A stretch of DNA of 52,318 bases from Melioribacter roseus (GTDB lineage Bacteria; Bacteroidota; Ignavibacteria; Ignavibacteriales; Melioribacteraceae). Shown here piece after piece: positions 1-52,318 of the stretch. The stretch covers positions 1-52,318 of the forward strand of contig DYHH01000026.1 in the NCBI GenBank assembly GCA_020724265.1, given 5' to 3'. The stretch's first letter is position 1. Every line of letters begins with the position of its first letter. A program made the translations under genes and the position numbers. The notes under the pieces were generated by a model. It made no database searches and was not told the origin of the DNA. It worked only from the letters and a program-made list of their open reading frames with translations.

Positions 1-144
1 CAATTTATTAATTAAATATACTCTCCTATGGTCATTTGACCTAAACTATAAATAGATCTAGATTTCTTTTGAGTATTTCAAGAAAAAAAGCCGAAAACAT
101 TCGTGAAAAGGAGTGTCAGAAATTTCATTACTCATAGATCTAAT

Positions 145-1365
145 TTATATTTTGGGAATCGATCTTAAAAATGTTCCAAATTGTTTCGGTTCTTCCAAAC
201 GGCATGACCAAACTAATTTATCTTCATGTACTGTAATATCCGGGCAACCGTCACACATGTTTTGATTTCCCATTTCATCAACATCAACCGGTTGAATAAA
301 TAGAATTGACTGCATGTGTACTTTTTTAAATATTCTAAATGGATTAGCAAGAAGGTATTTAAAATATTTTCCTAATGATTTTCGAAGTCCTTTATCAAAA
401 GGCCATAAGAAAAACAGAGTTGATCTTCCAAGCTGAGTTGTTTTTGGCGAAGCATAAGAAAGATAAGTGCCTTGAGTAAAATGATGAAAACTCATTACCA
501 ATTCGAGAAACTTTGGTCCGAAATAGCCGAATACTTTTTTGCTATTACCGATTCTGTTTGTTAAAAGCCACTTAAATGAATCGGGTTGTTCTGTTCCATT
601 TAAATAAGCAGCCGGCGAAAACTCCGGAAATTTTTCTCTTACTATTTTAACCATATCCGTGGATTTAATATCAATTCTTCTTTTTGTTTCCGAGTGATAC
701 ATAATTGACTGCCAATCAACTTTTTGTCCGCCGGCATACCAATCAAACGGCATTTCCGGTACAACATATCGGAAGGCAATAAATACCATCGTGTGAACAA
801 TATCAATATGCTTGTGTGCCCATTCAATCATTCCCGGTATATATTGTAGTGTGTCTTCATAAACGGTTGAGTTAAATGAACATGCGATTCCTCCTTCATC
901 TGCAAGCATTTGTGCATATTGCAAACGAAGCTCGTTTAGTTCTAATTCATTTTTATCTTTCCATTCTCCTGGTCTTCCTTGTTTGCTGTCAACGTGAAAA
1001 GTAAAACCGTAAACTCCCGCTAACTTTAATTCATGCAAAAATTCTTTTGTTAAAGTTTTTCCATTGGTATTAATTATCGGCTTAATGCCTCGTGATTTTA
1101 TCTCTGCCACTAATTCGACAATTTGCGGATAAAGAAGAGGATCGCCGCCGGCAATTGATATGCAGTCGGATTTTCTTAACCTCTGAAATACATCAAGCTC
1201 ATGTTTTATTTCTTCGAATGTTTTGTGTGAATCTTTTATGTTATCGCGATAACAGCCATCGCAGGCAAGATTGCACATTGCGGTTGGTTCCAGCCATGAG
1301 ATTGCATTATCGGGAAGTGTCCAGGGAAGCCGATACAATTCCTTATGATCAAGTACTGTTTCCAT
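145..1365 (-). CDS. Radical SAM enzyme with C-terminal Cys cluster
   Basis: This 406-residue protein carries the radical SAM signature CxxxCxxC at residues 31, 35 and 38, which binds a 4Fe-4S cluster that cleaves S-adenosylmethionine. A GGDPLL segment near residue 73 fits the SAM-binding GGE-type motif. A second group of cysteines lies at about 371, 374 and 388, as in SPASM-like or auxiliary-cluster enzymes, although it is shorter than a classic SPASM domain. The start is supported by AGAGGT seven bases upstream of the ATG. There is no partner gene beside it: the neighbour is divergent and unrecognised. The middle of the protein (about 240-350) is rich in aromatic and basic residues and I do not recognise it. 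The substrate is unknown. Confidence 0.85.
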   Translation of the reverse strand: METVLDHKELYRLPWTLPDNAISWLEPTAMCNLACDGCYRDNIKDSHKTFEEIKHELDVFQRLRKSDCISIAGGDPLLYPQIVELVAEIKSRGIKPIINTNGKTLTKEFLHELKLAGVYGFTFHVDSKQGRPGEWKDKNELELNELRLQYAQMLADEGGIACSFNSTVYEDTLQYIPGMIEWAHKHIDIVHTMVFIAFRYVVPEMPFDWYAGGQKVDWQSIMYHSETKRRIDIKSTDMVKIVREKFPEFSPAAYLNGTEQPDSFKWLLTNRIGNSKKVFGYFGPKFLELVMSFHHFTQGTYLSYASPKTTQLGRSTLFFLWPFDKGLRKSLGKYFKYLLANPFRIFKKVHMQSILFIQPVDVDEMGNQNMCDGCPDITVHEDKLVWSCRLEEPKQFGTFLRSIPKI

Positions 1366-1632
1366 ATTAACCTCTAACTCTATTTAATGTAAATGAAAAT
1401 CTATATTAATAAGTAATACAGTCTCAATGAAAACAAGGGGTATAAAAATATATTGCGTCTTTTACTTTAATTAAATATTATAAATGTAATCTTACAAACA
1501 GATACAACTTTATTAAATAATAGAGGCTTTTTCAATCCCTTTAATGGGTAATTAAACCGCACAAAAGAGTTGAGGTCTTTATTAATGTTAAGAAAAGTAA
1601 AAACTTATCAGCTATAATTAGGAGAAATCATT

Positions 1633-2349
1633 ATGAAACCATTACCGATTGATATTTTTCTTCAGGCTGCTAATGATTTGGAGTTCAGTAAGTATAAGTT
1701 TCTTGCGTCAATTAAAGAAGTCGGTGAATTTCTTCATAAGAATCGGCTCTATCCCGGTTTTGCCGAACTTATAAACACATATAACTTATTGAATGATATT
1801 ATCAACAAAAAATTTGAATTGACCGATAGGCTTCCGGATAAACTAATAGGATTTGATTTGGAAAATAAAAAAGCCGTTTATGCAAAAGAAGAACTCTCCG
1901 AAGATAAGATTAAAATTGTATTTGATTTTATTAACTGGGCATTACCTAAACTGAAAGAAGTTATTGAAGAAGGTAGAGCTATATTCGACTTTATCGACAA
2001 AAACATGAAAGTAAAAGAAATTGGAATTCTTCCAATTTACAAAAAGGAAGGATATTTTATAATTCCCGATAACGAAGAAAATATGCTCTTAATTTATCGT
2101 TATGAAATGACATTATTCCCAGCCGAAAATGATCAGTATCATACATTAAAAACAAAACTTATTGAAGCAATTGAATCATGTAATTCAAATAGAATTAAAC
2201 CGGAAGATATCAAGATTGATTTGATTAAAAGATTTCCTGAACTCCCTAATCCGGCGGCGTATAATATTTACATTGATATTGATTTCCCTTTTATTGAAAC
2301 TGTGCTGCCGATTGCAAAAAGAAAATTAATCAGAGAGCTGGCAGCTTAA
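1633..2349 (+). CDS. Hypothetical cytosolic protein, 238 aa
   Basis: I do not recognise this protein. The ATG follows a good Shine-Dalgarno sequence (AGGAGAAATCATT), so the gene is likely real. There is no signal peptide and no clear membrane segment. The composition is charged, mainly helical in the first 120 residues, with a more beta-like middle (about 125-160) and a hydrophobic C-terminal segment around PFIETVLPIAKRK. It is transcribed away from the radical SAM gene across a 267-base divergent gap and converges on a small unknown gene 18 bases downstream. Nothing in the context gives a function. Confidence 0.7.
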   Translation: MKPLPIDIFLQAANDLEFSKYKFLASIKEVGEFLHKNRLYPGFAELINTYNLLNDIINKKFELTDRLPDKLIGFDLENKKAVYAKEELSEDKIKIVFDFINWALPKLKEVIEEGRAIFDFIDKNMKVKEIGILPIYKKEGYFIIPDNEENMLLIYRYEMTLFPAENDQYHTLKTKLIEAIESCNSNRIKPEDIKIDLIKRFPELPNPAAYNIYIDIDFPFIETVLPIAKRKLIRELAA

Positions 2350-2367
2350 GAATGTTTCAAAACATAA

Positions 2368-2694
2368 TTATAATTTACCGGCTTTATAGAGCATCTGTGT
2401 TTTTAACCGCTGAAGTTGTCTTTCGATTATTAAGTCGGCAAGATCATCGGAAATATTTTTAGAAGTGTTCAATACTTGTGCTACTTTGCTTTCGTTAACA
2501 TCAATTCTGTAAAGTGTGTTGAAAAATCTTTCTTGGTTTTTTATCATTAACTCTGTTATCCGTTTTGATAAAAACTCTTTTATAATTTTTAATTCCTCGG
2601 AATAATCTTTCGTTGTCGGAAGATTTGTCTTGTCAATCGAAAAATCGTTGTAAAGTTTTTCGATTAATGGTTGTATGAGTTCGCTATTGTTCAT
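2368..2694 (-). CDS. Small hypothetical helical protein, 108 aa
   Basis: This small charged protein has no recognised domain and is predicted mostly helical. The reading frame stays open upstream to 2763, but that extension (residues rich in R and L) is read entirely through a palindromic intergenic repeat at 2702-2764. I therefore place the start at the internal ATG at 2694, which gives MNNSELIQPL. No strong ribosome binding site is visible there. It lies downstream of and on the same strand as the ABC transporter genes, 77 bases after the permease stop, with the repeat between. Cotranscription is possible but not shown. Confidence 0.5.
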   Translation of the reverse strand: MNNSELIQPLIEKLYNDFSIDKTNLPTTKDYSEELKIIKEFLSKRITELMIKNQERFFNTLYRIDVNESKVAQVLNTSKNISDDLADLIIERQLQRLKTQMLYKAGKL

Positions 2695-2701
2695 AATTGA
2701 T

Positions 2702-2764
2702 TTTGCGCCTCTGCGTCTTTGCAGTGAATCAATAAAAACTACCGCAAAGACGCGAAGACGCAAA
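2702..2764. repeat. Inverted repeat of GCAAAGACGC type
   Basis: Two 23-base arms (2702-2724 and 2742-2764) form an imperfect inverted repeat with 19 of 23 positions complementary and a 17-base loop. The arms consist of short repeated GACGC/GCAAAG units. The element lies just after the permease stop codon and before the small gene at 2694. It could fold as a transcription attenuator, and it looks like one copy of a dispersed genomic repeat. Confidence 0.7.
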
Positions 2765-2771
2765 GGTATTT

Positions 2772-4043
2772 CTAATACTGGTACTTAAACCATTTCACAA
2801 CTTCAGCCCAAGTTGGTTTTTTGCCGGTTCGTAAAATTCCGACACGATAAATTTTTCCCGCAAGCATAAAGATACCAAAGAAGGTTGCAATATTAATTAC
2901 AACCGCAGCTAATAACTCCCAAAGCGGAACTTCAACCAAAGTCATTCTTGCCGGCATTACAATTATTGACGAGAACGGAACAAAAGAAGAAATCTTTATC
3001 AATGCGCTGTCCGGATTATTTTGTGAAGTTATTGCAATGAAAAACGGAATCATTATCAACATCATTATAGGCCAAATACCGGACTGTGCATCTTGATCAT
3101 TATCGAATATTGCACCGACAGAAGCAAATAATCCTAAGAATGTCATCAACCCGATAAAATAATTTATTAAGAAATAAAAAATCATTCCCATATCAAGTTT
3201 TAGATTAAAATCTGCCGGAAGTGTAAATACAGATGTTGTAATTAACATAATAACAGGAAGAAGCCAGATAAACATTTGCATCACCCCGGTAATTCCGGTC
3301 CCTAAAATTTTCCCGGTCATTAGATCTTTGCTCGAACATGATGATAAAAGTACTTCAACAATTTTTGAAGTTTTTTCTTCAATAACTGCACGCATCATCA
3401 TAGTACCGAGAAATATCAAACTGAAGTAAAGAAGAAATGTAAATAAGAAAGATGCAATTAAATTACCCACGCCTTCTTCTTCGGCATCTTTATCGGCAGA
3501 TATTCTGAATGTATTGAACCCTACACGCATCCCGGCAAATTGAATTTCCTCTTGTGAAAAGTTTTTATCTTCAAAATAAGTTTCAACTAGTGCATTGTTT
3601 ATCATATCACGCAGCTTATCAAACACTGTTCTATTATTTGGATTCTTCGAATAATATTCCACATCTTTATTATTCAATGCAGTTTGTGGAACAAATATGA
3701 TCGCGGTCAATTTATCACTTAATAAATCAGTTCTTTTTTCTTCCAAAAAATTTTGCAATTGTTCTCTATCTTTTTGAGAATAGTTTACTTTATAATATTC
3801 GTTTTGAATAAATGTTCTCTCTTGAAAAACTTTTTGAATATTGTACAACACGTCTTCATTTTCGCTGACAAGTTCAATAGTTGTTCCTTCATCACTTTCT
3901 TGAGTTAATAAAAAAGTCTGAAAGCCGAGTATCCCGAACATGAAAATCGGAAGAAGCAAAGTCATTATTACAAATGATTTTGAAAGTAGTTTATCTCTTA
4001 GTTCTCTTTTAATTACGGTTAATGTTTTATCAAGACTAAACAT
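2772..4043 (-). CDS. ABC-2 type transporter permease (NatB-like)
   Basis: This 423-residue protein has one N-terminal membrane segment (about 22-45) and a long extracytoplasmic domain (about 50-185). About five more membrane segments follow between residues 190 and 400. That is the topology of the NatB/ABC-2 export permeases that work with a separate ATPase. The segment EEKTSKIVEVLLSS at about residue 223, just after the second membrane span, is typical of the family. Its start overlaps the end of the ATPase gene by 8 bases, so translational coupling is likely. The exported substrate cannot be read from the sequence; family members export sodium, antibiotics or peptides. Confidence 0.88.
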   Translation of the reverse strand: MFSLDKTLTVIKRELRDKLLSKSFVIMTLLLPIFMFGILGFQTFLLTQESDEGTTIELVSENEDVLYNIQKVFQERTFIQNEYYKVNYSQKDREQLQNFLEEKRTDLLSDKLTAIIFVPQTALNNKDVEYYSKNPNNRTVFDKLRDMINNALVETYFEDKNFSQEEIQFAGMRVGFNTFRISADKDAEEEGVGNLIASFLFTFLLYFSLIFLGTMMMRAVIEEKTSKIVEVLLSSCSSKDLMTGKILGTGITGVMQMFIWLLPVIMLITTSVFTLPADFNLKLDMGMIFYFLINYFIGLMTFLGLFASVGAIFDNDQDAQSGIWPIMMLIMIPFFIAITSQNNPDSALIKISSFVPFSSIIVMPARMTLVEVPLWELLAAVVINIATFFGIFMLAGKIYRVGILRTGKKPTWAEVVKWFKYQY

Positions 4044-4971
4044 TTGCCACCCCCGCTGTTAATTGTTCGCCTTCAACTTTACCGGCAAGCGAAATGAAAA
4101 TTTCATGAAGCGTAATATCGTTTGCATCGAATCTTTTTACTTTAACCTTGTTATCAACAAGCAGTTTTAACAGCTCTTGTGTTTTGGATGCATCTTTAAT
4201 TCTTATCCCGGTTGTATTACCGAAATCTTCAACCTTATCTACTAATGGATGTGAGTTTAAAAATGAAATATCGCCCTCGTAGTTTAAGCTGATGTTTTCT
4301 TGAGAATATTTTGCTTTTATATCACTCAGCCTTCCTTTTAATATTACCTTGCCGTGATCAATCATTGCAATATGATCGCACATTCTTTCTGCAAAATCCA
4401 TTAAGTGTGTTGAAAAGATAATTACTTTACCTTGTTTCTTTAAGTCGAGTATAATCTCTTTAAGTAAGTTTGTGTTGATCGGATCAAGACCGGAGAAAGG
4501 TTCGTCCAAAATTATAAATTCGGGATCGTGCAAGATTGTTGAAATGAATTGAACTTTTTGCTGATTACCCTTTGAAAGGTCTTCAATCTTTGCGGTTTTT
4601 CTGTCGAGCAACTCAAAGCGTTCTAAATACTCTTCGGCTTTCTTGTGAATATCTTTTCCTTTTTTTCCTTTTAGTTCGGCAAAGTAAAGTAGAATATCCA
4701 TCACTTTTGATTTTTTGTAAAGCCCGCGTTCTTCGGGTAAGTAACCGACTTTGTCTTTAAATTGATGATCAACTTTATTTCCGCGCAATAAAACTTCACC
4801 GCTATCGGGAATGTAAATGTTCATCATCATTCTTATAGTTGTAGTTTTACCTGCGCCGTTTCTACCGATAAGTCCGAATATACTTCCTTCCGGCACTTCA
4901 AACGAAGCGTTGTCAACTGCTATAATTTTGTCGAATGTTTTGGTAAGATTTTTTACTTCGAGTGCATTCAT
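4036..4971 (-). CDS. ABC transporter ATP-binding protein (NatA-like)
   Basis: This is the ATPase partner of the adjacent permease. It has a Walker A motif GRNGAGKTT at about residue 38, an ABC signature LSKGNQQK, a Walker B motif IILDEPFSGLDP and the switch histidine in FSTHLM. About 90 residues follow the ABC domain, as in NatA and other ABC-2 exporter ATPases. I chose the ATG at 4971 because GGAGGG lies seven bases upstream. An in-frame ATG six codons further upstream, at 4989, overlaps that ribosome binding site. The gene is first in a two-gene operon with the permease. Confidence 0.92.
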   Translation of the reverse strand: MNALEVKNLTKTFDKIIAVDNASFEVPEGSIFGLIGRNGAGKTTTIRMMMNIYIPDSGEVLLRGNKVDHQFKDKVGYLPEERGLYKKSKVMDILLYFAELKGKKGKDIHKKAEEYLERFELLDRKTAKIEDLSKGNQQKVQFISTILHDPEFIILDEPFSGLDPINTNLLKEIILDLKKQGKVIIFSTHLMDFAERMCDHIAMIDHGKVILKGRLSDIKAKYSQENISLNYEGDISFLNSHPLVDKVEDFGNTTGIRIKDASKTQELLKLLVDNKVKVKRFDANDITLHEIFISLAGKVEGEQLTAGVANV

Positions 4972-5205
4972 TAATTCCCTCCTGGTCAAATAAGACTTTG
5001 TAAAAATAAAAGTTTGAATTTTGTATTCAAACTATTTCTTTGAAATTCTCCGTATTTAAGACGAAATAAAATCCAATGTGTTTGGGATTAAAATTCTCAG
5101 AAATATTCGGACAAAAACTACAATTAAGTAGAATTAAATTATTGCAGTATTGTTTTTTTTGATAAATTTATATTAGAAAAGTTTCGATTATAGAGAGAGG
5201 TAGAG

Positions 5206-6885
5206 ATGAAATCAGTTAAAGGATTTTTTATAATCATTATTTTTCTTGCTAATTCTACAGCTCAAGAAATTATCTTCAACCAAGACTCAACATCCGCGGT
5301 GATTTCGAACAACAGAATTTACTTTCCTTTAGATAACAAAGGTATATTAGCAGGTCCAATCAGAATTGAAAACAATATCACTTCCGCCACTTATGATAAC
5401 ATTGATGTAATCTATACGTCGGGTTTTTTTATTTCGGGATATTCGGATACAAGACTGTGGGCATCGGGTGTTGCACACGATATATCTAAGGCAGATTTTC
5501 TTTCAGGGAAGGTTGGCAGCAGCCCACAAGATCCGCTTAATAAAGTTTATGTAGTAAAAGAAACCGACACTCCCTTTGGTGAATCTTGGCAAAGTTGGAA
5601 ACACGCTGTTGAGCAAGGTGCATATTTTTACGATGGCGATGGAGATGGTATTTATAACCCGGTCGATCTAAATGGAAACGGTCAATGGGATGCAAACGAA
5701 GATAAACCGCATATTATTTATGATGCATCGTTATATACAGTATATAACGATGGAGTCCCGGCTGATCAACGCTATTGGTCGGAAGGTGATCCACTTGGAA
5801 TTGAAATACGACAGACAGTTTCTGTCTCAAATAGGAATACTTTCTTAGACGATGTAATATTTGTCCGCTATTCAATTGAGTACAAAGGGTCAAATATTCC
5901 CGGCGAACCGGATTCCCTTACCGATGTAATTTATTCTATGTGGTTAGACGCTGATATAGGTGAATTATCGGATGATCTTGCTGGTTGTGATACTAATTTA
6001 CAAAGCGGGTTCATGTATAACGACTCTACCGATTTTGAGTGGGGAATAAATCCTCCCGCGGTATTTAATACGATTGTTCAAGGACCGTTAAAAAAATCCG
6101 GTAATCCGAATGATGTCGGTTATAACAAACTTGGACCTAATTTGGGAGAAAAAATTTTCCAAGGTTACAGAAACGAAGTAATGACGGCATCTCGTAACAT
6201 GATTACTGATTCTGATTTGGGAGCGCCTTCAAATATATCAATGGCAAGATATTGTATGCTTGGTTTAACTCGTTCTGGCAGAATACCGGATCCATGTGAT
6301 TGGCCTTATGGAGAGGTAAAGGGTGACGTTGATTGTGCAGAAGTTAATCCGCTCTTTTGGCATAGTGGAGATCCTGTTACAAACAACGGATGGATTTCTA
6401 CGACCCCGTCTGATCAGAGAATTTTAACAAGCACCGGAAAATTCACACTCCGCAAAAACGAATCGATGGATATAATAGTTGCTTACACAGTCGGCAGAGG
6501 AACAGATCACTTAAACTCAATAACCGTTGCAAGAGAAACAGTTCAATACATTCATGAAGAATACGAAAGAAATTTTAGTACTATAGTCGGTGTTGAAGAT
6601 GACAAAAAAGAAGAACTGCCGAGTTCATTTACACTTTATCAAAATTATCCCAACCCGTTTAATCCAACAACCAGAATCAAGTATCAAGTAGCAAGTATCG
6701 AGAATGTCAGTTTGAAAGCTTATGATATTCTTGGTCGAGAAATAACAACATTGCTAAATGAAGCAAAACATCCGGGGAATTACGAATTAGAATTTGATGC
6801 AAGCTATCTACCAAGCGGGGTTTATATTTATAGATTAAATGCAGGTATGTTTTCGGAGAGTAAGAAAATGATACTTCTCAGATAA
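5206..6885 (+). CDS. Secreted T9SS-sorted protein, 559 aa
   Basis: The protein has a signal peptide (residues 1-19, ending before QEIIF). It ends in a type IX secretion sorting domain (about 474-559) with the signature YQNYPNPFNPTT, a GREI turn and SGVYIYRL near the end. An acidic repeat around residue 143 (DGDGDGIYNP followed by LNGNGQWDAN) resembles EF-hand-like or dockerin-like calcium loops. I recognise no enzymatic domain in the body, so this is probably a surface or secreted structural protein. A GAGAGAGG ribosome binding site precedes the ATG. It is transcribed alone and ends at a bidirectional terminator. Confidence 0.88.
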   Translation: MKSVKGFFIIIIFLANSTAQEIIFNQDSTSAVISNNRIYFPLDNKGILAGPIRIENNITSATYDNIDVIYTSGFFISGYSDTRLWASGVAHDISKADFLSGKVGSSPQDPLNKVYVVKETDTPFGESWQSWKHAVEQGAYFYDGDGDGIYNPVDLNGNGQWDANEDKPHIIYDASLYTVYNDGVPADQRYWSEGDPLGIEIRQTVSVSNRNTFLDDVIFVRYSIEYKGSNIPGEPDSLTDVIYSMWLDADIGELSDDLAGCDTNLQSGFMYNDSTDFEWGINPPAVFNTIVQGPLKKSGNPNDVGYNKLGPNLGEKIFQGYRNEVMTASRNMITDSDLGAPSNISMARYCMLGLTRSGRIPDPCDWPYGEVKGDVDCAEVNPLFWHSGDPVTNNGWISTTPSDQRILTSTGKFTLRKNESMDIIVAYTVGRGTDHLNSITVARETVQYIHEEYERNFSTIVGVEDDKKEELPSSFTLYQNYPNPFNPTTRIKYQVASIENVSLKAYDILGREITTLLNEAKHPGNYELEFDASYLPSGVYIYRLNAGMFSESKKMILLR

Positions 6886-6891
6886 ACAAAA

Positions 6892-6920
6892 AATCCCGGA
6901 GTCTTCAAAACCCCGGGATT
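6892..6920. terminator. Bidirectional hairpin terminator
   Basis: The arms AATCCCGG (6892-6899) and CCGGGATT (6913-6920) form an 8-bp stem with a 13-base loop between two convergent genes. A-rich sequence precedes it, which gives a U-tract for the minus-strand gene. The same AATCCCGGGATT motif recurs in the terminator at 22379-22426. Confidence 0.75.
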
Positions 6921-6930
6921 CCAGAAAGGT

Positions 6931-8964
6931 TTACCAAATCTTAACAAGTTTTTCATTTCTCATCGAGTCGCCGGGCTGAATATTAAATGCTTCAAAGAAT
7001 TCCGGCATGTTGCTTAGCGGACCCAGCACTCGCCACTGTCCCGGTGAGTGAACGTCAACTTTTAATCTGCGCATTAACTCCTGATCTGTTATGTTATTCT
7101 TCCAGACCTGTGCCCAGCTGAGGAAAAATCTTTGTGAAGGAGTAAAACCGTCAATCTCTTTGCCGTTTTTGTATTGTTCGGTTTTTGTAAATGCATTATA
7201 CGAAATTGTAAGTCCGCCGAGATCACCGATATTTTCACCGAGTGTCATTTCTCCGTTGATTGTCATATCGTTTATTGCGACATAGTTATTAAATTGATCA
7301 ACAAGAACTTGCGCGCGTTCGTTGAATCTTTCTGCATCTTCCTTTGTCCACCAATCGCGGATGTTTCCTTCGGCATCATATTGTCTTCCTTGATCATCGA
7401 AACCGTGAGTAATTTCATGTCCGATTACCGCACCCATTGCACCGTAATTAATTGCATCGTCAACTCTGTAATCAAAAAACGGGAACTGAAGTATTCCGGC
7501 GGGGAAAGCAATTTCATTTCTAACGGGACTGTAATAAGCGTTAACGGTCTGCGGAGTCATTCCCCATTCCCATGGCTTTATCGGCTGATTAATATCTTTC
7601 AACATTTCTTGATGATCAAAATAATTTGAGCGGATAATATTCTGAACATAAGAATCATCTTTAACTACTAAGTCTGTATAATCTTTCCATTTATCAGGAT
7701 AACCGATTTTAACCCCAAAGCCTGATAGTTTTTTCAACGCTTCTACTTTTGTCTCTTCACTCATCCATTCCAAATTTTTAATGCTTTCTTCCATCGAGGC
7801 TAAAACATTTTGGACAATATTCATAGCGCGTTCTTTTGCTTCGGGAGGGAAGAATTTTTCAACATAAAGTTGTCCGACTGCCTCGCCTAAAGCTCTGTTA
7901 GTTGTACCTTGTACACGCTTCCATCGAGGTTCATTTTGTTTTCTTCCTTCGAGAAACTTGCCGTAGAATTCAAAATCCTGTGCAACAAAATCAGAACTTA
8001 AGTATGAAGCCATTGCATTAATAAGTGTCCATCGCAGATATGATTTCCAAGTATCGAGTGATTCTTCTTCAACCATCTTGCTTACTTCTTCAATGAACTT
8101 TGGCTGACTAATATCAATATGTTGTGGATCACCGACACCGTTTTCGGTTAAATATAGATCCCAGTTAAAACCACTAAAACGAGATTTGATTTCATCGGTT
8201 GTAAGTTTGTTATAAGTTGAGTTAACATCTCTGTTTTCTACTCTTGTATTTGATGCTTTTGCCAAACGAGTTTCGAAATTCATTACTCGTTGAGCTTCAA
8301 TTTCACTGAACTCTAAATCCGAACCGATTAGTTGAAACATCTTTTGTAAATGATCAATATAGTTTTCTCTTATTTCTTTTGAACGGTCGTCATTCTCAAC
8401 GTAGTAATCTCTGTCTGGCAAACCCAAACCGCCCTGCCAAATTCCGGCAATTTCGTATTCGCTGTTTTTTGCATCGGTGGTAGAAATAAAATAAAAAAGT
8501 GGTGAAGCTGTGTAAATGTGCATATGTGCAATTTCTTTAATTACATCATCATGGTTTGCAATTGCATCAATTCTTTCGAACTCTTTCATCAATGGAGACC
8601 AACTTTCGTTTTCGATTTTTGCGGTATCCATTCCAACATTATAAAACGTTCCGACTTTATATCGAATGCTGTTTACATCGCTGCCCGGATTCGCAGATAC
8701 ATCATCAATAATGGATTGCACTTGCTTGCGAGTTGTTTCACGAAGTTCATTGAATCCGCTCCAAATACTTTGATCATCGGGAACCGGATTATTTTTTATC
8801 CAACCGCCGATTGCATAATGATAAAAATCTTCTTGTGGTGTGTAAGTCGTATCCAAGTTTGCTAAATCAAATCCTTTAATTTCTTCTTTGTTAGAAGTTG
8901 AACAGGAAAGGATTAAAAACGAGGTGATAAAAACAATGAGAATTACTGAAATTACTTTGCGCAT
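6931..8964 (-). CDS. M13 family metallopeptidase lipoprotein (PepO/neprilysin-like)
   Basis: The 677 residues match the usual length of M13 endopeptidases. The zinc motif HEITH is at residues 516-520, the downstream ligand lies in GENIGDLGG about 60 residues later, and the substrate-binding NAYYSP motif lies upstream. The N terminus is a lipoprotein signal peptide with lipobox ILSC near residue 21, so the enzyme is likely anchored in the envelope. It would degrade small peptides outside the cytoplasm. It is monocistronic, converging on the T9SS cargo gene at a shared terminator. Confidence 0.95.
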   Translation of the reverse strand: MRKVISVILIVFITSFLILSCSTSNKEEIKGFDLANLDTTYTPQEDFYHYAIGGWIKNNPVPDDQSIWSGFNELRETTRKQVQSIIDDVSANPGSDVNSIRYKVGTFYNVGMDTAKIENESWSPLMKEFERIDAIANHDDVIKEIAHMHIYTASPLFYFISTTDAKNSEYEIAGIWQGGLGLPDRDYYVENDDRSKEIRENYIDHLQKMFQLIGSDLEFSEIEAQRVMNFETRLAKASNTRVENRDVNSTYNKLTTDEIKSRFSGFNWDLYLTENGVGDPQHIDISQPKFIEEVSKMVEEESLDTWKSYLRWTLINAMASYLSSDFVAQDFEFYGKFLEGRKQNEPRWKRVQGTTNRALGEAVGQLYVEKFFPPEAKERAMNIVQNVLASMEESIKNLEWMSEETKVEALKKLSGFGVKIGYPDKWKDYTDLVVKDDSYVQNIIRSNYFDHQEMLKDINQPIKPWEWGMTPQTVNAYYSPVRNEIAFPAGILQFPFFDYRVDDAINYGAMGAVIGHEITHGFDDQGRQYDAEGNIRDWWTKEDAERFNERAQVLVDQFNNYVAINDMTINGEMTLGENIGDLGGLTISYNAFTKTEQYKNGKEIDGFTPSQRFFLSWAQVWKNNITDQELMRRLKVDVHSPGQWRVLGPLSNMPEFFEAFNIQPGDSMRNEKLVKIW

Positions 8965-9109
8965 TTTTGTTTCCTATTTAATGAAAAAATAATTGCAAAA
9001 TTTAGACGATTTAGCAATCGAGAATGTTCGAATTTATTATTTTTTAAAATCATCTTGAGAAAATTCATTATATTTATCAAGATTTTTGATCGGTACAAGA
9101 GAGGGAATT

Positions 9110-10501
9110 ATGGCATATTATAATATATCCTTAACAGAAATAAAGAAAAATGTTCAAAGAAGAGCTAAAAAATATAGAGAAACTAATTTTTTTGAAGATG
9201 ATTTCTCAATTGGTATAGTAAAAGAAGTAGAAAATGATTTTGGTGAGAAACTGACTAGGGTTGATGGAAATATCCCCATCAGTCTACCAATAGAATACGG
9301 ACAACGATTTCTATTTATTTCTTATGACCAGACAAGGGTAAGTCATGGTTTACATAAGTATCCCGCAAAGTTTTTTCCTGAGCTTCCAAGGTGGTTGATA
9401 CAAAAATATACTAAACCTGACCAAGTAATTCTTGACCCCTTTACTGGTAGTGGAACAAGCAATGTTGAATCTATGTTACTGGGAAGACATTCGGTGGGAA
9501 TTGATGTCGATCCCTTTGCTAAATTTTTAACAAAAGTAAAAACAACGATATTAGATATTGAAGAACTTGGAAGAAGTACTGATTATATACTTAATGCACT
9601 TGTGAAGTACGATCCATCTAAAATTAATATTACCGAATTACCAGAATTCCCTTATAGAGACAATTGGTTCAATAAAGAAATTCTTTATGAATTGACCTTT
9701 ATTAAAAAGTTAATTAAAAACTCACCTTTTTCAAATAGTATAAAAGATTTTCTACATATTTGTTTGTCCTCAATAATTCGTTCCGTTTCAAATGCAGATA
9801 ACAATTGTACAAGAACTGTAGTTCGAAAAAAATTAAAAAAGAACATCTATCCTTCGCTAGCACTAACAAAATTTGCCGAAACATTATTACTAAATTCCTA
9901 TAGAATGACAGATTTTAGTTCATCCATTAAGCAAAGTTCATCTGTAGAAATTCCTGATGATAGTGATGCGAGAAATATTAAATATCCCAGAGGTTATTTT
10001 GATTTTGCCCTTACTTCTCCACCATATGCTAATGCCGTAGATTATCCTCGTACTCATCAATTAGAAATGTATTGGTTAGAATTGGTTAATGGATCTTTAG
10101 CTCAATTAAAAAAAGAACATGTTGGTACTGAAAGCGTTTCTGCAAAAGATTACAAAAGTTTACATGAGACCGGTATATATTTAGCAGATAAAACCATTAA
10201 AAGCATTTATAAAAAAGATCCTAGAAGAGCGTTTATTGCATATAAATACCTTGTGGATATGGAGCTAAATTTGAAGGAAGTATACCGTGTGTTAAAGAAA
10301 AGGGGAAAGTATGTAATTGTTGTTGGTAATAATAAAATAAGGGGTAATAATTTTGAAAGTTGGAAATATCTCATGGAAATATCAGAGAGGGTTGGTTTTA
10401 AGGTGAAGGAATATTTCGGATCAGAAATAATAAATCACTTTATTAAAGTACCCAGAGACGAAAGAATTAATACAGATTGGATAATTGTTTTGGAGAAATA
10501 A
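9110..10501 (+). CDS. DNA methyltransferase of a restriction-modification system (TSPPY, N4-cytosine type)
   Basis: The SAM-binding motif DPFTGSGTSN is at residues 109-118 and is followed by GIDVDPFAKF. The catalytic motif TSPPY is at 302-306, the form typical of N4-cytosine methyltransferases. The segment SHGLHKYPAKFFPELP just before motif I is characteristic of this family of DNA modification methylases. About 185 residues separate the two motifs, enough to hold the target recognition region. I chose the ATG at 9110 because GAGAGGGAATT precedes it, rather than a TTG at 9086. The stop is two bases before the next start, so the two genes form an operon. The coding sequence looks more AT-rich than its neighbours, which suggests horizontal acquisition. 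Confidence 0.9.
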   Translation: MAYYNISLTEIKKNVQRRAKKYRETNFFEDDFSIGIVKEVENDFGEKLTRVDGNIPISLPIEYGQRFLFISYDQTRVSHGLHKYPAKFFPELPRWLIQKYTKPDQVILDPFTGSGTSNVESMLLGRHSVGIDVDPFAKFLTKVKTTILDIEELGRSTDYILNALVKYDPSKINITELPEFPYRDNWFNKEILYELTFIKKLIKNSPFSNSIKDFLHICLSSIIRSVSNADNNCTRTVVRKKLKKNIYPSLALTKFAETLLLNSYRMTDFSSSIKQSSSVEIPDDSDARNIKYPRGYFDFALTSPPYANAVDYPRTHQLEMYWLELVNGSLAQLKKEHVGTESVSAKDYKSLHETGIYLADKTIKSIYKKDPRRAFIAYKYLVDMELNLKEVYRVLKKRGKYVIVVGNNKIRGNNFESWKYLMEISERVGFKVKEYFGSEIINHFIKVPRDERINTDWIIVLEK

Positions 10502-10503
10502 GA

Positions 10504-10998
10504 ATGACTACCCCTGAAGAAAAAGGCAGACAAGCATCCATTGACGGATTCGCTCATGAGCATATGGTTTGTGGTATTTTGATGAAAAGATACCAAAATG
10601 TTTCTTTAGTAGATCTCCCTTTGTCGCCATATGATATTATAATTGTTTTTAAAAATGAAAGTGACGAAGAGATTATAATTAGAGCGCAAGTAAAAACTGC
10701 TAAAACAAGAGTGTCATTTACGGGCGGAACTCGTGGTGGAGTTGATAGAACATATAAATCAGGCGTCAAATCATATAGACAATCTACAAAGACGTCTGAT
10801 GTTGTTATTGGATATAAGCCAATCGATGATGATAAATTCGAACTTTACTTTATACCAACTCTTTTAATTGAAAAATGGGATTCCAGTAGTAAGTCGTTAA
10901 AAATATTATCCGGTCTGAAAAATAATTACGAGATTTTGGAAAAATGTAAAGATGAAAGTTTTGTATTAGAAAAGGCTAAAGAATATAATTTAGTCTAA
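10504..10998 (+). CDS. Putative restriction endonuclease, PD-(D/E)XK-like
   Basis: This 164-residue protein directly follows the methyltransferase. A likely nuclease core is visible: E19 in a helix, D44 in SPYDIIIVF, and Q62-x-K64 in RAQVKTA. That is the PD-(D/E)xK arrangement with Gln in place of the second acidic residue, a variant seen in several restriction enzymes. By position it is the cognate endonuclease, cutting DNA that the methylase leaves unmodified. An in-frame ATG at 10477, inside the methylase gene, is possible, but the ATG at 10504 fits the spacing better. The gene converges on the TetR gene with only three bases between their stops. Confidence 0.72.
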   Translation: MTTPEEKGRQASIDGFAHEHMVCGILMKRYQNVSLVDLPLSPYDIIIVFKNESDEEIIIRAQVKTAKTRVSFTGGTRGGVDRTYKSGVKSYRQSTKTSDVVIGYKPIDDDKFELYFIPTLLIEKWDSSSKSLKILSGLKNNYEILEKCKDESFVLEKAKEYNLV

Positions 10999-11001
10999 TT
11001 T

Positions 11002-11559
11002 CTATAAAAGCAAATCTATCCCCGCCAATATTGATAGCTTATTTACTTCCTCGTAAAGAGCTTGATCGGAAAGCTGTTTGAATTTATTCCGCTGATACCA
11101 GCCGAGATAATAATGATAAATCATTTCAGCACGAAGAGAACTGTTCTCAATTCCGCAATTATTTAACAATACGGTTGCGTATGTTATGCGTTCTCTTTCG
11201 AGGCTGCTTAAGTGAATTTTTGCCTTTTCATATCTTTCGGCAAGTTTACGAAGCTGGAATTCGAAATCCAATCCACGAGGATTTTTGAAAACACCGATTA
11301 AAACACGGCTTAATTTTTCAACAGGATTATTATACAATTTTCCCATCGATTCCAGCATATTTTTGCGGGAATTGTAATAATGTTCAAGAATTTGGTCAAT
11401 ATAATCCTCACGAGATTTGAAATGATGATAGAAGCTGCCTTTCGTACAATTTAGGATTTTAGCCATTTTTTCGATATTTAACGCATCGCTTCCGCCTTGA
11501 GAGAAGAGTTCAATTCCTTTCTTAATCCAATCTTCCGATTTTACTTTGATGTTCGGCAT
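11002..11559 (-). CDS. TetR-family transcriptional regulator
   Basis: The N-terminal 50 residues form a TetR helix-turn-helix, with IEKMAKILNCTKGSFYHHFKSREDYIDQIL a near-standard example. The rest (about 60-185) is a helical ligand-binding domain that I cannot assign. The gene is alone on its strand. A perfect inverted repeat lies 12 bases upstream of its ATG, so it probably represses itself. No transporter or enzyme gene lies divergently beside it; the next gene upstream is on the same strand and separated by a terminator. Its other targets may lie elsewhere. Confidence 0.9.
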   Translation of the reverse strand: MPNIKVKSEDWIKKGIELFSQGGSDALNIEKMAKILNCTKGSFYHHFKSREDYIDQILEHYYNSRKNMLESMGKLYNNPVEKLSRVLIGVFKNPRGLDFEFQLRKLAERYEKAKIHLSSLERERITYATVLLNNCGIENSSLRAEMIYHYYLGWYQRNKFKQLSDQALYEEVNKLSILAGIDLLL

Positions 11560-11571
11560 TTGTCAAGCGAT

Positions 11572-11595
11572 TTAACATACGATGCCGTATGTTAA
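11572..11595. promoter_or_regulatory. Palindromic operator for TetR regulator
   Basis: TTAACATACG (11572-11581) and CGTATGTTAA (11586-11595) are perfect 10-base inverted arms around the spacer ATGC. The site ends 12 bases before the TetR start codon, where it would overlap the promoter. TetR dimers bind sites of this symmetry and size. Confidence 0.75.
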
Positions 11596-11625
11596 GAAAT
11601 AATTCCGAGGTAAGCAATAAGAAAA

Positions 11626-11663
11626 GAGCTCCGTGCAGGACTTGTCCACCTCTGGCGGAGCTC
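11626..11663 (-). terminator. Rho-independent terminator of the barrel gene
   Basis: The arms GAGCTCCG and CGGAGCTC form a stem with a 22-base loop. On the minus strand the stem is followed by TTTTCTT. It lies 19 bases after the stop of the outer-membrane protein gene and separates it from the TetR gene. Confidence 0.75.
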
Positions 11664-11681
11664 CATTAAAAAACTGTTACA

Positions 11682-12362
11682 TTAAAAATAAATTGAAACA
11701 CCGAGGGTAACCGGTAAGTCTTGAAAATACTTGCTAGTTCTTTTTGTAGTTCTTTCTTCTTCTAAATCATCATCGCTAAAGTAACCGTACCATGCTTCGG
11801 TTTCTGTATAAGAATATTCAAACCCATATTCTGCACTTAAGGAAATATTATCAGTTACAAACCATTCAACATTTGTAAAAAATGTAAAACCGATTGTATA
11901 GACTTTATACCATTCATTTATTTTATTTATAGAGCTTTCACTTTGAAAATTACTTTGTGCTTTCTCATTATTTGAGTAACCAACAAAAGGTCCGCCACCA
12001 ACATAAAACTTGATACTATTGTTGTTTTGAAAATTATACATAATACTCGGAATCACCTTATAACTAACAAAATCCCTTTCATCAATATTGCTTCGATAAA
12101 AAACAGGAACAAAATGATGGAAAGAAGAATTTTCATCAGACTCACCATAATAGGTTTCAAATGCTAATCTAACACCCCAGTCATTATCAAAAAAATATTT
12201 TCCGGCAAAGGACATCCCTTTAAAACTATTTAAATCAAAATTCTGATCAATCTGAAACATAAGTGCAAACTTTCCGGCTAAGTCGATTGGTTTTTCTTCA
12301 TTGTTTGTTTGTGCAATAATTAAAGTTAAAGGAAGGATGAGGACAAAGATTAGTTTTTTCAT
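11682..12362 (-). CDS. Outer-membrane beta-barrel protein, 226 aa
   Basis: The signal peptide (residues 1-17, ending IIAQ) is followed by alternating polar/aromatic strands typical of an eight-stranded barrel: GKFALMFQIDQ, VRLAFETYYG, KFYVGGGPFVGYS, ISLSAEYGFEYSY. The protein ends in LGVSIYF, a C-terminal aromatic residue as required for outer-membrane assembly. GAGGTAATTA precedes the ATG. The function is unknown. It is monocistronic, with its own terminator. Confidence 0.8.
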   Translation of the reverse strand: MKKLIFVLILPLTLIIAQTNNEEKPIDLAGKFALMFQIDQNFDLNSFKGMSFAGKYFFDNDWGVRLAFETYYGESDENSSFHHFVPVFYRSNIDERDFVSYKVIPSIMYNFQNNNSIKFYVGGGPFVGYSNNEKAQSNFQSESSINKINEWYKVYTIGFTFFTNVEWFVTDNISLSAEYGFEYSYTETEAWYGYFSDDDLEEERTTKRTSKYFQDLPVTLGVSIYF

Positions 12363-12517
12363 TAATTACCTCGCTATTTGAATTAGATAATTTAAGATGC
12401 AAAATTAAATTATCTTAACGAGATAAATTTGTCAAGATAAAAATTGAGTATTTATTTTAAGAAATTTGTTTAGTTGGAAATTATTTTTTAAGATAAATCC
12501 ATTTTGAGAGCAACAAA

Positions 12518-13726
12518 TCACAAAAAGAAAAAAATACCTATCCCGATAGAAATAACGGCAATCAAAAAACCGGATTTCAAATATTCAATAAATGATAGAT
12601 TGATTCCTCTTTTCTTTGCCGATTCCGCCACAATCAAATTTGCAACAGAACCAATTAATGTAAGATTGCCTGCAAACGTGGTTGCCATTGCTAAGATTAA
12701 CCATGCATTTGTCGGATCGGGACAAGTTGTAATTATCGGTCTGAATAACAATACTGCCGGAACGTTTGAAACAAGATTACTTAATACCGCAGAGATAACA
12801 GAAAGATTAACAACATTATCACAAATAAATGATTCTACTTTTGAAAAAAGATAATTGCTGATTCCGGTTGTTTCTATCGCACCGGTTACAACGAACAATG
12901 CCGCAAAGAAAACAAGCAGCGACCAATCGATTTCTCTGAACACTCTTTCCGGTTTTAATCTGCGTGTAACTAATAATAAACAAGCTGCAGCAAAAGCGGA
13001 AAGCGGAATTGAAAATCCGTAAACAAATGCTGCAATCATTATTATAGTTGCAATAGTGCTCTTTATTAAAAGGGGTTTATAAATTTTAATCTCGGATATG
13101 TTGGGGATTTCAAATTTGTTATCTACAAACTCTTTTCTATAAATAAATAGAATTACAATCCATCCGACAAATAATGAAATAATTGAAATCGGCAAAAGAG
13201 CGCTCGTAAAATCCACGAAACTTATTCCGGAAGAAATTCCGATTATCATATTTTGGGGATTACCTACAATTGTAGCTGCCGATCCAATGTTAGCAGAAAC
13301 CGCAAGTCCCATTAAATATGGAATAGGACTTCGTTTTAATGTTAGTGCGATTTCCAACACAAGAGGAGTAAACATTAAACAAATTGTATCGTTAAGAAAA
13401 AGGGCGGATAAAATTCCCGATGAAGAAATTATAACCAACAATAACTGTTTCGGCGTTGAAGCAAAGTGAATAATTTTAGAAGCGATTAGTTGAAAGAAAC
13501 CGGCGAGACTTAGATTAATATTTAATATCATCATAGCAAAAAGAAGCAGAATAGTATCCCAATCAACCGAAGTATATGCTTGGTCTAATTCAATTGCGTT
13601 TGTAATTATAAGCAATCCTGTACCGACAAGAGCAATAGTAGCGCGATTCATTCTAAGTTTAGGCAATCTTCCGATCGCAACGCCTGTGAGGGTGATGATA
13701 ATGATGATTGAGTGAAGGATTAGCAT
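12518..13726 (-). CDS. ArsB/NhaD-superfamily (SLC13-like) ion permease
   Basis: The protein has 402 residues and about ten to eleven membrane segments. Features of the ion transporter superfamily are the segment VDWDTILLLFAMMILN near residue 57 and the paired re-entrant motifs SANIGSAATIVGNPQNMIIG and SNLVSNVPAVLLFRP. These match anion and Na+/H+ permeases of the ArsB, NhaD and citrate-transporter type. The transported ion cannot be assigned. I place the start at the ATG at 13726; a TTG ten codons upstream (13756) is also open but lacks support. No ribosome binding site is obvious. It is the last gene before the REP element. Confidence 0.85.
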   Translation of the reverse strand: MLILHSIIIIITLTGVAIGRLPKLRMNRATIALVGTGLLIITNAIELDQAYTSVDWDTILLLFAMMILNINLSLAGFFQLIASKIIHFASTPKQLLLVIISSSGILSALFLNDTICLMFTPLVLEIALTLKRSPIPYLMGLAVSANIGSAATIVGNPQNMIIGISSGISFVDFTSALLPISIISLFVGWIVILFIYRKEFVDNKFEIPNISEIKIYKPLLIKSTIATIIMIAAFVYGFSIPLSAFAAACLLLVTRRLKPERVFREIDWSLLVFFAALFVVTGAIETTGISNYLFSKVESFICDNVVNLSVISAVLSNLVSNVPAVLLFRPIITTCPDPTNAWLILAMATTFAGNLTLIGSVANLIVAESAKKRGINLSFIEYLKSGFLIAVISIGIGIFFFL

Positions 13727-13960
13727 GTTAATCCGTTTAAAAAATATTGAAGACAAATTTCAAAAAATTAAAATCATTTTGAATTTTTCATCCAGATGAT
13801 TCGGATTTATTATAACTAAAATAATCTATTTGTGATTATTAATGAATTTATTACAATAGTGTTTTAGTTGAACCCCGTTGGGGTTCGATCTAATTGGTTT
13901 CACAGGGGTTTATTCATGTTCAACCGCTTTGCGGTTGGCGCTGTAATTTTTTTGATTTTT

Positions 13961-14162
13961 TTCTATTCGTATTCAACCACTTCGTGGATGGTCGTTTTCG
14001 AAAACTTGATACGGAAATTCCGAATAGAGTTAACGTGAAATGAAATCAAAAGAATTCACTACAGACTTAATCAAGAGAAAAATAAATATCAAGAAGGAAT
14101 TTAGTGTGAATAGAATTGATCAAAAAAAATCAAACAATCCCGAAGGGATTGAACATGAATAG
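13961..14162 (+). repeat. 202-bp direct repeat, left copy
   Basis: This block matches 14756-14957 over its full 202 bases with about nine substitutions and no gaps. It contains a CTATTCG/CGAATAG-bracketed hairpin, the GTTTTCGAAAAC palindrome, a 40-codon ORF and a terminal CAATCCC/GGGATTG hairpin. The sequence upstream (13868-13960) matches the right side only in its first 31 bases, because the left copy has an extra insert of roughly 50 bases. Confidence 0.9.
14040..14162 (+). CDS. Small ORF (40 aa) inside left direct repeat
   Basis: The ORF runs from ATG at 14040 to TAG at 14160-14162 and begins MKSKEFTTDL. The right repeat carries the same frame and length. Six bases differ between the two: three change the protein (S3T, N16T, E35K) and three are third-position silent changes. 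An in-frame stop lies just upstream, so it is not the tail of a longer frame. No strong ribosome binding site is seen. The last ten residues are encoded by the terminal hairpin. It may be a small element-borne protein or chance preservation of a recent copy. Confidence 0.3.
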   Translation: MKSKEFTTDLIKRKINIKKEFSVNRIDQKKSNNPEGIEHE

Positions 14163-14210
14163 CAATGAATTTGAATTATATATTACCAACCCCAAAGGGG
14201 TTGAATAAAA

Positions 14211-14657
14211 TTAGAGAAGATAATTTTCATTAAAATCAATTTTGTGTTTTTTCAATAGTTTGATGTATTCATCTTTAAAAGATGTCTTCTTGTGATGTTC
14301 CTCTTGATTTTTCACATATTCAATCAATCTATCTTTTTCTGAAATTGAATGCGTAAATGCGCCATATCCATTTTGCCAACCATCAAAACTCGGAAAGAGG
14401 TTTTCGTTTTTAATAAAGTCAGTGGTGCTGAGCTTTATATCCTTTATTAAATCTGACAACGCAATAGTCGGATGGAGATGTGTAACAATATGTAAATGAT
14501 CTTCAACACCATTAATTCTGTATAGATGACAATTTTTATTTTCCAACAATCCCCAAATGTATTTAAAAAGTTTTGTGCGATTTTCTTTTTTAAGTGCAGG
14601 TCCGCGTTGTTTTGTTGAAAAGGTAATATGATAGAGAATTTGTGTGTAGGTGCTCAT
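14211..14657 (-). CDS. REP-associated / IS200-like Y1 transposase
   Basis: This 148-residue protein has the single-domain fold of IS200/IS605 TnpA and RAYT proteins. The metal-binding HUH motif appears as HLH at residues 54-56 in GVEDHLHIVTHLHP. The conserved GYGAFTHS segment and the LIEYVKNQEEHH segment follow, and Y114 in the latter is the likely catalytic tyrosine. Such enzymes cut and join single-stranded DNA at small hairpins. The ATG at 14657 has GGAGAGGAAA upstream; a 38-codon extension to 14771 would read through the right-hand repeat and is rejected. It is flanked on both sides by REP-like hairpins. Confidence 0.92.
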   Translation of the reverse strand: MSTYTQILYHITFSTKQRGPALKKENRTKLFKYIWGLLENKNCHLYRINGVEDHLHIVTHLHPTIALSDLIKDIKLSTTDFIKNENLFPSFDGWQNGYGAFTHSISEKDRLIEYVKNQEEHHKKTSFKDEYIKLLKKHKIDFNENYLL

Positions 14658-14755
14658 TTTCCTCTCCATATTTATTTTGGAATTGAATGGGTACAATATA
14701 AATAAAACATCTTTTTGTTGAACCCCGTTAGGGTTCAATTTTATTGGAAATCTTA

Positions 14756-14957
14756 TTCTATTCGTATTCAACTACTTAGTGGTTGGTCGTTTTCGAAAAC
14801 TTGATACGGAAATTCCGAATAGAGTTAACGTGAAATGAAAACAAAAGAATTCACTACAGACTTAATCAAGAGAAAAATAACTATTAAGAAAGAATTTAGC
14901 GTGAATAGAATTGATCAAAAAAAATCAAACAATCCCAAAGGGATTGAACATGAATAG
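14756..14957 (+). repeat. 202-bp direct repeat, right copy
   Basis: This is the second copy of the block at 13961-14162, in the same orientation and of identical length. The transposase gene lies between the copies and is read on the opposite strand. Confidence 0.9.
14835..14957 (+). CDS. Small ORF (40 aa) inside right direct repeat
   Basis: This is the counterpart of the ORF at 14040-14162, beginning MKTKEFTTDL and ending GIEHE. It differs at three residues. Start, stop and length are preserved. Expression is not supported by any clear ribosome binding site. Confidence 0.3.
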   Translation: MKTKEFTTDLIKRKITIKKEFSVNRIDQKKSNNPKGIEHE

Positions 14958-15005
14958 AACTGGTAAATAAAAAATAAAACCAACCTCAACAGGGTTGAAC
15001 AAACA

Positions 15006-15614
15006 TCATTCCTTAAAATAATTCTTTGCCGTTTCATTCTCGGGGTCAAGCACCAAAACATCCCACATAAGATGACCGGCTCTATCCGAATCACCTTGAT
15101 TGTATTTAACCAATGCAAGCTCTGTTAAAAATGTTATATCCGTTGGATAAACTGTAAGCATCTTATTTAATATCTGTTCGGCTTGATCATGTTTTTTCTG
15201 CATTCGTAATGAATATGCCAACCGCATATTGCCGTAATAATTATAATGATCAACCGAAACAACTTGATAAGCAATTGACGCCGCATCATTATATTTATTC
15301 TGTGCAAGAAGCGGCAGCATTAATCCATTCTTTGCTTCAAGTGATGTTGGAACAATCTGTATCGCTTTTTGATAATGTTCAATTGAATTTGCATATCTGC
15401 CGAGTAAATAATAAAGCCATCCCAATCTTAAATTAACTGTATAACCATTTGGATATTCACTTAAAACCGAAGAGAGCGAACGAATAGCATTTTCGTAATC
15501 TTCAATTTGCTCATAGTTAAAGGATTTGCTATAAGCTTTTTGAATTTCTTCGGGTGAAATTGCAAACAGTGAACAAACAAAAACGAATAAGAATACTAAT
15601 GTTAATTTTTTCAT
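15006..15614 (-). CDS. Secreted TPR-repeat protein, 202 aa
   Basis: The signal peptide (residues 1-18) is followed by about four tetratricopeptide repeats, for example YTVNLRLGWLYYLLGRYANSIEHYQKAIQIVP around residues 58-89 read in two halves, and another near 146-180. The protein is likely periplasmic and acts as a protein-binding scaffold. AGGGGAGCC precedes the ATG. It is the third gene of an operon whose first two genes encode a urea-transporter/M23 fusion and a barrel protein. The gap to the barrel gene is 9 bases. Its 3' end abuts the REP element. Confidence 0.85.
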   Translation of the reverse strand: MKKLTLVFLFVFVCSLFAISPEEIQKAYSKSFNYEQIEDYENAIRSLSSVLSEYPNGYTVNLRLGWLYYLLGRYANSIEHYQKAIQIVPTSLEAKNGLMLPLLAQNKYNDAASIAYQVVSVDHYNYYGNMRLAYSLRMQKKHDQAEQILNKMLTVYPTDITFLTELALVKYNQGDSDRAGHLMWDVLVLDPENETAKNYFKE

Positions 15615-15623
15615 TTGGCTCCC

Positions 15624-16475
15624 CTATAAATTGAATCCGGCTAATATTATAAACTTAGTTGAAGATGCCGAAGTACCATATGCCTCTTCATCAAACTTAT
15701 CATACTCAACTCCCCCTTTCAAGAAAATATTTGGTGTGAATGAATAAGTAACCGAACCTCCGAAACCGGTTTTCATTAAATCGGCAACGTTGTAAACAAG
15801 AAAACCGTTTTGACGAACCGCAAACTTTTGCTCACCCAAAAGAACATAAGCTGAAACGGAAATTTTATTATTGTAATAAGTTATTGTTTCCTTAACAGAA
15901 AAATAATTTTTCTTATCTGAAATATTTTTTTTGCTGAGTATTATATAATCCAATTGTGTGTTAAAATAAATTCCTTGTGTTCTATCGAATGAAAAGTTTA
16001 ATCCGAAATTAGGAGATAATTGAATCGCCATAAATGACGGATTATATTCTGAGTAATTAGAAAAGTAAACATTGAACATCGCATCCCATTTTCTGAATTT
16101 ATACTTACCAACTCCGCCGAATAAAACATAGCTTTGATCGGTTAAAATGTCATCGGAAACTATATAATGTCCACCTAATCTAAAAAGCCATTCCGGAATT
16201 GATTTATTTGTGTATGCAACTGTTAAATCATATTGTTTTATTTTAAATGGAAAAGCATCAAAAACATAATCGAAGTTAGAGTAATCGAAAGCCATTTCAA
16301 GCGAGCTGTTTAAATCAATTTCAAATGCACCGTAAATGCCGGTTAAGAAACTGTTTTTTCTTACACCGGAATCTTTATAATTAATTGGAAGATAGTACGG
16401 CATAACGGTAACCGACTGAGCATTTATCCCTAATATTAAAATCAACAGCATAAATATTTTTAATAACTTATTCAT
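15624..16475 (-). CDS. Outer-membrane barrel-like protein, 283 aa
   Basis: A signal peptide (residues 1-19, ending GINAQ) is followed by repeated amphipathic strands such as LEMAFDYSNFDYVF, DAMFNVYFSNYSEYN, GIYFNTQLDYIIL and KISVSAYVLLGEQK. The protein closes with FIILAGFNL, typical of an outer-membrane barrel. I do not recognise a named family. Its start overlaps the end of the urea-transporter/M23 gene by 8 bases and it precedes the TPR gene by 9 bases. The three products are therefore probably made together and may form an envelope complex. Confidence 0.78.
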   Translation of the reverse strand: MNKLLKIFMLLILILGINAQSVTVMPYYLPINYKDSGVRKNSFLTGIYGAFEIDLNSSLEMAFDYSNFDYVFDAFPFKIKQYDLTVAYTNKSIPEWLFRLGGHYIVSDDILTDQSYVLFGGVGKYKFRKWDAMFNVYFSNYSEYNPSFMAIQLSPNFGLNFSFDRTQGIYFNTQLDYIILSKKNISDKKNYFSVKETITYYNNKISVSAYVLLGEQKFAVRQNGFLVYNVADLMKTGFGGSVTYSFTPNIFLKGGVEYDKFDEEAYGTSASSTKFIILAGFNL

Positions 16476-18537
16476 TATTGGTTTTCCTTAATTCCAAGTC
16501 TTCCATTGTTATTGAAGCAAATCCTTTGAATTCATCTAACACAATCTCTGCTTTTTTATTTATTCCCAAAGTTTTTGAATTTACGGTTGATTCAATTTTC
16601 TTGGGTGAAATAAATCTCAAACTCACATCTATCTTAAAGAGATTGTGACTAAACGAACTGAGAAATAATACGGCGGATTTTTTAATCTTACCAATAGTAG
16701 AACCAATCGGAATATTATCTTCCCATAATAAATTTTCACGAAAAGCCAGCGGGAAACGGGGGATAGCTTGCAGTATCATATTTAGGTATTTGTCATTTCC
16801 TTCAACACTGTAAAAATAAAATGTACCGTCCTTCCTCTCAAAATAAAGTTTGCCTTTGCCGGAATCGAAATAGAAAGTTCCGTCAACTTCCATTTTCACT
16901 ATTAAATTAAGTCGATCAATATTTTTCCCGTTTCGATAAACATCAAAAGGAACTTCATCATCAAGAACATAGGTCATTAAGTTATCATAACTGCTTTCAA
17001 TGTGAATCGGTTCAACTACTTTATCAACACCGGGTAAGTTGTTTGAGTAAAACTTTCCTTCTTCAATAAAATTTATAAAACTGAATGGAATAGTATAAGC
17101 ACCGACATCATCACTTTCTTGAACTTGAATATGAATATGTGGCTGCGGAGAATAACCGGAATTACCGCATAATCCAAGAATTGAACTTTGTTCAACCCAA
17201 TTGCCTTCTTTTACTTTGATTGAATCTTCCGCGAAGTGTGATAACTCAACAAAGAAACCGCGTTCATCTTTAATCATAACTAAGTTGCCCCAGTTATTTG
17301 TTTTATCAACCGAGCCGATAGGAAAGTCTTTCAAATCATTTACAACTTTTACAACTCTTCCTCTAACCGGAGAAAGAACAGGCTTTTTGTAGCAATAATA
17401 ATCTTCAAGTGAATCACCGTTATTTTTGAAACTGCTTCCTTCTTCATCTGTAATGATAAAATCATAAGCATATTTCCAATTACCTTTGTGAGTCCATTTA
17501 CCGTCAAAGCCCTGATAGACAGTCCACTTTCCCGAAAAAGGTAACTGTACGGTTGTATTTGAACCGGGATACCTTCTTGTGTTTGTTAAATAAAGATCGA
17601 GTGTTTCTTCGGGTGTTCCTTTTATCAGCCAAGCTATTTGCGGATATTTTATCAATCCCAATAAGTAAATAAATGAAAGCGATATCACGTTAAACGGAAG
17701 TGTAAAAGCCGGGATTCCAAAGTTTGACCAGAATACTAAAACAGAATCAAGAACAATTGTAGAAGTACAAACAGCAATCACGGCAAGCAAATAACTTTTG
17801 ATAGACGGAACCAGAAATACACCACCGACTGCAATTGCAATCAATATAAAATTGAAGTGATTGATATCCGCAAATGATTGTTCAAACGAACCGAACATTA
17901 ATCCGACTACAATTGAACCGGAATAATATCCAATCACCGAAAGGAGAAACATAATTCTCGACATCGAAAGAAATAGAAGCGATATAACTATCCCGGAAAT
18001 TACATCCGTCATAAAAAATATTGCACCGAATGCTCTGAAATAACCTTCAACCCAAAAGGGAAGAATAATATTTAGATCATATACGGTATGTGGATACAAT
18101 CCGGTTACGAATAGATTTGAATATTGTGTTGCAGCCAAATAAGCAATTGATGACGCAATTACAAAAGGAAGACTTAAAATCGGAAGTCTTAGGTAATAAT
18201 AAAAAACATTATACATTGTCACGGTTATTATAAAAGTAAGGATACCGGCGATAACCATAAAGAGAATCGTAAGATCGCTAAATCTAAATAAGTAACCGAT
18301 CGCAAGTCCGGTGAGAAGTGGATTGTAAGTATAGAATCCTTCATTCAAGAATTCGTTGCTCATATTTATTATACGGGCAAAAACATAAGCGGAGATAACT
18401 GCAACAATTCCGCCAAGCGCAACGTATGGATTGATAAATGTAATCAATAACAACAGCAACCCGATCCATTTACTTTTGAAGAAGTAAATCTCCGAGTAGC
18501 TTTGTAGTAATGCTTTTATATGGTTGTTGAGTTTCAT
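16468..18537 (-). CDS. Urea transporter-like / M23 peptidase fusion protein
   Basis: The first 300 residues are a polytopic membrane domain that resembles bacterial urea transporters. It has the segment LNEGFYTYNPLLTGLAIGYLF (split here as NEGFYTYNPLL then TGLAIGYLF) and a second-half NFGIPAFTLPF motif, as in the two homologous halves of that family. Residues about 390-500 are an M23-type endopeptidase domain, with PVRGRVVKVV, a WGNLVMIKDERGFFVELSHF segment and HIHIQ at 467-471. The last 180 residues are beta-rich and unassigned. No ribosome binding site is evident before the ATG. M23 domains usually act on peptidoglycan and need export, so the peptidase part should face the periplasm. It is the first gene of the three-gene operon. 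Confidence 0.82.
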   Translation of the reverse strand: MKLNNHIKALLQSYSEIYFFKSKWIGLLLLLITFINPYVALGGIVAVISAYVFARIINMSNEFLNEGFYTYNPLLTGLAIGYLFRFSDLTILFMVIAGILTFIITVTMYNVFYYYLRLPILSLPFVIASSIAYLAATQYSNLFVTGLYPHTVYDLNIILPFWVEGYFRAFGAIFFMTDVISGIVISLLFLSMSRIMFLLSVIGYYSGSIVVGLMFGSFEQSFADINHFNFILIAIAVGGVFLVPSIKSYLLAVIAVCTSTIVLDSVLVFWSNFGIPAFTLPFNVISLSFIYLLGLIKYPQIAWLIKGTPEETLDLYLTNTRRYPGSNTTVQLPFSGKWTVYQGFDGKWTHKGNWKYAYDFIITDEEGSSFKNNGDSLEDYYCYKKPVLSPVRGRVVKVVNDLKDFPIGSVDKTNNWGNLVMIKDERGFFVELSHFAEDSIKVKEGNWVEQSSILGLCGNSGYSPQPHIHIQVQESDDVGAYTIPFSFINFIEEGKFYSNNLPGVDKVVEPIHIESSYDNLMTYVLDDEVPFDVYRNGKNIDRLNLIVKMEVDGTFYFDSGKGKLYFERKDGTFYFYSVEGNDKYLNMILQAIPRFPLAFRENLLWEDNIPIGSTIGKIKKSAVLFLSSFSHNLFKIDVSLRFISPKKIESTVNSKTLGINKKAEIVLDEFKGFASITMEDLELRKTNNE

Positions 18538-18564
18538 TTATTAGTTAATTGTTTTACTCAAAGG

Positions 18565-18651
18565 AACTCATCCCCCCGCCCCTTCTCTTAAAAAGAGAAG
18601 GGGAGCAATTAAAAGTCCCTCTCTTTTCAAGAGAGGGATTTAGGGTGAGTT
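18565..18651. repeat. Double-hairpin dispersed repeat
   Basis: Two adjacent hairpins, CCCCTTCTCTT/AAGAGAAGGGG (18579-18603) and TCCCTCTCTT/AAGAGAGGGA (18616-18638), are enclosed by an outer pair AACTCA-TCCC and GGG-TGAGTT. The right end supplies the last codons and the stop (18640-18642) of the PLP decarboxylase gene. It can also serve as a terminator for that gene. Confidence 0.85.
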
Positions 18652-20004
18652 TAAATTAAGCTTTAGTCTCTCCGGCAGCTTTTCTCTTCTTGTTATATCA
18701 CTCAAGTCTTCAGCTTCGCGGATGATGTCGACTTCTTTGTTCGTTCCGATTAAAACTACATTCGGTCGGAATTCGATAAATTGCATCCACTGTGTAACAT
18801 TATATGCGCCAACCGGTGATAAAATCAATCTCGTTCCTTTTTCCATCGGCGGCAGGAGTCTTCCTTCTTCAATCACATCAATGTTCATGCATAAAGGACC
18901 ATTAATAATTGCCGGTTCGTTTGTACCGTCAACTTGTCTATCTATTTCGATATTGTACTTATACCAAAAAGAAGTATAAAGTAAATTTACTCCCGCATCC
19001 GCTATGTATGATTTTCTCCCGTCGGGTAAACGCTTAGATGCAATGATTGAGGTAATCAAATAACCTGCTTCATCAACTATTGCTCTACCGGTTTCAAGAT
19101 AAAGTTTTGGTAAATCTCCGCCGCGTAAATTTCTAAAAAGAGAAGTTGAAATACTTTCGGCATATTCATCAACGGAAGGAATCATAACATCCGGCTCTTG
19201 ATACGTACCTTTCAATTTACTTTTTGAAGGAAAGCCGCCACCGATATCGTAATATTCAATTTTCATTTTGAATTTTTCTTCAACTTCATAACCGAACTTA
19301 ATCATCTTTTCAATCTCAACAGCGTAAGCATTCGGTTCTAAAATAAATGTACCGATATGACAATGTAATCCATTCAATACAAGTTTACCTTTACTTACCA
19401 TTCGTTTTACTGCATCCATAGCTTGACCGGAATCAAGATTTAATCCGAAGCGCGACCATTGCGGATAAATACCGGTATCCATATTTACTCTCATACCGAC
19501 TTTAATTTTCTTTTTCAGTTTATCGGCAACTTTTTCCAAATCATAAATTTCATCAAAGTGATCTATGTTTATCATCGCCCCTTCTTTAACTGCTTTTTCA
19601 AGTGCGGATAGGTTTTTATACGGACCATTGAAGATGATTTTATCACCCGGTATTCCAATACTTCTTGCTTTATCATATTCCATTTCGGAAACAACTTCTG
19701 CTATAGCCCCCTCTTGATGAAGTATTGAGCAGACGGCAGGCAGGTAGTTCGTTTTGTATGACCACCCGAAAGCAACGTTCGGATATCTTGTTGAAAAGGA
19801 ATTATAATATGCTCTATATTTTTGCCGCAGTGCAGTCTCTGAAAAAACAAACAAAGGTGATCCGAATTTTTCTACTAATTCATTAATGGCAACACCGTCT
19901 ATCTCTGTTCTTACTTTTCTTGTATAATAAGGACTACTGCCGAACTTATTCATCATTCCGGTTTGTACTTTTAGAATCACGGGTTTTTCATATTTCTTAG
20001 CCAT
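18640..20004 (-). CDS. PLP-dependent decarboxylase, LysA/ODC fold type III
   Basis: This 454-residue enzyme has the layout of diaminopimelate/ornithine/arginine decarboxylases. The PLP lysine is K84 in GWSYKTNYLP. The glycine-rich phosphate loop appears as YDIGGGFPS, the GLHCHIGT strand is present, and ETGRAIVDEAG is a typical active-site strand. It is last in a cassette with an ATP-grasp enzyme and a PqqD-like protein. The start at 20004 lies one base past the ATP-grasp stop; AGGGAGAAAATTAAG precedes it. No dap or lys genes are near, so a dedicated role on a peptide or carrier substrate is more likely than lysine synthesis. That role is inference. The C-terminal codons come from an intergenic repeat. 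Confidence 0.88.
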   Translation of the reverse strand: MAKKYEKPVILKVQTGMMNKFGSSPYYTRKVRTEIDGVAINELVEKFGSPLFVFSETALRQKYRAYYNSFSTRYPNVAFGWSYKTNYLPAVCSILHQEGAIAEVVSEMEYDKARSIGIPGDKIIFNGPYKNLSALEKAVKEGAMINIDHFDEIYDLEKVADKLKKKIKVGMRVNMDTGIYPQWSRFGLNLDSGQAMDAVKRMVSKGKLVLNGLHCHIGTFILEPNAYAVEIEKMIKFGYEVEEKFKMKIEYYDIGGGFPSKSKLKGTYQEPDVMIPSVDEYAESISTSLFRNLRGGDLPKLYLETGRAIVDEAGYLITSIIASKRLPDGRKSYIADAGVNLLYTSFWYKYNIEIDRQVDGTNEPAIINGPLCMNIDVIEEGRLLPPMEKGTRLILSPVGAYNVTQWMQFIEFRPNVVLIGTNKEVDIIREAEDLSDITRREKLPERLKLNLNSP

Positions 20005-20005
20005 C

Positions 20006-21043
20006 TTAATTTTCTCCCTTAGTAATAACATTTTGGAATGTTTTCATATCGGTAATCGTTTCGTAAGTGTAGCGGACATAAAGTTTACCGGCTTCATAAT
20101 CTTGGTTTTCTTCAAAAGGTAAACCGAAAGATTTCTTAACCATGTTTGCCGGTAAATTAATTCCGCATCCGGTTGCAAAATACGACCAAGCGGGAAAGCG
20201 TGGATTAATTTCTATCAAGTAAATCTTGTTCTTATCAACAATGCACTCAAGCTCAAACGGACCTTTCCATTTATACTCTTTAACAAAATTATCTGCTGCA
20301 TTAAGCATCAACTCGTTTTTTATTGTTACGCCCGTCCAAATTTTCCCGAGTGAAGTTATCCACATTTTTTTAATACCGAGTTTGCCGATCATATTACCTT
20401 CACCGTCACCGACACCGACAACATTCAACTCTTCTCCTTTAACAACTTCCTGTAGAATTATAGGAAAACCCCATTCGGCAGAAATTTTATGAAAGTGTGA
20501 AATTGCTTCTTGAGTTGTGTAAGCTCTCTCGGCTTTGTAGTATGCGCCTTTTACCATTACGGGAAGACCGATTTTGTCAACAGCTTTTATTAATTCATCC
20601 GGTGAATTTACTACTGCTGTTTTTGGTATATCTATATTAATCTTTTCTGCAACTTGAACAAGTTTATCTTTTGCTCGGAGTTTGTATTGGTTTTCGGTAG
20701 GAACAAAAACTTCAACTCCCAAAGCTTCTATTTCTTTTGTGTATTTAGTGTAAAGAGGTAACTCGGAATCAAGATTGGGAATTATATAATCTAATCCGTA
20801 TGATTTTTTTATGTAAGCCAATCTTTCGAGTAAAGCATCTTTGCCGCTTGAAGGATAAGAAAGAATAAACGTTTTATCGACAACCCAATCCATATAAATA
20901 CCTGGCTCCATTGCATCGTATGCGAGACCGATAATTTTAACATTCAAATCCGGATCTTCTTTTAATGCTCTTGCAATACCGACACCTGGTCCCGGGTTAT
21001 CAACTGCATTGATTCCCGAAACAGCAATTTTCAGTTCATTCAT
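20006..21043 (-). CDS. ATP-grasp ligase (carbamoyl-phosphate-synthase-like fold)
   Basis: This 345-residue protein has an N-terminal Rossmann-like pre-ATP-grasp domain (GINAVDNPGPGVGIARAL, about 10-27). An ATP-grasp core follows at about 115-310, with the lysine strand LPVMVKGAYY, the ILQEVVKGEELNVV strand, and the metal-binding pair in PFELECIV and LIEINPRFPAW. It would join a carboxylate to an amine or thiol by way of an acyl phosphate. It follows the PqqD-like gene by 8 bases and precedes the decarboxylase by one base. GAGGTGTTAG supports the start. The substrate is unknown. Confidence 0.9.
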   Translation of the reverse strand: MNELKIAVSGINAVDNPGPGVGIARALKEDPDLNVKIIGLAYDAMEPGIYMDWVVDKTFILSYPSSGKDALLERLAYIKKSYGLDYIIPNLDSELPLYTKYTKEIEALGVEVFVPTENQYKLRAKDKLVQVAEKINIDIPKTAVVNSPDELIKAVDKIGLPVMVKGAYYKAERAYTTQEAISHFHKISAEWGFPIILQEVVKGEELNVVGVGDGEGNMIGKLGIKKMWITSLGKIWTGVTIKNELMLNAADNFVKEYKWKGPFELECIVDKNKIYLIEINPRFPAWSYFATGCGINLPANMVKKSFGLPFEENQDYEAGKLYVRYTYETITDMKTFQNVITKGEN

Positions 21044-21051
21044 CTAACACC

Positions 21052-21288
21052 TCAATACAGGTTGTATGTATAAAGATGTGAAACAAATTCGGAAATGTCT
21101 TTTGATATTTCTTCCGGTGTGTCTTCAAATTCTTTTGATAATTCTTCGGCTATTTGATCAATCTCTTTGCCGTCGCGTAAAGAGTTGATTATAAATAAGC
21201 CGGTGGGATTAACAGTGTAGCTGTCTCCGGTTGTAGGATCAAAAATAAAACCTTCCGAATTAACAGCAAGTTTACTTAACCGGTTCAT
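21052..21288 (-). CDS. PqqD-like small protein (RiPP recognition element or carrier)
   Basis: At 78 residues with LAVNSEGFIFDPTTGDSY and TVNPTGLFIINSLRDGK, it follows the pattern of PqqD-family proteins: a short beta hairpin followed by a three-helix winged fold. PqqD-like proteins bind the leader of a precursor peptide and present it to modifying enzymes. GGAGGGGAGT precedes the ATG, a strong ribosome binding site. It heads the three-gene cassette. No short precursor peptide with an obvious leader is seen beside it. It is acidic, so an amino-group-carrier role similar to LysW is an alternative. Confidence 0.8.
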   Translation of the reverse strand: MNRLSKLAVNSEGFIFDPTTGDSYTVNPTGLFIINSLRDGKEIDQIAEELSKEFEDTPEEISKDISEFVSHLYTYNLY

Positions 21289-21375
21289 ACTCCCCTCCGA
21301 TACTTTATCTTTTTGTCTGTTTTGACAGCGGAGTTACAGCATAGGTTTAAATGTAATGCAAAATATCAATTAATG

Positions 21376-21720
21376 TTAGTGCACCAGATATTCTTCCATA
21401 GACCTGATGTCCATAATTTCAGAGTAACCATTTCCGTCAAACACTTCAGCTGTTGTTTCTTGATTCATCATTAATTTATAAGCAAACTGCAATAGATGAA
21501 ATTCTATGTTAAAAGTTTTTGTGCATTCATTGCAGATTTGCAGCCCTTTAATTTCTCCGTTTGAATTTAAAACTAAATCTATTTGTGAGTTTGAATAGAT
21601 TACAGAATCTAACCCGGTGTATTGATTAATCTGCATTTCGACAAGTCTTTCTTCCGCATCTTCGATAGACGATAATCTATCGTACTCTACCGGGATTTCA
21701 AAAATAACTTTGTAGAACAT
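21376..21720 (-). CDS. Hypothetical protein with CxxC, 114 aa
   Basis: I do not recognise this protein. It has a single CNEC (C63, C66) in LQICNECTKTF, which could bind zinc or act in redox, and a mixed alpha/beta pattern without membrane segments. It is on the same strand as the PqqD cassette and 87 bases upstream of it, so cotranscription is possible but not shown. No strong ribosome binding site is visible. It diverges from the thioredoxin-like gene, which starts 91 bases away. Confidence 0.55.
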   Translation of the reverse strand: MFYKVIFEIPVEYDRLSSIEDAEERLVEMQINQYTGLDSVIYSNSQIDLVLNSNGEIKGLQICNECTKTFNIEFHLLQFAYKLMMNQETTAEVFDGNGYSEIMDIRSMEEYLVH

Positions 21721-21811
21721 TTCGTATTTTTATTTTGTTAGATGACAATAGAGAAAATAAGATTCATTTTATGCATAAAAAGTTTATTAACTAAAATGAA
21801 AGGAGACCATT

Positions 21812-22369
21812 ATGGCAGCAACACCAAGCGCAATGGTTGAATTAGGGACTAAAGCCCCCAACTTTAATCTGCCTGATACAATTTCAGGTAAACAAATCAG
21901 CTTAGACGAAATTAAATCTGATAAAGCTACTGTAGTAATGTTTATATGCAATCACTGTCCTTATGTTATTCATATTATCGATGAGCTGTCGGAAGTTGTA
22001 AAAGAGTATCAGAAAAAGGGAGTAAATTTCGCGGCTATTAGTTCAAACGATATTGTCAACTATCCGCAAGACTCACCGGAAAGGATGAAGGAATTTGCCG
22101 AGGCGCATAAATTTTCGTTCCCGTACTTATTTGATGAAACACAAGAGGTTGCGAAAGCTTACAAAGCCGAATGCACACCGGATATTTTTGTTTACGATAA
22201 AGATATGAAATTAGTTTACCGCGGTCAGTTTGATGATTCAAGACCGAGCTTAAGCAAACCTGTAACAGGTAAAGATTTAACCGCCGCACTCGATGCAATT
22301 TTGGAAGGCAGACCTGTTGATGAAAATCAAATACCGAGCATTGGATGTAATATTAAGTGGAAAAAATAA
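21812..22369 (+). CDS. Thioredoxin-fold redoxin (AhpC/TSA-like)
   Basis: The thioredoxin fold spans about residues 10-165, with the active-site-like motif CNHCP (C46, C49), followed by AAISSND and a TPDIFVYD strand with the cis-proline. This matches small cytosolic redoxins annotated as thioredoxin-family or AhpC/TSA-domain proteins. There is no signal peptide. AAAGGAGACC supports the start. The gene ends at a strong terminator shared with the convergent VIT/VWA gene. It likely acts in peroxide or thiol defence; the exact substrate is unknown. Confidence 0.88.
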   Translation: MAATPSAMVELGTKAPNFNLPDTISGKQISLDEIKSDKATVVMFICNHCPYVIHIIDELSEVVKEYQKKGVNFAAISSNDIVNYPQDSPERMKEFAEAHKFSFPYLFDETQEVAKAYKAECTPDIFVYDKDMKLVYRGQFDDSRPSLSKPVTGKDLTAALDAILEGRPVDENQIPSIGCNIKWKK

Positions 22370-22378
22370 GCTAAACAG

Positions 22379-22426
22379 AAATCCCGGGATTTGCGCTAAC
22401 TATACACAGGCAAAAATCCCGGGATT
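22379..22426. terminator. Bidirectional terminator with paired AATCCCGGGATT palindromes
   Basis: AATCCCGGGATT occurs at both ends (22380-22391 and 22415-22426). Each is a 12-base palindrome, and the two pair with each other to form a long stem across a loop of about 20 bases. The site lies between convergent genes. The shared motif at 6892-6920 points to a recurring terminator type in this genome. Confidence 0.82.
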
Positions 22427-22432
22427 ATAAAA

Positions 22433-24586
22433 TTATTTAATTAACTGAAGTTTTACCGAATGAGTTTTCTGTGGTGTGATTGCAACAAAAATATAAATAC
22501 CGCTTGAAACATTTTGACCGTAGTCGTTTCGTCCATCCCAAACCAACTCAAATCTACCTTTCATGTTGTAATCTATTTCGAAAGTTTTTATAACTTGACC
22601 GAGTATGTTGTATATCTTAAAGGAAATACTTTCATTCGAAAGAGAAGAAGGAAGATTAATTTGGATCCTTGTTTGATTATTAAACGGGTTAGGGTATGCC
22701 GCGAGAGTAAAATCATCATTAACATTTGTTGAATCATCTGTTTCAACGTCGGAAGGACCACCGCCGTCATCCCGGCAATCATAACAAACTTGACCTCCCA
22801 GTGAAGGCTCTAAACAGATAAAGGCCGTGTGCTTGGAAAGAACCCTGTTTGCAATACTTGTGTTAATAATTTCACTCATGATATTGTTGCTGCTGCTTCC
22901 CTGTGCTTCAAGCTCTTTTATGTAACGGCTTATCCACATTTTTATTAAAGTCGTATCCGAATCATCAATCATTGCTTCATCTATTTCAAAGTTTTTTGAA
23001 AAGACCGTCCCCTCATAAATACCGTTCATTTCAATTCTGAATGGAGGTGAACCGTTAAACTTACCGACCTGGAAAATCGGTGCATCAAGAAAAGCGCTGG
23101 AGCCGGTTAGGTTTATATTATACCTGCCGTAGCAAAAACCCCCGGCAAGACTGGTATAAAGATCGAAAGTGCTGATAAACCCTCCTATACCCTGGAAAGT
23201 TTTTTCCAATAGTGAAGAATAAGAATAACCGTCTCGTATTCTATAAAAATTTCCGCCTGTCATCCTTGTAATATTGTTATAGAAATACTGATTACCTTCA
23301 TAATACTGGTTGCCGATATATATATAACTTATATTTTGATTTTGAAAGTCGGCAACATGGAACGTTATATCCGATTCAATTTCATCGAATATATCATCTA
23401 TTAATTCATTTGCGGGTTCGGGATTCATTAATTCATCACTATTTGAGACGATAAGAATTGTTCCTTTTGTACCGTGAGAATTTACAAATTCTATTGCATT
23501 ACCAATTAACGAGGGGAGATTGCTGTAATTTGCAAGATTAGCCGCCGTAATATTTGCAAATGTATTTTCAATCGTTATACTGTCTGCAGGAAGCCACACC
23601 TCACTTATGCGTTCTATATTCAATTTAGAGAAAGCAATATTAAAACTATCCGAGTCGTTTAGGTAATTTAACAGTGCCATTTTAACTCCGTTCAAAATAT
23701 CAGTTTTGTTTAAAGAAGAGTTCGGAGATTCATAATCAAACAACACCATTACATTTTTGCTTGTTTCGTTTGTTAATATTTCCGATGGGAGAACGGCTAA
23801 TTGATAATAATCCTCATTTCGTTCGGTGAAAGTGCTTAAATAAAAACCATTTTCCATTGGAGAACTGAGCGAGAACGTCAAACTGTTTCTAAGATATTCT
23901 TTTGGAATTACAACCGATTTGTACTCTCCGAAGACGGTATCGACTTCCGACTCGAAATCCAGATCGTTGTATTCAAGAATACCAGGGTTATCCCATTTCT
24001 CAGTGGGGTAAACAACAAGTTTTAAATTCTCGACTTGAGCAGCCGAGGTTCTAAGAATTTCAACGGGTAAAGGTGCTGTAACTAAATTATGTGTCCAATT
24101 GGTTGGTACCATATAAGTTATCTTTACTTTTCTTGGCATACCTTTCATAATAGGAAAAACTCTTAACTCATAATACCCGTCACGCTTAAATAAAATCGAT
24201 GGGTCTAAGTTTCTTCCGACAATTTCATTATAGATTTGCCCGGCAGTCCACTCGTCCATAATTTCCGCTTGAATAATTTCATCTTCGATCCAAAGCCATG
24301 AATCATGAACAAATGCATTGCCGTGTAAATTAAACTTTAGTTCTACTTCTAAGCTGTCAAGAGGATCAAAGTAAGTTTGATCTGCAGAAAAAGTTAAATA
24401 TAAACCGTACTCAAAAAAAACTCCTTTTGGTCTTATCGACAATGTAGCTTCTTCAATTATTCCGGGTTCACCCCACCAACCCCATTGCGGGTTGATTATC
24501 TGGAGAGAATTTTGTGCATTAATTGAAGAGAATGTACTGAATAATATTAGAATGACAAGCCAAATCTTAAATATTATTTTCATCAC
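22433..24586 (-). CDS. VIT/VWA-domain secreted protein with T9SS sorting domain
   Basis: The signal peptide (about 1-24) is followed by a VIT-like domain (about 40-170), recognisable by DEWTAGQIYNEIV and YELRVFPIMKGMPRKVKITY. A VWA-like domain (about 280-450) has VMVLFDYESPNSS, a degenerate metal-binding MIDAS region. The end is a T9SS sorting domain (about 630-717) with AAYPNPFNNQTR and SSGIYIFVA. Family members with VIT plus VWA resemble inter-alpha-trypsin inhibitor heavy chains and often mediate surface adhesion. AAGGAGAGTG precedes two adjacent ATGs; the first is used here. The protein has 717 residues and is monocistronic. Confidence 0.85.
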   Translation of the reverse strand: MMKIIFKIWLVILILFSTFSSINAQNSLQIINPQWGWWGEPGIIEEATLSIRPKGVFFEYGLYLTFSADQTYFDPLDSLEVELKFNLHGNAFVHDSWLWIEDEIIQAEIMDEWTAGQIYNEIVGRNLDPSILFKRDGYYELRVFPIMKGMPRKVKITYMVPTNWTHNLVTAPLPVEILRTSAAQVENLKLVVYPTEKWDNPGILEYNDLDFESEVDTVFGEYKSVVIPKEYLRNSLTFSLSSPMENGFYLSTFTERNEDYYQLAVLPSEILTNETSKNVMVLFDYESPNSSLNKTDILNGVKMALLNYLNDSDSFNIAFSKLNIERISEVWLPADSITIENTFANITAANLANYSNLPSLIGNAIEFVNSHGTKGTILIVSNSDELMNPEPANELIDDIFDEIESDITFHVADFQNQNISYIYIGNQYYEGNQYFYNNITRMTGGNFYRIRDGYSYSSLLEKTFQGIGGFISTFDLYTSLAGGFCYGRYNINLTGSSAFLDAPIFQVGKFNGSPPFRIEMNGIYEGTVFSKNFEIDEAMIDDSDTTLIKMWISRYIKELEAQGSSSNNIMSEIINTSIANRVLSKHTAFICLEPSLGGQVCYDCRDDGGGPSDVETDDSTNVNDDFTLAAYPNPFNNQTRIQINLPSSLSNESISFKIYNILGQVIKTFEIDYNMKGRFELVWDGRNDYGQNVSSGIYIFVAITPQKTHSVKLQLIK

Positions 24587-24717
24587 ACTCTCCTTAATAA
24601 TTGGATTGTACTCAATATTAATTTAACAATAGAATACTTAAATAAATAGAGAAAGTCTATATAAAAAATTCGGTTATTGATACTTAAGGTCGGATTTTTA
24701 CATCTGCAGAAATATCT

Positions 24718-25812
24718 TTAAATCTTTTCTATAATAACAATCGATAAGTCGTCATTCATTTTTGCATTACCGCGGTAGTCTTCAATTGTTTTGAAGATGT
24801 AAGTTCCCAAATCAATTGCGGAGCGTTGTTTTTGATTTTCAATAACTTTCATCAGTCTTGTTTCACCGAAGAAGACCCCGTCATCATTAACGGCTTCGGT
24901 TAAGCCGTCTGAATAAACTATAAACTTTTCTCCCGGCTGCATCGAAATTTCTTCTACGGGTAAGTTTAATTCTTTCAGCAGCCCTAAAGCAGGACCTCCT
25001 TTTTTCATTGATTCGATAGATTCCTTCTTAACAATTACGGGAGGCATATGACCGGCATTAATGAATTTAATTTTATTATCATTCTCAATTATTTCAAGAT
25101 AGAGAAGCGAAGCAAAAATACTTTTCAAGCTGTCACGGTGGAATATTTTATTAATCTTTGCAATCAAATCGGTTAATGAAATATCATTTCCGGCTAATGC
25201 TCTTATGGTTGATTGAAGTTTTGCCATAATAAGCGCAGCACTTAAACCTTTACCGGCAACATCACCGATTGATATACCGTATTTGTTTTCGGAAAGCTGT
25301 AAGTAATCAATTAAATCACCGCCGACATCGTTTGCAGAAGTTGTAAACAGCCAAACACTCCATCCGGAAATTTCAGGGTTTGAATCGGGCATTAATGCCG
25401 CTTGAACTTTGTGCCCCGCTTCCAATTCATCTTTGGCAAGAAGTTTATCTTTCAGTTCAAGCATCAAGACGAAAACCAAAATTATACCTCCGAGAATATG
25501 AGAATTACTACTGCCCGAAGAAGCCGGACCGGCTTGAAATTGTACATTCGAAGCAAGAATAAGAAGTATACCGAGCACAAATAGGAGTCGTCTTACCGGG
25601 GTCATTCTAAAAAACATTGCACGTAATAACCACCAAGAGACTTTAAAAAATCTCTTTATAGGACTCATTTCTTTAAGCTGTTCTTTCTTTTCATCATCCA
25701 AAAAATTTTCTTTTAATTCTCGGTAATCATCGGAAAGTGTTTTTCTAAGATCAGGCTGGCGAAGGTCATCCCTAATAGTATGACGGATTTTCGGTTCTTC
25801 TTTTTGTGTCAT
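24718..25812 (-). CDS. Membrane-bound PP2C-type phosphatase (SpoIIE/RsbU family)
   Basis: The catalytic domain (about 150-364) has the metal-binding acidic motifs NDVGGDLIDY, GISIGDVAGKGLSAALIMA, VYSDGLTEA and MNDDLSIVII. Two membrane segments lie near residues 75-95 and 105-122, and the N-terminal 65 residues are charged and cytoplasmic. Such phosphatases usually dephosphorylate an anti-sigma-factor antagonist in a stress response. No anti-sigma or STAS gene lies beside it, so its partners are elsewhere. No ribosome binding site is visible before the ATG. Confidence 0.9.
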   Translation of the reverse strand: MTQKEEPKIRHTIRDDLRQPDLRKTLSDDYRELKENFLDDEKKEQLKEMSPIKRFFKVSWWLLRAMFFRMTPVRRLLFVLGILLILASNVQFQAGPASSGSSNSHILGGIILVFVLMLELKDKLLAKDELEAGHKVQAALMPDSNPEISGWSVWLFTTSANDVGGDLIDYLQLSENKYGISIGDVAGKGLSAALIMAKLQSTIRALAGNDISLTDLIAKINKIFHRDSLKSIFASLLYLEIIENDNKIKFINAGHMPPVIVKKESIESMKKGGPALGLLKELNLPVEEISMQPGEKFIVYSDGLTEAVNDDGVFFGETRLMKVIENQKQRSAIDLGTYIFKTIEDYRGNAKMNDDLSIVIIEKI

Positions 25813-25893
25813 TTTTAATAGCTATTTGTTTATCGATTATTGAGACGTTTTAAGATACTCCTTTGTTTTATAAATGGAAATTGAGACAAAGCA

Positions 25894-25907
25894 TCTATTA
25901 TAATAGA
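25894..25907. promoter_or_regulatory. 14-bp palindrome upstream of His-rich/TonB genes
   Basis: TCTATTATAATAGA is a perfect palindrome in the divergent region between the phosphatase and the His-rich protein gene, about 78 bases before the latter's start. In AT-rich DNA such a palindrome can arise by chance. Its position suits an operator for a metal-responsive repressor. Confidence 0.3.
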
Positions 25908-25984
25908 ATAAAAAGCTCTTTGTGTCTTGATTAATATTTTTATTTAGACTAAATTTAAATAAGGAAAAAGAATAATCTCGAAAA

Positions 25985-26362
25985 ATGCTAAACATCAGAA
26001 CATATTCGGCATATAAAACACTTACAACATTTTACATTTTACTTTATGTAATATTTCTGTTAAGTACATTTTTCACGATACATACGCACAAACTCCCCGA
26101 CGGAAAACTTGTTACACACAGCCACTTTGCGTTAAACAGCGAAAATGAAGAAAACAAAGAAGATGCTGCTTCACACTCGCATCGTGATGCAGAGTTTTTA
26201 TTAATCGTATCGACAAAAGATCTTCAAGTGGTTTTGGCGGACAGCACGCAGTTAAACTCGGTTAACAGAGATTTTAAACTTCAGTTTATTAGTTCTGAAG
26301 AACAACTTGTCTACAATCACTCTGCTTTAAAATCCAACAAATCTCCCCCTAATTTTATTTAG
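25985..26362 (+). CDS. Histidine-rich membrane-anchored protein, 125 aa
   Basis: One hydrophobic segment (about 14-30) is followed at once by a histidine-rich region: IHTHKLPDGKLVTHSH, then SHSHRDAE near residue 64. The repeated HxH pattern suggests binding of zinc or another transition metal on the periplasmic side. The rest is unassigned. It sits 60 bases upstream of a TonB-dependent receptor on the same strand, so the two are likely cotranscribed and work in uptake of the same substrate, probably a metal. That role is inference. No typical ribosome binding site is seen. Confidence 0.65.
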   Translation: MLNIRTYSAYKTLTTFYILLYVIFLLSTFFTIHTHKLPDGKLVTHSHFALNSENEENKEDAASHSHRDAEFLLIVSTKDLQVVLADSTQLNSVNRDFKLQFISSEEQLVYNHSALKSNKSPPNFI

Positions 26363-26422
26363 TACTAAGCTTCTTTATAAACCATTTATTCTTTTTATTA
26401 ATAAAATATCAGGACAACTCTA

Positions 26423-28732
26423 ATGGCTGCTAAAAAAATATATCTAACTCTTATAATGATTCTTATTTCATTTTCCACTCCTTTTAATGCTAATGATGTA
26501 AGTAGTATAAATACCATAAACGGCAAAGTAATAGATTACGAAACCGGTGAACCTTTATTCGGTGCTAATGTAATGATCTCCAATACAAATTTAGGAGCGG
26601 CTACAAACAATAAGGGAGAATTCATAATAACTATTGACGGAAGAAAAGATGTTCAGCTTGTTGTATCAATGGTGGGATATCAAAGAGTTGAAGAAAAAAT
26701 TGAAATCGGTTCAACTTCATCAAAACAAATGGAATTTAAGCTGAGACCCGGTATAGTTGAAATGGGATCAATAGTTGTAACAGGTACTAATACACCACAC
26801 CTTTACAGTGACGTACCTGTAAAAACAGAAATAATCAACAGGCTTTCAATTGAACGCAAACATGCGGTCAATCTTGCCGAAGCTTTAAACCTGCAGACAG
26901 GTTTATTAGTAGAGAACGAATGCAATAACTGCAATTTTACTCAAGTAAAAATTCTTGGCTTTGACGGAAAGTATTCACAAATATTAATTGACGGGGATCC
27001 GGTTGTAAGTTCACTCGGTGGAGTTTACGGACTTGAACATTATCCGCGTGAGATGATCGAGCAGATAGAAATTGTTAAAGGGGGTGGAAGTTCACTTTAC
27101 GGTGCCGGAGCCATTTCCGGAACTGTAAATTTAATGACACGCAGACCGTCTTTTAATCAAACAAGAATCGGTTATCTCGGCAGTTCTATAAGCGGGGCGT
27201 TTGATCAGCAGCTTGGTGCGGTTGCAGAACTTGTAAGTAACGACGGCAGAACCGGCGCTTTTATTTTCGGATCAACGAGAAGTAGAAATCCATATGACAG
27301 GAACAATGATGGATTCACCGAACTCGGTACATTAAAACAAGAAACAATCGGATTTAATTTTTACCATAGACCCAGTAACTCAAATGAAATAAAACTTTCA
27401 ATTCATAGAATTCATGAAGATAGAAGAGGAGGCAGCGATTTAGATAAACCGATTCACGAATCAAGAATAGGTGAATGGACCGAGCATTTTAAATGGGGCG
27501 GAAAATTAACATGGTCACATAATATCAGTAGTAATTTTGATTATAAAATAAATTATTCCTTCAGCATCCTGAACCGTGATTCTTATTACGGCGGATTAAG
27601 CGAAAACACTCCGGAGGGAAGATTAGAGGCATTAAATTATTACGGTTATTCGGAAAATCCTCTTCACACCGGCGGTTTCCAGGCAAATTATAGAATGAAT
27701 AATCATACCCTTATTGCCGGATTTCAATTTTTAAGAGATGAACTTCTTGATAGAAGCGTAGCAAGTGAATCATATTATATAGATGAAATTTTTACAAATT
27801 ATGGATTCTATTTACAGGATGAATGGTCGTTGGATGATAACAAAGATCTTATGCTGGTTTACGGACTTCGAGTTGATAAGCACTCTAAATTAGAAAAAGC
27901 AATTGTTAGTCCGAGAATAAATCTAAAATACGAATTATTTGACGGGATGATTTTAAGAGCAGGATATACAACCGGTTTCAAAGCTCCTCAAATTTTTGAT
28001 GAAGATTTGCATATATGCGGACTTGAAGGAGAACAAAGAATTATTAGAAACGATCCGGAGCTTAGAGAGGAAAGAAGTCATTCGTTTTCAGCAGGAATAG
28101 AATTTCAAAACTTTGTCGGCAACACACCAATGCTTGCCGGACTTACAGCATTTTATACTAAACTAACCGATGCTTATGCTGAAGAATTCGTTAGAAGCGA
28201 ACCGACTTTTGACTTGTGGAGAAGAATAAACAGCGGAGGTGCGGAAGTTTTGGGAATTGAATTGGACTTGGGTATAAAACCGACTAACCATATTGAACTT
28301 AGAGGCGGGTTAACTTATAAACAAAATCAATTTGACGAAAAACTTCCCGACTTTGATACAAAAAACTTTTTGAGAACGCCTGATCTATTCGGGCACTTAA
28401 ATATAATTTATGAAATTAGTAAAACTATCAATTTCTATTCGGCTGTAAAATATACAGGGTCAATGTACATGCCTCATGAAGTTGTTGTTGAAGATGCAGA
28501 TGAACCGGAGTTATTATTAAAAACTACACCCGAATTTTTTATTCTTGATGCAGGAATCACCTTTAATATTGAGCTATTGAAGAACTTGAACACAAAATTA
28601 TCATTCGGTGTTAAAAACATAACAGATGCATATCAAAAAGATCTCGACATAGGTATTAATAGAGATCCAGGTTATGTTTACGGTCCATCGCAGCCAAGAA
28701 CCGTTTATTTTGGAATTGATACTTCTTTCTAA
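26423..28732 (+). CDS. TonB-dependent outer-membrane receptor with CarboxypepD-reg-like N domain
   Basis: The 769 residues begin with a signal peptide (about 1-23) and a carboxypeptidase-regulatory-like domain (about 30-115: GKVIDYETGEPLFGANVMI). A plug domain follows (about 120-240), containing NECNNCNFTQVKILGFDGKY, QILIDGDPV and EIVKGGGSSLYGAGAISG. The rest is a 22-stranded barrel ending in TVYFGIDTSF. The CNNCNF sequence in the plug is striking, because two cysteines so close can bind metal or form a disulfide. The upstream His-rich membrane protein supports a metal substrate. AGGACAACTC lies just before the ATG. A terminator follows the stop. Confidence 0.93.
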   Translation: MAAKKIYLTLIMILISFSTPFNANDVSSINTINGKVIDYETGEPLFGANVMISNTNLGAATNNKGEFIITIDGRKDVQLVVSMVGYQRVEEKIEIGSTSSKQMEFKLRPGIVEMGSIVVTGTNTPHLYSDVPVKTEIINRLSIERKHAVNLAEALNLQTGLLVENECNNCNFTQVKILGFDGKYSQILIDGDPVVSSLGGVYGLEHYPREMIEQIEIVKGGGSSLYGAGAISGTVNLMTRRPSFNQTRIGYLGSSISGAFDQQLGAVAELVSNDGRTGAFIFGSTRSRNPYDRNNDGFTELGTLKQETIGFNFYHRPSNSNEIKLSIHRIHEDRRGGSDLDKPIHESRIGEWTEHFKWGGKLTWSHNISSNFDYKINYSFSILNRDSYYGGLSENTPEGRLEALNYYGYSENPLHTGGFQANYRMNNHTLIAGFQFLRDELLDRSVASESYYIDEIFTNYGFYLQDEWSLDDNKDLMLVYGLRVDKHSKLEKAIVSPRINLKYELFDGMILRAGYTTGFKAPQIFDEDLHICGLEGEQRIIRNDPELREERSHSFSAGIEFQNFVGNTPMLAGLTAFYTKLTDAYAEEFVRSEPTFDLWRRINSGGAEVLGIELDLGIKPTNHIELRGGLTYKQNQFDEKLPDFDTKNFLRTPDLFGHLNIIYEISKTINFYSAVKYTGSMYMPHEVVVEDADEPELLLKTTPEFFILDAGITFNIELLKNLNTKLSFGVKNITDAYQKDLDIGINRDPGYVYGPSQPRTVYFGIDTSF

Positions 28733-28743
28733 CTCGAATATGT

Positions 28744-28800
28744 GTAGAGCTTTGATCACGTCGGAGTCGGACAAGTTAATCAAAGCTCTACTCTATTTTT
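28744..28800 (+). terminator. Rho-independent terminator of the TonB receptor gene
   Basis: GTAGAGCTTTGAT (28744-28756) and ATCAAAGCTCTAC (28779-28791) form a perfect 13-bp stem, followed by TCTATTTTTTT. The stop codon of the convergent serine hydrolase gene (28788-28790) lies inside the right arm. Confidence 0.9.
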
Positions 28801-30530
28801 TTACCCCGTAGTTCTCTTCCTCCTTGATATAAAGTTAAACTCTCGACTTTTCCTTCGTCATTTCTGTCGAATTTAATTTGTGCATCAACAACGGTATAAT
28901 AAAAGTTAGATTCATCAGAAGGATAAACGGGAAATTCGGGTTGACCTGTTGCTTGTACATAAAGCTGTCCCGCTTCATGCCGAACCGTTAAAACAAAATT
29001 TGGTGCGAGTTCGTATTTACCTACGTACTCGTTTAAAATATCTTCACTAACGGTAATTTCCTTTTTATACTCAACTCCGAGTTCTTTTAGTTTATCAATT
29101 CCGTTTTGATTACCGGGATTCATATCAACGGATTTTTTGTAATACTCAATTGCTTTTTCATTATTACCGGTATTCATTAAAGCTTCCGCATAACTGTCGT
29201 ATGCATTATACCAATCGGGATATTCATTAATATTAAGTTCAAAAACTTTTGAAGCAGCTGACAAATCATTTTTTGTATTCATTAAATAATATCCGAGAGA
29301 ATTAAATTCGGCTCTGTCTCTATAGAATAAATCAAGTTGATCGGATTCTTTTAATTTGCTGTAATAACTAAGCGCTTCATCAATTCCTTCGTCGACATAT
29401 TTTTGATACAGCGCGAGCGCTATTCCTTTTTTTGGATATTCGAAATCGAGTCCGTTTAGAATATTATAAATTTGATTGGACATAAAGCCGAGGGGTGCGC
29501 CGCCGGTATTATTTAACAAAACAATTAATTGTCCTTTCTCCGGTATCCTGGAAATCAAAGTATTGAAACCGTTTATACCGCCGCCGTGACTGATAATTTT
29601 TTCAACTTCATCGTCGCCGTCAATATCTTTTTCAACAATCGACCAGCCGTAACCGTAATGACCGCCCATTGCCGCAACGTGCGAGGTGAACATTAAGTCG
29701 AGAGATTCTTGAGTCAAAAGCCCGGGTTGATAAAGTGCTTGATCCCATTTAAATAAATCACCTACAGTTGAATACATTGATCCGGCAGCGTAGGGAAGTT
29801 CCATGTTCAAGTATGCAGCGTTTGTATATTCAATAAATAATTTTGAATAACCATCAGCTCTTTTAGGAAGCACTTCTTCAAATTTATCGAAGCCAGAATC
29901 ATTCATTTCAAGAGGATCAAGAATATAATGATGTAACGCTTCAGCATAACTCATGCCGGTTATTTCTTCAATGATAACACCAAGTAGATAATAACCGGAA
30001 TTATTGTAAGCCCAATCGGTGCCGGGTTCAAAATTAAAGTCGTCCATGCAGTATTGCTTTACGAATTCTTCAACCGTGTAATCTCTTTTGCTGTCCTTAG
30101 CGAAAAAATCGGGATGACTCGTATAACTCGGTATCCCGGATGTATGAATTAATAATTGATGAATTGAAACTTTATCGCCCGTATCTTTTCTGTAGTATGG
30201 AATGTGATCGGTAATTTTGTCTTCGAGATTAAGTTTACCTTCTTCGCGAAGTTTTAAAATTATTGCGGCTGTAAACTGCTTTGTAATTGAACCGAGACGA
30301 AATTTTGTGTCGATATCATTCGGTATATTCCACTCGCGGTTAGCAAATGAATATCCTTTCTGAAAAATTACTTCTTGATTATCGGCAACAAGAGCTGACC
30401 CTGTAAATGAATTATACTCAACCACTCTTTGAATGAACTCATCAATTTTTCCGGCTTTCTCTTGTGCGTTGAGTTCTACAATCCCGATAATTAATACGAT
30501 TGCAGAAATTATAAAAAATATCTTACGCAT
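28788..30530 (-). CDS. Serine hydrolase, beta-lactamase class C fold with TPRs
   Basis: The signal peptide is at 1-22. The catalytic motifs of class C beta-lactamase and D-Ala-D-Ala carboxypeptidase-like enzymes are present: SITK at 81-84 (nucleophile and lysine), YNN at 175-177, and HGGG near residue 315. The domain ends by about 380. Two TPRs follow (about 440-500), then a beta-rich C-terminal domain of about 80 residues with the look of DUF3471-type tails. It is secreted or periplasmic and probably an esterase or peptidase rather than a resistance enzyme, because related proteins with this extension have such roles. It is monocistronic. Confidence 0.9.
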   Translation of the reverse strand: MRKIFFIISAIVLIIGIVELNAQEKAGKIDEFIQRVVEYNSFTGSALVADNQEVIFQKGYSFANREWNIPNDIDTKFRLGSITKQFTAAIILKLREEGKLNLEDKITDHIPYYRKDTGDKVSIHQLLIHTSGIPSYTSHPDFFAKDSKRDYTVEEFVKQYCMDDFNFEPGTDWAYNNSGYYLLGVIIEEITGMSYAEALHHYILDPLEMNDSGFDKFEEVLPKRADGYSKLFIEYTNAAYLNMELPYAAGSMYSTVGDLFKWDQALYQPGLLTQESLDLMFTSHVAAMGGHYGYGWSIVEKDIDGDDEVEKIISHGGGINGFNTLISRIPEKGQLIVLLNNTGGAPLGFMSNQIYNILNGLDFEYPKKGIALALYQKYVDEGIDEALSYYSKLKESDQLDLFYRDRAEFNSLGYYLMNTKNDLSAASKVFELNINEYPDWYNAYDSYAEALMNTGNNEKAIEYYKKSVDMNPGNQNGIDKLKELGVEYKKEITVSEDILNEYVGKYELAPNFVLTVRHEAGQLYVQATGQPEFPVYPSDESNFYYTVVDAQIKFDRNDEGKVESLTLYQGGRELRGKKIE

Positions 30531-30647
30531 ATTATTTTCCCGATGTTAGTTAATAATCCTTTGGACGAACTTATACTGCTATTGGTTACAGAAGTGATAC
30601 ACAATTTTGTCCAAAATATTCAATTCCTTCGGATAATCGTCCAGTTG

Positions 30648-30690
30648 GTGGATGATAATCATCCACTGAGTGGTTGATTATCAGCCATCC
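30648..30690. repeat. Cluster of small palindromes
   Basis: GTGGATGAT and ATCATCCAC are perfect 9-base arms around a single A (30648-30666). The related CCAC-TGA-GTGG (30663-30673) overlaps it, and an imperfect GGTTGAT/ATCAGCC follows. The cluster lies in the 209-base gap downstream of the nuclease-helicase gene, where it could act as that gene's terminator. I see no gene in this gap. Confidence 0.5.
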
Positions 30691-30739
30691 TTAATGCAGA
30701 AATACCGATGGGAGGGAGAGGATTTGGGTGGAATTGGAG

Positions 30740-32719
30740 TTAATCAATACACTCGAAACCAATTGAGCGAAGATAATTAAATGTTGGGTCGTAATATTTT
30801 GGATTTCTGGTTGGATCATCTTTATCTCCAAATGGAACTACTATAACCATTCCTTGTCTTGCTCTGGTAAGTAAAACGCGGTATGCATTTTTTAAGTAAA
30901 TTTTTCTGTCCGGTTTCCTAATTTTTTTCCATTTGCTGCCAATGAATGACCAATGATCCCATCCAACATCTGTATATCTAAAGTCTGCATCCCAAGTAAC
31001 ACAAACCCAGTCTAATTCTAAACCCTGTATGTGAAATTCTGTAGCCACATCTTCTAGGTAGTATGAAGATCGAGTATCATCCTTACCATTGAGAAACCAG
31101 TGAATGGGATTGATTTCTGACTTTACAAATATTGCATGTGGTTTTAATCTTTCTGCCTGCGAAGAAACAATCAGTCCATAACGTTCTGATCCGCGTGCTT
31201 GGATTTTCAACCAGTTTTTTGCTTTTTTAACATCACGAGTAATAACTATTGGATATTGCTTATTAATCAATTTCAGAATTCGTTGAGATTCTTTTACATC
31301 AAAATCTAAAATATGTTTTACTAAAGAAGAAACATGTTCAGCACGAAATGAACGCATTGAAACTGATAAATGTAGTGATGTTTCATACAATACATTATTT
31401 TTTGATTCTATTTTTTTTAGTATTTCTTTCGCATTATATTCTTCGTCACTTAGCCTTGATGAAATATAAATATCCCAATGATTGAACTTCGTTCTTATAG
31501 AATTTACCCACTCACTAATTCCGGCTTCACCAGTATGAATTTCCTGCCCTCCGCCAACTAAGCAAACTATCACTGCCCAATCTTTATGCCTATCCAAACA
31601 AGAAACTAGAAACTCTGGTTCTGATTGTGAAAAGTTAGAAAGTTTTCGTTTCCGCCGCATAAAGCTTATTGTCTGTTTTTTATTCCAAGCTCTTTGGGCT
31701 TCGTCGAATAAAGCCACATGTTCAATTGGAGGGTAATCATAATTTACTAAACAATCATCTCGGAAGTTGTGAACATTCTGAACAAACATTTTTACTTCAC
31801 TAAAAGCCTCATACTTTTTAATTTTATTACCAAGAGCTTTTTCTCTAGAAACTTTATCTCGTGTTAAAGCTTCGCGTAGAATTTTTACGAGTGGGCCATT
31901 TCCTGACAAAAACACGCTATACATATTGCTGTTTTTATCATAATGTTTAGTGGCAATATTTAATCCAACTAATGTTTTGCCAGAACCTGGTACGCCTGTT
32001 ACAAAACATATGGACTTTTTTGAATTTTGTTTTGAATAATTTATTATCCTCGAAATGGTACTTGAAGTTTCTTTTAGATTAATAGCACTTGCATCGCTTC
32101 TTGATATCTCCTCAACCGAATGATTCTTATATAAGGCTTTTGCAGCTTCAATAATAGTTGGAGTTGGTTTGTATTTCCCGTTCTCCCAAATTTGAGCATC
32201 AATGTTTGTACCATCCGTAAATGAAACTACACTTTTCAAGACTTCCTGTAATGAAACCGCATTGCACTTAATCGGATTAATTAAATAATCTTTATTAGAT
32301 GATAGTGATATAACGGAATAAATGTTTCTTGCGTCTGTTGCTACCAATATGGGAGAAATAAATTTATTGTGGCTTGTTTCATGAAAGTTATTTAGATCAA
32401 GTGCATAATCAAAAACTTGATCTAAATCAGAAGAATTATATTTTCTCTCTCCGACCTTAAATTCAATCACGAAAATAATTGGACCGATTAATAGAACAAT
32501 ATCTATTCTTTGTCCCATTCGCGGAATGGAAAATTCAAAATAGATTTGTCCCGCAAAAGAATTAAGGATTTTCTTTAATAATTCAACTTCATAGATCCAC
32601 GAATCTCTTTGAGTCTGTTCCAGAGCAAACTCATTCCTTGTAGTTAAAATTCCTAAAATTTTATCGGTCGGATCAGATAGGAATCCACTAATCGAATTTG
32701 AATATAAAGCTTGTGGCAA
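30740..32719 (-). CDS. DUF2075-type nuclease-helicase, 659 aa
   Basis: The C-terminal two thirds is a P-loop NTPase of the DUF2075/Schlafen-like helicase type. Walker A GVPGSGKT has its lysine at 248, the Walker B DEAQRAW is at 339-345, and [16 protein letters not shown] is a motif VI-like end. Residues about 55-130 look like a PD-(D/E)xK nuclease: D73 in RIDIVLLI, then E86-F-K88. Such fusions occur in defence islands. The start is TTG at 32719; the first in-frame ATG is only at residue 68, inside the nuclease motif, so the TTG is needed to keep that domain. Its flanks hold toxin-antitoxin-like genes. Confidence 0.85.
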
Positions 32720-32810
32720 TGTATATCTTTATTATAGTGATAAATTTTAATCTAAATTATAGGTTAACATAAAGATTTGGCACAAGGGTATCAATAATTT
32801 TGTCATTCAA

Positions 32811-32865
32811 TCACTCAGCTCATCCCACCAAATAAACCGATCAATATCAGCCGCTTTACTCCAAA
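32811..32865 (-). pseudogene. Remnant of a duplicate of the gene at 34489-34866 (C-terminal part)
   Basis: About 55 bases match 34489-34541 almost base for base, including the segment encoding SKAVDIDRFIWWD. The match stops abruptly at 32865, and the continuation is found 653 bases away at 33519. The ORF6N gene lies between the two halves. Confidence 0.82.
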
Positions 32866-32901
32866 AAGCGTAAAGACAACTCGCGAATTTTCCTTCATTG
32901 C

Positions 32902-33426
32902 TCAATACCCAATCTTCCTTTTCGGTTTTTCATCTTCTTTCATTAATTCTTTTATCGCATCAAAGATGAGTGCAATCTGTTCTTGCTGCTTTGAGAATTT
33001 TTCCCTCGTTTCATTTTCAAGTTCTTTCAATTTGGCGGCAAGTTTTTCGTTGCTTTGTAAATACTCTCTCATTTTCACAAATGCACGCATAATTGCAATA
33101 TTTACTTTAATTGCACGCTCGCTGTTTAGTACCGAAGATAGCATTGCAACACCTTGTTCGGTAAAAGCATAGGGCGGATATCTTCTTCCACCCCAACTTG
33201 AGGTGCCAAATTGGTACCTCAAGTTATCAAATTCCTCTTTGCTGAGTTCGAACATAAAATCTTTTGGGAATCGGTCTTTGTGTCTTCGAACAGCTCTTTT
33301 CAAGGCCTTTGTTTCTACTCCGTACAATTCGGAAAGATCAGAATCGATTAGCACTTTTTCATTTCTAATGAAATAAATTTTTGAAGAGATATTTTCAATT
33401 GGGATTAAGTCCGCCTGTTTCGCCAT
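32902..33426 (-). CDS. ORF6N (KilA-N-like) DNA-binding protein
   Basis: This 174-residue protein has the ORF6N domain in its first 100 residues: IYFIRNEKVLIDSDLSELYG, RAVRRHKDRFPKDFMFEL and PPYAFTEQGVAMLSSVL. A coiled-coil tail follows (about 115-165). The domain is related to phage KilA-N and antirepressor proteins. The gene sits precisely between two separated parts of a decayed gene (32811-32865 and 33519-33592), which suggests it arrived there as an insertion. The start ATG lies at 33426; I see no strong ribosome binding site. Confidence 0.92.
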   Translation of the reverse strand: MAKQADLIPIENISSKIYFIRNEKVLIDSDLSELYGVETKALKRAVRRHKDRFPKDFMFELSKEEFDNLRYQFGTSSWGGRRYPPYAFTEQGVAMLSSVLNSERAIKVNIAIMRAFVKMREYLQSNEKLAAKLKELENETREKFSKQQEQIALIFDAIKELMKEDEKPKRKIGY

Positions 33427-33741
33427 TCAGCAATACTCAATTAATTATTTTCAACTTAACCATATTGCTTGAAGTTTTCAATAAAATAATTGAATGGAGG
33501 CAGCAATTTGTGAAAATCAACTTTTCTAAAAGGGAATCATAAAGTTCTGCTTTTATAAAAAAAGTGCAACCCAATAGCATCTTCATGTATTAAAAACTAC
33601 AGTCCCGGTTAAATCGTTAAAAGCGGTTATAAGTTGAGATATCCTTACTTACAAATTACACATCGTCTCATATATTATAAATCCAATTAATTGCAAAAAT
33701 CCTTATCTTTAAAAGAATTCAAAATTACTTAGATATTTAAA
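33427..33741. other. Intergenic stretch before the MNT-HEPN pair
   Basis: This 315-base gap holds the promoter side of the ORF6N gene, the second remnant of the duplicated gene (33519-33592) and the region upstream of the MNT gene. I see no intact gene in it. An imperfect inverted match (about 12 of 16 positions) links 33502-33517 with 32887-32902. It could be a degraded terminal repeat of the inserted segment, but it is weak. Confidence 0.5.
33519..33592 (-). pseudogene. Remnant of a duplicate of the gene at 34489-34866 (middle part)
   Basis: The stretch matches about 34547-34622, with several substitutions and at least two single-base indels that break the frame. It continues exactly where the other remnant stops; only about five bases of the parent are missing at the junction. 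Confidence 0.8.
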
Positions 33742-34065
33742 ATGACTGATAGAGAAAGAAATATAACCGAAAGAATAAAAGAGAAGGTAAAAGAAAAGGA
33801 TCCTACTGCAAAAATAATTTTATATGGTTCGCGAGCACGAGGAAATTATAATAATGATTCAGACTGGGACATTTTGATTTTGGTCGACAAAGAAAATGTT
33901 TCATTGCAATTGGAACAGGAATATAGACATCATTTAATTGATCTCGAACTTGAAATCGGTGAACCTATTTCGGTTACGGTTCATTCAGAAAAAAAATGGA
34001 GATCTGAATACTCAGTAACACCGCTGTATAAGAGTATTGAAGAAGATGGGGTGATGCTACACTAA
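33742..34065 (+). CDS. MNT-type nucleotidyltransferase (antitoxin-like)
   Basis: This 107-residue protein has the minimal nucleotidyltransferase motif GSRARG...DSDWDIL, which fits the GSx10DxD pattern exactly. A third acidic residue is expected in the following strands (LIDLELEIGEPISV). In MNT-HEPN systems such proteins AMPylate and thereby neutralise the HEPN toxin. The stop codon overlaps the next start (TAATG), so translation is coupled. The island context fits a toxin-antitoxin role. Confidence 0.9.
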   Translation: MTDRERNITERIKEKVKEKDPTAKIILYGSRARGNYNNDSDWDILILVDKENVSLQLEQEYRHHLIDLELEIGEPISVTVHSEKKWRSEYSVTPLYKSIEEDGVMLH

Positions 34066-34451
34066 TGAAGGATTTTGGAGATTACATAACCTACCGTTTT
34101 CGAAAAGCTGAAGAAGCATTTTCCGATGCAACCCTATTAGCAGATAATAATAGTTGGAATGCATGTGTGAATAGACTCTATTACGCATGCTTCTATTCTG
34201 CAACCGCGTTACTTCTTAAGTACGGTCATGAAGCAAAATCGCACAATGGAATCCGCACAGTATTTTTTAGAGAATTTATTAAAACAAAAAGATTAGATAA
34301 AGAATTCGGAAAACTTTACTCCGATTTATTTGATTGGAGAAATAAGGGAGATTACTCGGATTTTGTCGATTTTGGAAAAGAAGATGTAATTCCCCATCTA
34401 GAAAAAGTAAGTGATTTTATTCGTAGAATAGAAAGACTTTTGCAGAATTAA
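34065..34451 (+). CDS. HEPN-domain protein (UPF0332-like), toxin partner of MNT
   Basis: The 128-residue all-helical protein has the HEPN signature NRLYYACFYSATALLL (about 36-51) and the second conserved helix FDWRNKGDYSDF. The canonical RNase motif R-x4-6-H is not present; instead the arginine is followed by NKGDY, the form common in the UPF0332 branch. Whether this branch has RNase activity is uncertain. It overlaps the MNT gene by one base and has no other partner. Confidence 0.85.
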   Translation: MKDFGDYITYRFRKAEEAFSDATLLADNNSWNACVNRLYYACFYSATALLLKYGHEAKSHNGIRTVFFREFIKTKRLDKEFGKLYSDLFDWRNKGDYSDFVDFGKEDVIPHLEKVSDFIRRIERLLQN

Positions 34452-34488
34452 CTTTAATTAAAATCGACCTATTCCAGCGACAAATGAT

Positions 34489-34866
34489 TCACTCCTCATC
34501 CCACCAAATAAACCTATCAATATCAACCGCTTTACTCCAAAGTTTTACTTTTTCTAAAAGTGAATCATAGAGTTCTGCTTTTATAAAAAAGTACAGCCCG
34601 AAATCTTCTTCACCTATTTCATAACCGTCGTAAATGTAGTTTCCATCGCCCAAAACTTTTTTGAATTCTTCAACAAGGTTCGGCATGAAACCGTCTTTAC
34701 CTGCTGCGACAACTCTATCAAATATTTCCATCGTTTCGGATTTATCTGCAGGATTCATTCCAATAAACTCATCACCGATAAATGTATGATTTTGAATTGC
34801 CGAATCGAATGTAAATCGATGGTAAATGTAATTTTGACCGTCTATTTTATTGAACTCTTTTTGCAT
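34489..34866 (-). CDS. Hypothetical protein, 125 aa (parent of the split remnant)
   Basis: I do not recognise this protein. It is acidic with many aromatic residues, has no signal peptide or membrane segment, and ends in DIDRFIWWDEE. Pieces of a second copy survive at 32811-32865 and 33519-33592. It converges on the HEPN gene (37 bases between stops) and follows the PIN/RHH pair on the same strand with a 36-base gap. Whether it belongs to that toxin-antitoxin operon is unclear. Confidence 0.6.
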   Translation of the reverse strand: MQKEFNKIDGQNYIYHRFTFDSAIQNHTFIGDEFIGMNPADKSETMEIFDRVVAAGKDGFMPNLVEEFKKVLGDGNYIYDGYEIGEEDFGLYFFIKAELYDSLLEKVKLWSKAVDIDRFIWWDEE

Positions 34867-34902
34867 GTGTTTGGTGCCGATGTCGGTTATTTTAAAATAA
34901 GT

Positions 34903-35406
34903 TCAACTTTTTATATCATCAGGTTTGTAAAGGGATATGTCTTTTATATCTTCAAAAATTTTATCCGCAGAAACAACAGCGGAAACTCTCAATCGTTTTG
35001 CGACTGCGATAAGCAATGCATCGTTTATTAAGATTCCGTGTAACCTTTGGATGCTGATTGCCGTAAAAAAATCTGCTTTTTCAATTGTTTCAATTCGGAA
35101 ACCGATGGAAAGTAAATCTCTTATTAATCCGTCATACCGGTATAATGCTTTAACTTTGTTGGGGGCTTGGAATAATTGTTTAGCCGGATTTGAGCCCTTG
35201 ATTAATTCTAGATCGCGCGCTTCGGCAAGCATAAGAACATGTGTAAACTCGGCAAGTATATGCACCGGTATTATCCCGCTTATTTCACCGGAGGCACTTC
35301 TTTCCAAAACCTCTACACATTGCATCGAATTTCGTTGAGCAGCATAGAAAAGAATGTTTGTATCAATTATTACGGTTTGTTGTTTGGGAATTCGTCTTAA
35401 ATTCAT
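34903..35406 (-). CDS. PIN-domain ribonuclease toxin (VapC-like)
   Basis: This 167-residue PIN domain has the first acidic residue at D15 in VIIDTNILFYAA. A second acidic position lies in the HILAEFTHVL helix, and later acids in LINDALLIAVAK and VVSADKIFEDI. PIN toxins cleave specific RNAs using magnesium. The start overlaps the antitoxin stop by four bases (ATGA), the usual VapBC arrangement with the antitoxin first. Confidence 0.9.
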   Translation of the reverse strand: MNLRRIPKQQTVIIDTNILFYAAQRNSMQCVEVLERSASGEISGIIPVHILAEFTHVLMLAEARDLELIKGSNPAKQLFQAPNKVKALYRYDGLIRDLLSIGFRIETIEKADFFTAISIQRLHGILINDALLIAVAKRLRVSAVVSADKIFEDIKDISLYKPDDIKS

Positions 35407-35672
35407 TCTTCGTAATAATCCTCTTTTAATAATTTTTCCGCTTCTTTTTTAGATATATTAAAAGGTTTTGAGCAGAATCTATTAACAGCTTCTTTGCGCA
35501 TATTTATACTTGATTTATCGGTTTTTTCATAATTTAGAATTGCATCCTGAATAATATCGCTGATTCCTCTTCCTTCATCAAATGCAATTTTCTTGATTTT
35601 TTTTATTACATCTTTTTCCAGGATTGTTCCGATCTTCTCTTTTTTGTTTTTATGTCGTGATTGTTTTATCAA
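35403..35672 (-). CDS. Ribbon-helix-helix antitoxin (VapB-like)
   Basis: This 89-residue basic protein carries an RHH-like segment (about 14-50: IGTILEKDVIKKIKKIAFDEGRGISDIIQDAI). The C-terminal tail would wrap around the toxin. The start is a TTG at 35672 with GGGGAA upstream; no in-frame ATG occurs until residue 58, inside the tail, so the TTG is required. It probably autoregulates the operon together with the toxin. Confidence 0.78.
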   Translation of the reverse strand: MIKQSRHKNKKEKIGTILEKDVIKKIKKIAFDEGRGISDIIQDAILNYEKTDKSSINMRKEAVNRFCSKPFNISKKEAEKLLKEDYYEE

Positions 35673-36042
35673 TTTTTATTCCCCGTATAATTAAAGTTGA
35701 ATAGCTGGCAACTATTGAAAATCGTAATAGAATATAAATGCAGCTCTTTTATTCTAACAAAATTTCTTGACATTATCAAGAAATCTTGATTATATCTTAT
35801 CTGCTTGCTTATTTGATAATTCAACAAGACAATCCGACCCCAGTCCTACACTCCACTTTTCCTATTATTTCTACATCCGACTTAAAATCACAATCTGTGA
35901 TCTTAGAGTTCCGGTTTTTCTCTGTGAATTTTGTGGTGGAAAGCTTTACCACAAAGGACGCAGAGTGCCACAAAGAATAATCTGTTTGTTTGAGAAATCA
36001 TTAAATTGCAAATCAATAACTTGATCATCCCTGGAAAGTGAA
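35673..36042. other. 370-base intergenic region with a repeat-like hairpin
   Basis: No supportable gene is seen; the short open frames here lack ribosome binding sites and recognisable sequence. It includes the promoter regions of the antitoxin operon and of the TrpF-like gene. TTTGTGGT (35930-35937) and ACCACAAA (35948-35955) form a hairpin followed by GGACGCAGAGTGCCACAAAG, which resembles the dispersed GCAAAGACGC-type repeat at 2702-2764 in style. A GGAAAGTG ribosome binding site lies before the ATG at 36043. Confidence 0.6.
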
Positions 36043-36720
36043 ATGAAAAATATAATCCAAATAGCGGGCGTGATTGATAAAGAAGAAGCGCAAATGCTTA
36101 TGAATACCGGAGTCCATTATCTCGGGTTTCCTCTGCGTTTACCGGTTAATAAAGAAGATACAACCGAAGAGGAAGCTGCGGAAATTATTAAAATGATTAG
36201 TCATCCACATCGAGCTGTTTTAATTACTTATTTAGATAATGCGAAGGAGATAATTGAATTTTGCGATAAATTGAATGTAAAAATTATACAGCTTCATGGA
36301 AAAATTTCTAGAGAAGAATTAGAAAAGACAAAGTTACTCCGACCCGATATCAAAATATTTAAGAGTCTTGTTGTTGCGGAGAACAATTTTAGCGAACTGC
36401 AAAAAATGATCGAAACACTTTCACCTTTTGTTGATGCATTTATAACAGATACTTTCGATCCGGAAACCGGTGCTGAAGGTGCAACCGGCAAAACTCATGA
36501 TTGGAATATTAGTAAAAGACTAGTAGAACTTTCTATCAAGCCCGTTATAATTGCCGGCGGATTAAATCCGGCTAACGTTAAAAAAGCAATAATTGAAATT
36601 CGTCCGGCCGGAGTTGATGTTCACACCGGTGTTGAAGACTCAAACAGTAGAAAAGATCCCGAACTTGTGAAGAGATTTGTAGAAGAAGCAAATGCAGGTT
36701 TTAATATAAATATGGTATGA
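36043..36720 (+). CDS. Phosphoribosylanthranilate isomerase-like protein (TrpF fold)
   Basis: This 225-residue TIM barrel has TrpF hallmarks: VKIIQLHG, D136 in AFITDTFD, ATGKTHDWNI, VIIAGGLNPANVKKAI and GVDVHTGVEDSNSRKD. TrpF isomerises phosphoribosylanthranilate in tryptophan synthesis, with a catalytic cysteine in a KICG motif near the N terminus. Here that motif reads QIAG, with alanine at position 8, so the normal general base is missing. No other trp gene is nearby. It may be a paralogue with another substrate. It ends at a strong terminator. Confidence 0.82.
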   Translation: MKNIIQIAGVIDKEEAQMLMNTGVHYLGFPLRLPVNKEDTTEEEAAEIIKMISHPHRAVLITYLDNAKEIIEFCDKLNVKIIQLHGKISREELEKTKLLRPDIKIFKSLVVAENNFSELQKMIETLSPFVDAFITDTFDPETGAEGATGKTHDWNISKRLVELSIKPVIIAGGLNPANVKKAIIEIRPAGVDVHTGVEDSNSRKDPELVKRFVEEANAGFNINMV

Positions 36721-36721
36721 G

Positions 36722-36756
36722 AAGAAACCCGGTTTCTTGAAGAAACCGGGTTTCTT
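36722..36756. terminator. Long-stem bidirectional terminator
   Basis: AAGAAACCCGGTTTCTT (36722-36738) and AAGAAACCGGGTTTCTT (36740-36756) can form a near-perfect hairpin with a minimal loop, followed by T-rich sequence. It separates the convergent TrpF-like and 284-residue protein genes. Confidence 0.88.
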
Positions 36757-36765
36757 TAGCAATGT

Positions 36766-37620
36766 CTATTCATACATAGCAAAGTTATCAAATTCTATTT
36801 TATCCATATCAAACTTACCGTAAAGAAAATCGCCGGTATCAAGATTCCATTCAACTTCACCGTGCAGAGGTATCATAATTCCGTTAACTTCTTCATAATC
36901 CGAGAAATAACCTGTATACCCGGTAAGTTTAGGTCCGGCGGTTGTGGTCATATATCTTTGTGATGTTAGTTTTTTTGCAGAGCCGTCTTCATTAAAATGA
37001 ACTACTGCTTCAATCTCTATTTTGTTATGAATAAAAAAAAGTTTTGCCGAAACTGAATCAATCGGACTCCATTTTAACTTATCGGAAGGAAGTAATGCCG
37101 TTGGATACCAAAATCCTTCAAACAGCCATCTAACAAGTTGAGCTTGTGCAATCTCATTTCCTGTTTCTTTTGAAATTGTTACTCCCGACATAAATTTAAT
37201 AAGTAAGCTTCCGGTATCGTTAAAATAACTATCGATACCTTTTACCCAAATAACTTTTGCAAAACTAATATCACCGCTCCAAAAGAATCCGGGCACATTT
37301 GTAATAGCATAATGTTCGGCGGTAAGCTGTTTAAAATCAGTTTCCAAATTCGGCTTGAACAAACCGGTTTGTTTGATTCTGACAAAACGCGGTTTAGTAA
37401 TTCCTTCTTTCAAAGCAAAACGAAAATATTTTTGAACGGGTTGAGGCAAAGTATCAATTTCGCTGAATGAAAAATTTACAACCGGCTGCTCTTTTGCAGT
37501 CAATGCAAGCCTTTTAATTTCGCTATTAACAAAACGGTTAGTCGAATATACGCCCAAGAAATAAAACGTAAGAGAAAATAGAAATAGAACCGCTAAGATA
37601 ATTAATACCATCTTTTTCAT
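36766..37620 (-). CDS. DUF6544-like membrane-anchored protein, 284 aa
   Basis: An N-terminal membrane anchor (about 4-25) is followed by LPQPVQKYFRFAL and a beta-rich domain with TNVPGFFWSGDISF, VRWLFEGFWYPTALLPSDKLKW and MIPLHGEVEW. These segments resemble proteins grouped under DUF6544, though I recognise the family only by pattern. The function is unknown. It lies alone between a terminator and the thioesterase gene, which is on the same strand 108 bases upstream. Confidence 0.68.
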   Translation of the reverse strand: MKKMVLIILAVLFLFSLTFYFLGVYSTNRFVNSEIKRLALTAKEQPVVNFSFSEIDTLPQPVQKYFRFALKEGITKPRFVRIKQTGLFKPNLETDFKQLTAEHYAITNVPGFFWSGDISFAKVIWVKGIDSYFNDTGSLLIKFMSGVTISKETGNEIAQAQLVRWLFEGFWYPTALLPSDKLKWSPIDSVSAKLFFIHNKIEIEAVVHFNEDGSAKKLTSQRYMTTTAGPKLTGYTGYFSDYEEVNGIMIPLHGEVEWNLDTGDFLYGKFDMDKIEFDNFAMYE

Positions 37621-37727
37621 ATTTGATCTGAACTTTTGTTAATAATATCTGAGTTAGCAACAACTAATTCCTTAGTACATGTAAATTAATCAATTAGCGG
37701 CAGTAAAAATAATAAAGAAAGGCGGGA

Positions 37728-38219
37728 TTATTTGGGTTGAATACCTACATAAATGCTTTCTTGCTCTGAACAGATATTTCCGTTTGAAATAATTTTTGAT
37801 GTAACACTAATTCCGGCTTTCCCTTTTTCCGAAAATTTTCTTTTAAAATTATTCCATTCATTGTGGTCAATTATTACTTCGGCATAAAAATCATTTTGAA
37901 CAGGCAGTTTGTATTCCGTATGGCTGCTTTTAATAACTAAAGTAGTTGGAATATTTTCCTTCTTTATTTTGAATGTAAGAATTGCCCATCCGGCAACAAT
38001 ACCTATCGTTGCAATACTTCCGCCGAAAGCAGAGCCGTAATGATTACGGTTTTCATAAAGCGGTGCGGTAAGTTTTATTGAGTTATCGGTTAATTGCGCA
38101 ACAGATAATTTTGAGTGTTCCAGTATCGGTATATTCGATAGAATATATTTTGTTAATGATCCGGCATCGGTTATTAGTGTTTGAACCGGTTTCGATAAAT
38201 CTTCATTTTTGATAAACAT
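37728..38219 (-). CDS. Hot-dog fold thioesterase (YiiD C-terminal domain type)
   Basis: This 163-residue protein has the hot-dog pattern LTAPLYENRNHYGSAFGGSIATIGIVAGWAIL, where the long central helix follows the short N/H motif. The strands LVIKSSHTEYKLPV and FYAEVIID follow. The family (thioesterase, YiiD C-terminal) hydrolyses acyl-CoA, but substrates are mostly unknown. It is cytoplasmic, with no signal peptide, and stands alone. Confidence 0.78.
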   Translation of the reverse strand: MFIKNEDLSKPVQTLITDAGSLTKYILSNIPILEHSKLSVAQLTDNSIKLTAPLYENRNHYGSAFGGSIATIGIVAGWAILTFKIKKENIPTTLVIKSSHTEYKLPVQNDFYAEVIIDHNEWNNFKRKFSEKGKAGISVTSKIISNGNICSEQESIYVGIQPK

Positions 38220-38366
38220 ATTCTATCCGTTTTTTGTTAGGCAAATATAAGAATAATATTAAGACAATACATCCTCTATGTTGATTTGTTATTGATTTAC
38301 AAATTGAATCACCAGAACTTTTAAATCATCTTATTCGTAATATTATTAAACAAGTATATATAAAGT

Positions 38367-38990
38367 ATGACGCAAAATAAAAATCATTGGTATGACGGAT
38401 TATTTTACGATGTGTTTATTGCACCGAACCAGGACAAATCATTTCGAATTGTAAAAAGTATCATTGCCGAAAACTCAACGGTAATTGATGCCGGATGCGG
38501 TACGGGAAGATTCTCTTTTAGTGTCGAAGATAAGGCAGGTAAGATTGACGGAGTTGATCTTTCGGAAAGAAACATTAACATAGCCAAAAAGAAACTCGCT
38601 AAAATTAACTCCCATAAGATTAATTTTTTTCATGCAGATCTTAACAATTTTTTTGTAAACAAAAATAGATATTATGATTTTGCAGTTATGTCTTATGTTA
38701 TTCACGAAATTGATGAAAGCGGCAGAATAGAAATTCTGAAAAACCTGGCGGATAATTCAGGTAAAGTAATTTTAATAGATTATCTCGTACCGCGTCCTTC
38801 AACTTATTGGAGTTACATTAACGAAGCGGTGGAATTTATTGCAGGGAAAGAGCATTATGAAAATTTCAAATCATATATAAGTAACGGCGGTATAAAGGGG
38901 CTGGCAGATCAAAGCGGATTACAAATTATAAAAGAAGTAAAGAATTTACCTTCGACAAGTCACATTGCCATACTTGAAAAAATAAGTTAA
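38367..38990 (+). CDS. Class I SAM-dependent methyltransferase
   Basis: This 207-residue protein has SAM-binding motif I, VIDAGCGTGRFSF (about 38-50), then GVDLSERNINIAKKKL and a motif IV-like FAVMSYVIHEI. There is no DNA- or rRNA-specific signature. It may methylate a small molecule, such as a quinone or lipid. It overlaps the 3' end of the convergent DinB gene by four bases. Confidence 0.85.
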   Translation: MTQNKNHWYDGLFYDVFIAPNQDKSFRIVKSIIAENSTVIDAGCGTGRFSFSVEDKAGKIDGVDLSERNINIAKKKLAKINSHKINFFHADLNNFFVNKNRYYDFAVMSYVIHEIDESGRIEILKNLADNSGKVILIDYLVPRPSTYWSYINEAVEFIAGKEHYENFKSYISNGGIKGLADQSGLQIIKEVKNLPSTSHIAILEKIS

Positions 38991-39541
38991 ACGGATTTTC
39001 TTAAAGCGTTTTCAGCCTGAAGCAAATGTCTTTTTTGATGTTCGATAATCACCATAAAAGCTTCCCCCAACTGTAACTTAAAAAATTTTATAACCGGAGA
39101 TGTTGTTTTGGTTTTACTCATATCATAATTCCGGGATTGTTCGGCAAGTGTAATAAATTCATCTTGAAGTTTTATAAAATCTTTAATGGTATTTTCTAAA
39201 TCACCATTATAATTGCTCATAAAAACACGCGGGGCTTTAAATTTCATTTTGGCGCCGGGTTTCATCATATTAATGAATTTAGAAACTAAAAATCTTGGTT
39301 TATATTCTTTGTGAGAGAAATTTGAATTTTTATTGTTACTAAGCGAATCTTTTATATTAATGTAATACTTTTTGTTGGTGGTATTAATATGCTCGATACA
39401 TTCGGCGGCGCTCCATTTTCCTTCCGCCGGTCGTGTTTCAAATTTTTCTTTAGAGTAATCTGCAGTAAGTTTTTGAATTAGCTTTTTGGCTTCTGCAAAT
39501 TCATTTATAAATTGTTCTATTAATCTTGAATTTGATTCCAT
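38987..39541 (-). CDS. DinB-family protein
   Basis: This 184-residue four-helix protein has the DinB/DUF664 pattern: an N-terminal helix, GKWSAAECIEHINTTNKKY (about 42-60) with the first metal-ligand histidine, and C-terminal EHQKRHLLQAE with two more. These proteins bind a divalent metal, and some are thiol transferases. No partner gene is adjacent apart from the convergent methyltransferase. Confidence 0.83.
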   Translation of the reverse strand: MESNSRLIEQFINEFAEAKKLIQKLTADYSKEKFETRPAEGKWSAAECIEHINTTNKKYYINIKDSLSNNKNSNFSHKEYKPRFLVSKFINMMKPGAKMKFKAPRVFMSNYNGDLENTIKDFIKLQDEFITLAEQSRNYDMSKTKTTSPVIKFFKLQLGEAFMVIIEHQKRHLLQAENALRKSV

Positions 39542-39660
39542 AGTTTTTATAGTTATTTACTAAACAAATCCGTTTTTTCTTCGATAATATTGGTCATGGT
39601 AATGACCTTACTTTTTAAGAATCTTTCGCTTATTATTGTAACTTAAAGAAAATATTTTAT

Positions 39661-41895
39661 ATGAAGTATATTTTTACAATCATATTGTCAATTTCAACAT
39701 TGTTTGCCCAGACTCACCCGGAAGAGTACTTAAAAAGTTTGGAAAATTCAAAAGGCACACAAAGAATCGATATCCTAAATAAAATTTCAGAGGGATATAG
39801 AAATATTTCCGACAACTTAAAAGCAATCGATTATGCAGAAAAGGCACTTAGTGAATCCCTTCAAAATGAATACACGATTGGAGAAATAAATGCGCTGAAT
39901 AATCTTGCAAGTACTTATATTCTTTCCCAGCAATTGGAACCCGGAATTGAATATGCAAGAGGTGCGGAATCTCTGGCAAAAAAGAATAATTACAAACCTG
40001 GTCTTGCAACAGCGTATAGAAATTTGGGAGCATATTATATCTATTCTAATAACCCCCAACCTGCACTCGATACGCTTAAAATTGCCGTGGAGATGTTTCA
40101 AGAATTAAATGATTCCGTCGGGCTTGCATCGGCATTAATGGGTCTAGGTGCCGCGTATACCCGGGTAAACGAGATTGAAACAGCAATTACTTTATTTGAA
40201 GATGCTGCCGATATTTTTTCGAATAAAGGAAATGATTATCAAGCTGCTCATGCTTATCTTAATTTAGGTTCGCTTTATTCGACTATTATCGGAGATTATC
40301 AGAAGGGGCTTGATAATTCTCTTAATGCGCTGGAAAAATTCCAGGTGGTAAATGATCAAGTAAAAGCCGCTTATGCCATGATTATTATCGGTAATACTTA
40401 CGAGGGTTTGGGCAATTACGATAAACCGATTGAATACTATTCGAATGCTTTATCAATATTTGAAAATAGCGGTAACGCTTACCTCGTTGCAAATGCGGTT
40501 AATAATCTTGGAGAAGTCTATAAACATAGAAGGGAATTTAACACAGCAATTGAATATTACATTCAAGCGCTGGATAAAAGCAAAGAGATAAATAACGAAG
40601 AAGGGTTGGGTGTTGCGCTTAATAATATCGGCGAATGTTATTATGAACTTGAAAATTACTTGCTCGCAAATGATTATTATATTCAATCATACGAGTTTTT
40701 GGAAAGACTTAATGATAAAAATAAAATGTCGATTTCCTTAAATAATCAAGCGGCGGTTTTATTAAAGCTCGGCAACTATTATGAAGCTATAAACAAATCA
40801 AAAAAGGCAATTGCACTTGCCGAAGAAGTTTTCACCGGAGATGAAATTCAGCGCGGTTATGAAAATTTATTTAATGCATACAAATCAATAGGTAATTTTA
40901 AAGCCGCTTTGGTAAACTATCAACGCTACGAAGAAATTAAAGATAGTCTTGTAAATGAAAGAAGAAGCAGCGAGCTGGCAAAAACATTAGCAGATTATGA
41001 AGCTATCCAAAGAGAAAAGGAAATTGAACTACTGAGGAAAAATTCCGAATTAAAACAGGCAAAACTGGATCGTCAGGAAAATCTTACTTACTTCTTTATT
41101 ATCATTTCAATTATGCTGCTTGTCTTTGGTGTAGTTTATTATATGCGCTATACCGAGCGAAAATCCATGAATCAAAAACTTCTTCAATATACTAATGAGT
41201 TAAATGATATTAATAGAACAAAAGACTTATTCTTTTCTATCATTGCACATGATTTACGGGGTCCTTTTAATTCATTATTGGGAATTACCGACATACTTGC
41301 AGAAGATAACATTGAGCTTACCGAAGACGAAATAAAACACCTAAGTAAAGAAGTAAACCAAAATGCGCGCAATGTATTTTTGCTATTGGAAAATCTACTC
41401 GAATGGTCTTCGGCTCAGCTCGGTAAAATAACATTTAACCCCACCAGATTTGATTTGAATGAAATTGTAACTCAGAACATAAATCTCTACCGTAAATCCG
41501 CCTCCAATAAGGAGCTTAATCTTGTAATAAAGCTTGACAACGATGCGTTTGTTTTTGGTGATAAAAATATGATAGATTCTGTAACAAGAAATTTGATCAA
41601 TAATGCCATCAAGTACACCGAAAAGGGAGGGGAGATCAAAGTCTTTACACAAAAGAATGATCAACAGGTTCTTTTCACTGTAGAAGATAATGGTGTTGGA
41701 ATTCCTCAAGATGAATTAAGCAAGATATTCGATCTGGACAGCGATATTAAAAAGCCCGGTACGGAAAATGAAAAAGGTACGGGTTTGGGACTTATTCTTT
41801 CAAATGATTTTGTGAAAAAGAACAACGGAACAATTTCGGTTGAAAGCATTGTTGATAAGGGAACAATTTTTAAGGTTAGTCTTCCTGTTAAATAA
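39661..41895 (+). CDS. TPR-containing sensor histidine kinase
   Basis: This 744-residue protein has a signal-like N terminus (1-16). Tetratricopeptide repeats follow (about 30-420), including ALNNIGECYYELENYLLAND, then a coiled coil (about 430-470) and one membrane segment (about 475-497). The kinase core comprises the H box SIIAHDLRGPFNSLLGI (phosphorylated H530), the N box NLINNAIKYTEKGG, the G1 box VEDNGVGIP and the G2 box GTGLGLILS. The TPR region is therefore periplasmic. No response regulator gene is adjacent, so the partner lies elsewhere. Confidence 0.95.
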   Translation: MKYIFTIILSISTLFAQTHPEEYLKSLENSKGTQRIDILNKISEGYRNISDNLKAIDYAEKALSESLQNEYTIGEINALNNLASTYILSQQLEPGIEYARGAESLAKKNNYKPGLATAYRNLGAYYIYSNNPQPALDTLKIAVEMFQELNDSVGLASALMGLGAAYTRVNEIETAITLFEDAADIFSNKGNDYQAAHAYLNLGSLYSTIIGDYQKGLDNSLNALEKFQVVNDQVKAAYAMIIIGNTYEGLGNYDKPIEYYSNALSIFENSGNAYLVANAVNNLGEVYKHRREFNTAIEYYIQALDKSKEINNEEGLGVALNNIGECYYELENYLLANDYYIQSYEFLERLNDKNKMSISLNNQAAVLLKLGNYYEAINKSKKAIALAEEVFTGDEIQRGYENLFNAYKSIGNFKAALVNYQRYEEIKDSLVNERRSSELAKTLADYEAIQREKEIELLRKNSELKQAKLDRQENLTYFFIIISIMLLVFGVVYYMRYTERKSMNQKLLQYTNELNDINRTKDLFFSIIAHDLRGPFNSLLGITDILAEDNIELTEDEIKHLSKEVNQNARNVFLLLENLLEWSSAQLGKITFNPTRFDLNEIVTQNINLYRKSASNKELNLVIKLDNDAFVFGDKNMIDSVTRNLINNAIKYTEKGGEIKVFTQKNDQQVLFTVEDNGVGIPQDELSKIFDLDSDIKKPGTENEKGTGLGLILSNDFVKKNNGTISVESIVDKGTIFKVSLPVK

Positions 41896-41963
41896 TAGAA
41901 ACGATTCCTTCCGAAGGTTGTATAAATCTGTATTCTGCATTTAAATTATAACTAAATTGACTT

Positions 41964-42614
41964 ATGCAAAAATTTATTTTCTATTTGTTAATAGCAATCA
42001 CCTTAAGCGGACAAGTTAAAACAGGTTTTCAAATTGCTCGTTTGAAATATAACGGCGGCGGCGATTGGTATAATGATCCTTCCGCAGAAGTTAACCTGCT
42101 GAATTTTGTAAGTGAACATACTAATATTAAAACCATTCCCGGATATAAATTTGTAGAACTCGGAAGTTCGGAAATGTTTTCTTATCCTTTCTTATTTTTG
42201 ACCGGTCACGGGAATATTGTTATTTCCTCGGATGAAGCCGAAAAGCTTCGCACATATTTAAACAACGGCGGTTTCCTTTATGTTGATGATGATTATGGAT
42301 TGGATAATGCCTTCAGAAGAGAAATTAGAAAAGTATTCCCGGATAAAGATTTAGTAGAACTTCCTTTCGATTATGGATTGTATCATTGTTTGTTTAAGTT
42401 TAATTACGGTCCTCCTAAAACACATGAACATGATAACAAACCTCCGCAAGGGTTCGGAATTTTTATCGATGGTAGGTTAGCGGTTTATTATACATACGAA
42501 AGTAATCCAAGTGACGGCTGGACTGATGCGCGTGTTCACAATACTCCGCAAGATAAAAGAGAAGAAGCATTAAAGTTTGGTGCTAACATTGTTGTTTGGG
42601 CTTTGTCCAACTAA
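41964..42614 (+). CDS. DUF4159-domain secreted protein
   Basis: A signal peptide (1-18) precedes a DUF4159 domain, recognisable by FQIARLKYNGGGDWYNDPSAEVNLL, split here by position as residues 22-46. PFLFLTGHGNI, LNNGGFLYVDDDYG and KFGANIVVWAL follow. The fold resembles a glutamine-amidotransferase-like or Rossmann protein; its function is unknown. In many bacteria DUF4159 and DUF4175 genes occur in one cluster with MoxR and VWA genes. Here the DUF4175 gene follows 42 bases downstream, which fits. Confidence 0.87.
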   Translation: MQKFIFYLLIAITLSGQVKTGFQIARLKYNGGGDWYNDPSAEVNLLNFVSEHTNIKTIPGYKFVELGSSEMFSYPFLFLTGHGNIVISSDEAEKLRTYLNNGGFLYVDDDYGLDNAFRREIRKVFPDKDLVELPFDYGLYHCLFKFNYGPPKTHEHDNKPPQGFGIFIDGRLAVYYTYESNPSDGWTDARVHNTPQDKREEALKFGANIVVWALSN

Positions 42615-42656
42615 AAATTTTAAAACATATTAAAGTATCAATATAACTCACATTAT

Positions 42657-45600
42657 ATGAATGATTTTTATCGAAATATATTAAGCAGATTAAGACAAGT
42701 AAATAATAAGAGAAATCTTTTTAATGCATTTGATGGCTTTCTTAAGTTTGTTGTTGTCTTTACCGTAATATTTTTTATTACAGTTTTGTTTGAATCAATA
42801 TTCTTCTTTGAAAGTACCGTTAGAACAATATTCTTTTTTCTATCAATTACCGCCGCTTCAATTTTCTTTTTGATCAAAGTAATATTTCCTTTATTAAAGA
42901 ATATTAACGCATTCTCCAATTTTGATTTGAACGAGATTGCAAATTATGTAGGTGGTAAATATCCCGACATAAAAGATGATTTGTTAAACGCAGTTCAACT
43001 TATCAATTACAAACAGCACAATTATTCTAACGATTTAATACAAGCTGCATTTCAAAAAGTTTATAAGAAAACGGAAAATCTTGATTTTACCAATACAGTA
43101 AAATTTAATAAATGGAATGATGTAAGATTATCTACGTCGGCTTTAGCTACTGTTGTTATAATGTTATTCTTCCTCCCTTTTTTGAATAATGCATTTGAAA
43201 GAATTATCAACTACGATAAAGATTATACTGTGCCTCCTAAATATGTTTTAACATTACAACCCGGGAATATTGATATAACAAGAGGCGAAAGCATAACAGT
43301 AAAAATTACTACAGGTGAGGATATTCCTAACTCGGTTAATCTTTTTACAAGAACTAAAGAAGAAACAAAGTTTAATGAGATAAACATTATCCCGGATTCT
43401 AATAATATTTTCATGCATACATTAAAATCTCTTAACACTTCACTTGAATATTACGCAAGCGCCGAAGATGTTGAATCGGAAGTCTATCAAATTAATGTAA
43501 TGGATAGACCGATTGTTAAAAAGATGGAAATGAAAATAACTCCTCCATCTTATACTAAGCTTACTTCTATTGTCCAAACCGATAACGGAAGTGCGTCGGT
43601 ATTACCCGGGACAAGATTAGATTATAAAATCACATCTTCAAAAAATTTGAAATCCGCCGAGCTTGTAATTTTGCCGGGAAAAGTCATTTCATTAAACACG
43701 GATGGTTTTGAAGCAGAAGGAAATTTTTATATTAAAGAGAAACTAAGTTATTACATTCAACTAACCGATACTTCCGAAGTAAAAAGTGAAAACCCGATTC
43801 GATATACAATAAATATTTTAGAGGACGAATACCCGCTTGTTGAAATAATTCAGCCCGGAGAAAATGTTGAATTGGGACTGGAAACCATTTTACCTCTCGT
43901 AATAGAAATCGAAGACGATTATGGGTTTTCCGATTTGCAGTTGTTTTACCGTAAAAGCACACAAGGGCAAACTACAGAGACGGAATATTTTAAAATTCCA
44001 GTTTCTATTTCTAAAAATGAAAAGAAACAGGAAATTTTTTATTCATGGGATATAACGCCGCTTAATCTGAAAGCCGAAGAAATCGTTTCGTATTATGTTG
44101 AAGTTAGCGACAACGATAATATAAACGGACCGAAGAAAACAAAATCAAAGATATATACACTCCGCATTCCATCGCTGGAAGAACTTTTTGCCAGCACCGA
44201 TAAAAAACAAAACGAAGCTCAAAGCGACTTAACAAAAGTTTTTGAAGAAGCAAAAAAGTTAAGTGATGAATTACAGAAAATAAGCGATGAATTGAAAAAA
44301 GATGATCGTCAAATAACCTGGGAAGAAAAAGAAAAAATTGAACAAGCACTTAAGAAATTCGAAAGTCTTGAAAGCCAGGTAGATGATATTAAAAAACAAC
44401 TTGACGATGTAAGAAAAGATCTTGCGGATAATAATTTACTCTCTGAAGAAACTCTTCAAAAATATTTGGAACTACAAGATTTGATGGATCAATTAAGCAG
44501 CGAAGAAATGAAAAGAGCTTTTGAAAGAATGCGCGAACAATTGGAAAACATGATGCGTAACCAGGTGCAAAATGAATTGGAAAACATTCAATTTAACGAA
44601 GAGATGTTCAAGAAATCTCTTGAAAGAACCGTCAATCTTCTTAAGCGAATTCAAATTGAACAGAAAATGGACGAACTTATTAAACGTACCGAAAACTTAA
44701 GTGAACAGTTGAATGAACTTAATCAACAGACCGAACAAAGCGACCTTTCAAATCAACAGGAAAAAGACGCACTTGCCGATAAACAAAATTCATTAACCGA
44801 ACAGATGGAAAATCTCGAAAAACAAGTGAATGAACTAACGGATAAAATGAAAGAGTTTAATGATATGCCCCGGCAAGATGCAGAAAAACTCTCTCAAGAA
44901 ATCCAGCAGCAAAAAAATCCCGAACTGAACGAACAAACATCCCGGCAGTTGCGTCAAAACCGCAAAGAAACCGCAACGCAGAATCAACAGCAAATGATGC
45001 AAAACATGCAGGCAAATCTTGAGAATATGCAAATGATGCAGCAAAACATGCAGATGCAAAATCAGATGCGTGTTATGAGCGATATGATGAAAGCACTCGA
45101 TGATATTCTTACATTATCTAAAGAAGAAGAAGAACTAAAAAATAAAACAAGAGAGCAAGCAGGAAGCACCTCGAGTTTAAGAGAGTTTGCTCAGGAGCAA
45201 AATCAAATTCGAAATGACCTTGATAAAATTACAAGACGCTTAGGCGAACTTTCTCAAAAAACATTCGTTATTACACCGGAAATGGGTCGTGCAATCGGAG
45301 AAGCACGTAGAGAGATGAATAAATCAATTATGGATATGCAGGAAAATAACAATGCAAGAGCCGCACAATCTCAAGAAAAGGCAATGAAAAGTTTGAATGA
45401 AACAGCAATGATGATGAAGAATTCTTTGGAAATGATGATGGAGGGACAAGGTCAAGGCGGCGGTATGATGTCGATGATGCAGCAGCTTCAGCAAATGAGT
45501 CAGCAGCAAATGAGTTTAAATCAAATGACACAGATGATGCAGCAAGGACAGCTCTCGCAAGAGCAAATGGCTCAAATGCAAAGATTAGCGCAAGAGCAGC

Positions 45601-46016
45601 AGATGATTCAAAAATCATTAGCTCAATTAAACGAAGAAGCAAAATCATCAGGACAATCAAAAAGAATCAGTTCCAATCTTGAACAAATATTAAAAGAGAT
45701 GGAAGAAGTTGTAACCGGTATGAAATCAAATAACGTTGACGATGGATTACTTCAAAAACAAGAAAGAATTTTATCCAAACTTTTAGATGCCCAGAGATCA
45801 ATAAACGAGAGAGATTACGAAAAAGAGAGGGAATCTTTCGCAGGAAAGAATTTCCAGAGAGAAACTCCACCCGAATTATTATTGACAACCGATGAAGGAT
45901 TACAAAAATTGCGTGACGAACTTCTTAATGCTTCAAAAGAAGGATATAAAAAAGATTACGAAGAATTGATTAAAAAATATTTCGAAGCGCTTCAGAAGGA
46001 GCAAACACAAAACTAA
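42657..46016 (+). CDS. DUF4175-like large membrane protein with coiled coil and Q/M-rich tail
   Basis: This 1119-residue protein has three membrane segments (about 31-51, 54-76 and 157-178), then Ig-like beta domains (about 190-500) that include EDEYPLVEIIQPGENVEL. A long coiled coil runs from about 515 to 1110. Two stretches inside it are rich in Gln and Met (about 780-820 and 925-985), such as MQNMQANLENMQMMQQNMQM. The overall plan is that of DUF4175-type proteins. The topology puts the beta domains and coiled coil on one side of the membrane, probably the periplasm. It follows the DUF4159 gene by 42 bases and precedes a CBM9-like gene by 19, so the three are probably one operon. Confidence 0.82.
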   Translation: MNDFYRNILSRLRQVNNKRNLFNAFDGFLKFVVVFTVIFFITVLFESIFFFESTVRTIFFFLSITAASIFFLIKVIFPLLKNINAFSNFDLNEIANYVGGKYPDIKDDLLNAVQLINYKQHNYSNDLIQAAFQKVYKKTENLDFTNTVKFNKWNDVRLSTSALATVVIMLFFLPFLNNAFERIINYDKDYTVPPKYVLTLQPGNIDITRGESITVKITTGEDIPNSVNLFTRTKEETKFNEINIIPDSNNIFMHTLKSLNTSLEYYASAEDVESEVYQINVMDRPIVKKMEMKITPPSYTKLTSIVQTDNGSASVLPGTRLDYKITSSKNLKSAELVILPGKVISLNTDGFEAEGNFYIKEKLSYYIQLTDTSEVKSENPIRYTINILEDEYPLVEIIQPGENVELGLETILPLVIEIEDDYGFSDLQLFYRKSTQGQTTETEYFKIPVSISKNEKKQEIFYSWDITPLNLKAEEIVSYYVEVSDNDNINGPKKTKSKIYTLRIPSLEELFASTDKKQNEAQSDLTKVFEEAKKLSDELQKISDELKKDDRQITWEEKEKIEQALKKFESLESQVDDIKKQLDDVRKDLADNNLLSEETLQKYLELQDLMDQLSSEEMKRAFERMREQLENMMRNQVQNELENIQFNEEMFKKSLERTVNLLKRIQIEQKMDELIKRTENLSEQLNELNQQTEQSDLSNQQEKDALADKQNSLTEQMENLEKQVNELTDKMKEFNDMPRQDAEKLSQEIQQQKNPELNEQTSRQLRQNRKETATQNQQQMMQNMQANLENMQMMQQNMQMQNQMRVMSDMMKALDDILTLSKEEEELKNKTREQAGSTSSLREFAQEQNQIRNDLDKITRRLGELSQKTFVITPEMGRAIGEARREMNKSIMDMQENNNARAAQSQEKAMKSLNETAMMMKNSLEMMMEGQGQGGGMMSMMQQLQQMSQQQMSLNQMTQMMQQGQLSQEQMAQMQRLAQEQQMIQKSLAQLNEEAKSSGQSKRISSNLEQILKEMEEVVTGMKSNNVDDGLLQKQERILSKLLDAQRSINERDYEKERESFAGKNFQRETPPELLLTTDEGLQKLRDELLNASKEGYKKDYEELIKKYFEALQKEQTQN

Positions 46017-46035
46017 TAAACATATTGGGGGTATT

Positions 46036-46638
46036 ATGATAAAACACATTCTTTTTTTCTTTTCAATTCTTTTGCTATTCAATTCTCCATTTGCTCACGA
46101 AAGACAAATTACAATCAACAAAGGGAAACCAATAAATGTAGACGGTATACTTGAAGAGGGCGAATGGGATGATGCAGGAAAAATATCAATAGTAATTACA
46201 GATAAATATTCCATTATTGTTTACTATAAACACGATGGCGAAAATTTACTTTTTGCTTTCGATGGATTCTTACCTGAAATGTTTCGTGTTCCGGAAGTTT
46301 TACTTGATATAAAAAATGATCGGTCATCATTAATGGATGATAATGACTGGTGGTTTCATGCATCTATGACCGACTGCTGGTCAAATGGTTCGTTTAATGA
46401 CTGGAAATCTTGTGTCCGCAATGCCGAATCTTGGAAAGCTAATAACGTAATTGATATGAAAGCTGAAAACAAATTTGAAATGGAAATTCCATTTGAGCTG
46501 ATCAACTTGAATCTTTCCGAATCAAACACAATCGGAATAGCATTCAATGCAACAGATACGAGAAGTGAATGGAACTTCTGGCCTAAGCATGCTCAGATTG
46601 CTTTACCGAGCAGTTGGGGTGAAGCGGTAATCAATTAA
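46036..46638 (+). CDS. Secreted CBM9/DOMON-like protein, 200 aa
   Basis: The signal peptide (1-20) is followed by NVDGILEEGEWDDAGKISI, a typical opening of carbohydrate-binding module 9-like domains. An all-beta pattern with conserved tryptophans follows (DNDWWFHASM, DTRSEWNFWP). Such domains bind sugars or small ligands on secreted proteins. This one is a stand-alone domain without a catalytic part. GGGGGT precedes the ATG; the gene follows the DUF4175 gene by 19 bases. Confidence 0.78.
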   Translation: MIKHILFFFSILLLFNSPFAHERQITINKGKPINVDGILEEGEWDDAGKISIVITDKYSIIVYYKHDGENLLFAFDGFLPEMFRVPEVLLDIKNDRSSLMDDNDWWFHASMTDCWSNGSFNDWKSCVRNAESWKANNVIDMKAENKFEMEIPFELINLNLSESNTIGIAFNATDTRSEWNFWPKHAQIALPSSWGEAVIN

Positions 46639-46784
46639 TATTATTTACTTTTCGATACACATCACATTTATCGGAATAAATACTGACCGGGTGTTTTTTA
46701 GTATAGGGATTTCTTTGATAATCACTTATTTTTACACCTTTATTAAACATATACATAAACGCTAAGAATAATCTTGAGGAATTA

Positions 46785-49634
46785 ATGAAAAAAGTATTTC
46801 TTTTATTGGCTGTATTATTTGTTTCGTTTTTAAATGCACAAATGGTTCCGCATCCTGACTTACTTGAAAAAATAAGAAACGGTGAAATTGAAATTCCCTA
46901 TGCACTAAAAAATTATGCTGAATTAAAAGAACGGGGTGTTTCTACCGGTTGGACTTCCGAAGAATTAAAAAAACAAAACTCTTTGATGAGCAGCGAAGAT
47001 GTTCATAGAACATACGGACCGGCAAAAGCCGTAACCGGTACATTCAAAGCTATTTTTCTTTTTGTAGAGTTTTCCGATAAAGCTTCTAAAGTTTCGGTCA
47101 GCTTTTTTGATAACCTGTTATTTGATAACTCACCAAGCAGCATGAGAGGTTATTTTGATCAAATTAGTTACGGCAACCTTGATCTAATTACCGATGATAT
47201 GCCGAGCACGATAGGATGGGTTACCGCACCTCAATCTTATGCATATTATGTTGATGGACAAAATGGATTTGGAAACTATCCGAGAAATGCACAGGGTTTA
47301 ACAAGAGATATTGTTCAATTAGTTGATCCTTTTATTGACTTTTCTTTGTATGATAATGACGGCGACGGTTATATAGATGCATTGTTTATTGTTCATACCG
47401 GTCCGGGTGCAGAATTTACCGGCAGCGATAACGATATTTGGTCACATGCTTGGGCAATTCCCAATAATGGTTACATGACCAATGACGGTGTTAGGGCATA
47501 TAGATATTCAATGGAACCTGAATATTGGTCAACTCCGGGCGATATGACAGTTGGTGTTTATGCACATGAAATGGGACACTCTGTTTTTGGTCTGCCCGAT
47601 GTTTATGATACCGACGGATCTTCAAACGGTGTCGGAAGATGGAGTTTGATGGCAGGTGGAAGTTGGAACGGTACACTAGGCAACTCACCAGCCTGGCCTG
47701 ATGCATGGTGTCATGTGCAAATGGGATTTTTTACCCCGACTAATGTTACCTCAGATCTAATCGGTGAAACAATCACCGCAATGACTACCGAAGCAAATAT
47801 TTATAAGGTTTGGAAAAACGGCATACCCGGCAAACAGTATTTCTTGGTTCAGAATAGACAAAAAGTGGGATATGATTCCGCACTGCCGGGTAGCGGTTTA
47901 TTAATTTGGCACGTTGATGAAAACCAGAATTCAAATAGAAACGAATGGTATCCGGGAAATACAAATAGCGGTAATTATCTTGTTGCTTTGGAACAAGCCG
48001 ACGGAAATTTCGATCTTGAAAAAAGAATAAATAATGGAGATGCTAGAGATCCGTTTCCCGGTACAACTAATAACACCCAATTTAACTTTTTAAGCAGTCC
48101 AAACTCAAATGCTTATAACGGAGAAATAACTTATGTGGCGATAGAGAACATTAGTGCGTCGAGCAGTAATATGACTGCAGATATAAAAATTTCTCAACCT
48201 TCCGAATTTTTGCAGGTTACTTCACCTAACGGAGGTGAAACTTGGCAGGGTAATTCCGACCAAATTATTAAATGGTCTAGCAACGGTATTACAAGTGTGG
48301 ATATTGAATTAAGTACTAACAACGGATCGACATGGACTTCGATTGTATCGGGACAAGATGCAGCATCGGGTCAGTATAATTGGGTCGTTCCAAATACACC
48401 TTCGTCAAATTGTTTAATAAAAATTACCGATTCATCCGATCCGTCTGCATCGGATGAAAGTAATTCAACTTTTACAATTACACCATCACCTGTGATTGAA
48501 GTTGTTGAACCGAACGGCGGAGAAGAATTTAATGCCGGTGACCAAATTGAAATTAAGTGGACAAGTGCAAGCGTTACAAGTGTTAGAATTCATTACTCGG
48601 TTGATAACGGTAATACATGGCAGAATGTAATTATTATTACTCCTTCGGACGGCTCGCATAATTGGACAATACCGGACAATCCATCAACTGAATGTTTAAT
48701 AAAGATTACCGATATTTCCAACAGTAATGTATTTGATCAAAGTGATGATGTATTTACAATTATATCCAACACACTTGCAGCACCTCAATTATTATCTCCT
48801 GCAAACAATTCAACAAATGTCGATTTAACTTTGGATTTTTCATGGAGTATTGTAGCGGGCGCTGAAAGCTATACAATTAATATTTCCTCGGACCAATTGT
48901 TTAATGATGTTGTCTATTCCGAAACAACTTCCGAAAATGAGATTATTGCTGTTGATTCTTTCTTAGAAGGGATGAAATACTATTGGCGGGTTTTTGCCGT
49001 TGGAGTGGAAAGTGAAAGTCCGTATTCGGATACTTATTCGTTTACTACTAAATTATTTTCGCCGGATAGTTTGACTGCGGAAGTTTATTCGCATACTCCC
49101 AATAGAGTTGTTTTAAACTGGAAAGACAATTCGTCAAATGAAACCGGGTACAAGATTGAAAAGATGACTTCTAAAGTCAGTTGGACTTTGGTTGATTCAA
49201 CCTCGGCTGATCAAACTACATGGTCGGAAACAGTTACAAGTCCGTTTGAGTATACTTATAGAGTAAAAGCATATACAACATTTACGGAATCTGATTATAG
49301 TAATACGGCAGATGTTGTAGTCTCAAGTATAGAGAGCGACGAATTACTTCCAAGCGTTTATACACTTGAACAAAATTATCCGAACCCGTTTAACCCAAGC
49401 ACACAAATCAGATTCGGTCTGCCTTTTGAAAGTAATGTAAAATTGAAAATATACAATATACTCGGTCAGACCGTAACCGAGCTTTTAAATCAATCAATGC
49501 AAAGCGGATATCACACAATCGAATGGAATGCCGAAAATCTTACATCAGGAATTTATTTCTACTCAATAGAAGCTAACTCAATTTCCGGCAGTAAATCTTT
49601 TAATTCGGTTAAGAAGATGTTACTCGTGAAATAA
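46785..49634 (+). CDS. M6-family metalloprotease with T9SS sorting domain
   Basis: The 949-residue protein has a signal peptide (1-18) and an immune-inhibitor-A/M6-type peptidase domain (about 90-470). HEMGHSVFGLPDVYD starts at 261, and a calcium-like loop DNDGDGYIDALF lies near 188. Two tandem Kre9/GPI-anchored-like beta repeats follow (about 477-567 and 570-660: TSPNGGETW, EPNGGEEF). Then come two FN3-like domains (about 662-760 and 765-855) and a T9SS sorting domain (about 860-949) with EQNYPNPFNPST. It is secreted across the outer membrane and likely degrades protein outside the cell. Confidence 0.94.
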   Translation: MKKVFLLLAVLFVSFLNAQMVPHPDLLEKIRNGEIEIPYALKNYAELKERGVSTGWTSEELKKQNSLMSSEDVHRTYGPAKAVTGTFKAIFLFVEFSDKASKVSVSFFDNLLFDNSPSSMRGYFDQISYGNLDLITDDMPSTIGWVTAPQSYAYYVDGQNGFGNYPRNAQGLTRDIVQLVDPFIDFSLYDNDGDGYIDALFIVHTGPGAEFTGSDNDIWSHAWAIPNNGYMTNDGVRAYRYSMEPEYWSTPGDMTVGVYAHEMGHSVFGLPDVYDTDGSSNGVGRWSLMAGGSWNGTLGNSPAWPDAWCHVQMGFFTPTNVTSDLIGETITAMTTEANIYKVWKNGIPGKQYFLVQNRQKVGYDSALPGSGLLIWHVDENQNSNRNEWYPGNTNSGNYLVALEQADGNFDLEKRINNGDARDPFPGTTNNTQFNFLSSPNSNAYNGEITYVAIENISASSSNMTADIKISQPSEFLQVTSPNGGETWQGNSDQIIKWSSNGITSVDIELSTNNGSTWTSIVSGQDAASGQYNWVVPNTPSSNCLIKITDSSDPSASDESNSTFTITPSPVIEVVEPNGGEEFNAGDQIEIKWTSASVTSVRIHYSVDNGNTWQNVIIITPSDGSHNWTIPDNPSTECLIKITDISNSNVFDQSDDVFTIISNTLAAPQLLSPANNSTNVDLTLDFSWSIVAGAESYTINISSDQLFNDVVYSETTSENEIIAVDSFLEGMKYYWRVFAVGVESESPYSDTYSFTTKLFSPDSLTAEVYSHTPNRVVLNWKDNSSNETGYKIEKMTSKVSWTLVDSTSADQTTWSETVTSPFEYTYRVKAYTTFTESDYSNTADVVVSSIESDELLPSVYTLEQNYPNPFNPSTQIRFGLPFESNVKLKIYNILGQTVTELLNQSMQSGYHTIEWNAENLTSGIYFYSIEANSISGSKSFNSVKKMLLVK

Positions 49635-50038
49635 ATTTTGTGCTGAAAGTAATCCCGACTTGTCGGGACTGCTCGTTAAATATTATCAAGACAAGACACA
49701 AAATTATAACCGCAGACTTGTCTGCCGATAGGCAGGCTTAATGTCCGCGGCTTTTTAATATTACCGTAGTTTTAATTTTACCTCCATAATCAAATTCACC
49801 AACTTGCTTTTAATCCTTACACTTTAGTTTTATCATAAAAACAAGCTAGAATGTCCTAAAAACAATCTTTTTTGCTTGCTTTAATCAAAAAAAAAAAAAG
49901 TATCTTACACTATAGATTTGAATAGTTTTTATAACACAACAAGAAAAACTTAATGAAGTTAACCACAACCGGAAATAATCAAAAGAATTCTACTTACCGA
50001 AGTGTAAAAACAACCAACAAAACTTAAAGAGATGTTAT
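49635..50038. other. 404-base intergenic region with hairpin repeats
   Basis: A hairpin TCCCGAC-TT-GTCGGGA (49653-49668) lies just after the protease stop and is the likely terminator. A second, CTGCC-GATA-GGCAG (49722-49735), sits within a larger CCGC...GCGG inverted context. A run of 13 A residues occurs at 49887-49899. Upstream of the next gene I see no protein-coding frame. TAGATTTG at 49913 resembles a Bacteroidota -7 box, but no -33 box sits at the right distance. Confidence 0.6.
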
Positions 50039-51085
50039 ATGCAAAGACTTAAAAGTAACCTATCATTTCTGTTTATACTAACTGCAATTATAACGCTAAT
50101 AATTATGAGCATATCATGTAACGACAACCCGGTTGTACCAGGTGACGAACCACCGCCGGGGAGAAGAGATTATGTGTGGACTATTGATACACTTGATCTC
50201 CCACTTACTGATTTAAGACTTATGTGGGGAAGCACGCCAAATGATGTTTGGGTAATTGGAGCAGGAGGACATCTTTCAAATCTTCTTTGGCATTTTGATG
50301 GTATAAGTTGGAGTTCATATGGCGAATTTTCTGGAACTTTACCTTATGGTATTAAGGGTTTTGCATCGGATGACATATGGATTGGTGGACAAATGGGAAA
50401 CATTTCACATTACGACGGAACAGCGTGGGAAAAAGTTTACCAAATACCCAACCCTGGATATTTTGACTTCTACGGAATTCAAAATTTTGAAGGTGAGTCA
50501 TCCGACAATATGTATGCTGTTGGTTTTGCAGACAGTGCGGGAACAAGAATTAGTTTAATTTATCATTATGATGGAATAGCTTGGAAAAGATTATCAAGCG
50601 GCAAATTCAATATGAACTTTTACAGTATGAAAAAAGAAGACAATAGTAAAAGATATTACATTGAGGGATTATTCCCGGATTCAAATGCAGCGATTTTATT
50701 TGAAAACGGTAAATTTGATTTTATTGATAACGATAGAAGAACATATCAAACTAATATAACAATGCAAAAAATTGGCAGTAATATTTATATGACTAAAGGA
50801 CAAGAAATATTTCAATTAAATGGGAAAGAAAAAAGGTTCATTTATAGAATTGATGACGAAAATTTCGGATTGCAATCTTATGGCAGAAACTCAAAAGATA
50901 TTTTTCTAAGAATGTTTGATGGCGTGGCTCATTACAATGGAATTAATCATGAATATCTTACCAGATTTGATAAGCGAATGAGCATACGAGATGTTCTTTT
51001 ATTTGAAAAAGAAGTTTTTATAACGGTGTACGACTGGGATAACTACATCAATTATATATACAGAGGAAAACTACAAGAAAAATAG
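50039..51085 (+). CDS. Lipoprotein with beta-propeller-like repeats, 348 aa
   Basis: The N terminus is a lipoprotein signal peptide with lipobox SISC near residue 27, followed by a proline-rich linker. The body has repeated elements of the form WHFDG-ISW, SHYDGTAWE and YHYDGIAWK at about 50-residue spacing, along with NDVW/DDIW turns. That suggests a beta-propeller fold. I do not recognise a named family. It sits alone before a secreted-protein gene. Confidence 0.8.
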   Translation: MQRLKSNLSFLFILTAIITLIIMSISCNDNPVVPGDEPPPGRRDYVWTIDTLDLPLTDLRLMWGSTPNDVWVIGAGGHLSNLLWHFDGISWSSYGEFSGTLPYGIKGFASDDIWIGGQMGNISHYDGTAWEKVYQIPNPGYFDFYGIQNFEGESSDNMYAVGFADSAGTRISLIYHYDGIAWKRLSSGKFNMNFYSMKKEDNSKRYYIEGLFPDSNAAILFENGKFDFIDNDRRTYQTNITMQKIGSNIYMTKGQEIFQLNGKEKRFIYRIDDENFGLQSYGRNSKDIFLRMFDGVAHYNGINHEYLTRFDKRMSIRDVLLFEKEVFITVYDWDNYINYIYRGKLQEK

Positions 51086-51111
51086 CATCAAATAAAATAT
51101 TATAAAAAAAA

Positions 51112-51139
51112 GAGGAACAGCGCTGCCACGCTATTCCTC
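51112..51139 (-). terminator. Hairpin with minus-strand U-tract
   Basis: GAGGAACAGCG (51112-51122) and CGCTATTCCTC (51129-51139) form an 11-base stem with one mismatch and a six-base loop. Eight A residues precede it, so as a terminator it would act on minus-strand transcription. No minus-strand gene is near, so it may instead be a structured end of the lipoprotein mRNA. Confidence 0.5.
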
Positions 51140-51170
51140 AACAAAGAGAACAGCACGGACTGACATCCCA

Positions 51171-51195
51171 CAGTTATAATTACTGATTATAACTG
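51171..51195. promoter_or_regulatory. Perfect hairpin in leader of the last gene
   Basis: CAGTTATAAT (51171-51180) and ATTATAACTG (51186-51195) are perfect arms around TACTG, 42 bases before the start of the next gene. It may be an operator or part of the 5' leader. Confidence 0.4.
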
Positions 51196-51236
51196 GCTAT
51201 TCTCATTTTAAAATAACAAAAAAAGGAGAAAGATTT

Positions 51237-52318
51237 ATGAAACATCTAATCATTAATTCGAAAGGTTTACTTATAGTTTTATATTTCTTGGTTTTTAACA
51301 ATTTTTCTGCGCAAACATATGATTCTTTTCCGGTTTTTATTCAAGAAGTGGAAAGATACTATGATAGCGGAGTGTTTTTACAATTTAATAAAAACTTTCC
51401 AAATCCTGGTTTAGATAATAATGCATTCGCAGGTAAAAAAGCAGTATCAACTGCAACGAAAAATACTTTCAGACTTATCTATACTTGGGATGTTAGTTCT
51501 ATACCCGATAATGCTACAATAGAATCTGCAGTATTATATTTTGCAGGAACTCCCCACTCCAACCTTCCTGTAGATCAACAACCCTTTACAATCAACATAG
51601 AGTTTAAGCAATTCCCTAACGATAAATTTAATTCTGATGCAAGCTTACAATGGGACGCTATCACTAACTCTACTCAACTATTTGTAGAAAATGTTCCCCG
51701 TACAACGGGTGAGTTTTCCGGTTCAAAAGGTCTTAACTCGTCTGCTCTTACATATATCAAAGGAAGTCTGTCTCAAGATAGATTACATATAGCACTTAGA
51801 GGCACGGATGAAGAAACCTTCGGCACAAATAGAAATACACATTATATAGATTATAAAAGAGGAACAAGTGTGGATGTTCAACACGCTTTAAAAATTGTTA
51901 TTAACTATACAACTCCAATAGAAGATGTTAATCTAACAGCAAAAAACAGAATGGGAACATATGAAGGAGGTTTAATAGGAGTTGGAGTTAATGAAAATGC
52001 AACAGATAGAACCAGTCCGTATTCATTCCCATCAGAGGTTGGGGATAATGTTAATCTAGCTGCTATAGAAAACCAAGGATATGGTGGTTATAATTGGATT
52101 TGGAATGATACTGAAGCTGAACTGTACCGAAGTGAATGGGAGCAAGAATACCCTGATAATCGTATAGAATCCAGAGGTTTTTCAGAGAGTATTTCTCGTA
52201 TATCAGCGGCAGATGACAATAATTCAATTTATATAGCCAACTTACGCAAAGTGTTCGATATTAATTTTCAGAATCAATTCAGTGGGACAAGCGAAGGCGG
52301 GCAGATGTATGTAAATGA
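51237..52318 (+). CDS. Secreted protein, N-terminal part, runs off the window
   Basis: The frame is open from ATG at 51237 to the last base, giving 360 complete codons. AAGGAGAAAGATTT precedes the start. A signal peptide ends near residue 26 (FNNFSAQ). Residues about 80-110 (FRLIYTWDVSSIPDNATIESAVLYF) resemble the strand opening of DNRLRE-type carbohydrate-binding domains. The C terminus, and any sorting domain, lie outside the window. I assign no enzyme activity. Confidence 0.85.
   Translation, partial: MKHLIINSKGLLIVLYFLVFNNFSAQTYDSFPVFIQEVERYYDSGVFLQFNKNFPNPGLDNNAFAGKKAVSTATKNTFRLIYTWDVSSIPDNATIESAVLYFAGTPHSNLPVDQQPFTINIEFKQFPNDKFNSDASLQWDAITNSTQLFVENVPRTTGEFSGSKGLNSSALTYIKGSLSQDRLHIALRGTDEETFGTNRNTHYIDYKRGTSVDVQHALKIVINYTTPIEDVNLTAKNRMGTYEGGLIGVGVNENATDRTSPYSFPSEVGDNVNLAAIENQGYGGYNWIWNDTEAELYRSEWEQEYPDNRIESRGFSESISRISAADDNNSIYIANLRKVFDINFQNQFSGTSEGGQMYVN

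Follow-up and report, generated by a model that had tools for sequence, protein, structure and literature searches.

In the biosynthesis of butirosin, BtrI is an acyl carrier, BtrJ is an ATP-grasp enzyme and BtrK is a fold-III decarboxylase that acts on glutamyl-BtrI. The corresponding genes are described, in the literature passages considered here, as jointly making the aminohydroxybutyrate group. A ligase is likewise paired with a fold-III decarboxylase in rhizoferrin biosynthesis, namely, FigA with FigC (FslA/FslC), the ligase there being an NIS synthetase. In the passages of PMC7857480 covered, FigC M355, beside the catalytic cysteine, replaces the residue that in relatives binds the distal amino group of the substrate, while H357 and R387 contact citrate in a docked model. 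PqqD-type RiPP recognition elements (RREs), which serve as markers for peptide natural products, include TfuB1/FusB1 (6jx3), LppB (9x8z) and PqqD; the motif published for their partners is [Y/W]xxPx[L/V/I/A/F/Y], with N33, D70 and F74 of LppB being the YxxP-binding residues (PMC13381572, in part). In graspetide clusters, finally, an ATP-grasp ligase is found together with a helper protein.

Elements of each of these systems meet in a gene cluster of the stretch of DNA analyzed here (52,318 nucleotides, the window), which comprises the following features, all on the minus strand.

21052..21288, minus strand: PqqD-like (RRE-type) protein, 78 aa (gene call and PF05402)
20006..21043, minus strand: ATP-grasp ligase, 345 aa, CPSase-like, of the PRK12767 type (ATP-grasp-type family matches)
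18640..20004, minus strand: fold-III (alanine-racemase fold) PLP decarboxylase, 454 aa (PF02784 and PF00278)
19930..20004, minus strand: leader-like tail at the decarboxylase N-terminus (MAKKYEKPVILKVQTGMMNKFGSSP, residues 1-25), which carries a YxxPxI motif
16468..18537, minus strand: fusion of a urea-transporter (UT) domain with an M23 metallopeptidase domain (PF03253; M23 residues)
15624..16475, minus strand: predicted outer-membrane beta-barrel protein, porin-like (structure model)
15006..15614, minus strand: TPR protein, 202 aa, with an N-terminus that by eye resembles a signal peptide

An earlier note on this DNA had described the first three genes as an adjoining PqqD-like/ATP-grasp/fold-III PLP decarboxylase set, a description confirmed by their coordinates, by gaps of 8 bases (PqqD-like to ATP-grasp) and 1 base (ATP-grasp to decarboxylase), and by Pfam scores. 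The PqqD-like protein belongs to PF05402 (53.4 bits; cut-off 23.4), the ligase matches four ATP-grasp-type families above their own cut-offs, and the decarboxylase scores above cut-off against both PF02784 (115 bits) and PF00278 (44.7 bits). The decarboxylase begins at the ATG at 20004; starting from another ATG in the same frame, at 20031, would extend it into the ATP-grasp gene. The extent assigned in the earlier note (18640-21288), however, proved too small, given how the UT/M23, barrel and TPR genes travel along, such that the full order reads PqqD, ATP-grasp, fold-III decarboxylase, UT-M23 fusion, outer-membrane barrel and TPR protein.

Conservation of this order was considered in 122 loci from the window's phylum and from contigs labelled Verrucomicrobia and Aquificota. 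PqqD, ATP-grasp and decarboxylase genes follow one another in 119 of these, the remaining three being cut by contig ends; in one locus (L097), PqqD lies one ORF further upstream. The UT/M23 gene comes next after the decarboxylase in 115 of the 119. In two loci (L163 and L178), no UT/M23 or TPR match was found within ~5 kb after the decarboxylase, and the transport half is therefore not universal. A search for plasmid-borne relatives returned a single match, of 28%, on a Streptomyces plasmid, where no annotated neighbor within 9 kb is named as a PqqD protein or decarboxylase, many genes there being unnamed and the gene table incomplete. A role in anti-phage defence was rejected, as P0001-P0006 gave no PADLOC match, the TPR protein lying outside that scan.

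A leader-like sequence lies at the N-terminus of the decarboxylase. The first 25 residues follow the pattern [YF]ExPx[ILV]...G..NKFG, which is conserved among relatives, with position 8 being Pro in 118 of 118 sequences, position 5 being Tyr or Phe in 117 of 118, and position 10 being Ile, Leu or Val in all 118. As judged from its sequence, this tail resembles the YxxP motif published for PqqD-type RREs, with Phe occupying position 5 in 7 of 118 sequences, a residue that the published motif, which has Tyr or Trp there, does not include. In the AF2 model, most of residues 1-24 fall below a pLDDT of 50 and assume no secondary structure, while residues 31-80 reach 93-95; the tail is thus conserved yet predicted to be unstructured. 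When five tails were compared with NCBIfam, only one weak match, to tryglysin (E 0.056), was obtained, and one tail compared with Pfam gave no match.

The PqqD-like protein offers what would be the matching pocket. Its N27, D64 and F68 correspond to N33, D70 and F74 of LppB in an alignment that is weak (E 0.44) and was counted by hand, and the three columns hold Asn in 115, Asp in 111 and Phe in 109 of 119 sequences, respectively. Moreover, pocket and tail vary together: a tail with Tyr is paired with a PqqD protein carrying Asp64 in 108 of 108 cases, and a tail lacking Tyr with a PqqD protein lacking this Asp in eight of eight. Column 64 is the only PqqD or ATP-grasp column that fully separates the Tyr and non-Tyr groups. 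On the tree, all three changes coincide, one of them on a long, flagged branch, and the sign test on these three events gives p = 0.25. In the three deepest relatives (L197-L199), Pro is kept, while both tails and pockets are altered. What the sequences themselves show is the cassette, the presence of the tail, the agreement of this tail with the known motif, and its co-variation with the pocket. From the motif and the co-variation it follows that PqqD most likely docks the decarboxylase, and binding of the tail by the PqqD-like protein is accordingly regarded as very probable. The earlier note had pointed to PqqD proteins as binders of RiPP leader peptides; here, the leader-type sequence that PqqD would be expected to bind is on the decarboxylase rather than on a precursor. 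As such, the locus shares with TfuB1/FusB1, LppB and PqqD the protein family, a YxxP-type partner and an N/D/F pocket, and differs from the discrete RREs of lasso peptide, PQQ and LPP pathways in that its probable client is an enzyme of 454 aa, by way of the N-terminus. If true, this would mean that leader/RRE pairs are also usable as a docking system, with the recognition sequence on a metabolic enzyme, and would account for some PqqD genes without precursors.

The nearest solved relative of this client is the N-citrylornithine decarboxylase FigC/FslC, with 7kh2 being the best structural match in a fold search in which BtrK ranks only 26-27; the NF041039 FslC score of 242.5 lies below the cut-off of 500. 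The loop at the catalytic Cys reads C-M-[NQ]-I-D in 116 of 118 sequences (the other two being gaps), and its Met aligns with FigC M355. At the positions of FigC H357 and R387, by contrast, the residues are Ile375 (116 of 118 sequences) and Gln405 (115 of 118), the rest being gaps, and citryl-ornithine is therefore not the substrate. Other differences from FigA/FigC are the ATP-grasp enzyme in place of an NIS synthetase and the added leader-like tail and PqqD protein.

It is thus proposed that the locus is probably a biosynthesis-and-transport cassette in which PqqD acts as an RRE-type adaptor whose client is the decarboxylase and not a precursor peptide. PqqD would clamp the YxxP-type motif on the flexible tail of the decarboxylase and thereby place this enzyme next to the ATP-grasp ligase. 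An amide bond would be formed by the ligase between the side chain of an amino acid and a partner, the alpha-amino and carboxyl groups of the amino acid staying free, and the decarboxylase would then strip off the latter, in a manner similar to FigA/FigC with citryl-ornithine and BtrJ/BtrK with glutamyl-BtrI. This order of amide formation and decarboxylation is slightly favored. The small product could cross the inner membrane via the UT channel, with the M23, TPR and barrel components delivering it to or through the outer membrane; the chances that the product is exported are judged about even. The gene set appears to point to an undescribed pathway that makes a small molecule and moves it across the cell envelope and, being present in several phyla, to an uncharacterized metabolite and envelope route. 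No description of the cassette was found in searches of an open library of papers, judged mostly by titles and the starts of abstracts and by passages of PMC7857480, PMC8503589, PMC12710340, PMC13381572, PMC8939145 and PMC11405602, in line with the earlier suggestion of an undescribed biosynthetic system.

The same transport genes could, however, serve uptake, with barrel, TPR protein, M23 and UT importing peptidoglycan-derived or urea-like nitrogen compounds for the cytosolic enzymes. UT homologues are urea channels, and uptake therefore suits as well as export. The putative transporter belongs to PF03253 (202.9 bits; cut-off 25), with a score below cut-off for NCBIfam urea_trans_yut (119.3 against 274.6). 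H350, D359, H434, H467 and H469, which we take to be the metal/catalytic residues of M23, are kept in 45 of 46 sequences, the other being a gap. The barrel, modelled as an N-terminal helix and 14 strands, resembles general porins, a predicted likeness that gives no direction of transport. Against uptake, an ATP-using ligase beside a decarboxylase seems biosynthetic in style, and TPR-plus-barrel pairs, which by eye are joined in one ORF in locus L008, bring to mind export systems like BcsC or Slam, with the TPR_Slam match falling below its cut-off. Scavenging is thus considered unlikely, if well worth weighing.

A variant of the adaptor proposal, in which the decarboxylase itself serves as the RiPP-like substrate, is rather improbable. 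Here, PqqD would hold the tail, the ATP-grasp enzyme would charge Lys20, which is nearly invariant (..NKFG), with an amino acid, and the tail would swing this tethered amino acid into the active site of the decarboxylase, which would thus possess a carrier arm of its own, guided by a leader.

A RiPP pathway with a precursor encoded elsewhere, presented by PqqD to a graspetide-like ATP-grasp enzyme and tailored by the decarboxylase, would agree with the leader binding usual for PqqD-like proteins and with graspetides being made by ATP-grasp enzymes (start of an abstract). Yet it is the decarboxylase that bears the motif, which varies in step with the PqqD pocket, and a profile of the tail found, beyond the decarboxylase start, no second ORF below E 0.02 in 39 + 46 genomes (85 in all). 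Conserved short ORFs near homologous cassettes, a check proposed in the earlier note, were sought in 49 loci (30-75 aa): of 67 families present in at least four loci, 14 had any member not overlapping a longer gene and, among the 12 of these listed, none was non-overlapping beyond the window's genus, except for single edge or gene-poor cases. These searches, blind to peptides with an unlike leader or of less than 30 aa, uphold the earlier statement that no precursor adjoins the cassette, in contrast to graspetide clusters and the pathways of discrete RREs. A motif search of the 122 loci likewise did not support a radical SAM partner of the PQQ type, only seven CxxxCxxC ORFs of at least 200 aa being present, two of which look radical-SAM-like by eye. 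In the portion of the graspetide survey PMC8939145 covered, the word decarboxylase is absent, and PqqD is mentioned solely by way of analogy and within a reference. A separate precursor is thus very unlikely.

The BtrI/BtrJ/BtrK trio of carrier, ATP-grasp enzyme and fold-III decarboxylase would favor the PqqD-like protein being a LysW- or ACP-like carrier charged with an amino acid by the ATP-grasp enzyme, an alternative raised earlier. However, the protein is clearly of the PqqD family rather than an acyl carrier, LysW is absent among its Pfam and NCBIfam matches, its C-termini are variable among relatives, the YxxP-pocket residues are conserved and no carrier-type residue is evident by eye in the alignment, making this reading highly improbable.

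That the decarboxylase is the lysine-pathway LysA of these organisms is scarcely credible: the home genome has no other fold-III match, so that the sole-lysA case named in the earlier note holds only in a narrow sense, and none of four genomes of the genus has another lysA match, but its sequence marks it as no typical LysA, with a TIGR01048 score of 221.5 bits against a cut-off of 297.9 and a CMNID-type loop where the separate LysA of 10 loci has CESGD (nine) or CETGD (one), a separate lysA lies above cut-off in 16 of 23 cassette genomes, and the best dapA match at home falls below the family cut-off, making lysine auxotrophy possible. The home genome also encodes a second PqqD protein (L002) that, by eye and over the 3.2 kb covered, adjoins MFS-like and outer-membrane-like genes.

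Scans against Pfam and NCBIfam bore out the three packed genes described in the earlier note, together with the names given to them there. These genes are separated by gaps of 8 bases (PqqD/ATP-grasp) and 1 base (ATP-grasp/decarboxylase), and are followed by three further genes:

21052-21288, minus strand: PqqD-like protein (Pfam, NCBIfam)
20006-21043, minus strand: ATP-grasp enzyme (Pfam, NCBIfam)
18640-20004, minus strand: fold-III PLP decarboxylase, DC (Pfam, NCBIfam)
16468-18537: urea-transporter/M23 metallopeptidase fusion (UT/M23), downstream of the decarboxylase
15624-16475: predicted barrel protein, with an N-terminal helix and 14 beta strands in the structure model
15006-15614: TPR protein, at the downstream end of the cassette

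The same gene families were found side by side again and again in a first set of 49 loci, namely, the window, nine named contigs and 39 fetched regions. In an enlarged set of 123 loci, in 122 of which the fetched piece included the ATP-grasp gene (L006 = L062 and L011 = L196 being duplicates within the sets), the order PqqD-ATP-grasp-DC-UT/M23-TPR was seen in 98 of the 122, with the TPR match lying upstream instead in three, the first four genes alone in 14 and the first three alone in four. PqqD-ATP-grasp-DC was thus ordered in 119/122 loci, with UT/M23 next in 115 of these 119. Contig ends cut the cassette at PqqD or DC in L005, L007 and L010, as well as in the 123rd locus, L061. As for the four loci lacking UT/M23, L173 and L177 stop at a contig edge, while L163 and L178 showed neither UT/M23 nor TPR matches within some 5 kb after DC, and so offer a natural test of enzyme function without the transport half. 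No TPR match was present in the 1.8 to 7.4 kb after UT/M23 in L090, L097, L098, L150, L197 and L199; in L097, moreover, PqqD lies about 2 kb upstream of the ATP-grasp gene, with another ORF in between. The gene set from PqqD to TPR is one cassette.

A conserved tail (residues 1-25) precedes the decarboxylase fold. Across 118 aligned DC sequences, position 5 is Tyr in 110, Phe in seven and Leu in one, with Pro8 and Ile/Leu/Val10 in all 118, Gly16 in 110, Lys20 in 115 (Pro in three) and Gly22 in 114. In the AF2 model, most of residues 1-24 have pLDDT below 50 and no secondary structure, as compared to 93-95 for residues 31-80. Discrete lasso RiPP recognition elements (RREs) are described as binding mostly [Y/W]xxPx[L/V/I/A/F/Y] ligands, with a similar motif in PQQ precursors (PMC13381572); YxxP and variants such as LxxP are also listed in a second source (PMC12710340). 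In ten LysA proteins of relatives, read from stop to stop, the N-terminal region held no such motif in nine; in L033, the leading stretch contains FAQPYI by chance, which a profile built from 27 tails did not report in the corresponding genome (G035). Across 39 genomes, this profile gave 15 strong matches (E <1e-11), found in all 14 cassette genomes (twice in G002), with the next best at E 0.02. Across 46 cassette genomes, one strong match was obtained in each of 45 (next best, E 0.04), the sole miss being G948, with its diverged tail. Every strong match lies in an open frame of 447-488 residues adjoining an ATP-grasp site, as expected of DC; the profile therefore revealed no separate peptide carrying this leader in either genome set.

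The partner pocket was considered by comparing the window's PqqD-like protein with LppB, a known discrete RRE, in which D70 is reported to hydrogen bond the leader Tyr (PMC13381572). N27, D64 and F68 align with LppB N33, D70 and F74 in a weak alignment (E 0.44; positions counted by hand), and are kept as N in 115, D in 111 and F in 109 of 119 PqqD rows. In 117 loci with both genes, a script read Tyr/Asp in 107 and Phe with a residue other than Asp in seven (Y, Y, Y, H, Y, G, A), the motif being unreadable in three. From the printed alignment, two of these were read as Tyr with Asp (L176) and Leu with Ser (L197). With L133 left out of the counts, tail Tyr accompanies PqqD Asp in 108/108 and non-Tyr accompanies non-Asp in 8/8. 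Only PqqD position 64 fully separates the Phe and Tyr groups among 78 PqqD and 345 ATP-grasp columns, the best ATP-grasp column reaching 0.785. On an ATP-grasp tree of 116 rows, each trait changes three times, together in 3/3 independent pairs (sign test, p = 0.25, the lowest attainable). The three branches, one of them long and flagged, measure 0.32, 0.15 and 1.96 in a tree totalling 42.1; the chance of three random changes falling on the same branches is about 1e-5 by hand arithmetic.

Docking of the DC tail by PqqD is well supported, as judged from sequence. An RRE-type adaptor, together with a leader-like tag, would keep ligase and decarboxylase paired, in a cassette that would have its own envelope route; the chemistry, product and transport direction are what we infer. 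The bolder reading, in which the ATP-grasp enzyme charges Lys20 with an amino acid and the tail acts as a carrier arm, is weakened, since Pro occupies this position in three deep relatives. No description of the cassette was found in the open full-text literature, covered through titles and abstract starts, with subscription papers and preprints outside that coverage.

By sequence and by fold, DC is closest to FigC/FslC, the N-citrylornithine decarboxylase. All 118 rows have the Schiff-base lysine (position 84), and 116 have the loop C-M-[N/Q]-I-D (gaps in two), where the ten LysA proteins read CESGD (nine) or CETGD (one). In FigC, Met next to Cys takes the place of an acidic residue contacting the distal amino group of the substrate (PMC7857480). 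As DC shares this Met, its substrate may, by analogy, also have a blocked distal end. The modelled FigC citrate contacts His357 and Arg387 (PMC7857480) are replaced by Ile and Gln in the DC alignment, and the substrate therefore differs from that of FigC. A lysA gene over the cut-off is also present in 16 of 23 cassette genomes, the other seven being G000 (the home genome), G001-G003, G026, G027 and G029; the best dapA match of the home genome falls under the family cut-off.

In the transport half, 45 of the 46 M23 rows retain H350, D359, H434, H467 and H469, the remaining row having a gap; the domain is thus possibly active. Structures resembling the barrel model include porins and channels related to them (FadL, OmpG, CymA; best TM about 0.65) and, farther down the list, BcsC and PelBC. 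This model covers only the window's member, to which matches occur in L008-L012 and not in L007; by BLAST clustering, three separate ORF families (F5, F7, F8) occupy the position beside the TPR gene. In L008, a single ORF seemingly holds both TPR-like (by eye) and barrel parts.

Cassette-level ATP-grasp relatives were found in 23 of 58 relatives (in G027 only in part, next to a contig end), in 33 of 395 genomes from the window's phylum, in 75 of 395 from another class of that phylum (G459 partial) and in five of 240 from the phylum of L008, its own genome included. The named contigs are labelled Ignavibacteria/Ignavibacteriales (two), Aquificota/Aquificaceae (two), Verrucomicrobia (three), 'bacterium' (one) and Akkermansia muciniphila (one). 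The last label is doubtful given a 7.9-Mb genome, and any single label may be wrong, as all records are binned or metagenomic-looking. L004 and L006 belong to the window's genus (86-87% identity).

The home genome encodes a second PqqD-like protein (L002, G000:C56:193931-194092) next to an MFS-like gene; neither an ATP-grasp nor a radical-SAM-like ORF was noticed in the 3.2 kb inspected. Upstream of PqqD in the window lie a 114-residue protein (21376-21720), unmatched in Pfam and NCBIfam scans and with matches confined to the window's genus among the loci compared, and, farther upstream, a VIT protein with a FlgD-type Ig domain (22433-24586). In 17 loci, including L043-L056, a secreted-looking protein of about 280 residues with a T9SS-like C-terminus (family F6; by eye) was seen, usually directly upstream of PqqD. 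Between the decarboxylase and UT/M23 (18538-18641) is a short hairpin with 92% complementary arms (18613-18625/18629-18641) and a degenerate copy with three mismatches (18581-18601). At this spot, the genus relatives L006, L059 and L062 carry a GIY-YIG-like ORF (by eye), with a shorter family member in L004. Directly 3' of the TPR gene is an IS200-like (Y1) transposase (14211-14771), possibly connected with the hairpin repeats.
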